A program made the position numbers and the translations under genes. Positions 1 through 64,000 of a DNA stretch of 64,000 nt are shown here, one piece after another. The notes beneath the pieces were generated by a model. The model was not told where the DNA came from. It made no database searches and worked only from the letters and a program-made list of their open reading frames with translations. Every line of letters starts with the position of its first letter. The stretch's first letter is position 1. The stretch lies in NCBI RefSeq assembly GCF_001238295.1, contig NZ_LGXZ01000011.1, forward strand, positions 62,001-126,000, read 5' to 3'. The DNA is from Ruegeria sp. 6PALISEP08. Its GTDB lineage: Bacteria; Pseudomonadota; Alphaproteobacteria; Rhodobacterales; Rhodobacteraceae.

Positions 1-834
1 GATCGGAGACAGATAGCCCACGCCCTGCGCCTCGATCCGGTCGGGGGCCACACCATGGGCTTCGATCAAACGGGTACGTACGGCCTCGGCCCGGCTTTTG
101 CTGACCGAGATATTGGCCTGCAACGCACCGGTGTCGTCAGTATGCCCCACCAAAGCCAACCGCGTGTCCGGGTTGTCGGCCAGATACCCGGCCAGCAGGG
201 TCAGCGAGCCAAACGGCCCCTCACCCAACGCCACCTCGCCGGTTGGAAAATGCAAATCATCCAAGATCACATGTCCTGCGCGTGTCAGGGCCTCGAGTAA
301 TCCGCCCGAGCCTTCGACGGCCTGTTCGATTACCACCGGATCCGGGTCAGGCACATCCTGCGGCGACACGCGGATCAACTGGACATAGCCATCCGGCGGG
401 TTGCGGCTGACAAGCAGGCTGAGCGCGACAGGTCCCTTGGTGGCGGACAGAAAGCGGTAATCCTGAATGGCGACATACATGTCGGGTGTCGGCACGACTT
501 CGGTGCCAAATCTGAAGTCGAAGCCGCCGCAAGTTCGCGCCTCGCACTCGAACAGAATCTTGTATCCCTGCGCCTCGACCTGATCGCGCAACGGCGCCAA
601 AAGTTGCAGGGTTGTACTGGACCCTGCCTGAAGCCGCCATGTGAACCGTTCGACCCGACCCTCATACGTATCAGCAGGTACAACGCCTTTGGCATAAACC
701 CCTGTTGGCAGGTCATAACTGTCCAGCGGCGACGTCCGGTCGCTGACCTGGCGTGCACTTGCTGGCAGGGTCAGATCCTGCGCCAGAGCCGGACCTGCCA
801 GAAGCATTGAAACAAGGGCTGCGGCGCGGATCAT
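1..834 (-). CDS. OmpA-family protein with signal peptide (C-terminus beyond window)
   Basis: The reverse strand reads from an ATG at 834 to the window edge without a stop, so about 278 codons of the N-terminal and middle part are present. Residues 1-18 form a signal peptide (MIRAAALVSMLLAGPALA). The last 90 or so visible residues look like the OmpA/MotB peptidoglycan-binding fold: a 'DDLHFPTGE' start, then 'ALVGHTDDTGA', 'SKSRAEAVRTRLIE' and 'RIEAQGVGY'. The middle part has two cysteines in an 'ECEARTCGG' stretch and no family I recognise. The protein likely anchors the envelope to peptidoglycan. The start overlaps the stop of the AhpD-like gene (ATGA), so the two are probably co-transcribed. 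Confidence 0.85.
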   Translation of the reverse strand, partial: MIRAAALVSMLLAGPALAQDLTLPASARQVSDRTSPLDSYDLPTGVYAKGVVPADTYEGRVERFTWRLQAGSSTTLQLLAPLRDQVEAQGYKILFECEARTCGGFDFRFGTEVVPTPDMYVAIQDYRFLSATKGPVALSLLVSRNPPDGYVQLIRVSPQDVPDPDPVVIEQAVEGSGGLLEALTRAGHVILDDLHFPTGEVALGEGPFGSLTLLAGYLADNPDTRLALVGHTDDTGALQANISVSKSRAEAVRTRLIEAHGVAPDRIEAQGVGYLSPI

Positions 835-1403
835 CGAAACTGTGCGTGATATTCTTCGTTGGGCACCATTGCGGTCGCGCTGGCCACCCGGTTGGACATG
901 TTGAAAAACCCGGTGACATTGGCAATGTCCCAGATGTCCCGGTCGGTGAACCCGGCATCGCGCAGCTTCTGGCGGTCAGGTTCTTCGATCTCGGCGCTGG
1001 AAGTGGTCATCTTTGCAGCGAAGTCCAACATCGCACGTTGGCGAGAGTCCAGCGGCGCGACGCGATAGTTCATCACCAGCATCTCGCCCAATTGCGGATC
1101 GCCCGAGAGCTGACGTACCGCTGCGCCATGCGCGACCAGGCAGTAAAAGCACTTGTTGATCGACGACACCACCACGGCGATCATCTCTCGTTCCAGCTTG
1201 GACAAGCCGCTGTCGGCCAGCATCAGGTCATTATACATCGCCGTGAAGGCGTTCAGCTTGTCGATATCAAACGCGTTGGCCTTCAACACATTCGGCACCA
1301 TGCCCAGCTTTTCGACACAGATATCAAAGTACTTCTGCGTTTCCGGCGGCAAGGGATCGACCATGGGCAGGTTCAGCGCGGTGGGCTTGTCTTTCTGTGT
1401 CAC
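831..1403 (-). CDS. Peroxidase-related enzyme, carboxymuconolactone decarboxylase/AhpD-like
   Basis: The 190-residue product has the AhpD-like core with a CxxC pair and following histidine ('NKCFYCLVAHGAA'), as in the uncharacterised peroxidase-related (TIGR01926-type) branch of the CMD superfamily. Such proteins are thiol-dependent, cytosolic and probably take part in peroxide or thiol redox chemistry; the physiological substrate is unknown. The N-terminal 'PPETQKYFD...LGMVPNVLKA' motif is typical of this branch. Length is normal. It lies 15 bp downstream of a GNAT gene and overlaps the next gene by 4 bp, so it is in the middle of a leftward operon. Confidence 0.85.
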   Translation of the reverse strand: MTQKDKPTALNLPMVDPLPPETQKYFDICVEKLGMVPNVLKANAFDIDKLNAFTAMYNDLMLADSGLSKLEREMIAVVVSSINKCFYCLVAHGAAVRQLSGDPQLGEMLVMNYRVAPLDSRQRAMLDFAAKMTTSSAEIEEPDRQKLRDAGFTDRDIWDIANVTGFFNMSNRVASATAMVPNEEYHAQFR

Positions 1404-1418
1404 GGCGGCCTCTTCAGT

Positions 1419-2129
1419 TCACTCAAGGTGACGGTAATGGTATTCGCCCGCAAGCTCCATCCCGAGTGTGCGATAAAGACCGTTGGCACCTTTGTTGGCT
1501 TTGGTGCAGATCACGCTGAGGCTCTGCGCACCATGGTCTCGCGCCCAGATTGCTGCCGCGCGCATGGTCCAGTTGCCCAGCCCTTGGCGGCGGTGATCGG
1601 GCAGGATTTCAAGCGCGTGGACCATCGCAACATTCCCATGCATCGCGACAAAGGCCACACCGCTGGGTTTATCGTTGTGGCGCAGCAACAGACTGGTTTT
1701 GGGGCCCTTTGCGCGCGCCATCACCGCCTGCCGTTTTGGCCCGACCCCGGCCGAAGACCAGATTTCTCGAATGATTTCAAGCGGTTCCCAGACCGCAAAC
1801 ACCATGATCGAAGGGATCGGTTGATCTGTCAGCCGAGCGACCGGGCAAGCATAAATGTTGACCGGATCCAGGATACTATACCCACGACGCGCCAACTGAA
1901 CATCCAGCGCCTCGTCCCCGGGGCGCAGGCAGAAAATGCGTTTCTGCCCCATGGCAAGCATTGCGGCCTCAGCAGCGTCAATATCCGCTTCGGTGGCGGG
2001 GGCCAGCGCATTGGCGGCAGACACGCGTGACCCGCCGCCCTGCCCTTCGCGCAACTGAAATGGGCCAAGCGCCTGGTAACGTGCGGCAGGCCATGTGCCG
2101 TCGACTATATCTGCCCAGTTCGGACTCAA
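1419..2129 (-). CDS. GNAT family N-acetyltransferase
   Basis: The C-terminal 120 residues of this 236-residue protein show the GNAT core, with the acetyl-CoA-binding motif A 'LEILPDHRRQGLGNWTMRAA' and the later 'KANKGANGLYRTLGME' segment. It should transfer an acetyl group to an amine; the substrate cannot be told. The N-terminal half is more divergent. The start overlaps the stop of the CinA-like gene by 4 bp (ATGA), which points to translational coupling within a leftward operon. The ATG at 2129 is preferred because of that overlap. Confidence 0.8.
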   Translation of the reverse strand: MSPNWADIVDGTWPAARYQALGPFQLREGQGGGSRVSAANALAPATEADIDAAEAAMLAMGQKRIFCLRPGDEALDVQLARRGYSILDPVNIYACPVARLTDQPIPSIMVFAVWEPLEIIREIWSSAGVGPKRQAVMARAKGPKTSLLLRHNDKPSGVAFVAMHGNVAMVHALEILPDHRRQGLGNWTMRAAAIWARDHGAQSLSVICTKANKGANGLYRTLGMELAGEYHYRHLE

Positions 2130-2848
2130 AGCTCCAACTCTTTCGCAAGACGGGTCATCGCGGCATCAATCTGTCCACCATCAGTACCGCGTATCACAAC
2201 ATTGGCGCCGAAGGCCCCGTTAATCTGGAACGGATAACAGCCGATGGACAAGTCGTTGAACTCTTCGGCTAAAACGGACAGGTTTGCCGCAATATCGCCC
2301 TCGCCCCGATCCACACGCAGAGTTTGCGACAGCAAGGGGCTGCCGCCGGCCAGTGTTGGCAAAACGCTGGCCACCATCGCCTGAAAGACCGAAGGCACAC
2401 CTGCCATCACATACACATTCGCAAGGACAAAGCCCGGTGCCGTTGAGACCGGGTTGTCGATCAGCGCCGCGCCATCCGGGATGCGGGCCATGCGCAGACG
2501 GGCGGCGTTCAGCTCCAACCCGGATTTGTCGTAATGGGTTTGCAGCAGCGCCCGCGCGTCATCCCGTATGTCTATTGGCGTGTCAAAGGCACGTGCGATG
2601 CAGTCGGCGGTGATATCGTCATGGGTCGGGCCGATGCCGCCGCTGGTAAAGACGGTGCCATGGGCGTCAGATAGCGCTTTGACAGCCGCTTCGATAGCGG
2701 GGGCGTCATCGCTGACAATGCGCACTTCTTTCAGGTCAATGCCGTGCTTGGTCAGTTCCTGCGCCAGAAAGTGCATGTTGGCATCACGGGTGCGGCCCGA
2801 GAGGATTTCATCCCCGATCACCAACATTGCTGCGGTTGGATTGGCCAT
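2126..2848 (-). CDS. Molybdopterin-binding protein, CinA N-terminal domain type
   Basis: The 240-residue protein is a stand-alone MoCF/CinA N-terminal domain: 'MLVIGDEILSGRTRDAN' at the start, then 'VFTSGGIGPTHDDIT' and 'PVSTAPGFVLANVYVMAGVPSVF'. Longer CinA proteins add a nicotinamide-nucleotide amidase domain, which is absent here, so deamidation of NMN should not be assumed. The family is often called competence/damage-inducible protein A, but the function of the single-domain form is unclear. It is the first gene of the leftward operon 2848-1 and is divergent from sfsA (50 bp gap), so the promoters must lie in that gap or overlap the genes. Confidence 0.85.
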   Translation of the reverse strand: MANPTAAMLVIGDEILSGRTRDANMHFLAQELTKHGIDLKEVRIVSDDAPAIEAAVKALSDAHGTVFTSGGIGPTHDDITADCIARAFDTPIDIRDDARALLQTHYDKSGLELNAARLRMARIPDGAALIDNPVSTAPGFVLANVYVMAGVPSVFQAMVASVLPTLAGGSPLLSQTLRVDRGEGDIAANLSVLAEEFNDLSIGCYPFQINGAFGANVVIRGTDGGQIDAAMTRLAKELEL

Positions 2849-2898
2849 GGCGCTCTCCCCTCTTGATCGTTCTCAGGGGCAGGTATAGGCCCTGAACC

Positions 2899-3600
2899 AT
2901 GCGTTTTGAAACCCCTCTTGTCCCCGCCCGCCTGATCCGTCGCTACAAACGCTTTCTGGCCGATTGCACGCTTGAAGATGGCCGAGAGGTTACAGCCCAT
3001 TGCGCCAATCCCGGCTCGATGATGGGACTGGCCGAACCAGGCGAGAAAATCTGGCTGGAGCCCAATGACGAGCCCAAGAAAAAGCTGAAATACGGCTGGC
3101 GGCTGGTTGATCACGAGAACGGGCATTTCACGGGGGTCGATACCTCGGTTCCGAACCGGGCTTTGCGGGCCGCCCTAGAGGCGGGTGAAATCCCCGAACT
3201 TGCCGCCTATGACACCGTCCGGCCCGAGGTGAAATACGGCGAAAACAGCCGCATCGACTTCCTGTTGACCGGGCCGGGCCTACCGGACGCCTATGTCGAG
3301 GTCAAAAGTGTTACCCTGTCCCGCCGACCCGGCCTCGCCGAGTTTCCCGATAGCGTCACGGCCCGTGGTACCAAGCATTTGGGAGAACTGGCGACGATGG
3401 CCGCGCAAGGACACCGGGCGATCATGCTGTATCTGGTGCAACGGACGGATTGTGACCGGTTTGCTCTAGCTGAGGATATTGATCCGGCTTATGCGTCGGC
3501 GTTTGACACCGCGCAAGTTCAGGGAGTTGAACGGTTGATTTACGGGACGCGCATTTCGCCGGGGGGTATTTGCGTGGATGATGCACGACTGGCCGACTGA
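2899..3600 (+). CDS. sfsA: SfsA family DNA/RNA nuclease, sugar fermentation stimulation protein
   Basis: The 233-residue product matches SfsA along its whole length: N-terminal OB-like part with 'VTAHCANPGSMMGL', a restriction-nuclease-like core with 'SRIDFLL' and 'AYVEVKSVTL', and 'FPDSVTARGTKHL'. D, E and K of the 'D...EVK' motif are the expected catalytic residues. SfsA is a cytosolic nucleic-acid-binding protein; its role in metabolism is not settled. It is read rightward before map, with a 175-bp gap in which nothing else is visible. The last 15 or so codons ('ISPGGICVDDARLAD') differ from the usual SfsA end and resemble an intergenic repeat described for 50718-50760. Confidence 0.92.
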   Translation: MRFETPLVPARLIRRYKRFLADCTLEDGREVTAHCANPGSMMGLAEPGEKIWLEPNDEPKKKLKYGWRLVDHENGHFTGVDTSVPNRALRAALEAGEIPELAAYDTVRPEVKYGENSRIDFLLTGPGLPDAYVEVKSVTLSRRPGLAEFPDSVTARGTKHLGELATMAAQGHRAIMLYLVQRTDCDRFALAEDIDPAYASAFDTAQVQGVERLIYGTRISPGGICVDDARLAD

Positions 3601-3775
3601 GCAGGGATTCCGCAGGCCAAACCTCGTTTGACGCTAAGGTTGTACAGCCCTTGAACTTAGCCCTCTAAACGCCATTTTCTTTCGTTGAATCGCCCCGCGA
3701 CCCCGCACCCTCTGGAACTTTCTGCACAAGCAGCGTAAAAGGAATGCTGCGCGCAACATATGGAGCTTAGCGTCG

Positions 3776-4588
3776 ATGAAAGAGCATCGTGGCCGCCTGA
3801 CGAAAGACGGCATTCGCATCTATGAACAAAGTGACTTCGCCGGGATGCACGCGGCGGGCGCTTTGGCGGCGCGGATTCTGGATGATATCGCCGGGCATAT
3901 CTTTCCCGGCCAGACCACCGGCGCGATTGACGGGCTGATCACACAGATGGTCGAAGACGCAGGCGCAACCTCGGCCACCATTGGCTACAAGGGCTATCAG
4001 CACGCCAGCTGTATCAGTGTGAACCACGTGGTCTGCCATGGCATTCCCGGTGAGAAAAAGCTGAAGGATGGCGATATTCTGAATATCGACGTGACCGTCA
4101 TCGTCGATGGCTGGTTCGGCGATACTTCGCGCATGTATGTAGCCGGCAAACTGCCGCGCAAGGCGGAACGGTTGATCCAGGTGACCCATGACGCGCTGTT
4201 CAAGGGCATCGAGATGGTCAAGCCCGGCAACACATTCGGAGACATCGGCCACGCCATTCAGGCTTTTGTCGAAGCGCACCGGATGAGCGTTGTGCGTGAT
4301 TTCTGTGGCCACGGGCTGGGCCGCGTGTTCCACGCGCCGCCGAACGTGCTGCACTATGGCCGTCCGGGCACTGGCGCGGTTCTGGAAGAGGGTATGTTCT
4401 TTACCATCGAACCAATGGTGAATCTGGGTCGTCCGGAAACCAAGACGCTGGCCGATGACTGGACCGCCGTGACCCGCGACAAGTCGCTATCGGCGCAATT
4501 CGAGCATTCGGTGGGTGTCACGGCGGACGGGGTCGAGATCTTTACGATCTCGCCGGGCGGCAAGTTCCACCCGACCTATTCCTCCTGA
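3776..4588 (+). CDS. map: Type I methionine aminopeptidase
   Basis: The 270-residue enzyme removes the initiator methionine from nascent proteins. The metal-binding residues are in place: Asp in 'NIDVTVIVDGWFGDTS', His in 'GHGLGRVFHAPP', Glu in 'FFTIEPMVN' and Glu in 'SAQFEHSVGV'; the substrate His is in 'YQHASCISVNHVVCHG'. Length agrees with type I MetAP plus a short N-terminal extension. Start chosen at the ATG with GGAG ten bases upstream. A small opposite-strand ORF overlaps its last 13 bases. Confidence 0.95.
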   Translation: MKEHRGRLTKDGIRIYEQSDFAGMHAAGALAARILDDIAGHIFPGQTTGAIDGLITQMVEDAGATSATIGYKGYQHASCISVNHVVCHGIPGEKKLKDGDILNIDVTVIVDGWFGDTSRMYVAGKLPRKAERLIQVTHDALFKGIEMVKPGNTFGDIGHAIQAFVEAHRMSVVRDFCGHGLGRVFHAPPNVLHYGRPGTGAVLEEGMFFTIEPMVNLGRPETKTLADDWTAVTRDKSLSAQFEHSVGVTADGVEIFTISPGGKFHPTYSS

Positions 4589-4755
4589 TCGGCAACCTGT
4601 TCACGCAGGAATTTCAGCAACAACGTCTCTGATCCCCACGGGGTAACTGCGTCGTGGATGAAAACCGGTGCACGCATCGGTTTAGGCTGCGGCCCTGTCG
4701 TGCTGTCAGTGTCCTGCGAGAAGGCCCAGAACGGAGGTGTGATGGCGCGGTCCAT
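4576..4755 (-). CDS. Small hypothetical protein, 59 aa
   Basis: A 59-codon frame beginning MDRAITPPFWAFSQ and ending in an acidic tail (EQVADQEE) starts 25 bp after the HAD phosphatase stop and runs into the 3' end of map on the opposite strand. Its composition, hydrophobic start and acid/basic end, looks protein-like and the position suggests the last cistron of the rsmD/HAD side. No clear Shine-Dalgarno is visible before the ATG, and I do not recognise the family. It may be a real short protein or a chance frame. Confidence 0.45.
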   Translation of the reverse strand: MDRAITPPFWAFSQDTDSTTGPQPKPMRAPVFIHDAVTPWGSETLLLKFLREQVADQEE

Positions 4756-4780
4756 GAGCCAAACATAGCATGATTGTCGC

Positions 4781-5416
4781 TCAGAGTCCCAAAAGCTTGG
4801 GCACTTGAGACATCTGTGTGAAGACCTCGGCCCCGAGTTCCCTCAACCGCTCGCCCCCGCCATGGGGCGCATACCCCAAGCAGCGCATATTCGCGCGGAT
4901 GGCCGCCGTCACACCGCTTGGGCTGTCTTCGATCACGATCGGAGACGCAGCACCCAACTGTCGGGCAGCAGTCAGAAACAAGGTCGGATCAGGCTTGCCC
5001 ATTCCGATTGTCTCAACTGAGAACATAACGTCTTTGAATCGGTCCCACAGCCCGTTCTGACCCAAGGTGACCTTCATCTTGGACAGTGTTCCATTCGAAG
5101 CCACACAATAGGGCAGGCTCCTGCGGTCGAGCAACGACAGAAGGTCAGGGATGCCATCAATCAGGGGAACACCTTTTTGCAACAACGCGTCCGTCTCTGC
5201 GTCCAGTTCGACAATCCAGTCGGCTGGCAGGTTCGCCCCCAACTCGACGGCTTTTTCCTTGCACTTCGCCGTTGTCAGCCCGACAAACAGGGACATGCAC
5301 TCCGGCAGCGTCAGATGCAGGCCATAGCCCGCGAGGTTATCGGCCAATGCCTGATTGGACAGAACCTCGCTGTCGACCAGAACGCCGTCGCAATCGAAAA
5401 TCACCAAATCGTGCAT
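4781..5416 (-). CDS. HAD-superfamily phosphatase, beta-phosphoglucomutase-like
   Basis: The 211-residue protein begins with the HAD motif I 'VIFDCDGVLVDSE' (nucleophile Asp and acid/base Asp), has motif II Ser/Thr in 'YCVASNG', and motifs III and IV in 'GKPDPTLFL' and 'VIEDSPSGVTAA'. The cap is the helical type seen in phosphoglycolate phosphatase and beta-phosphoglucomutase relatives. The substrate cannot be fixed. An in-frame ATG 20 codons upstream exists, but the start at 5416 has AGAGG at good spacing and puts motif I at the very N-terminus, as usual. The gap to rsmD is 88 bp. Confidence 0.88.
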   Translation of the reverse strand: MHDLVIFDCDGVLVDSEVLSNQALADNLAGYGLHLTLPECMSLFVGLTTAKCKEKAVELGANLPADWIVELDAETDALLQKGVPLIDGIPDLLSLLDRRSLPYCVASNGTLSKMKVTLGQNGLWDRFKDVMFSVETIGMGKPDPTLFLTAARQLGAASPIVIEDSPSGVTAAIRANMRCLGYAPHGGGERLRELGAEVFTQMSQVPKLLGL

Positions 5417-5504
5417 GGGAACCTCTGCCTGTCTCAGGTGAGACCTACACCTTGGCGTGATGCGGGCGCAATCCAACCGTCGGCATCAACCCGCCCGGTG
5501 TGTT

Positions 5505-6065
5505 TCAGTCTGAAACCTGGTGCCACATCAATGAGATATACGTTTCTCCATAGCTGCGTGAGTCATGCAGGACAAACCCTTCGGGCGCAGTCATTGGGCT
5601 GTTTTCCTCCCATACGATCAACGCGTCATCGGCCAGCCAATGGCCTTGCAGGGCAGCAGCCAGCGCCTTCTGGCCCAAAGCTTTGCCATAGGGCGGATCC
5701 AGGAAGATCAGATCATACGCCGCGCCGGGATTGTCGCCCAGCCGAGTTGCGTCGCGGCGGATCAATGTCGTCTGGCCTGTGCTGCCAGTGAGGTCGATAT
5801 TCTTCCGGATCAGCCCCTGCGCGACACGACCGTCATCAACGAAAGTCACATGAGCCGCGCCGCGCGACAGAGCCTCAAGCCCCAGCGCCCCGGTGCCTGC
5901 GAACAGGTCCAGCACACGAAGACTGTCAAAATCGATCTGATGGGTCAGTACGTTGAACAGGCTTTCGCGAACGCGGTCGGTGGTGGGGCGCAGATGTGCG
6001 CCCGCATCCCCTTTGCCGACCGAAGCCAAGGCGCGGCCCCGAAACTCTCCGGCGATGATCCTCAC
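5505..6065 (-). CDS. rsmD: 16S rRNA (guanine966-N2)-methyltransferase RsmD
   Basis: The 186-residue product has the family hallmarks: N-terminal 'MRIIAGEFRGRAL', 'LRPTTDRVRESLFNVL', the SAM-binding 'VLDLFAGTGALGLEALSRGA', and the catalytic 'FLDPPYG'. It methylates G966 of 16S rRNA during 30S assembly. Length is normal. Its start overlaps the stop of the FAD oxidoreductase by 4 bp (ATGA), so it is translated as the second cistron of that transcript. Confidence 0.95.
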   Translation of the reverse strand: MRIIAGEFRGRALASVGKGDAGAHLRPTTDRVRESLFNVLTHQIDFDSLRVLDLFAGTGALGLEALSRGAAHVTFVDDGRVAQGLIRKNIDLTGSTGQTTLIRRDATRLGDNPGAAYDLIFLDPPYGKALGQKALAAALQGHWLADDALIVWEENSPMTAPEGFVLHDSRSYGETYISLMWHQVSD

Positions 6066-7273
6066 GCCTTGAGCAGCGGCTTCAGATCCGCTTCCGGGTC
6101 GGCCACGATGGCCGGGTCGGCCGTCTTGCCTGCATCAATCAGGCGTTTTCCGACCATATAGGCGCGTGGATCGTTCATTGCGTCCACCGCTATCAACTGG
6201 TCGCCCTTGTAGTACCAGAAAGACACGGTTTGCCCTTCGCCTTTGCGGGTCACAACGCGGTCATATCCGGTGTTCAATCCGGCAATTTGCAATTTGACAT
6301 CATACTGGTCTGACCAGAACCATGGTGTCGCCACATAATGCCGGGCCGCGCCCAGCATGTTCTGCGCCACGATCTCTGCCTGATCGATGGCGTTGGGCAC
6401 GCTTTCAAGCCGGATCCGGCCTTCACCATGCGGGAACGAAGCACAATCGCCTGCCGCCCAGATCGAGGGGTCCGATGTGCGGCCATGGGCGTCGGTCTTG
6501 ATACCGTTGTCCAGCTCAAGCCCCGCCATTTCAGCCAATTGGGTTGCGGGTGCGATACCCACGCCAACCACGACGAAATCAACCGCCAGCTCGGTGCCGT
6601 CGGTCAAAACGGCTCCAGTGACCTTGCCGTTTTCGCCAAGCAGCCGATCCAGCCCAACACCTTCGCGAATGTCAGCGCCGTAATCGCTGTGCAACGCGCG
6701 GAAATAGTCGCTGGTCTCGGGTGCGGCGACCCGTTGGAGGATGCGATCTGCCATTTCGACCAGAGTGACATTGACCCCGCGCTTGGCGCAGACGGCAGCG
6801 GCCTCAAGCCCGATATAGCCACCCCCCACGATCAGCGCGCGGGCACCTTCTGTTACCTTAGGCTCCATATCGTCGATATGTGCCAGGTCGCGCACCACAT
6901 GGACGCCGTCCAGATCACCGCCTATCGCGGCTGGCAGACGGCGTGGATCTGAGCCGGTGGTCAGGGCCAGTTCGTCGTAGGAAATGACTTCATCCCCCAA
7001 CGTCACAGTCTTGGCGTGCGGGTCGATGCCCGTCACGTGCTGGCCCAGACGCAGGTTGATGTTGTTCTCGGCGTAAAAACTCTCGGGTCGCAGGAACAGG
7101 CGCTCCAGCTCCATGTCGCCCAACAGGTACGCCTTGGACAAAGGCGGGCGCTGATAAGGCAGATGCGGTTCAGCCCCGATGAGGGTGATGTCCCCCTCGA
7201 ACCCATCCTTGCGCAGACGCGCCACCAACGATGCGCCCGCCTGACCGGCACCTATCACGACAATATGGCTCAT
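6062..7273 (-). CDS. FAD-dependent NAD(P)H oxidoreductase, ferredoxin-reductase type
   Basis: The 403-residue protein has an N-terminal FAD dinucleotide-binding motif 'VVIGAGQAGASLVARL', an NAD-binding motif 'ALIVGGGYIGLEAAAVCAKRG', the 'TSDPSIWAAGDCAS' FAD motif, and a C-terminal reductase domain with 'PWFWSDQYDVKLQIAG'. This is the architecture of rhodocoxin, putidaredoxin and toluene-dioxygenase ferredoxin reductases. No ferredoxin or P450 gene is nearby, so the partner is unknown. The frame is open 11 codons further upstream, but the ATG at 7273 places the Rossmann motif at the N-terminus and has GGGTGGG upstream. rsmD follows with a 4-bp overlap. Confidence 0.88.
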   Translation of the reverse strand: MSHIVVIGAGQAGASLVARLRKDGFEGDITLIGAEPHLPYQRPPLSKAYLLGDMELERLFLRPESFYAENNINLRLGQHVTGIDPHAKTVTLGDEVISYDELALTTGSDPRRLPAAIGGDLDGVHVVRDLAHIDDMEPKVTEGARALIVGGGYIGLEAAAVCAKRGVNVTLVEMADRILQRVAAPETSDYFRALHSDYGADIREGVGLDRLLGENGKVTGAVLTDGTELAVDFVVVGVGIAPATQLAEMAGLELDNGIKTDAHGRTSDPSIWAAGDCASFPHGEGRIRLESVPNAIDQAEIVAQNMLGAARHYVATPWFWSDQYDVKLQIAGLNTGYDRVVTRKGEGQTVSFWYYKGDQLIAVDAMNDPRAYMVGKRLIDAGKTADPAIVADPEADLKPLLKA

Positions 7274-7372
7274 GTTTTGCCCACCCTGCAGATTTCTCGT
7301 GGTCACTTTCTGTCGACCACCTATATTGCGGCTAAGCCCAATTCTGCAAATCCAAACGACAGGAGCTGAAAA

Positions 7373-7858
7373 ATGATTTCAACAGGAGATGCACTTCCCG
7401 AGGCCACACTGATCCAGATGGGGGCAAACGGTCCGGAAGAGGTTCGGATTTCAGATAAGACCAAAGGGCGCAAAGTGGTCATATTCGCAGTGCCCGGTGC
7501 CTATACCGGCACGTGCACCACGGCACATGTGCCAAGCTTCATGCGTACGAAAAAACAATTCGACGACAAGGGCGTGGACGAGATCATGTGCCTGTCGGTC
7601 AATGACCCTTTCGTGATGCAAGCCTGGGGTGAATCCACCGGCGCGACCGAGGCAGGATTGACCATGGTGTCAGACGCGGCCTCGGAATTCACCAAGGCCA
7701 TCGGCATGGATTTCGACGCGCCACCTGTAGGCCTGATCGCCCGGTCCAAACGTTATGCGATGCTGGTCGAGGACGGGAAAGTCACAGCGCTGAATCTGGA
7801 AGAAAACCCCGGCGCCTGTGAAATCTCAGCGGGTGAAGGCCTGCTGGAGGTGATCTGA
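7373..7858 (+). CDS. Peroxiredoxin, Prx5-like
   Basis: The 161-residue protein is a peroxiredoxin of the Prx5/glutaredoxin-linked type. The peroxidatic cysteine is Cys48 in 'VPGAYTGTCTTAHVPSF', with the expected Pro41 and Thr45 before it; the conserved Arg lies in 'PVGLIARSKRYAML'. It reduces hydrogen peroxide and alkyl peroxides in the cytosol using glutathione/glutaredoxin or thioredoxin. It is divergent from the FAD oxidoreductase with a 100-bp gap. AGGAGCTG stands before the ATG. A GC-rich hairpin follows within 10 bp of the stop. Confidence 0.92.
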   Translation: MISTGDALPEATLIQMGANGPEEVRISDKTKGRKVVIFAVPGAYTGTCTTAHVPSFMRTKKQFDDKGVDEIMCLSVNDPFVMQAWGESTGATEAGLTMVSDAASEFTKAIGMDFDAPPVGLIARSKRYAMLVEDGKVTALNLEENPGACEISAGEGLLEVI

Positions 7859-7866
7859 GTTTTGCT

Positions 7867-7887
7867 GGCCCCGGTCTGCCCGGGGCC
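7867..7887 (+). terminator. Putative intrinsic terminator after the peroxiredoxin gene
   Basis: A perfect 8-bp stem (GGCCCCGG/CCGGGGCC) with a 5-nt loop starts 8 bases after the stop codon. The trailing stretch is only weakly T-rich, so termination efficiency is uncertain. Confidence 0.6.
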
Positions 7888-7959
7888 ACTTGTTCTCAAA
7901 TTAACTTGAAGCACCGCCCCAATGCGCGAATACTCGTCGCATAACTTGGGGAGATTTTT

Positions 7960-8205
7960 ATGAAGCTTAGGGTATTTTCACTCATCTTAGTCGGCACAGG
8001 CCTTGTGGCGGCCTGTGGACCAGCGCCCACCCCACAGCAACAAGCCGCACGACAGCACGAGATTGCATGCCTTGGCGGCACGCTTGGCGGCGCGTTGATC
8101 GGTGGTGCAATCGGCAACCAGTTTGGCGGCGGATCGGGCAAGACGATCCTGACCGCAGCAGGCGCCGCCGCTGGCGGTTTCGAAGGCCAGAGATTCGCGT
8201 GCTGA
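7960..8205 (+). CDS. Small glycine-zipper lipoprotein
   Basis: An 81-residue protein with a lipoprotein signal peptide ending in the lipobox LVAAC (lipidated Cys19). The mature part contains a glycine-zipper membrane-spanning pattern, 'GGTLGGALIGGAIGNQFGGGSG', as in the Rickettsia 17-kDa antigen and related 2TM glycine-zipper proteins. It should sit in the outer or inner membrane of the envelope. It is the first of three short exported proteins in a row; GGGGAG lies before the ATG. Its exact role is unknown. Confidence 0.8.
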   Translation: MKLRVFSLILVGTGLVAACGPAPTPQQQAARQHEIACLGGTLGGALIGGAIGNQFGGGSGKTILTAAGAAAGGFEGQRFAC

Positions 8206-8216
8206 GGAGGTTGAGC

Positions 8217-8564
8217 ATGACACGGACAGTAATCATACTCGCAACCGCAGTTCTGGCCTCGGCCGCCCATGCGGAAACTGTGGCCGAGCTGCATGAAAAA
8301 GAGCTGAACGCCATTGACGCAAACAACGACGGCTTCCTGTCCAAAGACGAGTTCAACGCGTTCTCGGATTATGCGTTTCAGACCATGGATGAAGACAAAA
8401 ACGGCACCTTGGGGTTGGACGAGGCCAAACCGTTTCTGGACATCAAGCAATTCCAGAATGTTGACCGCAACAAGGACAGCTTTATCTCAAGAGCGGAATA
8501 TGATGCTCAGATGGATGAAGATTTCAACACGGCGGATCAGGATGGTAACGGCCAACTGGATTAA
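8217..8564 (+). CDS. Periplasmic EF-hand calcium-binding protein
   Basis: A 115-residue product with a cleavable signal peptide (MTRTVIILATAVLASAAHA) followed by EF-hand loops: 'DANNDGFLSKDEF', 'DEDKNGTLGLDEA', 'DRNKDSFISRAEY' and a final partial 'DQDGNGQLD'. The loops keep acidic residues at positions 1, 3, 5 and 12 apart from the truncated last one, so binding of two or more Ca2+ is expected. The ATG at 8217 is chosen because GGAGG is 6 bases upstream and it starts the signal peptide; the frame stays open further upstream inside the preceding gene. It begins 11 bp after the glycine-zipper gene. Confidence 0.85.
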   Translation: MTRTVIILATAVLASAAHAETVAELHEKELNAIDANNDGFLSKDEFNAFSDYAFQTMDEDKNGTLGLDEAKPFLDIKQFQNVDRNKDSFISRAEYDAQMDEDFNTADQDGNGQLD

Positions 8565-8588
8565 ACCTGCCGCGGACAGGAGCTTGGT

Positions 8589-8897
8589 ATGAACAAATGG
8601 ATTGGCTTGGGCGCATTGGCACTGGTTGCGGCCTGCGATGTTCCGCAGGCACCCGTGGTGACGGGGCCGGACGGTCAGGCCCGTATTCAAATCAACCTGT
8701 CCGGGCTGACCTGTTATGAAAATCGGTGCCTGGACATCAACCCGAGCGCGCGGAGCGTGCGTCAGATCGGGAACAAGACCACGGGTATCCCAAGGTCCAT
8801 TGACGTCAGCGACGGCACCGTGACACCTGCCGAGTTCAGGCAGATGGGCACTACAGCATCCCTTGCCGGAGGAGAAGGTTCAGGCAACGATCGCTAG
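8589..8897 (+). CDS. Hypothetical lipoprotein, 102 aa
   Basis: The N-terminus [16 protein letters not shown] is a lipoprotein signal with the lipobox VAAC. The mature part (about 86 residues) has two further cysteines ('[11 protein letters not shown]') that could form a disulfide, and a Gly-rich end. I do not recognise the family. It lies 24 bp after the EF-hand gene with GGAG upstream, and its last 4 bases overlap the convergent phhB gene. Confidence 0.7.
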
Positions 8898-9187
8898 CAC
8901 AGGCTGTCCATCTTACGGGCCAGCTTGGCATCCAATGACGACAGGCCGCCCACATCGTGCGTAGACAGAACAACCTCGACGGTGCGGTAAACGTTGAACC
9001 ATTCGGGGTGGTGATTCCATTTCTCAGCCCAGATCGCCACTTGCGTCATCCAACCGAATGCGTGCACGAAATTGTCGAAAATGAAGGTCTTGGTGATTGC
9101 ATCGCGGCCTTCAACCATGGTCCAGCCGTTCTTGAACAGCGGATCCAGCAGTGGGCCACGGGTTTCGGACGACAAAAGTTCAGTCAT
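8894..9187 (-). CDS. phhB: Pterin-4a-carbinolamine dehydratase
   Basis: The 97-residue protein has the complete PCD signature: '[28 protein letters not shown]' region with the paired histidines, then '[21 protein letters not shown]'. It dehydrates 4a-hydroxytetrahydrobiopterin to regenerate the pterin cofactor of aromatic amino-acid hydroxylases, or may act in tetrahydromonapterin recycling. No hydroxylase gene is present in this window. Its start overlaps the stop of the upstream GNAT gene (ATGA). Confidence 0.92.
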
Positions 9188-10371
9188 TGCTGTTCCTCCG
9201 GGTTCGATTTCCTGAACGGACCGTAGTCCGTTAGAATTTCGATCTCTTCTCCCACTGCGCGGCCTTCGGCGTCCAGATATTTTTTGACCGCATCGGCAAA
9301 ACCCGGATCGCCAACCCAGTGCAAGCTATGCGTGCGCGTTGGCAAATACCCCCGCGCCAGCTTGTGTTCGCCCTGTGCGCCCGCCTCAACCCGGGCCAGA
9401 CCGTGGGCAATGGCAAAGTCTATCGCCCTATAGTAGCACAGTTCGAAATGCAGGCAGGCATGATGTTCACTGCAACCCCAATACCGGCCAAAAAGCGTTT
9501 CGCGGCCTATGAAGTTCAGCGCCCCCGCAATGGCATAGCCATCCCGTTCCGCCAGCACCAAGGCCATGTCATCCGCCATAGTTTCCTGCGCAATGTCAAA
9601 AAACTGGCGCGTCAGGTAAGGCGAGCCCCACTTACGCGCGCCGGTATCCTGATAGAACCGCCAGAACGCGTCCCAATGCTCAGGGCGCAGTGCATCCCCG
9701 GTCAGGGTGCGGATGTCTCCGCCAAAGTGATTGGCCTGCGCCCGTTCCTTGCGGATGTTCTTGCGTTTGCGCGATGACAAAGCGGCCAGGAAAGCGTCGA
9801 AACTTGAATAGTCATCATTCAACCAATGAAACTGCTGCGAACTGCGCAGCATCAATCCCATCTGTTCCCCGACCTGCGCCTCATCCTCGGCACAGAAGGT
9901 CGCGTGAACCGACGAGATCTGATTGTCCGCCGCCAGTTGCACCGCGCCTTGCACCAAGGCCGACATGCCGATCCGCTCGTACCCCGGACACACTAGGAAA
10001 CGCCGCCCAGTCGCCGGGGTGAACGGCACCGCGATCTGAAGTTTTGGGTAATAGCGCCCGCCCGCGCTTTCATAGGCATGGGCCCAGCTATGATCGAAGA
10101 TATATTCGCCCTGACTGTGAGATTTGGCGTACATCGGCGCCGCCGCGATCAGGATCCCGTCAAGATAAGCAGTCAGATATTGCGGCTGCCAGCCTGTACC
10201 ACGCCCAACGGACCCGCTTTCTTCCAGCGCCAGTAAAAACCGATGGGTTGTAAATGGATCAAGAGGTCGGCCGCCATCGGCGATCTCAGGGCAGGCGCAG
10301 GCATCCCACTCTGCCGCAGAAATCTGCGACAGAGCGCCCAGTACCTGAATTTCGATCTGTGCCTGATCCAT
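9184..10371 (-). CDS. GNAT/FemAB-like acyltransferase (DUF482-type)
   Basis: The 395-residue protein matches the GNAT-related 'peptidoglycan biosynthesis' DUF482 family: '[10 protein letters not shown]'-type segment (here '[20 protein letters not shown]'), '[13 protein letters not shown]', '[20 protein letters not shown]' and '[18 protein letters not shown]'. These are duplicated-GNAT cytosolic enzymes; a link to peptidoglycan is annotated widely but the reaction is not established. The ATG at 10371 has GGAGG six bases upstream; an ATG 12 codons earlier lacks such a site. It lies between GDPD and phhB in a leftward operon. Confidence 0.8.
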
Positions 10372-10416
10372 ATGTCCTCCGCGCCAGTCCTTTATCTGTG
10401 ACAGCACAGAGCAGGT

Positions 10417-11187
10417 TCAAGCCGAATGCGTGGCCAGATACCCTTCGAAGGTCACATTGTCGGCAACCTTGCGCGCCTCTGCCTCTTGTTCAGGCGACCG
10501 GATTGTCCAGCACAGGATTGGCACACCGCGCGCTTTCAACTCGGCCACGCGGGGACGCGACAAGTCAGCAGCCTCGTGACTGATGAAGCTGGCATTGGTG
10601 CTTTCGAAATCCGGAATGCCCCGCAGATGTTCGCGGACGGCTTGCGGTAACGGCCAGTCGTCTGCCCTAAAAGCGCAGGTTACGATCCCGCAAGGTAGAT
10701 GCGGGGCCAGACGTGCAAGCTCAGCGGTCGAGTTCGGGTTGAACGACATTAGAGCCAGCGGACCTTCATAGCCCGACAGAATGCGCACGGCCTCTTGCTC
10801 CAACGGGCCGATGCCGGTGCCCATGGCGCCGTCCTGATCTTTGAACTCAATAAGCAACGGCACCTGCCCGGCGACAAGATCCAGCACTTCTTTCAGTGAC
10901 GGGATACCTTCGCTGTCGGAATGCAGCAAAGGAACCGCCAAGGCCTCGGCCCCGGTGATCTGCTGGATCGCGCCGGTCTGCCCGGTCAGACGCTTGAGGT
11001 CATAGTCATGAAAGACCATCACCTGACCATCTGCGGTCAGTTGCAGATCAATCTCGATCCCATACCCTGCATCAATCGCGGCCTGAATGGCAGCGCGACT
11101 ATTTTCAGGACGGTTGTCCGAAATATCATGCAACGCCCGATGCGCAATCGGGCGTTGAAGAAACTCTGACGGCAAACTGGGTGTCAT
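10417..11187 (-). CDS. ugpQ: Glycerophosphodiester phosphodiesterase
   Basis: A 256-residue cytosolic GDPD: 'PIAHRALHDISDNRPENSRAA' carries the catalytic His and the 'PENS' pair, followed by 'IEIDLQLTADGQVMVFHD' with the metal-binding E, D and second His. The C-terminal 'GVPILCWTIRSPEQEAEA' matches the conserved W region. It hydrolyses glycerophosphodiesters to glycerol-3-phosphate plus an alcohol. There is no signal peptide. The start overlaps the ridA stop (ATGA). The gene symbol is by family only; no ugp transporter is adjacent. Confidence 0.9.
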   Translation of the reverse strand: MTPSLPSEFLQRPIAHRALHDISDNRPENSRAAIQAAIDAGYGIEIDLQLTADGQVMVFHDYDLKRLTGQTGAIQQITGAEALAVPLLHSDSEGIPSLKEVLDLVAGQVPLLIEFKDQDGAMGTGIGPLEQEAVRILSGYEGPLALMSFNPNSTAELARLAPHLPCGIVTCAFRADDWPLPQAVREHLRGIPDFESTNASFISHEAADLSRPRVAELKARGVPILCWTIRSPEQEAEARKVADNVTFEGYLATHSA

Positions 11188-11639
11188 TGGACTTCGAAAA
11201 TCCCTTCGATCTCGACCGCGACGCCCAACGGCAGCGACGCGGCACTGACGGCCGAGCGCGAATGACGACCGGCTTCGCCCAGCGCCTCGACAAGGAAATC
11301 GGATGCGCCGTTGATCACTTGCGGCTGCTGGGTGAAATCCGCAGTCGAGTTTACAAAACCGGTCAGTTTGATCACGCGCACCAGCTTTTCGATGTCGCCG
11401 CCACAGGCTGCCTTAACCTGCGCCAGCAGATTGATCGCGCAAACCCGTGCCGCCGCCGCACCGGCTTCGACATCCATATCATCACCCAGTTTGCCGGTGA
11501 TCAACTCAGCTGTTTTCGAAATCTGACCCGAAACATAGACGATATTGCCCATACGCACGAAGGGTACATAATTGGCGGCCGGCGCGGGTGCATCATCCAG
11601 CCTGACACCAAGGCTTTCCAGCTTTGAAGCGATGCTCAT
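11184..11639 (-). CDS. RidA family enamine/imine deaminase
   Basis: A 151-residue YjgF/YER057c-type protein. 'VPFVRMGNIVYVSGQI', 'GAAAARVCAINLLAQVKAACG' and the C-terminal 'GRHSRSAVSAASLPLGVAVEIE' with the substrate-binding Arg are clear. It belongs to the longer subgroup (about 150 residues) rather than the 125-residue RidA proper, so substrate range may differ. It heads the leftward operon ridA-like, GDPD, GNAT, phhB. The upstream 260-290 bp to mlaA contain the divergent promoters. Confidence 0.88.
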   Translation of the reverse strand: MSIASKLESLGVRLDDAPAPAANYVPFVRMGNIVYVSGQISKTAELITGKLGDDMDVEAGAAAARVCAINLLAQVKAACGGDIEKLVRVIKLTGFVNSTADFTQQPQVINGASDFLVEALGEAGRHSRSAVSAASLPLGVAVEIEGIFEVQ

Positions 11640-11930
11640 TTGAGAGGGTCCTTCCCTAGATTCAACTGCGCCGGACGCTAACCGGGAAGAACCGTTTGGG
11701 AAAGTCGAAATCCGGTACTTGCCGATTTGCCTCCGTTCTAAGCGTTTCTTTACTTATTACGACCTATTGATCCGTGGTCACTTTACCAGCCCCCGGCGGT
11801 CAGGTTACACGCAAGGTGTTTCATTCGAGACCCGAAACGACTATGTGACAGAACTTGTGCCACCCCAGCACGTTGATATTGATTAAATGTCCGGCGGACC
11901 ATGTGCCGGGCCACTTGGGAGAAGCAAAAC
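11640..11930. other. Divergent intergenic region between ridA-like gene and mlaA
   Basis: About 290 bases, AT-richer than the surroundings, with no convincing ORF, tRNA or terminator. It must carry promoters for both operons. I see no palindrome long enough to call an operator. Confidence 0.6.
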
Positions 11931-12746
11931 GTGCCTCGCAGATTGCGCCTGAAACATCTTGTCGTCCTATCATGTATGGCCGTTCTGTCCGCCTGCGCAT
12001 CCACGCCGCCCGAAGGGGCCACGCGCGATGACGTTTTTGATCCTTATGAAAACAACAACCGGGCGATCCACAAATTCAATCTTGGCGTGGACCGGTTTTT
12101 GTTCCGCCCCGCCTCGAAAGGCTATGTGAAAATTGTTCCCGACCCGATGGTGACAAGCTTCAGCACCTTTGCCGAAAACATTTCGCTGCCGGGTCAGGCC
12201 GTTGATTACCTGCTGCAAGGCAATCCGAAGCAAATGGGTAACGCCTTGCTGAGATTCGTGATCAACATGACCGTGGGAGGCTTTGGTCTGTCTGCACCCG
12301 CGGACGAGTTGAACCTGCCGCCAGTGGATACCGATTTCGGCGAGACGCTGCATGTCTGGGGCGTGGGCGAAGGCGCATATGTGGAACTGCCCTTCTACGG
12401 TCCGTCGACCCAACGGGATGCGATCGGGGTTGTGATTAACCTGTTCTCGAACCCGATCAATTTTACTCCGGTGCGCCCCGCCGATAACATTGGCGTCTAT
12501 GCCGAGATCGTGCGCCGCATGGGAGATCGCGGCCGGTTCTCGGATACGATCGACTCGATTCTTTATGAAAGTGCAGACAGTTATGCGCAGGCACGCCTGA
12601 TCTTTCTGCAAAATCGCCGCTTTGAACTGGCAAGAGATGACGAAGACGCCTATCTGGATCTGTATTCTGACCCCTATGCCGAAACCGGGACAGACCCGGT
12701 CAGGGACCCCTTTTTAGACCCCTACGAGGACCCCTATGCCGAATAA
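11931..12746 (+). CDS. mlaA: MlaA family outer-membrane lipoprotein (VacJ)
   Basis: The protein carries a lipobox LSAC at the end of a signal peptide and the MlaA core: 'DVFDPYENNNRAIHKFN', 'ENISLPGQAVDYLLQG', 'LLRFVINMTVGGFGLSAPA', 'DTDFGETLHVWGVGEGAYVELPFYGPS'. MlaA removes misplaced phospholipids from the outer leaflet of the outer membrane and passes them to MlaC. I choose the GTG at 11931, nine bases after GGAG; an ATG ten codons upstream gives a longer N-region. The C-terminal 30 residues are a DPY-rich acidic tail (DPYAE, DPFLDPYEDPYAE) not needed by the fold. The end overlaps mlaC by 11 bp. Confidence 0.92.
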   Translation: MPRRLRLKHLVVLSCMAVLSACASTPPEGATRDDVFDPYENNNRAIHKFNLGVDRFLFRPASKGYVKIVPDPMVTSFSTFAENISLPGQAVDYLLQGNPKQMGNALLRFVINMTVGGFGLSAPADELNLPPVDTDFGETLHVWGVGEGAYVELPFYGPSTQRDAIGVVINLFSNPINFTPVRPADNIGVYAEIVRRMGDRGRFSDTIDSILYESADSYAQARLIFLQNRRFELARDDEDAYLDLYSDPYAETGTDPVRDPFLDPYEDPYAE

Positions 12747-13335
12747 CGAGTTGAACCGCCGCCATTTCATCGCCTCAGGCCTCGCGTTGGCCCTGCTGCC
12801 CCTGCCCGCCTTGGCGCAGACCGAAGCCGCTGCCAAAGCGCTGGTCAACAGCGTTGTTACAGACATCAATCGGGTGATCGATTCCGGCAAATCCGAAAAG
12901 GCGATGCTGCGTGACTTCGAGAAAATCTTCGTGCGATATGGCGATGTGCCGATCATGGCACGCTACGCGCTGGGGGCAGATGCCCGCACCGCCAGCCCCG
13001 CCCAGTTGAAACAGTTCACCAATGCCTTTCAAGGCTATATCTCGCGCAAATACGGTCGCCGGTTCCGCGAATTCATCGGCGGCGAAGTCAACGTGCGTAA
13101 CGCGCGCAAGATCAAGGCAGGATATGAGGTACGGACCCTGGTCAAGCTGCGTGGATCGTCCCCGTTCGATGTGACATTCCTGGTGTCGGACAAATCGGGT
13201 CGCGACAAGTTCTACAACATGTTCATCGAAGGCGTGAACCTTCTGCTGACCGAGCGCACCGAAATCGGCGCAATGCTGGATGCCCGGAAGGGGAATCTGG
13301 ATCAGTTGATCAAAGACCTGAAAAAGACGGGCTGA
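12736..13335 (+). CDS. mlaC: MlaC-like periplasmic phospholipid shuttle protein
   Basis: A 199-residue protein with an N-terminal twin-arginine-like signal (ELNRRHFIASGLALALLPLPALA) and the Ttg2D/MlaC domain: 'FEKIFVRYGDVPIMARYALG', 'QFTNAFQGYISRKYGRRFREF' and 'YNMFIEGVNLLLTERTEIGAML'. MlaC carries phospholipid between MlaA and the inner-membrane MlaFEDB complex, which is not in this window. A good terminator follows 54 bp downstream, so mlaA-mlaC is a two-gene unit. Confidence 0.92.
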   Translation: MPNNELNRRHFIASGLALALLPLPALAQTEAAAKALVNSVVTDINRVIDSGKSEKAMLRDFEKIFVRYGDVPIMARYALGADARTASPAQLKQFTNAFQGYISRKYGRRFREFIGGEVNVRNARKIKAGYEVRTLVKLRGSSPFDVTFLVSDKSGRDKFYNMFIEGVNLLLTERTEIGAMLDARKGNLDQLIKDLKKTG

Positions 13336-13389
13336 TTCATTTGTTGAGTTTGGAACGCCCCAAACTGAAATCCTGAAAAGCTAATGTGA

Positions 13390-13416
13390 GGGGTCAGAAA
13401 CGTCTGGCCCCTTTTT
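13390..13416 (+). terminator. Rho-independent terminator of mlaA-mlaC
   Basis: A 9-bp stem (GGGGTCAGA/TCTGGCCCC, one G-T wobble) with a 4-nt loop is followed at once by TTTTT. It closes the mlaC transcript and lies 18 bp before the end of the convergent fliP. Confidence 0.85.
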
Positions 13417-13433
13417 GGTGGCAAACGTCTAAA

Positions 13434-14161
13434 TTATGGCAAATAACTGCGCACTAGCGCGCCAGCGATCAACGCCCACCCGTCCGCAATCACAAAGAAC
13501 TCCAGCTTGAATGGCAGGGATACGATGGCGGGTGGCACCATCATCATACCCATCGACATCAACACCGCCGCCACAACAAGATCGATGATCAGAAACGGCA
13601 GGAAAATCAGAAATCCGATCTGAAAGGCCCGCGCTATTTCGGACAGCATGAATGATGGCATCAAAACCGACAAAGGCGCCTGTGCTGACAATTCCATCGC
13701 TTCGCCACCAGGTCGCAATGCCGCAATTGCATAGAACGTATCAGCGTCCAGCCGCGCCACCATGAAACCCCGAAAGGGTTCCAGTGCCCGTTCCAGTGCG
13801 GGCTCAACCGCTAGCGTTTCTTCCATCATCGGACGGATGCCGGTGTCCCACGCCTTGTGAACACCGGATCCATGATGAAACAAGTCAGGAATAGCGCCAA
13901 ACTGACCAGCAGCATGTTGGGGGGCGATTGCTGCAGACCGATCCCCTGCCGCAGGATCGAAAGTACCGTGATCAGAAACGGGAAGCAGGTAATCATGATC
14001 GCCAGACCCGGCGCGATGCTCAGCACCGTGATCAGCAAGATCAACTGTATGGTCCGGGCCGAAATCGACCCACCTTCGCCCAATGACAAAGTCACATCCT
14101 GCGCGATGGCAAGCGAAGGAAACAGCGCCATCGCCAGAGCCAGCCAGATCGCGCAGCGCAT
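13434..14161 (-). pseudogene. fliP: fliP with a single-base frameshift, flagellar export gate protein
   Basis: FliP is an inner-membrane pore subunit of the flagellar type III export gate. The first part reads in frame from 14161 (signal peptide 'MRCAIWLALAMALFPSLAIAQ', then 'APGLAIMITCFPFLITVLSILRQGIGLQQSPPNMLLVSLALFLT') to 'FIMDPVFT', then turns into a stop at 13826. The rest, from 'AWDTGIRPMMEET' through 'MPSFMLSEIARAFQIGFLIFLPFLIIDLVVAA' to the C-terminus, is intact in the other frame. One base is missing near 13852-13862. Together the two parts would make a normal protein of about 243 residues. No slippery heptamer or homopolymer is present. The cause is a mutation or a sequencing error. 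The start overlaps the fliN stop (TGATG). Confidence 0.88.
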
Positions 14162-14448
14162 CAACCGATCCCGTTTTGAAGATCGGCAATTTCGGTCAGA
14201 CGCACAGCCAGTTGTCCGGCCTGATCGCCGTCCATCTCTTCGAGCAACCCACGCGCCACCAACTGATCCCCAACATAAAGGTCAACCGGATCCTCGATCC
14301 GTTTGTCCAGGGTCAGCACCGCATTCTCGCCCATGGTCAGCAAATCCCGGATCAACGGGCGGGCGCGACCTACCGAAACGGTCACTTCGATCGGAACCGA
14401 TTCAAACGGGTTGGGCTTTTCAGTTTTCGGGATCTGAGTGTCATTCAT
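14161..14448 (-). CDS. fliN: Flagellar motor switch protein FliN
   Basis: A 95-residue protein with the SpoA/FliN surface-presentation domain: 'VPIEVTVSVGRARPLIRDLLTMGENAVLTLDK', then 'DPVDLYVGDQLVARGLLEEMD' and 'AVRLTEI'. FliN forms the lower C-ring of the motor with FliM and FliG. The ATG at 14448 is chosen over one 17 codons upstream because the latter lies within the preceding gene. It overlaps the fliH-like stop by 8 bases and is followed by fliP. Confidence 0.9.
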   Translation of the reverse strand: MNDTQIPKTEKPNPFESVPIEVTVSVGRARPLIRDLLTMGENAVLTLDKRIEDPVDLYVGDQLVARGLLEEMDGDQAGQLAVRLTEIADLQNGIG

Positions 14449-15037
14449 TGGACAAAGCCTCTCTTGCCTCAAAGACGTAAGCGTCAAAAATCTGTGCAAC
14501 GGTGGTCAGCAAGGCACCGCAATCCACTTCGCGCCTGCTGGTGCCGACCTGCAACCGCGCCTGCCTGGGCCCGAGGGCGAGATCTTCGATCACGCGTGGG
14601 ACTGAATGCATATCTGTCGGCAAAAACGCCTCGACATCTTCAACGCATCCCATCGGCACCATAATCTGCATCGGTTGTTCCATCTGCGTCCGCGCCATCT
14701 GGCACAGCTGTTCAACAAGACGGGCGGCGATGCCACGGTCTACTATCTCGGGCAGAACCGTCTGAACCAGGCTTTCGAACATGGGCTCCAGCGACAGCGT
14801 CATCCGGGTCATCGCTTCGTGATAGGTGAAGGACATGTCCTCCAGCGATTGGGCGAGCTTTGTCGAAATCTTCCCACGGCTTTGCTCCTGTGCTTGAGAG
14901 GCATCTTCCCACCCGGCTCCATACCCTTCTTCAAAGGCTGAAAGCTTCTGTTCCTCCAGCATTTCCTCATCCAGAAACAGAACCGTTCCGGTGTTAGTCT
15001 GAGCGGTGAAGTCCTCAAGTAGATGGGCAATTGACAT
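14441..15037 (-). CDS. fliH: FliH-like flagellar export regulator
   Basis: A 198-residue protein between fliF and fliN. It begins 'MSIAHLLEDFTAQ', has an acidic/Glu-rich 'FLDEEMLEEQKLSAFEEGYGAGWEDASQAQ' segment and a long helical middle, a pattern of FliH, which binds the ATPase FliI and the C-ring. The C-terminal part ('PRVIEDLALGPRQARLQVGTS') is the FliH-like globular end. Similarity is judged by layout and position more than by residues. The start codon overlaps the fliF stop (TGATG), and no fliI is in the window. Confidence 0.72.
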   Translation of the reverse strand: MSIAHLLEDFTAQTNTGTVLFLDEEMLEEQKLSAFEEGYGAGWEDASQAQEQSRGKISTKLAQSLEDMSFTYHEAMTRMTLSLEPMFESLVQTVLPEIVDRGIAARLVEQLCQMARTQMEQPMQIMVPMGCVEDVEAFLPTDMHSVPRVIEDLALGPRQARLQVGTSRREVDCGALLTTVAQIFDAYVFEAREALSNE

Positions 15038-16620
15038 CACACCTGCTCCTCGCCTTCTTCAAGCCAGCTGCGCAGGATCTCGACGGTTTCTTCCTGCTTG
15101 TCCCCGATCATTGTCCGCAACCGTTCGACCGGGTCTTCGGCGGTTTTTACACCCAGCGCCGGAACGCCTCCGTCATGAGGCAAAGGTGCGAAACCTGCCG
15201 CGTCATCTGTCGCGATTTCACCGGTCAGCACCGAGGATTCGCCACCGACGCCGTCAGTGGCGGGCAACAACGCCGGTGCAATTGCGGGTTTCATCAGGAT
15301 CGGTCGGTTCACGAACAGTGCCAGCACCAGCGAAACCGCAGCAAGTACCGCCATCTGGATCAGAGACATCGCGTCCAGATGAATGTTTTGCCACAGCGAG
15401 GATGACACCACGGTGCCTTGTGGGTCTACTGTGGGCAAATCCAGAGATTTCAGAGTGATCACATCCCCCCGCGCCGCGTCGAATCCCACGGCCGAAGCCA
15501 CCAGTTCCTCGAGCGCATCCAGCTCTGCATGCGACAAAGGCGCAAATGTTTCAGCACCCGAGGCATCCACTGTCCGCGTCCCGCTCATCAAAACAGCAAC
15601 CGTCAGACGTTTGATCGCACCGGGTGCTGTGTGTACCTCAAGCTCTGTCTCAGAGACCTCATAATTCACCCTCTCACGTGTTTGCGTGGCGGTGGAATTG
15701 GACTCGTCGCCTCCGGCCCCATCCCCATCGGGCAGGTTCGATGCCACCGTGACATCCGAAGACTGATTGCGAGCGCTGTCCGAGCGTTCCTCGACATCCG
15801 TGCTGATCGCCAAACGACCCTTGGGATCAAAGCGCCGCTCGCGGATCGATTCTGTCTTGGTCTCCGTATCCACGCTGACCTCGACCACCGCATTGCCGGT
15901 TCCCACGCGCGCTTCGACCAAACGCAGAACACGTTCGCGCAGTTGGCGCGATTTATCATCCGCTGTATTCGCGGCCACAGCCGTGTCCTGCCCACCAATC
16001 ACGGCCCCGCTCGAATCGATCACAGTCACGTTTTCGGGCGTAAGCCCGCTCACGGCAGAAGCAACGAGGAATCGGATAGCCTTGGCCTGATCGCTGGTGA
16101 TGTCAGCCCCCGACGGCACCAAATATACCGAAGCCGTGGGCGCGACACTGCGCTGAAACGGGTTCGCCGAACCGTTTGCGATATGCACACGTGCCTGACT
16201 GACATATGGGCTGCCGACTATTGTACGCGCCAGTTCACCCTCTTTCGCGCGCCAGTAAGCGGCATCGAACATCTGTGATGTGGTGCCAAACCCGCTTAGT
16301 GAATCAAGTAGCTCATAGCCCTTGTTGCCGTTTGCAGGCAGGCCTTCACTGGCCAAGGTCATCCTCAATTCGTCGCGCTGCGCGCCTGGAACATAGATGG
16401 AGCCACCCCGAATCTCATAGGTGACGCCGCGCTGATCCAATGCGCGCACGATGTCTCCTGCGGCACCACTTTCTAATCCTGCATACAGAAGCGTCATCGA
16501 CGGCGCTGTCACAAGGCGGGACATTCCGAGAATTCCCAAAAACACCAGCACAACCGCGCCGGCAACGATAAATTGTTTACGCCTGTCCAAACTTGCCCAG
16601 ACAGTTCCGATCTGCTGCAC
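15037..16620 (-). CDS. fliF: Flagellar MS-ring protein FliF
   Basis: A 527-residue inner-membrane protein with an N-terminal transmembrane helix (about residues 17-37), the ring-building motifs 'MTLLYAGLESGAAGDIVRALDQRGVTYEI', 'GFGTTSQMFDAAYWRAKEGELARTI' and 'VYLVPSGADITSDQAKAIRFLVASAVSGL', a second TM near residue 425 and a FliG-binding C-terminal tail with 'RLRTMIGDKQEETVEILRSWLEE'. The start is GTG at 16620: GGAGG sits 5 bases upstream, while another GTG two codons earlier abuts the GGAG and is unlikely. First gene of the leftward flagellar operon. Confidence 0.95.
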   Translation of the reverse strand: MQQIGTVWASLDRRKQFIVAGAVVLVFLGILGMSRLVTAPSMTLLYAGLESGAAGDIVRALDQRGVTYEIRGGSIYVPGAQRDELRMTLASEGLPANGNKGYELLDSLSGFGTTSQMFDAAYWRAKEGELARTIVGSPYVSQARVHIANGSANPFQRSVAPTASVYLVPSGADITSDQAKAIRFLVASAVSGLTPENVTVIDSSGAVIGGQDTAVAANTADDKSRQLRERVLRLVEARVGTGNAVVEVSVDTETKTESIRERRFDPKGRLAISTDVEERSDSARNQSSDVTVASNLPDGDGAGGDESNSTATQTRERVNYEVSETELEVHTAPGAIKRLTVAVLMSGTRTVDASGAETFAPLSHAELDALEELVASAVGFDAARGDVITLKSLDLPTVDPQGTVVSSSLWQNIHLDAMSLIQMAVLAAVSLVLALFVNRPILMKPAIAPALLPATDGVGGESSVLTGEIATDDAAGFAPLPHDGGVPALGVKTAEDPVERLRTMIGDKQEETVEILRSWLEEGEEQV

Positions 16621-16678
16621 GCTCACCTCCGACTCGCCGACATTCTGCCCGGCGCACCCCCTGTTTGGACGATTGCCC

Positions 16679-16693
16679 TTAACAATCGGTTAG
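16679..16693. promoter_or_regulatory. CtrA-like binding site between divergent flagellar operons
   Basis: TTAA at 16679-16682, seven bases, then TTAG at 16690-16693: one mismatch from the CtrA consensus TTAA-N7-TTAA. It is placed in the 118-bp gap between fliF and fliL, where flagellar promoters of both directions must lie. CtrA regulates flagellar genes in Rhodobacterales; binding here is inferred from sequence alone. Confidence 0.5.
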
Positions 16694-16738
16694 TCCCTGA
16701 CCGGTTATGAAACAACAGAACGGGTGAATGAGGACGTC

Positions 16739-17236
16739 ATGACCGACGCAACGGCTGAACAGACGGAAACCACTGATAAAAAGGGAAAAAAGGGAATTCT
16801 AATAGGACTGATTCTGGCCGTTTCTGGCGCCGCGGGCGGGTATTTTCTGACCTCTTCGGGGCTGATTCCACTAGGTGGCAAAGCCGCTGAAGAGGCAAGC
16901 CAGGATATGGAAAAAGAAAAACCGGTCAAAACGCTGGCTGATGTTGCATTCATCGATTTGCCACCCGTGATCGTATCGGTGAACTCAAGCAACTCGCGGC
17001 GTTTGAAATTTCACGCGCAGCTCGAAGTTAACGCCCCGTACATGGCTGATGCGGAAAGAATGCAACCACGAATCATGGATGTCCTGAACGGATACCTGCG
17101 GGCCGTCGAACTGCAGGATCTTGAGGACTCGCTGGCGTTGATGCGCATCAGGGGTCACTTGCTGAGGCGCATTGGAATCGTCGTTGGCGAGGGTCGCGTT
17201 CGCGATGTGCTGGTGATGGAATTTGTACTGAACTAG
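16739..17236 (+). CDS. fliL: Flagellar basal-body-associated protein FliL
   Basis: A 165-residue protein: charged cytoplasmic N-terminus, one TM helix ('KGILIGLILAVSGAAGGYFLTSSGLI'), and the periplasmic FliL domain with 'FIDLPPVIVSVNSSNSRRLKFHAQLEV' and 'RIMDVLNGYLRAVELQDLEDSLALMRIRGHLLRRI'. FliL surrounds and stabilises stator units. Start at ATG 16739 with GAGG upstream at good spacing. First gene of the rightward motor operon; the TTG-start gene follows after 9 bp. Confidence 0.9.
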   Translation: MTDATAEQTETTDKKGKKGILIGLILAVSGAAGGYFLTSSGLIPLGGKAAEEASQDMEKEKPVKTLADVAFIDLPPVIVSVNSSNSRRLKFHAQLEVNAPYMADAERMQPRIMDVLNGYLRAVELQDLEDSLALMRIRGHLLRRIGIVVGEGRVRDVLVMEFVLN

Positions 17237-17245
17237 GAGGCAAAA

Positions 17246-17728
17246 TTGGAGCTGATTGCGAATATTCTGCTGGTCGCCGGTGCGTTGGGCGCGGGTCTGT
17301 ATTGCTTTGTTCTTGCGCGCCGTCTCAAGCGGTTTACCGATCTTGAAAAAGGCGTCGGCGTTGCCGTGGCCGTGCTGTCAACACAGGCTGAAGAATTGCG
17401 GAAGTCGCTGGAAGACGCGCGTCGTGTCTCAGATCAGTCCGGAGATCAACTCAAGGCGTTGACACAGCGAGCAGAAGCTGTGGCGCAGCGGCTGGAACTA
17501 ACGATGGCCTCGATGCATGACGTTATTCCCGAGGAAAACCCAACGCCTGAAGCGATAGAGACTGCTCTTCCCGACACGCAGCCAGAAGGGCCAAAGACAA
17601 TCGGGCAGGACGACACTGCAGAAGTAGCTGATTCCAGTTTGCCCGATGTGGAGGAAGAAGAAATCAAGGCGCCAGAGGGCCTGATGTTTTTCCGACACGA
17701 CCGCAAACAAGGTGAGGCACAGGCATGA
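17246..17728 (+). CDS. DUF6468-like flagellar-operon membrane protein
   Basis: A 160-residue protein beginning at a TTG placed 5 bases after a perfect AGGAGG, which settles the start. One N-terminal TM helix ('IANILLVAGALGAGLYCFVLARRL') is followed by a helical 'RFTDLEKGVGVAVAVLSTQAEELRKSLEDAR' region and a long acidic low-complexity tail. The layout and place, between fliL and motE, fit a Rhodobacterales gene annotated as DUF6468; I recall this by family layout and have not tested it. Function unknown, perhaps a stator- or basal-body accessory. Confidence 0.65.
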   Translation: MELIANILLVAGALGAGLYCFVLARRLKRFTDLEKGVGVAVAVLSTQAEELRKSLEDARRVSDQSGDQLKALTQRAEAVAQRLELTMASMHDVIPEENPTPEAIETALPDTQPEGPKTIGQDDTAEVADSSLPDVEEEEIKAPEGLMFFRHDRKQGEAQA

Positions 17729-18309
17729 ACCGCCTACGAGCTGCCCGAAAAAACGTCCGCCTGCGCGGCGGCGTGCTTGCGGTGATATCCTTGCTGATGA
17801 TCGGTTCAGTCGCCATTCGAATTGGTTTGGAGGCCGGACCGGCCCTGGCAAAACCGGCAAAACCAGAGACCTCGACAAGCAATCCCGCTGCGCCCGAGGC
17901 ATACGACATACAGGTTCTTATCAGCACGCTTTTACGCCGGGAGGAAAAAGTAAAACAGCGCGAAGACGCGCTACACGAACAGGAAAAGGCGGTGGAGATC
18001 GCAAGCCAAGCCATCGAAACGCGGCTGATCGCGCTTGAAGAGGCAGAAGAGTCGTTGCGCGCCACCCTGGCTGTTGCAGTCAACGCGGCTGAGAATGATC
18101 TAACGCGCCTGACAGATGTTTATCAGACCATGAAACCCAAGGACGCAGCAGCATTGTTTGAGACCATGGACCCAACATTTGCCGCTGGATTTCTGGCACG
18201 GATGCCGCCCGACTCTGCGGCCGGGATCCTGGCGGGTCTCAGCCCCGAAGTCGCCTATACGATTAGTGTTGTTATGGCAGGTCGCAATGCCTCGGCCCCA
18301 CTGGAATAG
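17725..18309 (+). CDS. MotE-like stator chaperone (MgtE N-terminal domain)
   Basis: A 194-residue protein: N-terminal signal/TM helix, a long coiled coil at roughly 65-120 ('REEKVKQREDALHEQEKAVEIAS...') and a C-terminal MgtE N-terminal-like domain with 'LTDVYQTMKPKDAAALFETMDPTFAAGFLARMPPDSAAGILAGLSPEVAY'. In Sinorhizobium and relatives, MotE is a chaperone required for MotC folding in the periplasm. It overlaps the upstream gene by 4 bp and precedes motA, which fits a role in stator assembly. No motC/motB is in the window. Confidence 0.8.
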   Translation: MNRLRAARKNVRLRGGVLAVISLLMIGSVAIRIGLEAGPALAKPAKPETSTSNPAAPEAYDIQVLISTLLRREEKVKQREDALHEQEKAVEIASQAIETRLIALEEAEESLRATLAVAVNAAENDLTRLTDVYQTMKPKDAAALFETMDPTFAAGFLARMPPDSAAGILAGLSPEVAYTISVVMAGRNASAPLE

Positions 18310-18353
18310 CCCGTGCCTCCCATTCTTGCGCACCACCTAGTCGGAGATGTCAA

Positions 18354-19214
18354 ATGATTGGAATTGTCGTCATTTTCGTGATGGTTTTCGGCGGCTATCT
18401 GGCTGCTGGTGGCAAGATGACCATCATTCTGAAGTCGCTTCCGTTTGAAATGATGATGATTGGCGGTGCCGCCGTTGGTGCCTTTCTGATCAGCAATGAC
18501 ATGGGCGGTGTAAAACACACGGTCAAAGATATGGGAAAGGTCTTCAAAGGTCCGAAGTGGAAACCCGAAGACTATCGCGACCTTCTTTGCCTTTTGTTTT
18601 CGCTGATCCGTATTGCACGTGCGAATCCTGTCGAGGTCGAGCAACATATCGAAGACCCTGAAAACTCCAGCTTGTTTTCCACATATCCCAAGATCCAAGC
18701 CGACAAGGAAGCGGTCGATCTGATTTGTGACACGATGCGTGCTGCCGCCATGAATTATGATGATCCGCACCAGGTTGAGGAGGTTCTGGAAAAGCGGATG
18801 GAGGCGAACTTTCATCACGCGATGCACTCAAGCCACGCCTTACAGACAGTGGCAGACGGCTTGCCCGCGCTCGGGATTGTGGCGGCGGTTCTGGGGGTGA
18901 TCAAGACCATGGGTTCAATTGATCAACCACCCGAGGTGCTGGGCAAACTGATCGGTGGCGCTCTGGTGGGCACGTTCTTGGGGGTTTTTCTGGCGTATGG
19001 TCTGGTGGGTCCCTTTGCTGGAAAGTTGAAAACCGTGGTCGAGGAAGACAATCACTTCTATCAACTGATCAAGGAGGTTCTGGTTACAAACCTGCACAAC
19101 CACAATGCCGCCATGTGTATTGAGGTTGGACGCCAGAATACGCCGACGCATAACCGCCCAGGGTTCTCCGAGCTTGAAGAGGCGTTAAAAGACCTCAAGC
19201 AGGCTGCGGCATGA
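18354..19214 (+). CDS. motA: Flagellar stator protein MotA
   Basis: A 286-residue inner-membrane protein with two N-terminal TM helices ('IGIVVIFVMVFGGYLAAGGKM', 'FEMMMIGGAAVGAFLIS') and two C-terminal ones ('ALGIVAAVLGVIKTMGSIDQPPEVLGKLIGGALVGTFLGVFLAYG'), matching MotA of the alphaproteobacterial type. The cytoplasmic loop carries charged residues ('EDPENSSLF...KIQADKEAVDLICDTMRAA') for interaction with FliG. MotA forms the proton channel with MotB, which is not here. It overlaps the next gene by 4 bp. Confidence 0.95.
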   Translation: MIGIVVIFVMVFGGYLAAGGKMTIILKSLPFEMMMIGGAAVGAFLISNDMGGVKHTVKDMGKVFKGPKWKPEDYRDLLCLLFSLIRIARANPVEVEQHIEDPENSSLFSTYPKIQADKEAVDLICDTMRAAAMNYDDPHQVEEVLEKRMEANFHHAMHSSHALQTVADGLPALGIVAAVLGVIKTMGSIDQPPEVLGKLIGGALVGTFLGVFLAYGLVGPFAGKLKTVVEEDNHFYQLIKEVLVTNLHNHNAAMCIEVGRQNTPTHNRPGFSELEEALKDLKQAAA

Positions 19215-21349
19215 AACAGCTTGGACTTTTGACCGCAGCTTTGATCATGGCGGTCACTGCAGCGGCTGCGCAAGACGTGACGGTTCGGTCAGGTGAGCAT
19301 GACGGCTACACACGTCTGGTCTTCAACGTTCCACCGAATACAGAATGGGCGCTGGCCCAACGCAAAGACGGTGCACGATTGACGGTGGATTTGGACGGCG
19401 TGACATTTCGGACAGGGTCGGTTTTCAGTAGATTAACGACAAATCGGCTTGAATCGCTGTCGCAGGCACAACCCGGTGGCGCCTTGGAACTGGAATTTGG
19501 GTGCGAATGCGTGGCTTCGGCCTTCCTATACAGAGGTTCGATGATCGTGCTGGACGTCGCGCCAGGCGAATTCCTGCCCCCGCTGCTGGCTGACCTTCCA
19601 CCGCCGATGACGCGGCAGCCGATCAAAGCGGTATCTGTTTCGAATACAGACGCACAAATGGCCGGGCTTGACCTGCCGCTTCTCAAACATGAATTAAAAG
19701 ACCAGCTTTCCAACCGTTTTCTGCAAGGTGCCGACCGCAAGCTGCTTGATTTACGGCTGGCGCCGGTTGGACCGCGCAACTCTACCCCGTCCAACACGGA
19801 TCCGCTGTTGACCGATCTAAGTTCGAATATGCGCCTGACCACGGTGCTTGACGATCTGAAGGACGTGTTGAATTCCGAGGTGCTGCAACTCGAAAGTAAT
19901 GCAGTCTGTATCTCGACAACCGAGTTGGGCTTCTCAGAGTGGTCCACTGCGGAACCTTTTGTCACGCAGGTGTCTTCTCTGCGCACCGCACTTTACCAAG
20001 AGTTTGACACTCTCGACGAAGAAAAAGCCCTGGAACTGGCAAAACTTTATGCGTTCCATGGCTTTGGAACAGAAGCTTTAGCTATTTTCGGCTTGTCCCA
20101 AACGGGCACTGGTGAAGCTGAGCGCATTGAGGCGATTGCTCGGCTTGTGGATGAGAAACCAGTGCAAACATCCAATCCGTTCAGCGGCTTGCAACGATGC
20201 GACAGCGATGCGGCGCTGTGGGCCGTTCTCTCTGAAAAAAAGTTGGCCTCCGATGCCGATGTTGAAGCGATCGAGCAGGCTTACGCAGGATTGCCGGATC
20301 ATCTTCGCCGCCGCTTCGGTACGCGGCTTTCCCAAATTCTCGTCGAAGGGGATGAATTGGAGGCCGCCCGCAGAGTGATACGTTCGGTCGACCGCATCGA
20401 AAAAAGCAACTCGCCCAGTACGACACGCGCCAAGGCCATTGTTGCCGCAGCCGAAGGCGACCACACGCGCGAAGAGGAATTGCTGACCGAGGTGGTTACG
20501 TCAACCGAAGCCACGCCCGAAGCGCCGGTGGCGTTGGCCCGTTTGGTCGAAAAGCGCTGGACCGAACGTCAATCCGTTTCTGCGCAGGAACTTGAACTGG
20601 CCGCGTCCTATGCGGTCGAGTATCGGCGCTCGGATCTGGGCCCCATGATGGCCCGCACTTATGCGATTGCGCTGAGCCTAAGTCTGGACTTCGATCCCGC
20701 ATTCGACATCATTCTGGAGCTGGCAAACGGGCAAGATAGGAACCGCGCGTTCAACCGGCATCTGCACCTGTTGTCAGAGCGTTCAGATGACGTGACCTTT
20801 TTGCGCCAGACATTTCATCTAATGCAGATGAGCAAAACACCAGCCCTGACCACAGACACCGCAATCGCATTGGCGGATCGGCTCACCATGCTCGGTTTTG
20901 CGGATCAGTCATTTGCTCTGGCAAACAGAACTGAAGACCAGACGCATCGGGCTGAAAGGGCCCGTTTACGAGCAAGGGCAGCCCTGATGTCGGGACGTCC
21001 CCATCAGGCTCTGCTTGAACTGGCCGAGGACGGCTCAGAAGAAGCTTTAGCTTTGCAAGCGCAGGCCTTGGACATGGCACGGGACTTTTCGACCGCAGCC
21101 GAGATCATGCGGAGTTTGGGGCAAGGCGAAGCGGCCAACCGCTTGTTCTGGCTGGCGGGATCGTCGGCCGATACGGCTGACCCGCCGGATGGGAAATATG
21201 CGACCCTTAATCGAACAGCCCAAGCCCTGTTCACCCCTCCTGTGCGGCAATTCGAAAAGCCATTACAGGACGCCGAAGATCTGCTTGAAAACAGTGAGAC
21301 GACACGACAGAAAATCGCCGAGATGTTCAATGCAATCAATACAGAGTGA
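19211..21349 (+). CDS. Large exported AMIN-like/TPR-like protein of the motor operon
   Basis: A 712-residue product, signal peptide at 1-20 (MKQLGLLTAALIMAVTAAAA). Residues about 22-110 look like an AMIN-type domain ('GYTRLVFNVPPNTEWALAQRKDGARLTVDLDG', 'LELEFGCECVASAFLYRGSMIVLDV'), a fold that binds peptidoglycan in AmiC and PilQ. The rest is long, mostly helical, with TPR-like stretches ('EEKALELAKLYAFHGFGTEALAIFGL', 'RARAALMSGRPHQALLELAEDGS'). It starts in the motA stop (4-bp overlap), so it is translationally tied to the stator gene. I do not recognise a named protein. It may anchor or scaffold the stator at the cell wall. Confidence 0.7.
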   Translation: MKQLGLLTAALIMAVTAAAAQDVTVRSGEHDGYTRLVFNVPPNTEWALAQRKDGARLTVDLDGVTFRTGSVFSRLTTNRLESLSQAQPGGALELEFGCECVASAFLYRGSMIVLDVAPGEFLPPLLADLPPPMTRQPIKAVSVSNTDAQMAGLDLPLLKHELKDQLSNRFLQGADRKLLDLRLAPVGPRNSTPSNTDPLLTDLSSNMRLTTVLDDLKDVLNSEVLQLESNAVCISTTELGFSEWSTAEPFVTQVSSLRTALYQEFDTLDEEKALELAKLYAFHGFGTEALAIFGLSQTGTGEAERIEAIARLVDEKPVQTSNPFSGLQRCDSDAALWAVLSEKKLASDADVEAIEQAYAGLPDHLRRRFGTRLSQILVEGDELEAARRVIRSVDRIEKSNSPSTTRAKAIVAAAEGDHTREEELLTEVVTSTEATPEAPVALARLVEKRWTERQSVSAQELELAASYAVEYRRSDLGPMMARTYAIALSLSLDFDPAFDIILELANGQDRNRAFNRHLHLLSERSDDVTFLRQTFHLMQMSKTPALTTDTAIALADRLTMLGFADQSFALANRTEDQTHRAERARLRARAALMSGRPHQALLELAEDGSEEALALQAQALDMARDFSTAAEIMRSLGQGEAANRLFWLAGSSADTADPPDGKYATLNRTAQALFTPPVRQFEKPLQDAEDLLENSETTRQKIAEMFNAINTE

Positions 21350-21574
21350 CACGCGCTTCTAGCGCACCGTGGTCAATAGGACTGTACAGCTCAGCAAAAT
21401 CGCACAAAGGGGTTAGCGCTGCAATCGCCATCCAATGCGTCGACGTCACAGACGCACATTTCAAATTTCAGCAACCCAAAAAGGCGTGCACGCGCCCGCT
21501 TGAAATATGCTCTGCACCCGACGCTTTAAGCCGGGAACAGAGAAATTAGGGGGCAACAGACAAAGCGCCCGTTT

Positions 21575-23029
21575 TCAGTAAGGTGCCTCGACATCGTTCA
21601 TCGAGACATAGACGGTTTTCATCTCGCTGAAATGGTTAATCGCCAGTTTCGAGTTTTCGCGCCCCACACCTGACATTTTCGATCCGCCAAACGGGGCTTC
21701 GACCGGGGCAAGGTTGTAGGTGTTGATATAACAGGTACCCGCCTCGAACCCGGCAACCACGCGGTGTGCGCGCGTCAGATCGCTGGTGAAGACACCGGCA
21801 GCCAGACCAAATTCGGTATCGTTGGCGCGGGCCATGACCTCTTCTTCGGTGTCAAAGTCCAGGACTGACATGACCGGGCCAAAGATTTCTTCACGCGCGA
21901 TCGTCATGTTGTCGGTCACGTCAGCAAAGACTGTGGGTTGCATGTAGAACCCTTCGCCATCGATCCGCGCACCGCCATGGACAAGACGCGCGCCCTCGGC
22001 CTTACCTTTTTCGATATAGCCCAGCGCGATATTCATCTGATTTTCGCTGACCATCGGACCAAAGCTGACGTCCTCGTCCATGGGGTCGCCGATTTTGGCG
22101 TTGGCCAGACGTTCGGACAGGCGTTTGAGGAAAGCATCCTTGATAGCCTTTTGCACAAACACGCGGGTGCCGTTGGAACAGACCTGACCCGATGAATAGA
22201 AGTTGCCCAAAATCGCGCCCGAAACCGCGTTTTCGATATCGGCGTCGTCAAACACGATCATCGGGGATTTACCGCCCAATTCCATGGTGACGTGTTTCAT
22301 GCCCTCGGCTGCCGCGGCATAGACCTTGCGACCCGTTGGAACGGAACCAGTCAGCGAGACTTTGGCAACGCGCGGATCAGTGACCAGCGAAGCGCCTACA
22401 TCTCCATACCCCTGGATCACGTTGTAAACACCTTTGGGCGCGCCGGCCTCTATCAGAATTTCGGCAACTTTCAATGCGGATAAAGGAGTTGTTTCCGAAG
22501 GTTTGAACACCATTGAGTTACCGCACGCCAACGCCGGAGCGCCCTTCCAGCACGCGATCTGGGTGGGGTAGTTCCAGGCTCCGATCCCGACGCAGACGCC
22601 CAGAGCCTCGCGGATCGTGTAGACAAAATCGCCCCCGCCCAGCGGAATGTGTTCGCCGGTCAGGCTGCCTGCCAATCCACCAAAATACTCCAGCGCATCC
22701 GCGCCCGAGGTGGCATCTGCCACGGTGGTTTCCTGGATGGGTTTTCCGGTGTCATGAGTTTCCAGAACCGACAGGTCATAGTTGCGTTCGCGCATGATGT
22801 CGGCGGCACGGCGCAAGATGCGGCCGCGCTCGGTGCCAGATAAAGCAGCCCAGGCCGCCTGCGCCTTCTTCGCACTGTTTAGAGCCTGTTCAACAATTGA
22901 AGGCGTTGCCGAATGCAACCGCGCGATCACCTCGCCAGTGGCCGGGTAGATCACGTCAAGGGCAGCACCATCCGTATCTTCGACATAAGCGCCGTCAATG
23001 AAATGGCTGGCTTGGGGCTGAAACTTCAT
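21575..23029 (-). CDS. betB: Betaine-aldehyde dehydrogenase
   Basis: A 484-residue NAD-dependent aldehyde dehydrogenase that makes glycine betaine from betaine aldehyde. Signatures: '[11 protein letters not shown]', '[21 protein letters not shown]', the catalytic Glu in '[16 protein letters not shown]' and the nucleophilic Cys in '[17 protein letters not shown]'. The '[17 protein letters not shown]' stretch is typical of BetB. AGAGG precedes the ATG. Unlike many relatives it is not beside betA, betC or betI. A BetI-like palindrome lies about 70 bp upstream. The 225 bases after its stop carry no gene. Confidence 0.92.
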
Positions 23030-23096
23030 ACCGAATCCTCTTTTTTTCGCACCCGTCTGAACGGGAAAATCAGTCCGTTGAAAACGGCCCTAAAGA

Positions 23097-23118
23097 TTAT
23101 TGATTGACCAGTCAATAA
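23097..23118 (-). promoter_or_regulatory. BetI/TetR-like operator upstream of betB
   Basis: A palindrome with arms TTATTGA and TCAATAA around an ATTGAC-CA-GTCAAT core, 68 bp before the betB start. It resembles the BetI box (TTGAT..ATCAA-type) of choline-to-betaine operons. The regulator itself is not in the window. Confidence 0.5.
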
Positions 23119-23217
23119 AATCATTCGGACGGCAGAATCATGCCGGTTCTAACCCACAAACCTTGAAATATTTGGTTAATGTTCTATTTATGTTCTACAT
23201 AGTCAGAGGATAAACCG

Positions 23218-23547
23218 ATGGCCCAGAACACGCACCAATCTGCCCTGAACGGGCCCAGCAATGACTACCATTTGCTTCCGGTGACTGACCGGCAGATGCG
23301 CTATGCCCGCGCGATTGCCGAGAAGTCGGCATTGGAAATACCGGTTGAGGCGCAGCGCGACCGAAAGCTGCTGTCCGATTGGATTTCAACGCACAAACCG
23401 CACAGTACGTCGCAATTCGACAATTACCCGACAGGCAAACAAGTTGCCTTTGCCGAGCGAATTTCACGCAGCAAACGCCGCCCGATCCCATCCGAGTGTT
23501 TCCGTGACAAGCAAATGATGTCGAACTGGATTGATCACAACAAATAG
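23218..23547 (+). CDS. Small protein made of two 38-residue repeats
   Basis: A 109-residue cytosolic protein containing two copies of one motif, at about 21-60 ('TDRQMRYARAIAEKSALEIP...DRKLLSDWI..HK') and 71-109 ('TGKQVAFAERISRSKRRPIP...DKQMMSNWI..NK'). Shared positions are T-x-x-Q, A, I, IP, RD and WI-x-x-x-K. Similar repeats occur at the C-terminus of some topoisomerase-related and plasmid proteins, as I recall; the function is unknown. SD AGAGGA stands 5 bases before the ATG. Its stop lies within a hairpin shared with the convergent channel gene. Confidence 0.7.
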   Translation: MAQNTHQSALNGPSNDYHLLPVTDRQMRYARAIAEKSALEIPVEAQRDRKLLSDWISTHKPHSTSQFDNYPTGKQVAFAERISRSKRRPIPSECFRDKQMMSNWIDHNK

Positions 23548-23563
23548 ACCCTATTTAGGGTCT
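23546..23563. terminator. Hairpin between two convergent genes
   Basis: AGACCC, six loop bases, GGGTCT. The stem contains parts of both stop codons; there is no T run, so this may be a weak bidirectional terminator or chance. Confidence 0.35.
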
Positions 23564-24063
23564 GCATGGCTGTGATTGCGTGCATAAAGCGACACCGCAG
23601 CCGCAACAAACATGCCCAGCAGAATGTACCCGGTAACGGCCTCGGACACAGCAAGCCCACGGCACAGGCCAGTTGGGGACATGTCGCCATACCCTACCGT
23701 CGTAAAGGTTACATAGGAAAAATACAGAATATCACCCGGACCCTGAGCGCCGACGACACAATGATCATTATATCCAAAGGCGCCATAGACGGCAGCGAAC
23801 AGGAAGGGGACGACCTGAATGAATGACACGCCCATCAGGAACAAAAGCCTGCGCGGCGATTTCACTTGGGTCATGTAAAACCAGGACTGTGACACCAGCC
23901 AGATCAGCAAGCCGACCGAAGCGATTGTGCCGATCGTGTCACCTGCGGTCGCCTCGTTCAGGCGTGAGAGGCCATACCAGGCAAGAAAGCTCGCCAGAAC
24001 CAGACCCAACGCCGCCAGAAGGGTCGATTTCCATTCGTCCAATGTTGTGGGTTTGCGGTACAT
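23551..24063 (-). CDS. Two-pore-loop potassium channel, TVGYGD filter
   Basis: A 170-residue inner-membrane protein with the K+-selectivity filter in 'YFSYVTFTTVGYGDMSP'. Hydrophobic segments lie at about 12-30, 44-62, 75-97 (turret side) and 130-157; only one pore loop is present, so it forms a tetramer like other short bacterial channels. It lacks an RCK domain, so Ca2+ or NAD gating is not encoded in this gene. It stands alone on the minus strand, 65 bp downstream of trhO. Confidence 0.85.
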   Translation of the reverse strand: MYRKPTTLDEWKSTLLAALGLVLASFLAWYGLSRLNEATAGDTIGTIASVGLLIWLVSQSWFYMTQVKSPRRLLFLMGVSFIQVVPFLFAAVYGAFGYNDHCVVGAQGPGDILYFSYVTFTTVGYGDMSPTGLCRGLAVSEAVTGYILLGMFVAAAVSLYARNHSHADPK

Positions 24064-24128
24064 GGGAGTCCCAAAAAGCTGATCTTCAGGTGATCATCTG
24101 ACCTAATGCAGGGGCCTGCAACCCGAAT

Positions 24129-25034
24129 TCAATCCTGCCGAAAATGCGTTTCGCCTCGTTCACGCGCCAGCCGGATCTGCTTTTGCCGTTCGCGAAAGCG
24201 CATTTTGTCGGCCTCTGATGTCTCATCGATACATTGGTGACAGGACACGCCGTGTTCGTATTCCGGGCGTTTCATATCCTCGGGCAAGATCGGGCGGCGG
24301 CAACCATGGCAGAGCATGTGCGGCCCTTCCAAAAGACCATGACCGACGGATACGCGATTGTCGAACACGAAACACTCGCCTTGCCAGGTGCTGTCCTCAG
24401 CTGGCGTCTCTTCCAGATACCGAAGGATCCCGCCTTTCAGGTGATAGACATCCTCGACCCCCTGCCCGAGCAGGAAGTTGGTCGATTTTTCGCAGCGGAT
24501 ACCCCCGGTGCAGAACATGGCGACGCGCTTGTTGTGAAAGCGGTCCTTGTTGTCTTCCCACCACACCGGGAAATCGCGAAAACTGGCCGTTTCAGGGTCT
24601 ATTGCGCCTTCAAACGTGCCAATCGCTACTTCATAATCGTTCCGCGTGTCGATCACCACAACATCGTCCGAGCGGATAAGGTCGTTCCAGTCTTGCGGCT
24701 CAACATAGTTGCCAACGCTGGCGCGCGGATCGACATCCGGCTGCCCCATGGTCACGATCTCTTTCTTCAGCCGCACCTTCATCTTGCCAAATGGCGGATG
24801 ATCCGAGGTTGCCTCTTTCCACACAAGATCCGCGCAGCCCGGCAAAGCACGGATACGCGCAAGAACCGCGTCGATCCCGATGCGCGGGCCTGCGATGGTG
24901 CCGTTGATCCCTTCTTGCGCCAGCAGCAATGTGCCGGTTACAGATTGCGCGCGACACAGTTCCAGCAGCGGATCTCGCAACGTGGCTGGATCCGGGAAAC
25001 GGGTAAAATGGTACAAAGCGGCGATGGTATACAT
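24129..25034 (-). CDS. trhO: tRNA uridine(34) hydroxylase, rhodanese-like
   Basis: A 301-residue YceA/TrhO protein. The N-terminal acylphosphatase-like domain holds 'LLLAQEGINGTIAG'; the rhodanese domain runs from 'DDVVVIDTRNDYEVAIGTFEGAIDP' to the catalytic cysteine in 'VAMFCTGGIRCEKSTNFLL'. The C-terminus has CxxC pairs ('CHGCRR', 'CHQC') typical of the family. The enzyme hydroxylates U34 of tRNA with O2 to form 5-hydroxyuridine. Divergent from pncA with a 96-bp gap. Confidence 0.93.
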   Translation of the reverse strand: MYTIAALYHFTRFPDPATLRDPLLELCRAQSVTGTLLLAQEGINGTIAGPRIGIDAVLARIRALPGCADLVWKEATSDHPPFGKMKVRLKKEIVTMGQPDVDPRASVGNYVEPQDWNDLIRSDDVVVIDTRNDYEVAIGTFEGAIDPETASFRDFPVWWEDNKDRFHNKRVAMFCTGGIRCEKSTNFLLGQGVEDVYHLKGGILRYLEETPAEDSTWQGECFVFDNRVSVGHGLLEGPHMLCHGCRRPILPEDMKRPEYEHGVSCHQCIDETSEADKMRFRERQKQIRLARERGETHFRQD

Positions 25035-25130
25035 AGGCGCGATTTACCTTCGTATTCCTAAAGTCGCAAGAGAGTGCATTGACGCCCAGTATCCCGACCC
25101 CTACCGATACAGTATTTAAAGGAAGCTGCC

Positions 25131-25724
25131 ATGACCCACGCCCTGATCGTCATCGATGTCCAGAACGATTTCTGCCCCGGTGGCGCGTTGGCAACAGCGG
25201 GAGGGGATGAAATCGTCGCCCCGATCAATGCGATGATGGATGAATTCGACGCCGTGATCCTAACTCAGGACTGGCATCCGGCAGGGCATTCTTCTTTCGC
25301 CAGCGCGCATAAGGGCAAAAACCCGTTTGACCTGATCGATATGCCATATGGCCCTCAGGTTCTGTGGCCCGATCACTGCATTCAGGGTACACAAGGTGCC
25401 GCATTTCACCCCGATCTGCGCACCGATGGCGACTTGATCCTGCGCAAAGGATTCCGCAGCGCCATAGACAGCTACAGCGCATTTTTTGAGAACGACCACA
25501 AAACGTCCACGGGCCTGAAGGGGTATCTGGAAAACCGGGGCATCACCCGTTTGACCATGGCCGGTTTGGCGACCGATTTCTGCGTTCACTATTCGGCTGT
25601 GGATGCCGCCCGATTGGGGTTCGACGTCACCGTTCGCATTGATGCCTGCCGCGCAATTGATATGGACGGATCGCTGGTCACAGCTGAACACGCCATGCGC
25701 GGTGCCGGAGTTACTTTGGCCTAA
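25131..25724 (+). CDS. pncA: Nicotinamidase
   Basis: A 197-residue isochorismatase-fold enzyme that converts nicotinamide to nicotinate. Active-site Asp is in 'VIDVQNDFCPGGALA', metal ligands in 'LTQDWHPAGHSSF', and the nucleophilic Cys in 'LATDFCVHYSAVDA'. GGAAG precedes the ATG. Together with pncB 690 bp away it gives the salvage steps to nicotinate mononucleotide. The last 4 bases overlap the convergent unknown gene. Confidence 0.93.
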   Translation: MTHALIVIDVQNDFCPGGALATAGGDEIVAPINAMMDEFDAVILTQDWHPAGHSSFASAHKGKNPFDLIDMPYGPQVLWPDHCIQGTQGAAFHPDLRTDGDLILRKGFRSAIDSYSAFFENDHKTSTGLKGYLENRGITRLTMAGLATDFCVHYSAVDAARLGFDVTVRIDACRAIDMDGSLVTAEHAMRGAGVTLA

Positions 25725-26251
25725 GGACCTGTCCCGGCTGCGGCCAACAACTTAAGAAGCACAAACAAAACAACCGCCAATCCCAAAGCTAAACCGATGC
25801 GGCCCGCTACGGTCCGCCGGTCCGGGCTGGGCTGCGTCGGTTGCGGCGGCGGCGTGCGTGTCTGACGCGCGCGCGTAATCCCGGCCATCGGCTGCGCGGT
25901 GCGCACGTAGCTCAGGAAATCCATCAGGTCGAACTCACCGCAATACTCCCCCTGAACCCCACGGTTTTTTACATTGGCAAACAGTGATCGGAGAATCCGC
26001 ACCCGGTCGGTTTGGTCCTCTGCCGGAAAAACGCCCGGCACAATGCCGCTGTTGCGCGACTCGAGACTGAACCCGGCATCCAGAAACATCTTGCGGATTT
26101 TCGGTGACGTACCCCGCAAAGCGTCCGCAGTTCTAATGTCGCGAAAAACCGCATGCACCTGACTGCCCCCATCCATCTGAGCCCCCGGCTTTTCGGGGTC
26201 AGAATCGTCCAATGCTACGTTAACAATATCAAAATCGTACTCGAGACTCAT
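25721..26251 (-). CDS. Hypothetical tail-anchored membrane protein
   Basis: A 176-residue protein with no signal peptide, an acidic N-terminal region, a mid part 'RILRSLFANVKNRGVQGEYCGEFDLMDFLSYVR', a Pro/Thr/Gln-rich linker at about 127-145, and a single C-terminal TM helix ('RIGLALGLAVVLFVLLKLLAAA', about 150-171). The layout suggests a cytosolic domain tethered to the inner membrane. I do not recognise it. It lies between pncA and pncB, divergent from the latter. Confidence 0.6.
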   Translation of the reverse strand: MSLEYDFDIVNVALDDSDPEKPGAQMDGGSQVHAVFRDIRTADALRGTSPKIRKMFLDAGFSLESRNSGIVPGVFPAEDQTDRVRILRSLFANVKNRGVQGEYCGEFDLMDFLSYVRTAQPMAGITRARQTRTPPPQPTQPSPDRRTVAGRIGLALGLAVVLFVLLKLLAAAGTGP

Positions 26252-26263
26252 TCACAAACTCAG

Positions 26264-26399
26264 TTCCGTATTTCCATCCCCTCTTATCACTAACTCGCGA
26301 AAACAATGCACAATATGCCGGTATTGTGACGTCATACTGGCATTGTCACCAAATCAGCGACTCTTGCCATTCCCGTTGTCGATTGATCTAAATACGGAA
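26264..26399. repeat. Inverted repeat flanking the pncB upstream region
   Basis: TTCCGTATTT at 26264-26273 and its exact reverse complement AAATACGGAA at 26390-26399 bracket the intergenic region between the tail-anchored protein gene and pncB. The distal arm ends about 16 bp before the pncB start, near its ribosome-binding site. Confidence 0.4.
26309..26328. promoter_or_regulatory. Operator-like palindrome upstream of pncB
   Basis: CACAATA, six bases (TGCCGG), TATTGTG: perfect 7-bp arms, centred about 95 bp before pncB and 65 bp before the divergent unknown gene. A transcription-factor site is likely; the factor is unknown, an NAD-metabolism regulator being one possibility. Confidence 0.5.
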
Positions 26400-26415
26400 A
26401 TCGCAGGAGTTCCCC

Positions 26416-27708
26416 ATGGTCGACATCGCGACCCGTGTATACAATCACAAATGGAAGATTGACCCGATTGTCCGGTCTTTGATCGACACAGATTTCTACA
26501 AACTGCTGATGTGTCAGTCAGTGTTTCGAAACAAGCCCCAAACAAACGTAGTGTTTTCCCTGATTAACCGGTCGAATCACGTGCCATTGGCCCAATTGAT
26601 CGACGAAGGCGAGTTGCGGGAACAGTTGGATCACATCCGATCACTCAGCCTGAGCCGCGGGGAAAGCACCTGGCTGCGCGGTAACATGTTCTACGGCAAA
26701 CGTCAGATGTTCCGCTCGGATTTCATGGAATGGTTCGAGAACATGCGCTTGCCGCCGTACCATCTGGAGCGCAAGGGCGATCAGTATGAGCTGACCTTTG
26801 AAGGCAAGTGGCACGAGGTCATGCTGTGGGAAATCCCCGCACTGGCGGTGCTGATGGAGCTGCGCTCGCGCGCCGTTCTGAACGACATGCGTCGGTTCGC
26901 ATTGCAGGTGCTCTATGCCCGCGCGATGACGCGCGTCTGGGAAAAGATCGAAAAGCTGAGGTCGGTCGAAGGCTTGACCATCGCCGATTTTGGAACGCGA
27001 CGGCGGCATTCCTTTTTGTGGCAGGATTGGTGCGTGCAAGCGATGATCGAAGGCTTGGGCGCGTCGTTTACCGGCACGTCAAACTGCCTGATCGCCATGC
27101 GGCGCGAGGTCGAAGCCATTGGCACCAACGCACATGAGTTGCCCATGGTTTATTCCGCGTTGGCCGACACCGACGCAGAGCTGGCGCAAGCTCCTTATGA
27201 CGTGCTCAGCGATTGGCATGATGAACATGACGGCAACCTGCGCATCATTCTGCCCGATACTTACGGCACCAACGGCTTTTTGGACAATGCACCCGATTGG
27301 CTGGCCGGATGGACCGGCATTCGCATTGACAGCGGCGATCCCGCGGCGGGGGCCGAAGTCGCCATCCAGTGGTGGAAGTCACGCGGAGAAGATCCGACAC
27401 AAAAGCGAATTATTTTTTCGGATGGGTTGGACGTCGAGAAAATTCAGGAGCTGCACACCCAATTCGCAGGCCGCGCCAGTATTTCCTTCGGTTGGGGAAC
27501 TTTGCTGACCAACGATTTTCGCGGTCTGGTTCCCAATGACGCGCTGGCACCGTTCTCATTGGTCTGTAAAGCGATATCCGCCAACGGACGCCCAACAGTT
27601 AAACTGTCGGACAATCCGGAAAAAGCGATGGGACCGAAAGATCAGATCGAGCGCTATAAGCGGGTGTTCAAAGTGGGCGCGCAAGAATCGATCAAGGTCG
27701 TGGTTTAA
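26416..27708 (+). CDS. pncB: Nicotinate phosphoribosyltransferase
   Basis: A 430-residue enzyme that joins nicotinate and PRPP to make nicotinate mononucleotide with ATP hydrolysis. The family signatures are 'SLIDTDFYKLLMCQSVF', 'FGTRRRHSFLWQDW' (phosphorylated His), 'GTSNCLIAMRREVEAIGTNAHE' and 'RIDSGDPAAGAE'. Length is normal. AGGAG precedes the start ATG. Its last 4 bases overlap the stop of the convergent aldehyde dehydrogenase gene. Confidence 0.94.
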   Translation: MVDIATRVYNHKWKIDPIVRSLIDTDFYKLLMCQSVFRNKPQTNVVFSLINRSNHVPLAQLIDEGELREQLDHIRSLSLSRGESTWLRGNMFYGKRQMFRSDFMEWFENMRLPPYHLERKGDQYELTFEGKWHEVMLWEIPALAVLMELRSRAVLNDMRRFALQVLYARAMTRVWEKIEKLRSVEGLTIADFGTRRRHSFLWQDWCVQAMIEGLGASFTGTSNCLIAMRREVEAIGTNAHELPMVYSALADTDAELAQAPYDVLSDWHDEHDGNLRIILPDTYGTNGFLDNAPDWLAGWTGIRIDSGDPAAGAEVAIQWWKSRGEDPTQKRIIFSDGLDVEKIQELHTQFAGRASISFGWGTLLTNDFRGLVPNDALAPFSLVCKAISANGRPTVKLSDNPEKAMGPKDQIERYKRVFKVGAQESIKVVV

Positions 27709-29168
27709 CCGTGAAAGGCGGCGACCGTCTTTAACTGTGAAAAGCCGTAAAGCGCCTCAAACCCTTTCTCACGACCGTGGCCGGATTTTCCAATACCACC
27801 AAAGGGCAGTTCAACCCCACCACCTGCACCATAGTTGTTGATAAAAACCTGACCCGAATGCAGCGCCTTCGCCATCCGCATCTGCCGGGCCCCGTCGCGC
27901 GTCCAGATGCTGGCGACCAGGCCATATTCTGTGCTGTTTGCTATGGTTAGGGCCTGCTCTTCGGTGTCAAACGGGATCAGAACCTGAACCGGACCAAAAA
28001 TCTCGTCCTGCGCCAGTACGTGATCGGGCGGTACATCTGCAAACAAGGTAGGCCGGACATAGGCACCTGTCTCGGGCGCTTCACTCACGATCTGACCCTG
28101 CGCAACAATGGCCAGATTAGCGCCTTTGTCCAGAAAACCGTTTACGATCTGCTTTTGCCGGTCCGAGATCAACGGCCCAACGCGCAGATCCTGCATTGCG
28201 GGCCCGACAGTAAGCCGTTCATAAGCTTCGGACATGCGGGATTTGACCTGATCATACACCCCACGCTGCACCAGTATGCGGGATGAGGCGGAACAGGTTT
28301 GCCCTGCATTCTGAATGCCAGCATTCACCAGAAACGGCAGCGCCGCTTCCAGATCGGCGTCGTCAAAGACCAGTTGCGGGGATTTCCCGCCCAGTTCCAG
28401 CGTCACAGGCACCACGTTGCGCCCTGCAGCCTGCTGCACCAAGGTCCCCGTGGCAACCGATCCGGTGAACGAGATATGGTTGACCCCCGGGTGTCCGGAC
28501 AGCGCAGCACCTGCCTCGCCCCCCAGACCCGGCACGACATTTAACGCACCGGCAGGCAGTCCGGCCAGTTGCGCCAGATGAGCAAAGGCCAGTGCCGTCA
28601 AACAGGCCTCTTCCGCAGGTTTCAGAACGCAGGCGTTGCCCATGGCCAGCGCAGCGCCGACTGAACGGCCAATGATCTGCATCGGATAGTTCCAGGGTAC
28701 AATATGACCCGTTACCCCATGCGGTTCGCGCAGGGTATAGACGGTGTAGCCATCAAGATAGGGGATGGTCTCTCCCATCACCTTATCCGCCGCACCGCCA
28801 TAGAACTCGCAATACCGTGCCAGCGCGACAGCATCAGCCCGGGCCTGCGTCAGCGGTTTGCCCACATCCATCGCCTCAAGCTGCGCTAGATCGTCGACCC
28901 GCTCCAGTACCAGCTGACCCAGCCTCGTCAGAATGCGACCCCGCTCAAGCGCTGTTTTACGCCCCCAATCGCCCTGCAATGCGCTTTGGGCCGCTGCAAC
29001 TGCGACGTCGACATCTGTCTCCGAACCACGCGCGATCCGACAGATTTCGGTCCCGTCCGAGGGGTTGATGAGCGGCATGGTGTCACCCGAGGTTGCTGGT
29101 TTCCAACGACCCTCAATCAGGCAAAGAGTGGGGTCGAACCATATTTTCTGGGTCAATTTCGCCTCCAT
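27705..29168 (-). CDS. NAD(P)-dependent aldehyde dehydrogenase
   Basis: A 487-residue ALDH. Key residues are in 'IVPWNYPMQIIGRSVGAALAMGN', the general base Glu in 'VTLELGGKSPQLVFDDAD' and the nucleophilic Cys in 'AGIQNAGQTCSASSRILV'. The substrate is unknown; it belongs to the broad betaine-/gamma-aminobutyraldehyde-type group. It follows the ABC ATPase by 21 bp as last gene of that operon, so it probably oxidises an aldehyde derived from the imported compound. Confidence 0.85.
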   Translation of the reverse strand: MEAKLTQKIWFDPTLCLIEGRWKPATSGDTMPLINPSDGTEICRIARGSETDVDVAVAAAQSALQGDWGRKTALERGRILTRLGQLVLERVDDLAQLEAMDVGKPLTQARADAVALARYCEFYGGAADKVMGETIPYLDGYTVYTLREPHGVTGHIVPWNYPMQIIGRSVGAALAMGNACVLKPAEEACLTALAFAHLAQLAGLPAGALNVVPGLGGEAGAALSGHPGVNHISFTGSVATGTLVQQAAGRNVVPVTLELGGKSPQLVFDDADLEAALPFLVNAGIQNAGQTCSASSRILVQRGVYDQVKSRMSEAYERLTVGPAMQDLRVGPLISDRQKQIVNGFLDKGANLAIVAQGQIVSEAPETGAYVRPTLFADVPPDHVLAQDEIFGPVQVLIPFDTEEQALTIANSTEYGLVASIWTRDGARQMRMAKALHSGQVFINNYGAGGGVELPFGGIGKSGHGREKGFEALYGFSQLKTVAAFHG

Positions 29169-29189
29169 TTCAGGCTCTAATCAATGGTT

Positions 29190-30788
29190 TCAGGCCGGTA
29201 TTTTCCCAAACTCTGGCAATCGGGGTGCGGCTGCGATCAGGGTTTGTGTGTAGGGGTGATTTGGTGTCGTAAAGACCTGATCGGTCGCGCCCTGTTCAAC
29301 GATCCGACCGGACTGCATAACCAACACGCGATCGGTGACCGTGCGCACGACGCTCAGATCATGGCTGATGAACAGATAGGTCAGGTCGTAAGCTTCGCAA
29401 AGCTCAGCCAACAGATCGAGGATTTGTGCTCGGACCGACACGTCCAGCGCCGATACAGCTTCGTCAAACAGGATCAATTCAGGCCGGATGATCAGCGCCC
29501 GCGCGATTGCAATTCGCTGGCGCTGCCCGCCCGAGAACTCATGAATGTACTTGCCAGCGTCATCCGGGCTGAGGCCGACCGCTTTCAACATCTCTGCAAT
29601 CCGATCTTGACGGTCCGATCCGGTTGGTGGGGTATCCAGCAGATGGAAGGGTTCAGTGATCAGGCGCGCGACGCGGTGGCGGGGGTTGAAACTGCCAAAG
29701 GGGTCCTGAAACACCACCTGCATCTTTCTACGCACGGCAAGATTGGGTTTGTGGCCGGTGAACACTGGCTGCCCGTCCAGGCGAATCTGACCGGATTGCA
29801 CCTCTTCCAGCCCCAAAATAGCCCGTGTTAGGGTCGATTTACCGCAACCAGATTCGCCCACCAACCCTAAACGTTCTCCTCGGTTGAGGGTGAAGCTTAC
29901 GCCTTCCACTGCCCGGTGATGACGCGGCCTGACAAACATACCCGTCCGAGGCAGGCGGTATTCCCGCACGACCTGGTTCACCTCCAGAAGCGGGAGAGGC
30001 TCTGGTGGTTCCGGCAGTGTGACCTGATGGTCGGATGCCTCAAACAGCATGCGGGTGTAGGGATGCTGCATGTTGTGCAACAGATCGTTGGTCGCACCGT
30101 TTTCGACCACTTCCCCGTGTCGCATAACAATGATTTGGTCGGCCATATCTGCGACCACAGCCAGATCATGGGTGATCATCAGCAGACCCATGTCATATTC
30201 GCGCACCAACCCCTCGAGCAGATCAAGAATCTGAGCCTGCGTGGTAACATCCAGCGCCGTTGTCGGCTCATCTGCAATCAACAGCTTGGGTCGCAGGGCG
30301 ATGGCCATTGCAATCACCACACGCTGGCGCTGCCCGCCGGACAATTCATGCGGATAGCGGGACAGAGGGAACCGATCCGCAGGAAGACCAACGCGGGCCA
30401 GCACCTCTTGCGCACGTGTACGGGCCTGGGCCGGAGGCATCGCCTTGTGGATCAGGATCGTTTCCATAACCTGATCGCCGACGGTCTTCACGGGGTTGAG
30501 CGCTGTCATCGGCTCCTGAAACACCATCCCGATGGATGCACCGCGCAGGGCGCACATCTGGGCCTCTGACCGGGTCAGCAGACCTGCACCGTCCAGTTGG
30601 ATCGAACCGTCCACCTCTGCACCGTTCGGAAGCAGCTGCATCACCGCCAAGGCCGTCATGGATTTACCCGAGCCGCTCTCACCCGTTACCGCCACGATCT
30701 GACCGTGATCAATGGACAGGTCGACGTGTTTCAGGATCGGAGCCCCATGGATCGACAGTGAAAGGTTCTTGATGCGCAACAAAGTCAT
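29190..30788 (-). CDS. ABC importer ATPase, fused double nucleotide-binding subunit
   Basis: One 532-residue chain carries two ABC ATPase domains. The first has Walker A 'GESGSGKS', signature 'LSGGQRQR' and Walker B '[12 protein letters not shown]'; the second has 'GESGCGKST', 'FSGGQRQR' and '[12 protein letters not shown]'. Linker and C-terminal oligopeptide-type ends ('[10 protein letters not shown]', '[12 protein letters not shown]') are as in DppD/DppF-type subunits. It drives the two permeases encoded just upstream. The ATG at 30788 overlaps the permease stop (ATGA); an alternative start 11 codons earlier is less likely. Confidence 0.93.
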
Positions 30789-31600
30789 GCCCGCGCCACC
30801 CTGATCCGGGGATCCAGCCAATCACGCAATCCGTCCCCCAGCAGGTTCAGGCCCAGCACCGTGACGATGATCGCCACGCCCGGAATCAGAGCCAAATGCG
30901 GGGCAAAACTAACCATTGTCTGCGCATCCGCCAGCATTCTGCCCCAACTGGGCGTAGGCGGCTGTGCCCCCAGACCGACGTATGACAGACCGGCCTCGGC
31001 TAAAATTCCCAAGCTGAACTGGATTGTGCCCTGCACGATCAGCAGGTTAGCGACATTGGGAAGGATGTGTTCGGCCGATATCCGCGCCGCGCCCTTGCCA
31101 GACACGCGGGCGGCAAGGATGAACTCGCGCTCCCAAAGCGACAAAGCGGCGCCTCGGGTGATGCGGGCAAAAACGGGAATGTTGAAGATACCGATGGCAA
31201 TGATGGCGTTGATCGCTCCGGCACCAAACACGGCGGTGATCAGGATCGCTATAACCAGCGAGGGGAAGGCAAAGACCAGATCGTTGCCGCGCATGATCAC
31301 CTCATCCAGCCACGACCCTTTACGCGCCGCCGCTGTCAGACCAAGGGGTACACCCAGCGCCATACCAATCCCCACGGCCACCAAGGCCACCGCGATTGAC
31401 GTACGCGCGCCGACCATGATCATCGAAAACATGTCGCGCCCGAAGTGATCCGTACCGAACCAATGCTGCGCATTTGGGGGCTGAAGCTTCTCTGGAATGC
31501 TCAGTGCCGCGTAGTCATAGGGGGTCCAGACAAACGAAATCAGCGCGGCCAAAACCACCAGTGAAGACAAAAAGGCACCCAGAAACAGGTTACGGCTCAT
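30785..31600 (-). CDS. ABC importer permease, DppC-like
   Basis: A 271-residue inner-membrane protein with the BPD_transp_1 permease loop ('EFILAARVSGKGAARISAEHILPNV', the EAA motif) and the N-terminal 'NAQHWFGTDHFGRDMFSMIMVGARTS' segment typical of DppC/OppC. About six TM helices. It pairs with the DppB-like subunit whose gene overlaps it by 4 bp. Confidence 0.93.
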   Translation of the reverse strand: MSRNLFLGAFLSSLVVLAALISFVWTPYDYAALSIPEKLQPPNAQHWFGTDHFGRDMFSMIMVGARTSIAVALVAVGIGMALGVPLGLTAAARKGSWLDEVIMRGNDLVFAFPSLVIAILITAVFGAGAINAIIAIGIFNIPVFARITRGAALSLWEREFILAARVSGKGAARISAEHILPNVANLLIVQGTIQFSLGILAEAGLSYVGLGAQPPTPSWGRMLADAQTMVSFAPHLALIPGVAIIVTVLGLNLLGDGLRDWLDPRIRVARA

Positions 31601-32544
31601 GTCCTGCTCCTCAGCCTTGGGTCAACGGCGGCATAAGCCAGATCGACCAGAAAGTTCACGGTAATCACGGCAAAGACCAGCAACATGACCACCGATTCAA
31701 CAACGATCAGGTCGCGGGCCGAGATCGCCTGAAACACCAATCGCCCGAGGCCGGGCAGGTAAAACACCTGTTCGATGATGATCGACCCGGCCAGCAGGAA
31801 GGAAAACTGCAAGCCGATGATGGTCAGCACCGGGATCAGCGCATTTCGCACACCATGGCGCCACAACGCCTGACGGCGGGACAAGCCCTTGGCCCGGGCG
31901 GTACGCATGAAATCCTCGCCCAAAATATCCAGCAAGGCCGACCGCATCACACGCGCAAGAATCGCCGCCTGTGGCAGGGCCAGTGCTATTGCAGGCAGGG
32001 TCAGCGAATGCAATCCGGCCCACATCCCGTTGCTCCAACCGACAAACCCACCCGCATTGAACCAACGCAGGTTGATGGCGAAGATCAGCACAAGCATCAT
32101 CGCAAACCAGAAATTGGGGACGGCAATGCCCAACTGCGTGGAACCCATTACCACCAGGTCGCCCGGTTTGCCCCGGCGGGCAGCAGCGTAGATCCCGGCG
32201 GGAAACGCAATCACCGTAGACAGGGTCAGCGCATAAAGTGCCAGCGGCAGCGACACCCAAAGCCGGTCTGCGATCATCTGGGACACCGGCGTACGGTACG
32301 TGTAGGAGGTGCCGAAATCCCCCACCAGCATCCCGCCGACCCAGTTGAGATACCGCTGCATCTTTGACCCGTCCAGGCCCAGCTCGGCCCGCAATGCGGC
32401 AAGGGTATCCTCTTGAGCGTTGACGCCCAGCATGAACGACGCCGGATCGCCCGGTGCGACCTCGATCACCGCGAAGATGACGACCGAGGCTACAGCCAGG
32501 CTGATCAGCAGCGAAATCAGGCGTTTAAGGGCATAGCGGAGCAT
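31597..32544 (-). CDS. ABC importer permease, DppB-like
   Basis: A 315-residue inner-membrane protein of the DppB/OppB type: 'MLRYALKRLISLLISLAVASVVIFAVIEVAPGDPA' start, the conserved 'DFGTSYTYRTPVSQMIADRLWVSLPLALYAL' segment and the EAA loop 'DFMRTARAKGLSRRQALWRHGVRNAL'. Start chosen at ATG 32544, though a GTG three codons upstream is possible. The 40-bp gap to the channel gene upstream contains no terminator. Confidence 0.92.
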   Translation of the reverse strand: MLRYALKRLISLLISLAVASVVIFAVIEVAPGDPASFMLGVNAQEDTLAALRAELGLDGSKMQRYLNWVGGMLVGDFGTSYTYRTPVSQMIADRLWVSLPLALYALTLSTVIAFPAGIYAAARRGKPGDLVVMGSTQLGIAVPNFWFAMMLVLIFAINLRWFNAGGFVGWSNGMWAGLHSLTLPAIALALPQAAILARVMRSALLDILGEDFMRTARAKGLSRRQALWRHGVRNALIPVLTIIGLQFSFLLAGSIIIEQVFYLPGLGRLVFQAISARDLIVVESVVMLLVFAVITVNFLVDLAYAAVDPRLRSRT

Positions 32545-32584
32545 TGGAACCACGTTAGGGTCACATCAAGCGCGGGTCTAGCAC

Positions 32585-33718
32585 CTAAGGCACCAGAAGA
32601 TAGGCGAAAACCGCGTAGGCCACGATTGCGGCATAGCCCAACGGATAGATCCACTTGATCGCATAATTGTCCAGCGTCCGCGCCGCTCCTTCTTTCCCGG
32701 AAACTTTGAGTTTTCGCAGCGCAACATTGAACACGATCAATGCCCCGGTCATCAGGAACATGCACTGAAGAACAAAATCCAGAAAGGTCAGATAGCCGAG
32801 CTTTGGCAAATCAGCAGAGATCGCCCAGTTGAAGGCAACAAAGACCAGCAGATTGCCGCCCGCAATCTCGATCCGGCGGCGATATTCATCCAGGAAGAAC
32901 AGCGCCCATCCGACCGAAATCAGAACCAGCATCGGCAGGAACACCCGAATGACGTAATAGGTCAGGTGCCGGTTGCCTTCGAAAACAAGCGCGACCTGAT
33001 CGCTTTGTCTGCCTGATAAGCCTGTGACCCTGGTCGCTTCCAGACGTGCATTGCCCAAAATCCACTCTTCTTCCCCCAACAGATCGCCAAGTCCGGAATA
33101 GTCCTCAAGCGGGCGGTACGTCACGTAGTCAGAGGGAAAGATTGATACGACCTCGAAATGAAACTCCTGTGTATCGAACGGGTATTTTCGGAAGTCAAAA
33201 TGCGGTGCCTGCAACGTCAGCGAGGATTTCTCAACATAAACGACGCGCCCATCATACCGCAGGGACGCCGCGGATTCGTGGATCCATTTGTTGGATTGCT
33301 GGTTGTGGATGACAAAGGCAGGCAAAATGGTGCCGATGTCGGCGGCATGATCCGCAAGATTCGGCGGGTTAAAAACCCGGATATCGCGCCCGATCTCAGC
33401 ACGATCAAACGCGAGCGCGGGATCCGTCCACTCTACGCGCAAAACCACAACAGCACCGTAGTTTTCGGCCTTTTGATCGACGCTGGTAATCTGGTCGATG
33501 CGGATACCAATGCCAACTTCAAGCGGGTTCTCTGGTGTGCCGGTCAGCGCATCCAGCCGTCCGCCCAACACGTTTTGTGCCATGGCCTTGTCCGGTGCGA
33601 TCGACGAAAGACAAAGGCCCAAAAAGAGAAAACAAAAAACACGAAACACGAACATAACAAGAGACACCCGAAAAGAGTGTGGGGCAGAGGCCGCATCAGG
33701 CAGCCCCGGTATAGGCAT
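32585..33718 (-). CDS. Prokaryotic pentameric ligand-gated ion channel (GLIC-like)
   Basis: A 377-residue protein of the Cys-loop receptor superfamily. After a signal peptide (about 22-48) comes a beta-rich ligand-binding domain with 'VVLRVEWTDPALAFD' (93-105), and the Pro-loop motif 'KYPFDTQEFHFEV' (178-190) without the cysteine pair. Four TM helices follow: M1 about 253-276, M2 about 282-302, M3 about 308-333, M4 about 353-376. The 'FVAFNWAISADLPKLGYLTF' M2-M3 part closely follows GLIC. It should be a ligand- or pH-gated cation or anion pore in the inner membrane. The start at 33718 overlaps the binding-protein stop (TAATG); a start at 33655 would leave a cleaner signal peptide. Confidence 0.88.
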   Translation of the reverse strand: MPIPGLPDAASAPHSFRVSLVMFVFRVFCFLFLGLCLSSIAPDKAMAQNVLGGRLDALTGTPENPLEVGIGIRIDQITSVDQKAENYGAVVVLRVEWTDPALAFDRAEIGRDIRVFNPPNLADHAADIGTILPAFVIHNQQSNKWIHESAASLRYDGRVVYVEKSSLTLQAPHFDFRKYPFDTQEFHFEVVSIFPSDYVTYRPLEDYSGLGDLLGEEEWILGNARLEATRVTGLSGRQSDQVALVFEGNRHLTYYVIRVFLPMLVLISVGWALFFLDEYRRRIEIAGGNLLVFVAFNWAISADLPKLGYLTFLDFVLQCMFLMTGALIVFNVALRKLKVSGKEGAARTLDNYAIKWIYPLGYAAIVAYAVFAYLLVP

Positions 33719-35205
33719 TATTCAGACCAGCTGATCTGGGTCAGGTCGATTGCCGCTGTGGGGGCGTTTGCCCACAATCCCTGCACACCGGCCTTTGCGA
33801 CGCCCAGCTTGGCCAATTGGAACAGATAGCCGTTCACGTAGTCGGTCGAGATCAGACGCTGCGCCTCACCCAACAAGCGGCTGCGTTCATCGGGGTCGGT
33901 GGTGGCGTTAAGAGTATCCATCAGCGCCTGAAAATCAGTGCTTTCATATTGGAAGTAATAATCGGGCCGGGCATAAATTCCGATGTCCATGGGTTCGGTA
34001 TGGCTGACAATCGTCAGACCAAAATCCTTGCCCCTGAACACCGATTCCAGCCATTGCGCCCATTCGACATTGATGATCTCGGCCGTGATGCCGACCTCGG
34101 CCAGTTGCGCGGCAACAATCTCACCCCCCCGACGGGCGTATGAAGGCGGCGGCAAGTGAAGTGTGGTTTCAAACCCGTTTTCAAACCCGGCCTCGGCCAG
34201 CAACGCCTTGGCCTGTTCAGGGTCATAGGCGGATTCGCCGGTCAAATCGACATAAGCCGGATGGTGCGGCGCGAAATGAGTGCCAATCGGCGTGCCATAG
34301 CCAAACATTGCCCCGTCAATAATCGCTTGTCGGTCGATGGCATGAGCCACGGCCTGCCGGACAAGGATATCGTCAAACGGAGACTGTTTGTTGTTGGTGG
34401 ACAGGATCGTTTCCCCTTCAGTTGTACCGACCAGAACCTGAAAGCGTGGATCTGCATCGAACTGCGGCAGGTTTTCCGGCGCGGGGAAGTTATCAAATAC
34501 GTCCACATCCTCGGCCATCATGGCGGCAAAAGCGGCGGTTGGATCCGAGATGAACTTGAAGGTCGCAGTCTCTAACGCGGGCTGATCGCCCCAATAATTG
34601 GGGTTTCGGTTCAAAGTGATGCTGTCGCCCTGAACCCAGTTGTCAAAGGAGAAAGCCCCGGTGCCGATCGGGTTGGTCTTGATGTTTTCGATACTGTCGG
34701 GCGCAACGATGACCGCATCCCCCCAGGCCAGATTGAACGGAAAATTACCATTCGGTTCTGACAGAGTGACTTTGACGGTCAGCGGGTCTAACGCTTCGAC
34801 ACTTTCGATCCCGGCAAACAGCGCCTTCTGTGCGTTCGCGCTGTCTTCGGCGGTAGCTCGGTCAAGCGTGAACTTGACGTCCTCGGCATCCATAGTTGTG
34901 CCGTCATGGAACGTCACACCATCACGCAGCTTAAAGGTATACACCGTACCATCGTCGGAAATCTCCCAGCTTTCAGCCAGGCCGGGCACGACCGAGCCGT
35001 CACCCATAAAGCGAGTAAGACCTTCGAAGATATTGGTGTAAACCACCGAGTCGATGGCCTGCGCTGCAGCACTGGTGGGGTCCAGATGCGGGGGTTCAAG
35101 CTGCATCGCGATGGTGATGTCGGACTTGGCCAGAGCTTGCGTGGCAAGCAGACTGGCCCCCACGGCCAGGGTCGTTGCAAATGTCCGGAACATGAATTTT
35201 GTCAT
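33718..35205 (-). CDS. Periplasmic peptide/opine-type solute-binding protein
   Basis: A 495-residue family-5 extracellular binding protein. Signal peptide about 1-26; the mature part has 'LAESWEISDDGTVYTFKLRDGVTFHDGTTMDAEDVKFTLDR', 'NPIGTGAFSFDNW' and 'ILVRQAVAHAIDRQAIIDG'. These proteins bind peptides, glutathione, opines or other small molecules and hand them to the DppBC permease. It is the first gene of the leftward operon; the ion channel gene begins inside its stop codon. The ligand is unknown. Confidence 0.92.
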   Translation of the reverse strand: MTKFMFRTFATTLAVGASLLATQALAKSDITIAMQLEPPHLDPTSAAAQAIDSVVYTNIFEGLTRFMGDGSVVPGLAESWEISDDGTVYTFKLRDGVTFHDGTTMDAEDVKFTLDRATAEDSANAQKALFAGIESVEALDPLTVKVTLSEPNGNFPFNLAWGDAVIVAPDSIENIKTNPIGTGAFSFDNWVQGDSITLNRNPNYWGDQPALETATFKFISDPTAAFAAMMAEDVDVFDNFPAPENLPQFDADPRFQVLVGTTEGETILSTNNKQSPFDDILVRQAVAHAIDRQAIIDGAMFGYGTPIGTHFAPHHPAYVDLTGESAYDPEQAKALLAEAGFENGFETTLHLPPPSYARRGGEIVAAQLAEVGITAEIINVEWAQWLESVFRGKDFGLTIVSHTEPMDIGIYARPDYYFQYESTDFQALMDTLNATTDPDERSRLLGEAQRLISTDYVNGYLFQLAKLGVAKAGVQGLWANAPTAAIDLTQISWSE

Positions 35206-35375
35206 GTGAACTCTCCCTACTGAAACTGGTTGTGCCCTTGTTTTCAGGGCCGTTTTACTGACAGTCTTCCTGTAAACCTGAGGTCAATCAAGGGAATGTT
35301 CGCGCAACCGGGGTTTCTTCGACCCCTTCCGATCTGCTATGCCGCACTGCAACATAATACCTGCAGGAGCGACCC

Positions 35376-36215
35376 ATGAGCGCAACCGCCCGCAAGAAAG
35401 CCCTGAACGCCGAGGATATTCGCGCCCGAAAAGGCGGCGTGCCTCTGGTCTCGCTGACCGCCTACACCACGCCTATGGCGCGCCTGATGGATGCGCATTG
35501 CGACTTTGTTCTGGTGGGCGACAGCGTTGGCATGGTGCTGCACGGGCTTGAATCCACGCTTGGCGTCACGACGGAGATGATGATCCTGCACGGTCAGGCG
35601 GTGTCGCGTGGTCTGGACAGGGCAATGATGGTCATCGACATGCCCTTTGGCAGCTACGAGCATTCTCCTGCCGATGCTTTCCGCAACGCGGCGCGGCTTA
35701 TGGCGGAAACCGGCGCCGGGGCTGTGAAGCTGGAAGGTGGCGTTGAAATGGCCGAGACTATCCGCTTTCTGGTCAAGCGCGGCATCCCGGTGATGGCCCA
35801 TATCGGTCTGACCCCGCAATCAATCAACACGCTGGGCGGTTACAAGGTGCAGGGCCGTGACGATCAGGCAGAAACTGTCATGGCAGATGCCCGCGCCGTG
35901 GCCACGGCTGGTGCGTTTTCAGTTGTTCTGGAGAAAGTCCCGCAAGGTCTGGCCGACCAGATCACCGAAGAGATTGCGATCCCGACCATCGGCATCGGTG
36001 CTTCTGCGGGCTGTGACGGGCAGATTCTGGTCGTGGACGACATGGTCGGCTTTTTCACCGCCTTCAAACCCAAATTCGTCAAACGCTATGCCCAGCTGGG
36101 CCCGCTGGCCGAAGCAGCCATTGCAGAATACGCCGCCGAAGTGCGCACACGGACCTTCCCGGCAGACGAACATGTCTTTGCCGACCAGGCTCCGACCAAA
36201 GGACCTAAGGCATGA
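35376..36215 (+). CDS. panB: 3-methyl-2-oxobutanoate hydroxymethyltransferase
   Basis: A 279-residue PanB: '[33 protein letters not shown]'-like region ('[20 protein letters not shown]', '[19 protein letters not shown]') and '[23 protein letters not shown]'. It is the first step of pantothenate synthesis, adding a one-carbon unit to 2-oxoisovalerate. AGGAG precedes the start; panC begins 4 bp before its end (ATGA). Confidence 0.95.
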
Positions 36216-37063
36216 CTGCACCGATTTTGCGTTCTCTGGCCGAGCTGCGCACCAAAACCAACGAATGGCACAGGAACGGAGAGACTATTGGCGTTGTTCC
36301 GACCATGGGTGCGCTGCACGAAGGACATTTGTCACTGGCGCAGGCCGCGAAAGAAGGTTGCGACCGGGTCATCGTGACCATCTTTGTGAACCCCAAGCAG
36401 TTCAACAACCCCGAAGATCTGGCCAATTACCCCCGTACCGAACATGAGGACGCCAAGAAACTGGCCCCCTATGGGGTGGACGCGATCTATGTGCCGGACC
36501 CGCATGAAGTTTATCCTGATGGTTTTTCGACCACGGTTTCGGTTGCTGGCCTGACGGACATGATGGAAGGCCCCTTCCGTCCGGGACATTTCGAGGGCGT
36601 CGCCACCGTTGTCGCCAAGCTGTTTCTGCAAACCCAAGCTGATCGGGCCTATTTCGGGGAAAAAGACTATCAACAGCTGTTGGTGGTCCGCCGCATGGCC
36701 CGCGATTTGAACATCCCTATCGAGGTGATCGGCTGCTCAACCGTGCGCGAACCTTCGGGCCTGGCGATGTCGTCTCGCAACCTTCTTCTTTCACCCGAAG
36801 GGTTGAGAGTTGCAGAACGAATGAACAATGTCATGCGACACGTGGCTGACGGTTTGGCTACCGGAAAAGACTTTGCCCCGCTGGCGCAGGAGGCGAAGGA
36901 AAACTTATTGCAAGCAGGGTTTTCCGAGATCGAATATATCGACCTTCGCTGTGCCGAGACTTTGGAAAACCTGTCCAAAGCCAGCAAGCCCGCCCGTTTG
37001 TTCGTTACCGCCTGGGCCGGTGGGGTTCGATTGATCGACAATATCCCGGTCAATCCGGTCTGA
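36212..37063 (+). CDS. panC: Pantothenate synthetase
   Basis: A 283-residue PanC with the adenylate-forming HIGH-type motif '[14 protein letters not shown]', '[19 protein letters not shown]', and '[21 protein letters not shown]' followed by '[13 protein letters not shown]' (KMSKS-type). It condenses pantoate and beta-alanine to pantothenate. Coupled to panB by the ATGA overlap. Confidence 0.95.
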
Positions 37064-37132
37064 TTTCTGCTCTGGCCCCTGCGCCGTTGTTCGCGCTAAA
37101 GTCCCGTCAAACAAGACCGGGGGAGAGCGGAC

Positions 37133-38611
37133 ATGACCTATATTCTGGCAATCGATCAGGGCACGACATCCTCGCGCGCCATTCTGTTTGATGCGCACAT
37201 GCAGCCTGTAGGCGCCGCACAGCAAGAGTTTCCCCAGCACTTCCCGCAGGAAGGCTGGGTTGAACATGACCTCGAGGATATCTGGTCCAGCGTAATGCAC
37301 GTGTGCCGCGAAGTGATTGAAACCACCGGCGTTTCAGTCGATCAAATCGCCGGTATCGGCATCACCAACCAGCGAGAAACAACGGTCGTCTGGGACAAAC
37401 AAACCGGCAAAGCCATCCACAACGCCATCGTCTGGCAGGACCGCCGCACCGCCGACATCTGTGCCCGCTTCAAACAAGCAGGGTGCGAGGATGACGTCAC
37501 TGCCCAGACCGGCTTGTTGCTGGACCCGTATTTCTCAGGCACCAAGGTCAAATGGTTGCTGGATAACGTCTCTGGTGCGCGTGAGAGGGCCGAAGCCGGA
37601 GAACTATTGTTCGGCACGATAGACAGTTTCCTGATCTGGCGGCTGACTGAAGGCCGCGTTCATGCCACCGATGCCACCAACGCCGCCCGTACCTTGCTGT
37701 TCGACATCCATAAGGGCGCATGGAGCGACGAGATCTGCGATCTGCTTGATGTACCCCTGAGCCTCTTGCCCGAAGTGCGGGATTGCGCATCGGATTTCGG
37801 CACCACCACAATGCTTGGAGGAAGCATTCCTATTCTGGGCGTTGCTGGCGACCAGCAAGCGGCCACAATCGGGCAGGCCTGTTTCCAGCCTGGTATGATG
37901 AAGTCGACCTATGGAACGGGCTGTTTTGCGCTACTAAACACGGGCGCACAGCCGGTTGAATCGAAAAACCGACTGCTGACGACGATTGCCTATCAGTTGG
38001 ACGGTCAACGAACCTATGCGCTGGAAGGATCGATCTTTATCGCAGGGGCGGCCGTGCAGTGGTTGCGGGACGCGTTGCAGATCATCGACTCGGCCCCTCA
38101 AAGCGGCGATCTCGCCGCTCAGGCAGATCCGAACCAACATGTCATTCTGGTGCCCGCATTTACCGGATTGGGCGCGCCCTATTGGAAACCCGATTGCCGC
38201 GGTGCGATGTTCGGGCTGACCCGCAGCTCGGGCCGGGCCGAGATCGCACGCGCCACGCTGGAAAGCATTGCCTTTCAGACACGTGACCTGTGGCACGCCA
38301 TGCAGGGTGATTGGGGGGCTGATGCCGATGTCATCCTGCGCGTCGATGGCGGAATGAGCGCATCTGACTGGACCATGCAAGGCTTGTCGAACTGCTTGGG
38401 CGCGCCGGTGGATCGTCCCGTGATGCAGGAAACGACCGCGCTAGGTGCGGCGTGGCTGGCCGGGATGAAGGCCGGTGTGTATCCCGATCAGAGCGGATTT
38501 GCAGAAACGTGGCAGCTGGATCGTCGCTTTGAACCAGATACGGCACAGGATGAACGCGACGCCATTTATAAACGCTGGCAACGCGCGGTGCAGTCGGCGA
38601 TGGCGTTCTGA
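37133..38611 (+). CDS. glpK: Glycerol kinase
   Basis: A 492-residue FGGY kinase: '[17 protein letters not shown]' (ATP/Mg), '[17 protein letters not shown]', 'WQDRRT', '[16 protein letters not shown]' and '[24 protein letters not shown]'. It makes glycerol-3-phosphate. It is monocistronic here; the GDPD gene at 10417 feeds the same pool. GGGGGAGA lies just before the ATG. No glpF or glpD is visible. Confidence 0.95.
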
Positions 38612-38695
38612 GGCAAGGCGTTTATTGAGCCCAAGTCGAAGCTGACCTAAGCTTTGGGACAGAGATCCCAAAACGCTCGGATAGGAAGGCGAAAC

Positions 38696-39112
38696 ATGAT
38701 TGCCTATGTCACTGTTGGCGTCGATGACATGGCGCGCGCAAAACGGTTTTACACGGCGTTTTTGCCTGCGCTAGATTTCGAACTTGAAGAAGGGCCCGAA
38801 GGGTTAAGTTTTGCCTTGCCCGTGGACCCGGGCCAGTCCCCGGTGCTGCCCGATTTCTACGTGAAACCGACCTTCGACGGGGGTCCTGCTTCGGCTGGAA
38901 ACGGATCCATGGTCGCTTTTGAGGCACAAACCCAGCAGCAAGTCCGGGATCTTCATGCCGCAGCACTTGCCGCTGGAGGGTCCGACGAGGGCCCACCGGG
39001 CTTTCGCGCCAATTACGGAGCCAACTTTTATGTCGGCTACCTGCGCGACCCCCAAGGTAACAAGATCGCGCTGTTCTCAAGCAATCCAAACGAACCTGGG
39101 CGCGACGATTAA
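38696..39112 (+). CDS. VOC/glyoxalase-family protein
   Basis: A 138-residue vicinal-oxygen-chelate fold protein: 'VTVGVDDMARAKRFYTAFLPALDFEL', 'DFYVKPTFDGGPASAGNGSMVAFEA' and 'NFYVGYLRDPQGNKIALF'. The fold suits a metal-dependent glyoxalase or a bleomycin-type binding protein; the reaction is unknown. Start chosen at ATG 38696 with AGGAAGG upstream; a frame start 14 codons earlier has no SD. Convergent with smpB (15-bp gap). Confidence 0.85.
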   Translation: MIAYVTVGVDDMARAKRFYTAFLPALDFELEEGPEGLSFALPVDPGQSPVLPDFYVKPTFDGGPASAGNGSMVAFEAQTQQQVRDLHAAALAAGGSDEGPPGFRANYGANFYVGYLRDPQGNKIALFSSNPNEPGRDD

Positions 39113-39127
39113 CGCTTCGCCCTGCGT

Positions 39128-39604
39128 TTAGCTGTGATCTTTCAACAGCCGCTGTTTCTGCCGTGACCAATCCCGCTTGGCTTGCGTTTCCCGCTTGTCG
39201 TGGATCTTCTTGCCTTTGGCGATCCCGATCTTCAGCTTGGCCCGGCCCTTATGGTTGAAATACAGAACCAGCGGCACCAGCGTCATACCTTTGCGCTGGG
39301 TCGCATTCCAGAGATTGGACAATTCCTTGCGTGATACCAGCAACTTGCGACGGCGACGCTCTTCGTGCTTGAACACTTTGGCCTGTTCGTAAGGTGCGAT
39401 GTAGCAGTTGATCAGCCACAGTTCGCCATCATCGACCGAAGCATAGCTTTCGGCGATGTTCGAGCCACCGGTTCGCAGGGACTTTACCTCGGACCCTTCC
39501 AGAACAATACCGCACTCGATATCCTCTTCGATCGCATAATCGAAGCGGGCGCGCCGGTTTTCGGCGATTACCTTGTAATTTGGGTCTGTCTTTTGTTTGG
39601 CCAT
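39128..39604 (-). CDS. smpB: SsrA-binding protein SmpB
   Basis: A 158-residue SmpB that delivers tmRNA to stalled ribosomes. Signatures: '[34 protein letters not shown]', '[14 protein letters not shown]', '[13 protein letters not shown]' and '[40 protein letters not shown]'. tmRNA itself is not seen in the window. ArfB, a second rescue factor, is encoded 3.2 kb away. Confidence 0.95.
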
Positions 39605-39661
39605 GACGCGTTGATTTAGGCGGCTTGGGCCGTCCTTGCAAGGCAGGGTTTTTCCGAAGGG

Positions 39662-40204
39662 TCAGGATTTAGCCGAAATGATCAGATCAGGGCCAAAAAT
39701 CGTATCGGCATAATTGTGCAGATAGATCTTGAGCCACGGCGTGAACCGGTCCGGATGGCGGGTCACTTCGGCCAGAAGGTCGTGATAGTCGATCCAGCGA
39801 ATTTCCATGACTTCGTCCGGGTTAGGCTCAATTTTCAGTGGGCCGCGGACATGGGCCAGAAAGACATCGACAACCTCGTTCTCCACCATGTTGTTGCCCA
39901 CATCCGCATGGTACTCCAGACGGTGTCGGTATTCGGGATAGAGACCGGTGATTCCAAGTTCTTCGCGCAGGCGCCGCACGGCACAAGTGGACGAGCTTTC
40001 ATCCCATTCCGGATGCGTGCAACAGGTATTCGCCCACAGACCCGGCGTGTGGTACTTGCCCATCGCGCGACGTTGCAACAAAATCTCTGTACCGCGCACA
40101 ACAAACACGGACACAGCCTTGTGCTTGAGCCCTTTTTCATGCGCTTCCAGCTTGTCTACGGGGGTCAATTCGCCATCAACCCAAGCCGGGATCATGATTC
40201 CCAT
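39662..40204 (-). CDS. idi: Isopentenyl-diphosphate delta-isomerase, type I
   Basis: A 180-residue Nudix-fold enzyme converting isopentenyl to dimethylallyl diphosphate. Catalytic Cys is in 'GLWANTCCTHPEW', and the metal/base region in 'AVRRLREELGI' and 'VENEVVDVFLA'. An ATG four codons in is a possible start, but AGGAG stands before the first one. The 199 bp upstream, to cytochrome c, hold a terminator only. Confidence 0.93.
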   Translation of the reverse strand: MGIMIPAWVDGELTPVDKLEAHEKGLKHKAVSVFVVRGTEILLQRRAMGKYHTPGLWANTCCTHPEWDESSSTCAVRRLREELGITGLYPEYRHRLEYHADVGNNMVENEVVDVFLAHVRGPLKIEPNPDEVMEIRWIDYHDLLAEVTRHPDRFTPWLKIYLHNYADTIFGPDLIISAKS

Positions 40205-40344
40205 CTGTCCTCTCCTGCTGCCAGTCCGTCTGCCGGGCGCTGATTTGAGTTTAGCTGCCTTCTGAATGGGCTGGCTGTGCGACGAGTTTTTGAATTCTCT
40301 CGTTGAATAGCAAAGTGGCTTCTATTCACTCGGGTATCAATCGC

Positions 40345-40375
40345 ACCAAAGGCCGCAGGGGCTGCGGCCTTTGGT
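40345..40375 (-). terminator. Strong hairpin terminator after cytochrome c gene
   Basis: A perfect 14-bp stem (ACCAAAGGCCGCAG / CTGCGGCCTTTGGT) with a GGG loop, 29 bp after the cytochrome stop. No clear U tract on the minus strand, so stem strength must carry termination. Confidence 0.65.
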
Positions 40376-40403
40376 CCTTGTGCGTCACACTTTGTGTCAG
40401 GGC

Positions 40404-40817
40404 TTATTCGCCTGAAACGCTGACGATATAGGCATAGACGTCTTCAGCGCCTTTTTTCAGCTTGAACGTCATTTTCGACTTGGCGGCGGTGTCATCCAGA
40501 TAGGATTTCAGGAATGCCTTGGGATCCTGCGAGTACTCGACAAAGGTCGCTTCGTCCCAAACCAGACCTTTCTCGCCTGCGGCGACAATGCTGTCACCGT
40601 ATTTGAAGCCCTCATATGTCCCAGCCGTGCGGCCATCGACGCCATACAGGTTCGGGCCGGTCTTTCCGCCTTTGACGATCACCTCGCCTTCGGGGTCGGC
40701 GATCAAGTGGCAGGACTTGCATTTGTTGAAGGTTTTCTTGCCGGCTTCGGCATCGCCTTCTGCATAGGCGGGCAGGGCCAAAAGGCCGACGATTGCGGTA
40801 GCGAGGATGCGATTCAT
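40404..40817 (-). CDS. Cytochrome c2/c550-like electron carrier
   Basis: A 136-residue periplasmic protein with signal peptide (MNRILATAIVGLLALPAYA), one heme site 'CKSCH' (Cys33, Cys36, His37), 'KTGPNLYGVDGRTAGTYEGFKYGDS' and an axial Met in 'KSKMTFKLKKG'. The sequence follows Paracoccus cytochrome c550 and Rhodobacter c2 along its length. It carries electrons from complex III to oxidases. The ATG at 40817 has GGAG upstream; a start ten codons earlier would spoil the signal peptide. Confidence 0.9.
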   Translation of the reverse strand: MNRILATAIVGLLALPAYAEGDAEAGKKTFNKCKSCHLIADPEGEVIVKGGKTGPNLYGVDGRTAGTYEGFKYGDSIVAAGEKGLVWDEATFVEYSQDPKAFLKSYLDDTAAKSKMTFKLKKGAEDVYAYIVSVSGE

Positions 40818-40930
40818 AGCTTGTGCTCCGATACAAATTGGCTGCACCGAATGGACCTTCGGCGCAAAAAAGAGTCAACGCGCAGATTGCCGCGCGGGTT
40901 TACTGTGCCACTGCGACAAATAGGCTGTCC

Positions 40931-41947
40931 TTAACTTTTGTCATGTACCCCGGACCAGCAGGGCAAAAGGTCGCCCGCTGCCGGTGTCGCCAGATACACC
41001 GCCCGCGCGATCGCCCGCGCCAGACACAGCGACGCTGCGTTGCCGATGACCCCAAGCTCAGCTCTGTTCGCTATAGGCCGGGCACCAACGCTGGCTGCAA
41101 ACACCAGATCGCCATCACCGGGTGTGTGAGCCGGTACGATAGCGCGCGCGATCCCATCATGCGCGGCAACGGCCACCCTCTGGCATTGGGACTTGGTCAG
41201 GGCAGCATCTGTTGCCACGACGGCGATGGTCGTATTTGTCTTGGTGGGGTCTGCCGGTTTCATCGCCTGTGCCTTACGGCTGGGCTGTGGAAGCCCAAGA
41301 CCAGCGGCCGGGTCAGGCCCTGAACCGCCAAACTCGTCGCCAATTTCAAACGGTGCGGCCCAGAAATGCCGATCTCCGGGTGTGGTTACACTGCCCAGCG
41401 GATTGGCGGCAACCAGCGCGCCAACAGTGATGCCACTTTCCAGAACAAACGAAGCAGAGCCCAGCCCGCCCTTTTGCATGGCGGCCAAAGCGCCGGTGCC
41501 TGCGCCAGCAGTGCCAAGATCGAACCGATCCGACGCAGCCTCGAACGCGGCGCGACCCAAGGTGCGGTATGGGTTTTGATCCCAGTTTTTATCACCTCCG
41601 TTGAGCAGATCGAACAGGATCGCCCCCGGCACAATGGGCACACTAATGTCGCCGACCGGAAAACCCCGGCCCCTTTCACGGAGCCCGTCCGAGACACCGG
41701 AACAGGCGTCCAGCCCAAATGCCGAACCGCCAGACAATGCGATCGCATCGACATGCGTCACCGTTTTGTCCGCCGCCAGAAGGTCGGTCTCACGCGTCCC
41801 GGGCGCCCCTCCCATCACGTGGACCGAAGCCAGGAACGGGGCCTGAGCCGTCAAGACGGTCGTGCCGGATTTCAGCGCGTCGTCCTGCGCGTTGCCGACC
41901 ATCAGGCCAGGGATATCGGTGATCAGGTTTTTGGGTCCAGGCGTCAT
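40931..41947 (-). CDS. P1/DmpA-family peptidase (beta-aminopeptidase-like)
   Basis: A 338-residue Ntn-type hydrolase: 'NLITDIPGLMVGNAQDD', 'VDAIALSGGSAFGLDACSGVSDGLRERGRGF' and the autoproteolysis region 'TKTNTTIAVVATDAAL' with the Thr nucleophile. The family includes D-aminopeptidase DmpA, beta-peptidyl aminopeptidases and uncharacterised P1 peptidases. No signal peptide. AAGGA lies before ATG 41947; the frame is open further upstream across the SDR gene but this is not coding. Confidence 0.88.
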   Translation of the reverse strand: MTPGPKNLITDIPGLMVGNAQDDALKSGTTVLTAQAPFLASVHVMGGAPGTRETDLLAADKTVTHVDAIALSGGSAFGLDACSGVSDGLRERGRGFPVGDISVPIVPGAILFDLLNGGDKNWDQNPYRTLGRAAFEAASDRFDLGTAGAGTGALAAMQKGGLGSASFVLESGITVGALVAANPLGSVTTPGDRHFWAAPFEIGDEFGGSGPDPAAGLGLPQPSRKAQAMKPADPTKTNTTIAVVATDAALTKSQCQRVAVAAHDGIARAIVPAHTPGDGDLVFAASVGARPIANRAELGVIGNAASLCLARAIARAVYLATPAAGDLLPCWSGVHDKS

Positions 41948-42027
41948 TTTTCCTTCGAAGTTGAGGCCGGGAAGCGCATAGGTGCGCTGCCTTCGGCGAG
42001 AGAATTTCCGAAAAGATGAAGAGCAGA

Positions 42028-42774
42028 TCAGATGCAGCGGCCTCCGTCGACCTCGAGTGCTGTGCCGGTGATCATGCTGGCCTCGTCCGAGCACAAGAAA
42101 CAAGCGGCGTTTGCCATGTCTTCCGGCGTGGAAAAACGGCCCAGTGGGATGGTCGAAAGGAACTTGGCGCGAATCTCGGGCGTGTCTTCGCCCATGAAGG
42201 ATTTCAGCAGCGGCGTTTCTCCGGCCACGGGGCAGATGGCGTTCACACGCACACTGGTCGGGGCGAGTTCCACAGCCATGGTCTTGGTTGCCGTGATCAT
42301 CCAGCCTTTGGAGGCGTTGTACCAATTCAGGTTGGGGCGCGGAGACAACCCAGCCGTAGAGGCCACATTCAGGATTGCCCCTGCCCGGCGCGCTTTCATC
42401 GCCGGGACAAAAGCACGCGCAGTTAGGTAGACCGATTTCATATTAACGTTGAAGACACGGTCGAATTCCTCTTCGTTGACATCCTCAAGCGGGGTTGGCA
42501 AATGCGTGACGCCCGCATTGTTAACTAGAATGTCGAGATCTCTGAACTGATCCTGCGCAACCTCAGCCATGGCTTGAACCGAAGCCCCGTCTGCGACGTC
42601 GACCTGATGTCCAATCGCCCGTTCACCGAGAGAGTTCGCAAGATCCAGCGCCGCTTCGCCATTGACATCCGCAATCATCACGCGCGCGCCTTCGTCCAGA
42701 AATTTTTGTACAATCCCTGCGCCGAACCCGGATGCGCCACCGGTTACGATTGCGGTTTTTCCATCCAGTCTCAT
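42028..42774 (-). CDS. Short-chain dehydrogenase/reductase
   Basis: A 248-residue classical SDR with the NAD(P)-binding 'AIVTGGASGFGAGIVQKF', 'DILVNNAGVTHL', and catalytic Ser-Tyr-Lys in 'STAGLSPRPNLNWYNASKGW'. Acidic residue in 'MIADVNGE' after strand 2 suggests NAD+ preference. Substrate unknown; gives a 3-oxoacyl-ACP-reductase or glucose-dehydrogenase type hit by eye. Leftward, 80 bp before the peptidase gene. Confidence 0.88.
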   Translation of the reverse strand: MRLDGKTAIVTGGASGFGAGIVQKFLDEGARVMIADVNGEAALDLANSLGERAIGHQVDVADGASVQAMAEVAQDQFRDLDILVNNAGVTHLPTPLEDVNEEEFDRVFNVNMKSVYLTARAFVPAMKARRAGAILNVASTAGLSPRPNLNWYNASKGWMITATKTMAVELAPTSVRVNAICPVAGETPLLKSFMGEDTPEIRAKFLSTIPLGRFSTPEDMANAACFLCSDEASMITGTALEVDGGRCI

Positions 42775-42834
42775 GGCGTTACCCTCCTGCAGCTTTTGAA
42801 GGTCAGACTATCAACGCCCCGACAAGATGCCAGA

Positions 42835-43254
42835 TCAATCTTCGGACACTTTGCCCCGCAGTGTTTTTACATCGCTTCGGGCCTTTTTCGCAGCAAGCCG
42901 ACGTTTGACCGAGCCATAGGTGGGTTTCGTTGCGATCCGCCGTTTGGGTTTGACCAACGCGCGGGTGATCAGTTCAGCCAGTCTGGTACGCGCAATTTCC
43001 CGATTACGGGCCTGCGATCGCGTTTCTTCGCACTGGATGATGATCGCACCATCCTTGGTCCAGCGTCGCCCGGCCAGCCGTTTCAGCCTGTTCTTGACCG
43101 GATCGGGTAAAGAAGGCGAGCGCGCAGCCTCAAATCGCAACTCAACAGCGGTGGAAACCTTGTTGACGTTCTGCCCACCGGGACCGGAAGAGCGGACAAA
43201 GCTTTCGGTCATTTCCCAGTCTTGCAGGATGATATCGTCAGTGATGTGCAACAT
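42835..43254 (-). CDS. arfB: Ribosome rescue factor ArfB (YaeJ)
   Basis: A 139-residue class-I release-factor-like protein. The catalytic GGQ is at residues 26-28 ('FVRSSGPGGQNVNKVSTAVELRF') and the basic C-terminal tail ('PKRRIATKPTYGSVKRRLAAKKARS') that enters the mRNA channel is intact. It hydrolyses peptidyl-tRNA on stalled ribosomes. The start at 43254 follows family convention; an ATG seven codons upstream (43275) also has no SD. A terminator hairpin ends 34 bp upstream. Confidence 0.9.
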   Translation of the reverse strand: MLHITDDIILQDWEMTESFVRSSGPGGQNVNKVSTAVELRFEAARSPSLPDPVKNRLKRLAGRRWTKDGAIIIQCEETRSQARNREIARTRLAELITRALVKPKRRIATKPTYGSVKRRLAAKKARSDVKTLRGKVSED

Positions 43255-43288
43255 GGGGCGGATCTTATAGGGCATGGATGGAAACAGA

Positions 43289-43315
43289 AAGGGCCGCCCC
43301 TATGGGACGGCCCTT
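43289..43315 (-). terminator. Hairpin terminator/attenuator just upstream of arfB
   Basis: On the minus strand AAGGGCCG, U, CCC, AUA, GGG, G, CGGCCCUU forms a 12-bp stem with a U-G wobble and 3-nt loop, followed by UUUCUGUUU. On the plus strand the same position has a C-A mismatch, so the structure favours the minus strand. Confidence 0.7.
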
Positions 43316-43385
43316 CGAAAGTTCAGGAGGTCGGGTCGGTTAGATCAATCGACCAGCCGGAGCGAGCGCTCCGCCAAGGGCTGCC

Positions 43386-43442
43386 CTAGCAGGCTTTCCC
43401 CCCGGTTGTTCCGACACCTCTCTCCAATCTCTTTCTTGACAC
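43386..43442 (-). CDS. 18-residue basic leader peptide with perfect 16S-complementary SD
   Basis: A GTG-started ORF of 18 codons (MSRKRLERGVGTTGGKAC) ends with TAG. Its Shine-Dalgarno is AAAGGAGGTGATCCAG, 16 bases exactly complementary to the 16S rRNA 3' tail, with the core AGGAGG seven bases before GTG. The peptide is rich in Arg/Lys and ends in Cys. It probably is translated; whether the product or the act of translation matters is unknown. Confidence 0.5.
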   Translation of the reverse strand: MSRKRLERGVGTTGGKAC

Positions 43443-43457
43443 TGGATCACCTCCTTT
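43442..43457 (-). promoter_or_regulatory. Extended Shine-Dalgarno complementary to 16 nt of 16S rRNA
   Basis: The 16-base match includes the full anti-SD plus the GGATC stretch before it and reaches the first base of the GTG start. Normal sites match 4-8 bases. Confidence 0.6.
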
Positions 43458-43516
43458 TCTATTTGTTGCGGTTGAAATTGAGCGTGGCACAAGATGCGCC
43501 ATTCTCAAAGCACTTT

Positions 43517-44161
43517 TTACGCAGGCTGCGCCGTCAGCCGCGCAACGATCACCTTGAACGGGATCAGCGCGATCAGGGCCAGCGACAGTTTCACCAGCCA
43601 GTCTGCAAAGGCCAATGTCACCCACAGCGGCGCCATTGGGCCAGACAGCATGAAGGGAACAGGCTCCCAAGCCCAGTTGATCGCAGCATCTGCATTGGCA
43701 CCGAAGAAGGTAACCGAGGCCGAGAAGGCGATGGTGAAGAACAGTGCAGTGTCCAGTGCAGAGCCAACCAGCGTCGAGACCAGAGGCGCGCGCCACCAGC
43801 GACCACCACGCAGCGAGTTAAAGATGGTGACATCGGTCAGTTGCGCGATCAAGAAGGCGGTTCCCGAAGCCACGGCAATCCGCAGAGGTACGGCGGCATA
43901 GGTGAAGCCGTCACCCTGCAACATGATCTGGCTGCCGATCAGCGAGCAGATGATGCCGGTGACAAACCCGGCGAACACGACCTTGCGGGCCGGACCCACG
44001 CCGTAGACGCGGTTCATGATGTCTGTGACCAGAAAGGCCAGCGGATAGGTAAAAGCACCCCAGGTCAACAGCCCGTCAAGGATCAGGAACTGGACCAGGA
44101 AGTTCGAGGCCACAACAATGGCGGCCATGGCAATGATGCCGGGAATGTAAGCGCGTTGCAT
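43517..44161 (-). CDS. Queuosine precursor transporter, VUT family
   Basis: A 214-residue inner-membrane protein with about six TM helices and the COG1738 signatures 'GAFTYPLAFLVTDIMNRVYG', 'RIAVASGTAFLIAQLTDVTIFNSLR' and 'LVSTLVGSALDTALFFTIAFS'. The family (YhhQ/QueT-like) imports preQ0/preQ1 for queuosine in tRNA. Start chosen at ATG 44161; an open frame 20 codons upstream is out of character for the family. No preQ1 riboswitch was recognised upstream. Confidence 0.88.
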   Translation of the reverse strand: MQRAYIPGIIAMAAIVVASNFLVQFLILDGLLTWGAFTYPLAFLVTDIMNRVYGVGPARKVVFAGFVTGIICSLIGSQIMLQGDGFTYAAVPLRIAVASGTAFLIAQLTDVTIFNSLRGGRWWRAPLVSTLVGSALDTALFFTIAFSASVTFFGANADAAINWAWEPVPFMLSGPMAPLWVTLAFADWLVKLSLALIALIPFKVIVARLTAQPA

Positions 44162-44252
44162 TTTCAGATGCCCGTTTTGACAAGGTAGCGGCGACTTGGC
44201 CAAGGGACCGTCCCAAGGCAAGCCGTGCGTTTAGACCCTTGGTGACCCAGAG

Positions 44253-45137
44253 TCAATCAGGCAGAAGATACTCCACCAATTCGGTCCGCTGCAGGGCCAG
44301 GAAGTTGTCATCCGAGATCATCGTGGCCCGCAAACAGCCCTGCCCATCGCGCCAGACTGACAGCCCTTCGAGATTGTCATGCGTGCCCGTTGCGGTTTCG
44401 AACAGGGTTTCTTCGGCATTGGGAGTGTCATCCGCCACATCCCATCGGCGCAGTCGCGAGCGGAAGCCGACAAAACCCAGCTTACGCTCCAGCACATAAA
44501 ACTTCCCGTCCGGGCCGAAATCAGCACCGACAGGCTTGAACCCACCGCGTTGCGGAAAGACGAATGGGATCGACCATGCATCGCCATTCCAACGGTAAAC
44601 CGGGATGTCCCCGTCAGCGGTACGGTCTTTTTCCGGCATTGTGTAAAGCCAGCCGCGCGCATCAACGGCAAGACCTTCGAAAGACCCGTTGTCAGCGAGA
44701 TCTTCAAAAGCCGGGGGGCGCGGTAAAACGCGTGCCTTGGCACCCGGCTCTGAATAACGAGCGACCCGGTGCACCCCCTCGAACGCGACATAGACCCCAC
44801 CACCTGGTGCCAGCGCAAGCCCTTCGGAATCCCCAACACCGCCTTTCATGATGCGCCCCTGGCTGGACAGAACCTGCCAATGATCCAACACACGAACGCT
44901 GGTGATCTGATCCCCGTCCCGCTCTAATCTTGCCGTGGCTATTCTGGCCCGATCACTGAGCACCAGAATCTGCTGACCATCGTCCCAGACGTGCAGCGCC
45001 GAAAACCCGCCAAACCAGTTTGCGGGGTCTTTCCACTCAAAGCTGTGCAGATATGTGGCGGGCTTGATTTCGACCGCCACGGCTGCCGTGGCCGCAAATA
45101 GAAAAGCGCTCAGTTGGATTGCAAAACGGCAGCGCAT
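44253..45137 (-). CDS. Exported phytase-like esterase family protein
   Basis: A 294-residue protein with signal peptide (MRCRFAIQLSAFLFAATAAVA) and repeats of a six-bladed beta-propeller ('FGGFSALHVWDDGQQILVLSDRARIATA', 'GVGDSEGLALAPGGGVYVAFEGVHRVARY', 'SFEGLAVDARGWLYTMPE', 'DNLEGLSVW'). This is the 'esterase-like activity of phytase' family (PF13449-type). It is periplasmic; the activity is unproven. It overlaps the mepA stop by 28 bp. Confidence 0.8.
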   Translation of the reverse strand: MRCRFAIQLSAFLFAATAAVAVEIKPATYLHSFEWKDPANWFGGFSALHVWDDGQQILVLSDRARIATARLERDGDQITSVRVLDHWQVLSSQGRIMKGGVGDSEGLALAPGGGVYVAFEGVHRVARYSEPGAKARVLPRPPAFEDLADNGSFEGLAVDARGWLYTMPEKDRTADGDIPVYRWNGDAWSIPFVFPQRGGFKPVGADFGPDGKFYVLERKLGFVGFRSRLRRWDVADDTPNAEETLFETATGTHDNLEGLSVWRDGQGCLRATMISDDNFLALQRTELVEYLLPD

Positions 45138-45973
45138 TGTTGTGGCAAATCGGCCAGAACGTATTCCCGGCGTTTCTTGGGGGCTGGCGCATTTGGATCA
45201 GGTGGCGGCGGATTGAGGATGTTGTTCACCCATTCCTGCGCCTGGGCGCAACCATCGCCCTTGGGTGGCGAGTCCTGATTGACGCAGCCTTTCGACCCTC
45301 GGGGGCATTTCAGACGGACGTGAAAATGGTAATGATGCCCCCACCATGGTCTGATCTTGCGCAGGTAGGCGCGGTTGCCTTTCTCATCCTTGCACATCTG
45401 CACCTTTGCCCCGGGAAACACGAAGATGCGCGCAACACGCTTGTCTTTTGCAGCTTCGCGCAAAACCGCATGGTGCTGTTTCGTCCAGTTTCCATTGACA
45501 AAAGCACCGTTCGCGCGCCGCAGCGAAATGGACGAGATATTCTCTCGCGCCTTGCGGCTGAGGCGCATGTTGTCTCCCGGCAGCATCCAGATATCGATAT
45601 CCAGACCCAATTGATGCGAGCGGTGGCCCGAGGTCATCGGCCCGCCCCTTGGCTGGCTGATATCCCCTACATAGAGACCATTCCAACCCGGCTGTTTCGC
45701 CGCAAATTTGCTGAGGTCTGTCACATAATCAATCGCTTCGGGGTGCCCCCAATTGCGATTGCGTGACAAGCGCATGGCCTGCCACGTAGGTCCGGTTTCG
45801 GGCAATTGCACGGACCCGGCGGCGCATCCACGCGAATAACTGCCGAACGCGGCTGGTTTTTGTTGTGAATTGACCCTTTTCGCCCCAAACAACTGCTTCG
45901 CCAGAGGCTCTGCCGTCGCAGTGCCTGCAAAAGCAAGCGCCGCCAAAACGATCAAAAAACGCTTTAAAATCAT
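45110..45973 (-). CDS. mepA: Penicillin-insensitive murein endopeptidase MepA
   Basis: A 287-residue periplasmic LAS-type (M74) metallopeptidase that cleaves D-Ala-meso-DAP cross-links. Signal peptide at 1-21; zinc ligands in 'SGHRSHQLGLDIDIWMLPG' and 'WWGHHYHFHVRLKCPRG'. The C-terminal 50 residues are Pro-rich. It lies between a MFS gene (ATGA overlap at the start) and a propeller protein, on one leftward transcript. Confidence 0.92.
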   Translation of the reverse strand: MILKRFLIVLAALAFAGTATAEPLAKQLFGAKRVNSQQKPAAFGSYSRGCAAGSVQLPETGPTWQAMRLSRNRNWGHPEAIDYVTDLSKFAAKQPGWNGLYVGDISQPRGGPMTSGHRSHQLGLDIDIWMLPGDNMRLSRKARENISSISLRRANGAFVNGNWTKQHHAVLREAAKDKRVARIFVFPGAKVQMCKDEKGNRAYLRKIRPWWGHHYHFHVRLKCPRGSKGCVNQDSPPKGDGCAQAQEWVNNILNPPPPDPNAPAPKKRREYVLADLPQQCAAVLQSN

Positions 45974-47337
45974 CTGCTCTGATCCCCTTCCGGTCTGACC
46001 CAGCGCATCAGGACTAATCCCAGAATAAACAACCCAACGACGGGTGACACCCCCAGACGGGCACTGCCAGTCACGGTTGTTGCAATTCCGATCAATAGAG
46101 GTGCCGCAAAGGCGGTTGCACGCCCCGACAGACCATAAAGCCCAAAGCTTTCGACCGGAGCCTTGGGATCAGTATGACGCACCATCATCGAACGGCTGGC
46201 CGATTGTAGAATTCCGCCCATACCCCCGATCAGCACACCACAGCCGAAGAAAACAATGTCTGGCAGGCTAGATCCTTCGACCAGTGGAATGCCGTAAATC
46301 TGTGTCCGGTCCATCATCACCACCGTGGCGCAGACGAAAATCAGAACCCAGATCGCAACGATGATCACTGGTTTGGGGCCGTACTTCTTGTCCAGCTTGC
46401 CGCCCACCCAGGAAAACGCCGCCGCCGCCAGCACGCTGACAATCCCGAAGACGCCGATCTTGATCAGGTCCCACTCCAGCACCAACCGAGCATAGACACC
46501 GCCAAAACTGTATAGCCCATTCAGCGCATCGCGATAGAACATGGACGAGCCCAGATAACTGGCCAGACTGACGCGGTAACGCAGGTTAGACACTGATTTC
46601 GCGAGCAGCCGCAGCGCCTCACCCACGCTGCCCTTTTTGTCACTTGGCACATCCTCGCGCACCCACAGGAAGTAGGGCACCATGAACAGAATGAACCACG
46701 CTGCCGTAAACGGGCCGACAAAACGTGTGCCTTCCCGGGTCGCAGCATCAAGACCCAGGGCGGGATCCATCCCAATCAACGTCTTGCCATTCGCCTGTTC
46801 AACAAACAGCGCCAGCATGATCGCCAGTGAGATCAACCCACCAAAATAGCCAAATGCAAAGCCCGAACCCGAAATCTCGCCCACTTCGCTGTCATCGCCC
46901 AGATCGGGTAGCTGCGAGTTGATGAAGATCAGCGCATATTCCGCGCCCACAAAGCCCAGTCCAAAGGCCGCCAGCATCAGCCACATATTCGAACCATCCG
47001 GCATCGTGTACCACAGCGCGCCGGACCCGACCGCATACATGACCGAAAATGCAAAGATCCACGGAATGCGTCGCCCCGACACATCTGCCATCGCCCCCAG
47101 CAAAGGCGCACCAAAGGCAATGATCAGCCCCGTGATCGTCAGGCAGTTTGCCCAGACCGTCTGCGCCTGCGCGGCGGCGGCCTCGGAATCCAGTCCACTG
47201 TTGGCATAATACCCGGCTGCCACCCCGGCGAAGTATGGGCCAAAGACAAACGTGACCAGCAGGGTGTGATAAGGCTGACTGGCCCAGTCAAAGAACCACC
47301 AGCCCCAGATGCGCCTGCGTTTGGAAATCTCTGCCAT
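45970..47337 (-). CDS. MFS transporter, UMF1/Atg22-like
   Basis: A 455-residue inner-membrane protein with about 12 TM helices and the UMF1 motifs 'WGWWFFDWASQPYHTLLVTFVFGPYF', 'GAPLLGAMADVSGRRIPWIFAF' and 'GMGGILQSASRSMMVRHTDP'. These proteins resemble yeast Atg22 (amino-acid effluxer); the substrate is unknown. The ATG at 47337 has GAGG upstream and begins the usual N-terminus; the frame extends further without support. First gene of the operon with mepA. Confidence 0.88.
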   Translation of the reverse strand: MAEISKRRRIWGWWFFDWASQPYHTLLVTFVFGPYFAGVAAGYYANSGLDSEAAAAQAQTVWANCLTITGLIIAFGAPLLGAMADVSGRRIPWIFAFSVMYAVGSGALWYTMPDGSNMWLMLAAFGLGFVGAEYALIFINSQLPDLGDDSEVGEISGSGFAFGYFGGLISLAIMLALFVEQANGKTLIGMDPALGLDAATREGTRFVGPFTAAWFILFMVPYFLWVREDVPSDKKGSVGEALRLLAKSVSNLRYRVSLASYLGSSMFYRDALNGLYSFGGVYARLVLEWDLIKIGVFGIVSVLAAAAFSWVGGKLDKKYGPKPVIIVAIWVLIFVCATVVMMDRTQIYGIPLVEGSSLPDIVFFGCGVLIGGMGGILQSASRSMMVRHTDPKAPVESFGLYGLSGRATAFAAPLLIGIATTVTGSARLGVSPVVGLFILGLVLMRWVRPEGDQSR

Positions 47338-47464
47338 CTCTGCCTCAGTTATTGTTGTGTTTATAAGAAGGGGCTTTAATTCAATTCGCAAGCTTTGAGT
47401 GCCAGACACTTGCTCTTTGCCTTTGTGGCGCTTAGGTCTCGGCCAACAAGAAAACGGAGAACCT

Positions 47465-47752
47465 ATGCTGTCGCTGATCCAAATCCTGCTGCTGATCCTG
47501 GACATAGTCTGGTTCATCATTTTGGCCCATGTGATCATGAGCTGGCTGATCAACTTTCAGGTGCTCAATTTGCACCAGCAGTTGGTTGCGCAAATTTGGT
47601 ATGGGCTGAACCGCATATTAGAGCCTATCTATGGCCCTATCCGACGTATTTTGCCGAATATGGGCGGGCTGGATCTGACCCCTTTGGTGGTGCTGATCGG
47701 GGTCTATGCGCTGCGGATCATCCTGATCAACAACGCGCCATACTTCTACTGA
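47465..47752 (+). CDS. YggT family membrane protein
   Basis: A 95-residue inner-membrane protein with two hydrophobic segments ('LIQILLLILDIVWFIILAHVIMSWLI' and 'LDLTPLVVLIGVYALRIILI') and the family motif 'RILEPIYGPIRRILPNMGGLDLTP'. YggT proteins take part in cell envelope or division processes in other bacteria. Start at ATG 47465, after CGGAGAA; the frame continues 22 codons upstream without support. Divergent from the MFS gene. Confidence 0.88.
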   Translation: MLSLIQILLLILDIVWFIILAHVIMSWLINFQVLNLHQQLVAQIWYGLNRILEPIYGPIRRILPNMGGLDLTPLVVLIGVYALRIILINNAPYFY

Positions 47753-47830
47753 CCTCTTGTTCACCGAATCTTAGTATGTGATTGTCCTGTCTTAAGAGCA
47801 GATAAACCTTAAAACAGGGCAACCCCACAG

Positions 47831-49870
47831 ATGTTCGACTCCGCACCCTTGTTGCGAGATGTCTTTGGATTCGACGACTTCCGCCCCGGGCAGGAAGAGA
47901 TTGTCGATGCCGTGACCGCTGGCGAAAACGTGCTGGCCATCATGCCCACTGGGGGCGGGAAATCCCTATGCTTCCAGTTGCCTGCCTTGCTGCGCGACGG
48001 TGTGACGGTGGTGATTTCACCGCTGATCGCCTTGATGCGCGATCAGGTGCGCGGACTGCAGGAAGCCGGGGTTGAGGCCGGGGCGCTGACCTCGGGCAAC
48101 ACACCCGAAGAGACCGACGCGGTGTGGGAAGCTTTGGAAGCCGGGCGGCTCAAGCTGCTTTATATGGCGCCTGAACGTCTGGCTGCCGGGTCGGCGCTGG
48201 GCATGTTGCGCCGGATCAATGTAAGCCTGATTGCCGTGGATGAGGCGCATTGCGTCAGCCAATGGGGCCACGATTTCCGCCCCGATTACCTGCGGATCGG
48301 CGAGTTGCGGCGGGCACTGAACGTCCCTCTCGCCGCCTTCACAGCCACAGCGGATGCAGAAACCCAGGACGAGATTGTCGAGAAACTGTTTGACGATATC
48401 GAGCCGCGCAAGTTTCTGCGCGGGTTCGACCGGCCCAATATCCATCTGGCGTTTGCCGCCAAGGACGGGCCGCGTAAACAGATCCTCGATTTTGCAGCCG
48501 CACGCAAAGGGCAATCCGGCATCGTCTATTGCGGCACCCGCAACAAGACCGAGGTCCTGGCCCAGGCCCTGCGCGCCGAAGGCCACACTGCTTGCCATTA
48601 CCACGGTGGGATGGACCCCGAGGATCGTCGCATCGTCGAGACCCGTTTCGCACGCGAGGACGGTCTGATTGTCGTGGCCACCGTGGCCTTTGGCATGGGC
48701 ATCGACAAACCCGATATCCGCTGGGTGGCCCATGCGGACTTGCCCAAATCCATCGAGGCCTATTATCAGGAAATCGGGCGCGCAGGGCGCGACGGCGGCC
48801 CCGCCGAAACGCTCACCTTGTTCGGCCCCGACGATATCCGCCTGCGGCGGTCGCAGATAGACGAAGGGCTGGCTCCTCCCGAGCGCCGCATGGCCGATCA
48901 TGCAAGGCTGAACGCTTTGCTTGGCTTGGCCGAGGCGCTGGAATGTCGCCGCCAGACCTTGCTGGGCTATTTTGGCGAACAGGCCGTGCCCTGTGGCAAA
49001 TGCGACCTATGCGATACGCCGCCCGAGGTTTTTGATGGCACAACACCGGTTCGCATGGCCCTATCCGCGATCCTTCGCACTGAGGAGTGGTTCGGAAGCG
49101 GCCATTTGATCGACATTCTTCAGGGGAATGAGACCGATAAAACCCGCGCACGTCGTCACGATGATCTGTCCACCTGGGGCATCGGCAAAGAATGGTCGCG
49201 CCCGCAGTGGCAGGCGATCTTTCGACAAATGATGGGGCATGATTTGGTCCGTCCCGACCCCGAGCGTCATGGCGCGTTGCGCATGACCGAGTCAGCCAAA
49301 CCGATTCTCAAGGGGAAGGCGAAGATCAACCTGCGCAAAGACACCCTGCGCAAGACAACACGCCGACCAGCGGTGAAAGCCATGGTGTCCGAGGAAGACG
49401 CGCCGCTGCTGTCGGCGCTCAAGGCCAAACGCCGTGCTTTGGCGGAATCTGCGCGCGTTCCAGCCTATGTCATCTTCACTGACCGCACCTTGATCGAAAT
49501 GGCTGAAAAACGACCTATGACACTGGACGATGTGGCACGGATTGGTGGAGTCGGTGCCAAAAAGCTGGAACGCTATGGTGACACTTTCCTTGAAGTCATC
49601 GCAGGAGCGGTTGAGGTCGTTCACCCGGCGCGGCGCAAACTGGCCGGGCGGGATCAGGGCGAGATTTATGACCGTTTGCTCGAAGTGCAGTCTCAGTTAT
49701 CGCGCGGCCCCGATGGAATCGACAAGCCACTGACCTGCTCGGCTTCGCAATTGGCAAAGGTGGCGCAGATGCGGCCCGATGACTCTCGCGGGATCGAGAC
49801 GGTGCTGGGCGATCGACGTCACGAAAGGTTTGGCGCTGCCTTTCTGGACGTGCTGCGTGAGGCGGGCTAG
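47831..49870 (+). CDS. recQ: ATP-dependent DNA helicase RecQ
   Basis: A 679-residue 3'-5' helicase: Walker A 'PTGGGKS' (39-45), DEAH box (137-140) in 'AVDEAHCVSQWGHDFRPDY', motif VI 'QEIGRAGRDG', an RQC zinc site ('CGKCDLC'), and an HRDC domain near 530-600 ('VPAYVIFTDRTLIEMA'). It unwinds recombination and replication intermediates. It lies 78 bp after YggT and 33 bp before yaaA, perhaps as one unit. Confidence 0.95.
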   Translation: MFDSAPLLRDVFGFDDFRPGQEEIVDAVTAGENVLAIMPTGGGKSLCFQLPALLRDGVTVVISPLIALMRDQVRGLQEAGVEAGALTSGNTPEETDAVWEALEAGRLKLLYMAPERLAAGSALGMLRRINVSLIAVDEAHCVSQWGHDFRPDYLRIGELRRALNVPLAAFTATADAETQDEIVEKLFDDIEPRKFLRGFDRPNIHLAFAAKDGPRKQILDFAAARKGQSGIVYCGTRNKTEVLAQALRAEGHTACHYHGGMDPEDRRIVETRFAREDGLIVVATVAFGMGIDKPDIRWVAHADLPKSIEAYYQEIGRAGRDGGPAETLTLFGPDDIRLRRSQIDEGLAPPERRMADHARLNALLGLAEALECRRQTLLGYFGEQAVPCGKCDLCDTPPEVFDGTTPVRMALSAILRTEEWFGSGHLIDILQGNETDKTRARRHDDLSTWGIGKEWSRPQWQAIFRQMMGHDLVRPDPERHGALRMTESAKPILKGKAKINLRKDTLRKTTRRPAVKAMVSEEDAPLLSALKAKRRALAESARVPAYVIFTDRTLIEMAEKRPMTLDDVARIGGVGAKKLERYGDTFLEVIAGAVEVVHPARRKLAGRDQGEIYDRLLEVQSQLSRGPDGIDKPLTCSASQLAKVAQMRPDDSRGIETVLGDRRHERFGAAFLDVLREAG

Positions 49871-49903
49871 ATACGCCAATTCAGGCAAGGAAAGAGGGCG
49901 GAT

Positions 49904-50674
49904 ATGCTGGTAGTGATTTCCCCGGCCAAGCGGCTGGACTGGGCAGAACGGAATGTCGCGGTCACACAACCCGACTTTCAGGATGACGCGATCCGTCTAT
50001 CGAAGACCGCACGGAACCTGACGCTTGGCGATCTGAAAAAGCTGATGGACCTCAGCGACGATCTCGCACGCCTGAACCGCGACCGCTATCGCGCCTTTAC
50101 GGACGCGCCCGAGGCCGAGGCCACGCGCCCCGCGGCGCTTGCTTTTGCGGGTGACACCTATCAGGGGCTTGAGGCCAGTTCACTTGACACTGACGAACTG
50201 GCGTGGGCCCAGGACCATTTGCGCATTCTGTCAGGGCTGTATGGCGTGCTGCGACCGCTGGATGCGATTCAGCCTTATCGGCTGGAGATGGGCAGCAAAC
50301 TGAAAACCCGGCGTGGCAAAAGCCTTTATGAATATTGGGGCAACCAACTCAGCAAAGCGCTGAATACCCAAGGCTCCGAAATTGACAGTGATGTTTTGAT
50401 CAATTGCGCCAGCCAGGAGTATTTTGGCGCTGTTGACCCAAAAGCCCTAAAACTTCGGGTCGTCACGCCGGTCTTCATGGAAGACAAAAACGGCACCCCG
50501 AAGATCGTCAGCTTCTTTGCCAAAAAAGCCCGCGGTGCGATGGCGCGGTATATCATCCAGCACCGCCTGACCGATCCCAAGGCACTGCAGGAATTCGACA
50601 CAGGAGGGTACGTATATCGTGCTGACCTTTCTGAGGTGGACAAACCGGTCTTTGTGAGACCCTACACGGTCTGA
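49904..50674 (+). CDS. yaaA: Peroxide stress protein YaaA
   Basis: A 256-residue UPF0246/DUF328 protein: 'LVVISPAKRLDW', 'ALAFAGDTYQGLEA', 'HLRILSGLYGVLRPLDAIQPYRLEMG', 'YWGNQLSKAL' and 'NCASQEYFGAVD'. In E. coli YaaA is an OxyR-regulated DNA- and iron-related protein that limits damage by H2O2. Downstream a palindrome (50718-50737) and the convergent kinase gene follow. Confidence 0.92.
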   Translation: MLVVISPAKRLDWAERNVAVTQPDFQDDAIRLSKTARNLTLGDLKKLMDLSDDLARLNRDRYRAFTDAPEAEATRPAALAFAGDTYQGLEASSLDTDELAWAQDHLRILSGLYGVLRPLDAIQPYRLEMGSKLKTRRGKSLYEYWGNQLSKALNTQGSEIDSDVLINCASQEYFGAVDPKALKLRVVTPVFMEDKNGTPKIVSFFAKKARGAMARYIIQHRLTDPKALQEFDTGGYVYRADLSEVDKPVFVRPYTV

Positions 50675-50717
50675 ATTTCATTGGTAAATTTGGTTGCGCT
50701 TGCGGCCAAGGAAGGAA

Positions 50718-50760
50718 GCGAGGGGCCTGCGCCTCGCGCACCCCGGGTTATTTCTAGCCA
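50718..50760. repeat. Palindromic intergenic repeat downstream of yaaA
   Basis: GCGAGG, eight bases, CCTCGC, then ACCCCGGGTTATTTCTAGCCAG-like sequence. In my recollection such a GC-rich hairpin followed by CCCCGGG-TATTT-GATGAAG recurs in intergenic regions of Rhodobacteraceae. The stop codon of the histidine kinase gene lies within it. Confidence 0.4.
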
Positions 50761-53012
50761 GATGAAGCAGGACCCCTCTTGCTGTCACCGCCGGGTACAA
50801 CATGATTATCGTCTTCAAGAGGCACAACCTGGCTGACATCATCGGGTTGATGTTGCAGGATCATCTGGTGAATGAGGTTTTTGTGCAGTGGCTTGGTCAA
50901 GTAGTGATCAAGCCCCGCAGATAATATCCCCTCATCATCTCCGGCCATTGCGTGGGCGGTCAGGGCAACGATGGGTACATGACGGCCGGTTTCAACCTCG
51001 AGCCGACGGATTTCAGCGGTGGCCTGTTTGCCGTCCATTTTTGGCATTGAGATATCCATGAAAATCAGATCGGGTTGGAAGTCCTGATAGATATCAACAG
51101 CCTCAAACCCATGAGATGCAAATCTCAGCTCGATGTTCAGATCCTTGACCATCTTTTTTAGGATCAGTTGGTTGGTGCGATTGTCTTCTGCCGCGAGGAT
51201 TCTCATGCGTCGGACTTTGGTTGTTGTAAATTCACCCTTATTAGAGACTGATTTCAACTTTCTAAGCTGGGAAGGGCTTTGGGAATGGTCCTTGAGCACC
51301 ATCAGCCTGCTATACAGTTCGGATCGGGGGATGGGTTTCTGTAGAACCCCTTCGATCAGGTCGCGTGCCGGGTGAGTGTGGATCAGGCCGGGATTTGTGG
51401 GCATCACAATAACCGACAGATCCCCCCAGCCCCGATCTTTGAGCGAAGTTGCAAGGTCCAACCCGTCCATGTCCGGCAGATCATGATCACACAACACAAG
51501 TTCAACTTGATCGTTCATCTTTGCCAGCGCCTCTCCCCCAGATGCGCAGACGGTCACTTCGGCACCCAATCGGCCAAGCTGTTTCGACAGAATGGCCCGG
51601 TTTACAGCTAGATCCTCAACCACCATCACATGTTTGACGCAGTCCGCCAGGTTCGGCGGTTCGGGCTGCGGACCTTCGGCCGTGGGCAGGGAGATGCGAA
51701 AACCGAAACATGACCCTTTACCCAATTCGCTTTCAACCCAAACCGCGCCCTCCATCATGGAAATCAAGCGCTTGGTGATGGCGAGGCCCAACCCGGTGCC
51801 TTCGAACTGACGATTGCGATCGTCTTCCACTTGATTGAACTCGCCGAAGATATGGCTGATTTTTTCGGCCTCGACACCGATGCCCGTATCTTCGATGGCA
51901 ACATGAATATCGCAGGTCTGTGTGTCAGGGTGGGGCACACCGGTGACCCGGATCAGAACATGCCCTTCGGACGTGAATTTGACCGCGTTGCCAACCAAAT
52001 TGGTCAGGACTTGCCGTATTCGGCCGGGATCACCGACAAACAGCGTGGGCAAGAACAGGTCATAGTCCACCAGCAGCGTCAGGCCCTTGTCCCGCACGCT
52101 GGGCTGCAACAACATTGCGACCTCCAGAATGCAGCGTTCCAGATCGAAGTGTTCGGGGTGCAGAACAAGTTTGTCAGCTTCGATCTTCGAGTAATCCAGC
52201 ACGTCATTGATGATGACAAGCAGGGCCTCGCCCGAATTACGGATAGTATTGACATAAAGCTGCTGCTCTTCATCCAGCGGGGTTTCGCCCAGCAACTCGC
52301 TCATCCCGACGATACCATTCATCGGCGTGCGGATTTCGTGGCTCATGTTGGCCAGAAACGCAGACTTCGCACGGTTGGCCGCTTCGGCCCGTTCACGCGC
52401 CGTTCTCAACTCGGTCTCATGCCGGACCGAGGCGGTTATGTTAAGGGCAAGGCTGACCACGTCACCACCATTGCCCCGCTGATCGATCAGACGGATGTAC
52501 TGCCCGTTCCACAGTTGCAGCACAATTGGTGGCGGGTTGGCACGGTTCCAGCGCGCCTGCATTCTGGCGCACCATTCATCGGCGGATTCATCGCCAATGT
52601 CGACGATGCCTTCGGTCGTCAACAATTCCAGAATACGGGTGTAGGTTATCCCGGGTGCCACTTCATCCAGCCCGTCAAAAGCGCTCAGATACGCGGTGTT
52701 GGCCCCGATCAGCCGACCATCTCCGTCGAAAAAGGCAAACCCATCCTGAATGGTTTGGATCGAATGCCATAGACGGCGTTCGGCAACCTCGATCTTGGCA
52801 TGGGCGACGGTCAGATCAGATTTGACCTTCTCATTCTCATCCCGAACGGTTTCAACTTCGGCCTGTGTTTCACCAATACGTTTGGTCAACGCCATGGCGT
52901 GCTGACCCAGTTTCCGGTTGGCCGCCGAAAGCTCGGCCTGTTTCAGGGCCAGCATACGCTCGGCCGCCAGACGTGCACGCCGTTCCTGTGCCAGTTTGTG
53001 TGCAAGATTCAT
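50754..53012 (-). CDS. Hybrid sensor histidine kinase with PAS and two receiver domains
   Basis: A 752-residue soluble kinase: an N-terminal coiled coil (1-80), a PAS domain (about 82-200), HisKA with H-box '[12 protein letters not shown]' (His225), HATPase_c (about 300-445, G-boxes '[19 protein letters not shown]' and '[12 protein letters not shown]'), receiver 1 (about 462-575, Asp509, Lys559) and receiver 2 (about 603-735, Asp653). It autophosphorylates and passes phosphate through its receivers. No TM helix, so it senses an internal signal. No response-regulator gene is adjacent; the C-terminus ends in the palindromic repeat. Confidence 0.93.
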
Positions 53013-53128
53013 GATGATCGATTCCGGGACGTTCAGGCCCCACCATCGCGGCAGAGAATGAAAAACTGTTTAAGCCGTTGCGCGACAGGCATGCGCCATG
53101 CAAACTTCGGTTCAAAGAGGAGGGCACC

Positions 53129-56100
53129 ATGCACCGCTTTGTTTTTATTTCAATTACTTACATCTTTTCACTGCTGATCCTACCCGCTGCCGTACTGGCG
53201 CAGGATGCGATGCCTGAATTCCGATATATTACCTCACGGGACACGGATTATTATGGCTCGGATCTGGACGCACTGTTCGACACCGATCTGAAATCCTGCA
53301 TTCAGGCCTGTTCTGCCACTGCACAGTGTACGGCATTCACCTACAACACCCGATCTGATGCGTGCTTTCCCAAAAGCGGCGTGAATCGACAAGAGACCTA
53401 TCAAGGGGCTCTGTCAGCGCAAAAGGTACAGAACTCTCAACAGGCCCTAACATTGGGAAAAACGCGTGCCGAAACCTTGAATGCACTGGGGTCTTCCGAT
53501 CTGAATACAGTAACGAAACAAGCTCGAGATTTGGGTTTCCTGCACCCTGCTGGCGAGCATGACCTGCAAGCTGTTCTGGATGCGGCACGCAATGCGAGCA
53601 GTGTCACGCAAGCGATGCAATGGACTGGCGTTGCCGTATCGCTCAGCGATGCACCGGATCTGTGGGTGGAATACGCACGCCTGTTGCTGACTATGAACCC
53701 CTCGGGCTGGAACGAACGACGGGATCTGCGCGATCGTGCACTGAATGCTGCGATCAATGGCTATCTGCGCGCCGAGGCCCCGGGCACTCAGATCGCGGCG
53801 CTGATGACTATGGCAAACGCGCTGGAAGAGGTTGAGCGCGGGCGTGACATGATTCCTGTTCTGCGCCTTGCCGAGCAGGTGCAACCGCGTGAGGATGTGT
53901 TGGCCGCGCTGGACAACGCCATTGGAAAATACGGTTTCCGCGTGGTCGACAGCTCGGTCGATAGCGATGCCGCCGCACCTCGAATCTGTGTTGAGTTTTC
54001 CGAACCGCTGGTCAAGGCCGGGGTCGACTACGATCCTTTCGTTCAGCGCAGCGAAGACGGGCTGGTCGTGCAGGCCGAGGACAAGCAACTCTGCGTCGAT
54101 GGGGTGGCACATGGCCAGCGCTATCGCTTGACAGTGCGCCAGGGTTTGCCTGCCACCTCAGGTGAAGCCCTGAACCGCAATATTGAACTGACCCACTATG
54201 TGCGCGACCGGACGCCTTCGGTTCGCTTTCCCGGACGCAGCTATGTCCTTCCGAAATCTGCTGACGCAGCACTGCCTGTCGAAACCGTCAATGTCACCGA
54301 TCTGGATCTGATCCTGCGACGGGTCAGTGACCGCAACCTGTTGCGCGCTGTGCAACAGGACTTCTTTGGCCGTCCGCTCAGCGAATGGCAGGAAGAAGAA
54401 TTCTCGGACGAGATTGCCGAAGATATCTGGACCGGCACAGCCGAGGTTTCCAACCAGTTGAACCAGACCATGACGGCACGTCTGCCCATGGCGGAGGCCA
54501 TCGCCGATCAGCCTGCTGGCATCTATGCGCTGACGGCCCGCGTTCCAGGGGCCGATCCCTATGACGACCCCGGCGCTACGCAGTGGTTTGTACTGTCCGA
54601 TCTGGGGATCAGCACCGCGCTTGGCACGGATGGGCTGCACGTGACCGTGCGCGGCCTAAGCGATGCCGCGCCGCGCAAAGGGGTCGAGGTTTCGCTGGTC
54701 ACAAACGCAAACGCAGTCATCGCAACGGCGCAGACCGATGAAACCGGCTATGCCGCCTTCGCACCCGGCCTGATCCGCGGGAAAGGAGCCAGTGCACCTG
54801 CCTTGGTGATGGCCGCCGAGGACAACGATTTCAGCTTTTTGTCCCTGACTGATCCCGCTTTTGACCTGTCGGACCGCGGCGTTGAAGGGCGCCCGCCCGC
54901 GGGGCCGGTTGATGTCTTCCTGACCACAGACCGTGGTGCGTATCGGGCCGGAGAAGTCATCCATGCCACTGCGCTATCCCGCGATGGCGAAGCACAAGCC
55001 ATTGAAGGACTGCCACTCACTGCGATCCTGTATCGTCCGGACGGGGTTGAATACCGCCGGTCAGTCTCGGATGGCGGCGTCGCCGGGGGGCATGTCTTTG
55101 GCTTGCCCGTTGCCGCTGACGTTCCGCGTGGGGCATGGAAGATCGAGATAAAGTCCGACCCCAAAGGCGAGGCGCTGGCGCGTCAGACGGTGCTGGTCGA
55201 GGATTTTCTGCCTGAGCGTATCGATTTCGATCTGACCCTGCCCAGCGCACCTTTGCGCCCGGGCGACACCCCCCCGCTTTCTATCGATGCGCGTTATCTC
55301 TTCGGTGCGCCCGGTTCGGATTTGAGCATCGACGGTCAGGTCATTGCCCGCCCAGCAGATACCATCCCGGGCTATGAAGGCTATCGCTTTGGCCGTTACG
55401 ATACCGAGACTTCGATCAAGAGCACGTATTTTGGTGACATGCGCACTGACGCGGCAGGCCAGGCCACTGTTGCCGTCGAAATCCCCGAGTTAGACACTGA
55501 AGGAAAACCTATTGAGGCCGAGATCATCGCAAGATTGACCGATGGCTCGGGCCGTCCGGTTGAACGTCGCCTGACTGCTCCGGTTCTGCCGCCGCAACCT
55601 GTGATCGGTGTCAAATCTCTGTTCGAAGACGTCATCCCGGAAGGCACCGAGGCGGCGTTCCAGATCGTTGGCCTCGCCCCTGATCTGACCCCTAGCCCGA
55701 TGCGCCTGCGCTGGACGCTGAACAAGGTTGAAACGCGATATCAATGGTATCAGCTTTATGGGGATTGGAATTGGGAACCGACAACCCGCCGTACACGCAT
55801 TGCCACGGGTGAAGTAGACTTCGCGACAGACCCATTGACGCTGACGCAGCCTGTGGATTGGGGCCGTTATGAATTGGTGGTGCAGCGGATCGACGGGGCA
55901 TATGCCGAAACTGCCGTCGATTTCTATGCGGGTTGGTATCAGGCCGCTGACGCGTCGACGACGCCGGACCGGCTTGAGATGTCGCTGGACCGTGACACCT
56001 ACAGCGCAGGTGATACTGCGCAGCTCCGGATTGTCCCGCGCATGGCGGGTGTCGCCCAGATCGACGTCCTTTCGAACCGGCTGATCCATCGCCAGATGGT

Positions 56101-58552
56101 CGAGGTGCCGGAAGGTGAATCCGTGATCCCGATAGAGATCACACAGGATTGGGGTGCAGGAGCCTATGTAACCGCCACGGTGATCCGTCCGATGGATGTC
56201 GCGGCAGGCCAGAACCCGGCGCGTGCCATGGGTGTGGCCCACGCCACCATCGATCCGGCAGGCCGTAAGTTGACTGTCGCCATTGACGTACCCGAGATCA
56301 CTTCGCCTCGACAGACGCAAAAAGCCCGCGTTAGGGTCGAAAACGCTTCGGAGAGCGATCCTGTCTGGCTGACTCTGGCCGCTGTGGATGTGGGCATTCT
56401 GAACCTGACCGGGTTCGAAAGCCCGGACCCGCAGGGATATTATTTTGGACAACGTCGTCTGGGTGTCGATCTGCGCGATGTCTATGGGCGTCTGATCGAC
56501 GGTATGAACGGAGCGATGGGCACGGTTCGATCCGGCGGTGACGCCGATAACGGGATGCGCCGTCAGTCTCCACCGCCAACGCAGGACCTGATGGCTGTGT
56601 TCAGCGGCCCGGTGCAGGTCGGCGCGGATGGAGAGGTTGAGATCGACATCCCCCTGCCCGCCTTCAACGGAACCGTCCGATTGATGGCCGTCGCGTGGTC
56701 ACCCAAAGCGGTTGGTCAAGCCGAAGCCGAGATGATCGTCCGCGACCCGGTGGTCGTCACCGCCAGCCTGCCGCGGTTCTTGGCCCCAGGCGATCAAAGC
56801 CGGATGCGGGTTGAGATCGTTCATGCCGAAGGCACATCCGGAGACATGGCACTTGGCCTGACCGCATCGGGCGGCTTGGAACTGGGCGCGGCACCAACCA
56901 GCTTTGTGTTGGAGGACGGCGGCAAGGCGGTGTTCGACGTCCCGATCACGGCGAATGTCGTCGGCGACCCGGAAATCGGTGTTTCGATCACCACGCCGGA
57001 CGGGCGCGACCTGTCACAGACCTTGCGGATGCCCGTGCGGGCAACCGATCCGGTGATTGCCCAGACACGGCGTTTTGCACTGGGTGCCGGAGACAGCTTC
57101 CTTTTTTCGCAGGACGTGTTTGACGGGTTCCAGGCCGGCTCGGCCAAAGCCATCCTGTCTGCCGGAGCGTTTGCGAAATTCGACACGCCGGGTCTATTGG
57201 ATCAGTTGGATCGATACCCGTATGGCTGCACCGAACAGATCACCAGTAAAGCCCTGCCGCTGCTCTATCTGTCATCCGTCGCGCAAGCCTCGGGGCTGGG
57301 GGACGGTCCGGTGGTGGATCAGCGCATCACGGACTCGATCCGCAGCATCCTGACCCGTCAGGCCGCAAACGGCGCCTTTGGTCTGTGGCGCGCTGGCAGC
57401 GGTGACTTCTGGCTGGACGCATATGTGACCGACTTCCTGTCCCGCGCCCGTGCTCAGGGACATCCTGTGCAGGACCGGGCCTTTGCGCAGGCGATGGATA
57501 ACCTTCGGAACAGGGTCAACTATGCGCCCGATTTCGACGAAGACGGTCAGGATATTGCCTATGCCCTTATGGTTCTGGCGCGGGAAGGCGCCGCGTCGAT
57601 GGGTGATCTGCGCTATTACGCGGACGTCAAAGGGGATGCGTTCGACACTCCTTTGGCGCTGGCACAGTTGGGCGCAGCACTGGCATCCTACGGCGACCAG
57701 ACCCGAGCTGACGCGATGTTCAACCGTGCCGCACGGATGCTGGAACAGGTGCCCGACGAACCGGAAAACTACTGGCGCGCAGATTACGGCACCCACCTGC
57801 GGGATGCGGCGGGTCTGCTGACCCTTGCCGTGGGCGCGGGCAGCGAGGCGGTTGACCGCGACGCTTTGATCCAAAGGGTAAGCGCGGGCGCCGCGCCATT
57901 GTCCACGCAAGAGGCCACGTGGTCCCTGCTGGCAGCGCACGCGTTGGTTTCTGACCCGACTGGGTCGGGCCTGACGGTCAATGGCACGCCGGTTTCCGGT
58001 CCGTTTGTGCAGGTTCTGCAGTCAGGACAGTCAGATGAGGTCAACATCACGGCCATGGACGGTCAGGCGACGGATATCACCCTGACGGTCACTGGGATTC
58101 CGGAAACCCCGCCCGAAGCGGGCGGCACCGGCTACGCGATTGAGCGGCGGTACTATTCGATGGATGGTGATCTGATCGACGCAAGCAGTTTCACTGTGGG
58201 TGACCGGTTCGTCACCGTTCTGACGGTAACGCCGTTTGAAGGCGGTGGCGCGCGGTTGATGGTGGATGATCCACTTGCCGCCGGGATCGAGATTGACAAC
58301 CCCAGCCTGCTGCGTTCAGGCGATTTGCGATCCCTGGATTGGCTGGATTTGTCGGATGCCACCCATACCGAGTTCCGTTCAGACCGTTTCCTGGCCGCAG
58401 TTGATCTGTCCGGGCGTGAAACCGTGACGCTGGCCTATGTCGCCCGTGCGGTTACGCCAGGTGTGTTCAATCATCCCGCGGCCTCGGTCGAGGATATGTA
58501 CCGCCCTCAGAACCGCGCATGGACGTCTACTGGTCGGGTTGAAGTTCAGTGA
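53129..58552 (+). CDS. Alpha-2-macroglobulin family protein with N-terminal PAN domain
   Basis: An 1807-residue exported protein. A signal peptide (MHRFVFISITYIFSLLILPAAVLA) is followed by a Cys-rich PAN/Apple domain (about 28-90), a helical region, and the macroglobulin-like part with the thioester motif 'PYGCTEQITS' (Cys1367). Unlike E. coli YfhM it lacks a lipobox, so it is probably soluble in the periplasm. Such proteins trap invading proteases and work with PBP1C, whose gene follows after 36 bp. The ATG at 53129 has GAGGAG upstream; the frame is open 17 codons earlier. Confidence 0.92.
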   Translation: MHRFVFISITYIFSLLILPAAVLAQDAMPEFRYITSRDTDYYGSDLDALFDTDLKSCIQACSATAQCTAFTYNTRSDACFPKSGVNRQETYQGALSAQKVQNSQQALTLGKTRAETLNALGSSDLNTVTKQARDLGFLHPAGEHDLQAVLDAARNASSVTQAMQWTGVAVSLSDAPDLWVEYARLLLTMNPSGWNERRDLRDRALNAAINGYLRAEAPGTQIAALMTMANALEEVERGRDMIPVLRLAEQVQPREDVLAALDNAIGKYGFRVVDSSVDSDAAAPRICVEFSEPLVKAGVDYDPFVQRSEDGLVVQAEDKQLCVDGVAHGQRYRLTVRQGLPATSGEALNRNIELTHYVRDRTPSVRFPGRSYVLPKSADAALPVETVNVTDLDLILRRVSDRNLLRAVQQDFFGRPLSEWQEEEFSDEIAEDIWTGTAEVSNQLNQTMTARLPMAEAIADQPAGIYALTARVPGADPYDDPGATQWFVLSDLGISTALGTDGLHVTVRGLSDAAPRKGVEVSLVTNANAVIATAQTDETGYAAFAPGLIRGKGASAPALVMAAEDNDFSFLSLTDPAFDLSDRGVEGRPPAGPVDVFLTTDRGAYRAGEVIHATALSRDGEAQAIEGLPLTAILYRPDGVEYRRSVSDGGVAGGHVFGLPVAADVPRGAWKIEIKSDPKGEALARQTVLVEDFLPERIDFDLTLPSAPLRPGDTPPLSIDARYLFGAPGSDLSIDGQVIARPADTIPGYEGYRFGRYDTETSIKSTYFGDMRTDAAGQATVAVEIPELDTEGKPIEAEIIARLTDGSGRPVERRLTAPVLPPQPVIGVKSLFEDVIPEGTEAAFQIVGLAPDLTPSPMRLRWTLNKVETRYQWYQLYGDWNWEPTTRRTRIATGEVDFATDPLTLTQPVDWGRYELVVQRIDGAYAETAVDFYAGWYQAADASTTPDRLEMSLDRDTYSAGDTAQLRIVPRMAGVAQIDVLSNRLIHRQMVEVPEGESVIPIEITQDWGAGAYVTATVIRPMDVAAGQNPARAMGVAHATIDPAGRKLTVAIDVPEITSPRQTQKARVRVENASESDPVWLTLAAVDVGILNLTGFESPDPQGYYFGQRRLGVDLRDVYGRLIDGMNGAMGTVRSGGDADNGMRRQSPPPTQDLMAVFSGPVQVGADGEVEIDIPLPAFNGTVRLMAVAWSPKAVGQAEAEMIVRDPVVVTASLPRFLAPGDQSRMRVEIVHAEGTSGDMALGLTASGGLELGAAPTSFVLEDGGKAVFDVPITANVVGDPEIGVSITTPDGRDLSQTLRMPVRATDPVIAQTRRFALGAGDSFLFSQDVFDGFQAGSAKAILSAGAFAKFDTPGLLDQLDRYPYGCTEQITSKALPLLYLSSVAQASGLGDGPVVDQRITDSIRSILTRQAANGAFGLWRAGSGDFWLDAYVTDFLSRARAQGHPVQDRAFAQAMDNLRNRVNYAPDFDEDGQDIAYALMVLAREGAASMGDLRYYADVKGDAFDTPLALAQLGAALASYGDQTRADAMFNRAARMLEQVPDEPENYWRADYGTHLRDAAGLLTLAVGAGSEAVDRDALIQRVSAGAAPLSTQEATWSLLAAHALVSDPTGSGLTVNGTPVSGPFVQVLQSGQSDEVNITAMDGQATDITLTVTGIPETPPEAGGTGYAIERRYYSMDGDLIDASSFTVGDRFVTVLTVTPFEGGGARLMVDDPLAAGIEIDNPSLLRSGDLRSLDWLDLSDATHTEFRSDRFLAAVDLSGRETVTLAYVARAVTPGVFNHPAASVEDMYRPQNRAWTSTGRVEVQ

Positions 58553-58588
58553 TCGTTCTGGTGCCATATCACTACTTGGGTTTCTGCG

Positions 58589-60625
58589 ATGCCTAGGTCG
58601 TCGCGATTTTTGCTCGTACTGGCTGGTGCCTTATTTATGACTGCGCTGGCACGGGATGGCGTTGACCGCTGGGTTGACGCCACGGTGCTTCCCCCGTTTC
58701 TGGCCGAAACATCGGTTGAGATGCGAGACCGGAACGGCGACCTTTTACGCGCGTTTCCAGTCGAGGATGGTATCTGGAGGTTGTTGCCCGGCGCGGTCGA
58801 TCCAAATTTCACCGCCATGCTCATCCGGTATGAGGACAAACGATTCTGGACCCACGCCGGTGTGGACCCGATCGCAATGCTGCGGGCAGCGGGGCAAAGC
58901 CTGTGGAATGGGCGTACGGTGTCGGGTGGGTCCACCTTGACCATGCAGGTCGCGCGATTGATCGAGGATGGCTCGACCGGGCGGTGGCGTGGCAAATTTC
59001 GGCAAGTTAGGGTCGCATTTGCATTGGAGCGGCGGCTAAGCAAGAAGCAGATTCTGGACCTGTACCTGACCCACGCTCCTTATGGTGGCAATCTGGAAGG
59101 TATTCGCGCCGGCACCCGTGCGTGGTTTGGCAAAGACGCAGCCCGGTTGACCGCGGCACAGGCGGCCTTGTTGGTCGCGCTGCCACAATCCCCAGAGGCC
59201 CGGCGCCCGGATCGCAGGCCAGAGGCGACCCGGAAAGCACGTGACCGGGTTCTGCGCAGGCTCGAGCGCTTTGGCGTCCTGACCCGGGCTGAAACACATG
59301 CGGCTCTGACCGAACGTCTTCCGGATCGAATGAAACCGTTTCCGCGCCTCGCACCACATTTGACCGACCGCGTAAAGCGGCAAGCGCCCGCGACCAGCGC
59401 CTTTGATCTGACCCTGGATGTCGGATTGCAGGCCCGGTTGGAGACTTTGGTCGCACAGGCCGCCACCCGTGCCGGGCCGCGAATATCCGGGGCGCTGATC
59501 GTGGCGGATCATCGCAGCGGTGGAGTTCTGGCCTCGGTCGGTTCGGCCGGTTATCAGGATGCACGACAGGGTTTTGTGGATATGACTCAAGCCCTGCGGT
59601 CGCCTGGGTCGACCCTGAAACCGCTGGTCTATGGGTTAGCATTCGATCAGGGGCTGGCCCATCCTGAAACCCTGATCAGCGACAGCCCCGTGATGTTTGG
59701 CCGGTACGCCCCGCGCAACTTCGATGGCGCTTTCCGTGGCGATGTAAGGATTCGTGACGCCCTGCAATTGTCGCTCAACATCCCTGTTGTACGCCTGACG
59801 AATGCGTTGGGGGCCGCGCGTGTTATGTCGGCATTACGCTTCGCCGGATCAAAACCGCGTCTGAACGGCGGCACGCCGGGATTGGCGATCTCTTTGGGTG
59901 GCGTTGGGTTAAGCCTGCTCGATCTGGTACAGATCTACGCCACTCTGGCAGCCGGTGGGCAAGGTCCGATTCTGCATCATGACGCGTTGGCTGAAACGCG
60001 GCAGACCCCGCGCGTTTTGTCAGACACCTCTGCCTGGCAGGTCGCAGACATTCTGGCCGGGGTTTCAGCCCCCGCTGGCGGCGCGACAGGGGCGCTTGCC
60101 TACAAAACCGGCACGTCTTACGGCCACCGCGATGCCTGGGCCATCGGCTTTGACGGGCAGCACGTCATCGGAGTCTGGCTGGGTCGCGCGGATGGAACGC
60201 CTGTTCCCGGCGCATTTGGGGGCGATCTTGCTGCGCCTCTTCTGGCTGAGGCATTCAGCCTATTGAAACCCGAACTTGCCCCGCTGCGCCCGCCACCTCC
60301 CTCAACCCTGCTCGTGGGCGCGGCACAATTGCCTCAACCCTTGCAGCGTTTTCGCCCCCGCACTGCGGCTTTCGAAAATGATCCGTCCGCGCCGGACTTG
60401 CTGTTCCCGCCTGACAACGCCGTGTTAGAGACGTTTGGAGCACCTCTGACAGTCAAACTGCGCGGGGGCGTCGGGCCATTTTCAGTGCTGGCAGATGGCG
60501 TTCCCGTATTGACCGGACAACGGCAGCGAGAGTTCGAAATCCCCAATCCAGGGGCCGGTTTTACCTCGCTCGTTGTGGTGGATGCGCAGGGCCTTTCGGA
60601 CCGGGCAGCAATCAGGATTGATTAG
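58589..60625 (+). CDS. pbpC: Penicillin-binding protein 1C
   Basis: A 678-residue bifunctional cell-wall synthase. N-terminal TM, glycosyltransferase domain with catalytic Glu82 in 'RYEDKRFWTHAGVDP', transpeptidase with Ser341 in 'SPGSTLKP', 'SLNIP' and 'KTGTS' (Lys506), and a C-terminal PBP1C-type domain (about 590-678). Next to an alpha-2-macroglobulin gene, as in E. coli yfhM-pbpC, it probably repairs the wall after breaches. It is closely coupled to A2M and overlaps the convergent gene by 4 bp. Confidence 0.95.
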   Translation: MPRSSRFLLVLAGALFMTALARDGVDRWVDATVLPPFLAETSVEMRDRNGDLLRAFPVEDGIWRLLPGAVDPNFTAMLIRYEDKRFWTHAGVDPIAMLRAAGQSLWNGRTVSGGSTLTMQVARLIEDGSTGRWRGKFRQVRVAFALERRLSKKQILDLYLTHAPYGGNLEGIRAGTRAWFGKDAARLTAAQAALLVALPQSPEARRPDRRPEATRKARDRVLRRLERFGVLTRAETHAALTERLPDRMKPFPRLAPHLTDRVKRQAPATSAFDLTLDVGLQARLETLVAQAATRAGPRISGALIVADHRSGGVLASVGSAGYQDARQGFVDMTQALRSPGSTLKPLVYGLAFDQGLAHPETLISDSPVMFGRYAPRNFDGAFRGDVRIRDALQLSLNIPVVRLTNALGAARVMSALRFAGSKPRLNGGTPGLAISLGGVGLSLLDLVQIYATLAAGGQGPILHHDALAETRQTPRVLSDTSAWQVADILAGVSAPAGGATGALAYKTGTSYGHRDAWAIGFDGQHVIGVWLGRADGTPVPGAFGGDLAAPLLAEAFSLLKPELAPLRPPPPSTLLVGAAQLPQPLQRFRPRTAAFENDPSAPDLLFPPDNAVLETFGAPLTVKLRGGVGPFSVLADGVPVLTGQRQREFEIPNPGAGFTSLVVVDAQGLSDRAAIRID

Positions 60626-62664
60626 CGCCGCCCTTCGCGCAGCCAACCACCCAACAGGAAACCTCCTGCCAGCAACAGAACCAGCCAGGGCGGCAGCAGG
60701 CCGGCCTGCGTGACGTCCCGTGTCTCATAAGCATCGCGTGGGGTCAGACCGATCCAGCCCCGGCCTGCCGCAGGACGCCCAGCGCGCACGTTGCGGATCG
60801 ATGGCAAGCCGTCCTCCAGCCGGATCACGCCACCCCGCATACTGGCCAGGACCGGTTCCAGAACATCACTGGTTGCGATGGTGCGTTCAAACTCCTTCGG
60901 TGCGGCGGGACCAAGGCCAATCACGGCCATATGGTCGCCTTCCTGCAAACGATAAAGACCAATCTCTGGCCCATAATATCGCGCTTCGAACCGGCCTGGA
61001 GAGACCTCTTCCAATGTGATCTCTAATGTCTCGCCATTCGGGCGTGTCACCGTCACCGGCCCCACGTCATCTTCAAGGGTCTGGCGAATGATCCGCATGG
61101 ATTGACCGTTGGCCTCGGCCCATAACGCCTCTTCCTCCAGTTCGGGTTCTTTCATCATCCAATGGGCCAGCCTGCGCAGCAGCTCCAGTTGCGGACCACC
61201 GCCTTCAAAACCCCGACTCCATAGCCAAGCATGATCCGAGGCCAGCATCGCAACGCGCCCTTCGCCAACGCGGTCCAGAACCAGCAGCGGGCGTTCGTCA
61301 ATGCCTGTCATCAAAACCTCGCCCGAGCGATGATTCACGTCGATCTGACGCAACCAAGCCCCCCAATCCTCGGAATCGCCAAGATTGGTTGTCACCGGAT
61401 GCCGCTGCCCCAAATCACTGACCATCGGCACATAACGCTCTTCGAACACCCGTGCTGAGGGCTGAGCTGGTAAAATCGGCGCCAGCGGAGACCGGAAGAT
61501 GCTGTCGGCACTGGCGAAATCAGGACCGGCCGCAATCAAAACCGCACCACCGTCGTTGATGTAACTGGTGACGTTGTCCAGATAGATCGCAGGCAAGATG
61601 CCGCGCCGCTTATACCGATCGAAGATGATCAGATCGAAATCGTTGATCTTTTCCAAAAACAGCTCACGTGTTGGAAATGCGATCAACGAAAGTTCATCAA
61701 CGGGCACGCCGTCCTGTTTTTCGGGCGGACGCAAGATGGTGAAATGCACCAAGTCGACCGAACTGTCGGACTTCAACAGATTGCGCCATGTGCGCCCCCC
61801 GGGATGCGGCTCACCCGAGACCAACAGAACGCGCAAACGATCCCGAACGCCGTTCATCTGAATCAGGGCAGTGTTGTTGCGGTCGGTCAATTCACCCTCG
61901 GCCCGAGGCACAGAGAACTGAATGACGTTACGCCCGCCATGGGGCAGCGTGATGGGCAGCTCAACATCACGACCAATGGGAATGCTGAACTGTTCAGGTG
62001 CGGCACCATCTACAGAAATCTCCAACGGCGCGGTAACCGCGCCTGCCGGAGCAGCTCCGCTGTCATCCACCCGCAGGGTCAACGTGACCGGCTCGCCGAT
62101 TATGGCAAAGGCAGGTGCATTGCGGACGATAAGCCTGCGATCCCAGTCACTTTCACGTCCGGTTTGCAACAGGTGCATCGGCGCAGGCAGGTCCGGGGCC
62201 TGATCAACATCGTGCACGATCCCGTCCGACACCACCAGGATGCCAGCGATACGGGCCCGGGGTTCTTCGGCCAAAGCCTCATTCAGGGCCGCCATAACTT
62301 GCGTACCCTCATCCCCACCCCCGTCGCCAACCTGAATGCGGCGCAGTTCCGTATTGTTGCGCGCCTCAATCTCGGCAGCAAGTTCCTCGGCAGCCTGCGC
62401 AGTTTGTTCGGCCCGGTCCGAAAGCGTTTGGCTGGCGCTTTCATCCTCGATCATCAAAACGATATCTGTCAGCAGCGCGCGATCTTCAATCTGATAAACC
62501 GGGCCAGACAGCGCGGCGAGAACCACCAAAGCCGCCAAACCCCGCAAGGCCCAGCCTGACAGGCCACGCCTCAGGGCCAGTGCAATCCCTGTCACGGCAA
62601 TCGCACCCACAGCGGCCAGAACGGGCCACGGAATCAGCGGGTCGAATATGACGGTTCCGGTCAT
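60622..62664 (-). CDS. Membrane protein with vWA-like and glutamine-amidotransferase-like parts
   Basis: A 680-residue inner-membrane protein: two N-terminal TM helices (about 10-60), a vWA-like domain with a MIDAS-type 'DESAS' after 'DIVLMIE', a central part with 'DRLRVLLVSGEPHPGGRTWRN' and 'DLIIFDRYKR...AVLIAAGPDF' that resembles a class-I amidotransferase fold without an obvious catalytic Cys, and a C-terminal TM helix ('PPWLVLLLAGGFLLGGWL'). It is part of the MoxR/DUF58/DUF4159 type of clusters; its function is unknown. It overlaps DUF4159 by 4 bp. Confidence 0.75.
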   Translation of the reverse strand: MTGTVIFDPLIPWPVLAAVGAIAVTGIALALRRGLSGWALRGLAALVVLAALSGPVYQIEDRALLTDIVLMIEDESASQTLSDRAEQTAQAAEELAAEIEARNNTELRRIQVGDGGGDEGTQVMAALNEALAEEPRARIAGILVVSDGIVHDVDQAPDLPAPMHLLQTGRESDWDRRLIVRNAPAFAIIGEPVTLTLRVDDSGAAPAGAVTAPLEISVDGAAPEQFSIPIGRDVELPITLPHGGRNVIQFSVPRAEGELTDRNNTALIQMNGVRDRLRVLLVSGEPHPGGRTWRNLLKSDSSVDLVHFTILRPPEKQDGVPVDELSLIAFPTRELFLEKINDFDLIIFDRYKRRGILPAIYLDNVTSYINDGGAVLIAAGPDFASADSIFRSPLAPILPAQPSARVFEERYVPMVSDLGQRHPVTTNLGDSEDWGAWLRQIDVNHRSGEVLMTGIDERPLLVLDRVGEGRVAMLASDHAWLWSRGFEGGGPQLELLRRLAHWMMKEPELEEEALWAEANGQSMRIIRQTLEDDVGPVTVTRPNGETLEITLEEVSPGRFEARYYGPEIGLYRLQEGDHMAVIGLGPAAPKEFERTIATSDVLEPVLASMRGGVIRLEDGLPSIRNVRAGRPAAGRGWIGLTPRDAYETRDVTQAGLLPPWLVLLLAGGFLLGGWLREGRR

Positions 62665-64000
62665 TGTCCTAGCCTGTCCAGAAGGGCGGGCACGTGGACC
62701 TGATCGGATTTGTAGTTCCCGGTCAGCACATGCATCACCAGATTGACGCCAAAACGATTGGCCAGTTCGCGTTGCCGTTCCCCCGCATATCCGCGTCCGA
62801 CCGGCAGCAGGGCCTGGCCGTTGCGATCCACGGCCCAGGCCCCAGCCCAGTCATTTCCACCGATGACTACGGGTGTCACGTTATCGTTGAGGTTACGGAA
62901 CGGCATCCCTTCGATCTGTTCCGCATCCAGTGGCGCAGCTTCGACCCAGACCTCGGTACCGGAGTAACGACCCGGGAAATCCTGTAACAGATAGAAGGTT
63001 CTGGTCAGGACGTGATCGCGTGGAATCGGCTCTAACGCAGGGATATTCAGCGGTCCGGCCAGTTGCTGCAACTTGCGACCATTCGGGCTGGACGCACCGA
63101 AGCCAGCGATATCTGCGTCACGCGTGTCGAACAGGATCATCCCACCCGAGCGCAGGTAAGCATTCAGTTTCACATAAGCTTCGGCGGAAGGCTGAGGCTG
63201 GCTTGGGGAAATCGGCCAGTAGAGCAACGGGAAGAATGCCAGCTCATCGCGTTCCAGATCCACACCAATAGGTTCGGAAGGTTCGACTGAGGTGCGATAA
63301 AACAAGGTTTGCGCCAATCCCCGCAGCCCGGCCTGTGCAATATCGTCCACCTGTGCGTCACCCGTCAGCACATGCGCCAAAACAAGTTCATGCGTTGCCG
63401 CCAAGGCGAACTCGGTATCTTCCTGCGTCTGCGCCTGAACTTCGGGCACCAACAGAAACGCGGCCAGAATCCCAGCGGCTGCGCGTGCCAAACCCAATCG
63501 GCCAGACAAGGCCAAAGACGCGACCACGTCGATCGTGAGCAAGATCAGAGCGAAGCTGAGGAGCAGGCCACCGAGCGGAGTTTCGGTGCTGATCTCCTGT
63601 CCTTTGATCGGAACATTGGCGGGCCAGACCACCGGGCGCAGTTCGGTATCCTCGGAAACAACGTTCAGCGCCAGTTTCTGCTTACCGCTTTCATACAGAC
63701 CCGGGCGCAGTTCTGGCCCGATCTGGCCCGAAATCAACTGTACCCCATCCACACCGACCAACGTACCAGCATCCGACAAGGTGCCAAACCCATCCATGAC
63801 TTGTACCGGCTCCCATGTCGTGCCCTGCAACTGCGCCTCTTGCCGGGACTTCGCGGCAGAGGCCACGGCCAGACGATCCAGCATCTCGACAAACAGGCCC
63901 GACAGCGGCAGGCTAGACCATTCAGCGTCCGCAGTGACATGGAACAGCACCACCTGCCCCAATCCCAACGCCTTGCGCGTCACCAAAGGTGTGCCATCAG
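62661..64000 (-). CDS. DUF4159 domain protein, 5' part outside the window
   Basis: The frame is open to the window edge (over 446 codons seen). The C-terminal DUF4159 part has 'YLRSGGMILFDTRDADI', 'DHVLTRTFYLLQDFPGRYSG' and 'DNVTPVVIGGNDWAGAWAVDRNGQALLPVG'. Upstream are TM helices of the BatA-like N-terminal type ('LLLSFALILLTIDVVASLALSG'). It is an inner-membrane protein that goes with MoxR ATPase, DUF58 and the vWA-like protein in many alphaproteobacteria. It is the gene upstream in the same operon. Confidence 0.85.
   Translation of the reverse strand, partial: DGTPLVTRKALGLGQVVLFHVTADAEWSSLPLSGLFVEMLDRLAVASAAKSRQEAQLQGTTWEPVQVMDGFGTLSDAGTLVGVDGVQLISGQIGPELRPGLYESGKQKLALNVVSEDTELRPVVWPANVPIKGQEISTETPLGGLLLSFALILLTIDVVASLALSGRLGLARAAAGILAAFLLVPEVQAQTQEDTEFALAATHELVLAHVLTGDAQVDDIAQAGLRGLAQTLFYRTSVEPSEPIGVDLERDELAFFPLLYWPISPSQPQPSAEAYVKLNAYLRSGGMILFDTRDADIAGFGASSPNGRKLQQLAGPLNIPALEPIPRDHVLTRTFYLLQDFPGRYSGTEVWVEAAPLDAEQIEGMPFRNLNDNVTPVVIGGNDWAGAWAVDRNGQALLPVGRGYAGERQRELANRFGVNLVMHVLTGNYKSDQVHVPALLDRLGQ

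Follow-up and report, generated by a model that had tools for sequence, protein, structure and literature searches.

The window analysed here, 64,000 nucleotides of Ruegeria sp. 6PALISEP08 (contig NZ_LGXZ01000011.1, positions 62,001 to 126,000), carries on its minus strand an element in which an extended Shine-Dalgarno (SD) sequence, complementary to the 3' tail of 16S rRNA, is followed by a short open reading frame (ORF), a structured middle, a conserved 3' block and a terminator (Table 1). Downstream lies arfB, and a second rescue gene, smpB (tmRNA partner, 39128-39604, minus strand), is found 3.2 kb away; both were identified from their translations. The anatomy given in a preliminary description of this DNA (a 16-nt 16S complement, an 18-codon GTG ORF, ACCTCCT and a U-tailed terminator) is borne out on this strand, with changes in detail. 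The match is exact over 16 nt here, but the invariant core of the family has only 14 nt, AAAGGAGGTGATCC, which is the complement of the entire single-stranded 16S tail. The terminator does precede arfB, but the distance is about 10 nt to the first in-frame ATG (43275) and about 30 nt to the conserved start (43254), not 34. ACCTCCT can pair with the SD, but only with its core, whereas the SD 3' half and the start codon are predicted to pair with AUUGGA inside the ORF.

Table 1. Features of the element and its surroundings, in positions of the window
Feature	Positions	Strand	Basis
Extended SD AAAGGAGGTGATCCAG, complement of 16S tail CTGGATCACCTCCTTT	43442..43457	-	Unchanged in 41 aligned relatives
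18-codon ORF, GTG start, TAG stop, peptide VSRKRLERGVGTTGGKAC	43386..43442	-	Comparative sequence evidence
Predicted promoter of the RNA gene: -35-like CTTTGA (43510-43505) and -10-like CACGCT (43486-43481)	43481..43510	-	Inferred from conservation
P0 5' arm UCCAGU (SD 3' half and start codon)	43441..43446	-	Family-wide covariation
P0 3' arm AUUGGA within the ORF, partial 16S-tail mimic	43423..43428	-	Covariation, folding
P1 5' arm GUCGG, codons 10-11	43411..43415	-	Conserved complementarity to the 3' block
P2 5' arm CCGGGG, codons 13-15	43400..43405	-	Covarying helix, 0/20000 permutations as good
P2 3' arm CUCCGG, spacer past the stop	43357..43362	-	Covarying helix
Conserved 3' block CUAACCGACCCGACCUCCU: P1 3' arm CCGAC (43339-43335) and ACCUCCU (43331-43325)	43325..43343	-	
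Intrinsic terminator GAAGGGCCGUCCC-AUA-GGGGCGGCCCUUUCUG, U-tailed GC hairpin	43285..43316	-	Arms covary in relatives
Predicted arfB -10-like box TAAGAT, adjoins ATG (leaderless)	43262..43267	-	49 distinct upstream sequences
arfB (GGQ rescue factor), neighbour outside the RNA gene	42835..43254	-	Start conserved in relatives; open frame from 43275

The 16S tail of the genus reads GGCTGGATCACCTCCTTTCT in three same-genus genomes, the assembly of the window's own genome lacking its 16S end. The first 15 nt of the 16S match, with at most one mismatch, occur once in the 4.46-Mb genome. All 41 aligned Rhodobacterales sequences have the same SD core. Elsewhere in the family the match can differ in its last two bases, which are a spacer base and the first base of the GTG start codon. 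In the literature searched, the core sequence was found only as primers and as YbeY oligonucleotides. Genomes with GGTGGTCC would be the candidates for coevolution with 16S variants; 16S 3' ends are nearly absent from the assemblies analysed. The plus strand reads CTGGATCACCTCCTTT, as at the end of a 16S rRNA gene, which might suggest a gene fragment or a chance match. However, the similarity stops at the tail, Rfam at its cut-offs finds no match in the window, rRNA included, and promoter, helices and terminator are conserved. This explanation is refuted by conservation of the element in 50 of 61 Rhodobacterales genomes, and its probability is close to nil.

The same perfect 16S complement also stands at the start of ordinary-looking viral reading frames of 61 to more than 100 codons (L187, L188, L191 and L192). 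In such viral and phage genes the match serves simply as a strong SD, so a switch cannot be deduced from complementarity by itself.

The preliminary description had made its reading depend on the element not being absent from related genomes. With two mismatches allowed, the 20-mer AAAGGAGGTGATCCAGTGTC was found in 34 of 37 same-genus genomes, in one copy each. A search of about 85,000 species, each represented by one genome, gave more than 100 loci among the matches listed, mostly in Alphaproteobacteria, and these loci share the layout of SD, short ORF and terminator. The exact sequence AAGGAGGTGATCCNRTG is present in 80 of 161 alphaproteobacterial genomes versus 1 of 236 genomes of other Pseudomonadota in an even sample, in which a reversed-sequence control was found in no genome. 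In 60 Rhodobacterales loci, promoter-like boxes keep a constant spacing to the SD; other Alphaproteobacteria have counterparts of the type CTTGAC ... CATACT/CTATATT at a near-constant distance upstream. Relatives across the class adjoin unrelated genes. By these comparisons, the element is an independent small RNA gene that has its own predicted promoter and its own terminator. The alternative reading offered earlier, a stand-alone RNA that would meet the 30S subunit, is supported. One copy per genome is the rule; two genomes (G048 and G563) carry the core twice, and the spacer bases differ between the copies. A list of Paracoccus small RNAs contains nothing for the element.

In 54 of 64 Rhodobacterales-type loci the next gene downstream is arfB, its conserved start lying a median of 33 nt past the terminator; none of 107 other loci has arfB there. 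The Rhodobacterales count is what favours a leader or attenuator that senses 30S availability and controls arfB, as first proposed. The element is, however, equally conserved without arfB, and a -10-like box is conserved at -13 to -8 before the arfB ATG, in a fixed place past the terminator (T at -13 in 30, A at -11 in 37 and T at -8 in 30 of 49 distinct sequences). These 49 upstream sequences have no SD before the ATG, as in leaderless mRNAs. Such mRNAs are common in the class, with 375 mapped in Caulobacter (PMC4117421). Because the conserved box stands just before the ATG and past the terminator, arfB is predicted to have a leaderless promoter of its own. The candidate antiterminator strand past the stop codon, GGCAGCCC, resembles the 3' arm of the terminator but is near-constant while that arm changes, as compared by eye. 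Thus arfB is probably independent of the element, and its control by the element, against which the absence of arfB from the 107 other loci and the -10 box before its ATG speak, appears very improbable.

CC2171 (RF01867) is the Caulobacter small RNA of Landt et al. 2008. No function is given for it in the later literature searched. A permissive search matches the window element to the CC2171 model from end to end (34.4 bits, E 7.9e-6), below the curated cut-off of 75 bits, and the element is the sole match of the model in the whole genome (E 2.3e-5). The model matches 50 of 61 Rhodobacterales genomes and reaches the cut-off in none of the 61. The cut-off therefore misses every Rhodobacterales member tested, which calls for a correction of the database. 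Four relatives, in Bosea, Methylobacterium, Brevundimonas and Falsiroseomonas, are scored by Rfam as CC2171. The model match rests largely on the SD block.

Like CC2171, the window element has a CAAC-rich 5' end followed by the block AAAGGAGGTGATCCAGTGTC, a start hairpin, a structured middle and a terminator, which by its sequence forms the 3' end of a stand-alone gene here too. The CC2171 helix of UCAUUGUC with GACAAUGG (GACAAUG, just before the terminator) is missing; the SD core with ACCUCC (ACCUCCU) takes its place. Unlike CC2171, the window element also has a fixed 18-codon ORF, the P2 helix and arfB as neighbour. Many CC2171-like relatives are without the CCUCC block and have GACAAUGGA as 3' block. 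The subfamilies are linked by intermediate forms, as in the peptides VSYEVLVLEEG of Devosia and VHHEVLEKCVG of Rhodobacterales. The element therefore appears to be a Rhodobacterales variant and remote relative of CC2171, a kinship which match, layout and intermediates support but do not prove. Rfam 15 counts CC2171 among those families for which a single new covarying pair was detected (PMC11701678), and its member in Mesorhizobium huakuii is a 215-nt RNA by RNA-seq (PMC5596092).

The element folds far more stably than shuffled sequences (z -5.6, 0/200). P0 is formed by UCCAGU and, within the ORF, AUUGGA. In the forms from Rhizobiales, Caulobacterales and Acetobacterales, the strand inside the ORF has the sequence CTGGATC or a near variant, which gives TW[IT] in the peptide; in gammaproteobacterial look-alikes it is CACTGG. 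Variants at the SD end have matching partners (GATCCCG/CGGGATC, GATCCTGT/GCAGGATC and GATCCAAT/ATTGGGTC), and permuting the variants among 113 representatives supports the covariation (p 0.0001). P2 joins codons 12-15 to the spacer past the stop. Its mean duplex energy is -12.4 kcal/mol with own partners versus -8.5 kcal/mol with swapped ones, none of 20,000 permutations being as good, and compensatory sets include ACGCGGG/CCCGCGT, TTCAGG/CCTGAA, CTTGTGG/CCACAAG and CTTATGG/CCATAAG. P2 became visible only after anchoring on conserved blocks, as MAFFT with RNAalifold alone models the variable middle poorly. P0 and P2 are helices demonstrated by these comparisons. Within Rhodobacterales, P0 and P1 hardly vary and therefore rest on invariance and folding there.

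In the predicted fold of the full-length RNA, the SD core is paired with ACCUCCU just ahead of the terminator, so that the CCUCC block, an anti-SD seed, is present but paired. In a general test, the SD self-duplex scores lie only moderately below those of shuffled sequences, the mean z ranging from about -1 to about -1.6. Two features are new here on this comparative evidence: the pairing in which a copy of the 16S tail inside the RNA takes up the 3' half of the SD and the start codon, with covarying sides, and the strongly covarying helix between codons 12-15 and the sequence past the stop. The switching between SD-open and SD-paired forms suggested earlier is supported as a predicted capability of the RNA.

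The ORF has 18 codons in all 62 distinct Rhodobacterales sequences, and it ends in TAG in 37, TAA in 16 and TGA in 9, never in TGG. The mimic motif of the CC2171-like subfamily is mostly 34, 37 or 40 nt from the start and falls in one frame in 45 of 48 cases. Among 184 family sequences, frame 0 is closed before codon 12 in 2, while the other two frames are closed in 50 and 69. The comparative evidence thus argues that the ORF is translated. In Caulobacter, ribosome profiling found two former 'ncRNAs' to be translated (PMC4117421). If the element were simply a small-protein gene whose SD is very strong, the maintained frame and stop would be accounted for, and phage genes do use the same SD. 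However, residues 13-18 are free in Rhodobacterales, the peptides are wholly different between subfamilies, and the conserved residues coincide with RNA helices, so that a small-protein gene is quite improbable. The frame is, on these counts, maintained by selection although the peptide is not, which is also new here. That the product is the RNA and the peptide is thrown away is part of the reading favoured below.

Opening the SD together with the start codon costs 9-11 kcal/mol at every RNA length tried. For the AAGGAGGU core by itself the cost is about 2 kcal/mol in the nascent RNA and 6-7 kcal/mol once ACCUCC exists. Pairing with the 16S tail yields -11.6 kcal/mol with the core and -28.2 kcal/mol with all 16 nt. 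The start hairpin could hardly be opened with the energy from an ordinary SD, but easily with that from the complete tail, and we therefore read the arrangement as a toehold by which a competent 30S subunit would open the RNA.

The proposed mechanism starts from the autonomy and conservation of the gene, P0, P2 and the maintained frame, all established by sequence comparison. In the nascent RNA the SD core AAGGAGGU would be exposed, with the start codon and the SD 3' half held in P0. A 30S subunit would land on the core, and its complete free 3' tail would displace the start hairpin; perfect complementarity would be explained if only whole-tail pairing gives the energy to displace P0. Translation of the short ORF would then melt P0, P1 and P2 and free the 3' block (CUAACCGACC..CCUCC). 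If no 30S subunit arrived before the 3' end was made, the 3' block would close the SD core. In this way the RNA would signal how plentiful competent 30S subunits are, or would silence itself once a burst of translation is over. As output, the freed 3' block might pair with other mRNAs, or the 30S subunit might be retained. A stand-alone CC2171-type RNA that is ribosome-gated in this way, by pairing with the 30S subunit, is the reading that we favour, although its probability falls somewhat short of one half. The wider proposal, a widespread switch with the ribosome as ligand that only an intact free 30S 3' end opens and that so reports ribosome supply, is doubtful at present.

A 30S decoy without a switch has also been considered. 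Such an RNA would bind the anti-SD tail and hold or titrate small subunits, for example during starvation, its hairpins merely protecting it. The perfect complement of the whole free tail, the stand-alone gene and the unconserved peptide would fit a decoy, but it needs neither a selected open frame with a stop nor an internal mimic as a competitor of 16S binding, and we regard it as unlikely. Similarly unlikely is a base-pairing small RNA of the anti-SD type, in which the CCUCC 3' block covers the SDs of other mRNAs and the 5' SD and ORF regulate activity or life span. The conserved C-rich 3' block agrees with this, and such seeds are usual in alphaproteobacterial small RNAs such as SisA-D (PMC12559287), but the CCUCC block is absent in many CC2171-like relatives.

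SisA-D in Caulobacter and BbsR14 in Bartonella (PMC7717549) resemble the element in that their 3' block, of the CCUCC type, can form pairs with SDs. They differ in that the block here faces the SD and ORF of the same RNA, whose 5' part complements 16S rRNA. As in leader-peptide attenuators of the trpL type, translation of a short ORF would select between RNA folds, but here the downstream gene is not fixed and no antiterminator covaries. The extended SD sites of Staphylococcus aureus (PMC13009471) are comparable because pairing past the SD core toward the start codon is involved in initiation. There, two further pairs are formed in ordinary mRNAs, whereas here the whole tail would pair in competition with an internal mimic.

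The sensing of free or damaged 30S subunits by bacteria is an open question, for which the proposed ribosome-gated RNA offers a candidate that is concrete and can be tested; roughly half of the sampled alphaproteobacterial genomes have the element. A small RNA family filed without function here combines a whole-tail 16S complement, an internal tail mimic and a putative throw-away ORF.

The same layout is seen outside Alphaproteobacteria, in Phycisphaerae (L041, L042, L044 and L101), other Planctomycetota (L050 and L140), Lujinxingiaceae and Myxococcales (L070 and L083), Krumholzibacteriia (L049) and Deltaproteobacteria (L112). These look-alikes have a perfect 16S-tail complement, a GTG ORF of 9-16 codons, a structured middle and mostly a terminator, and long internal 16S-tail mimics are present in L049 and L112 (GGGATCACC and CTGGGTCACC). 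No alpha-type promoter was found in them, nor an Rfam match at the cut-offs in those scanned; the likeness may reflect either homology or convergence. In the gammaproteobacterial look-alikes of SAR92 (L088) and Cellvibrionales (L119), the terminator hairpin is reached before any in-frame stop codon, so that the transcript would be a non-stop mRNA and a substrate for ribosome rescue.

In several subfamilies a hairpin with the loop CAGC or CAGU (GAGCAGCCUC and GGGCAGCCC) recurs at the end of the short ORF or shortly ahead of it. It is found at 43386-43378 in the window and may be a protein site.
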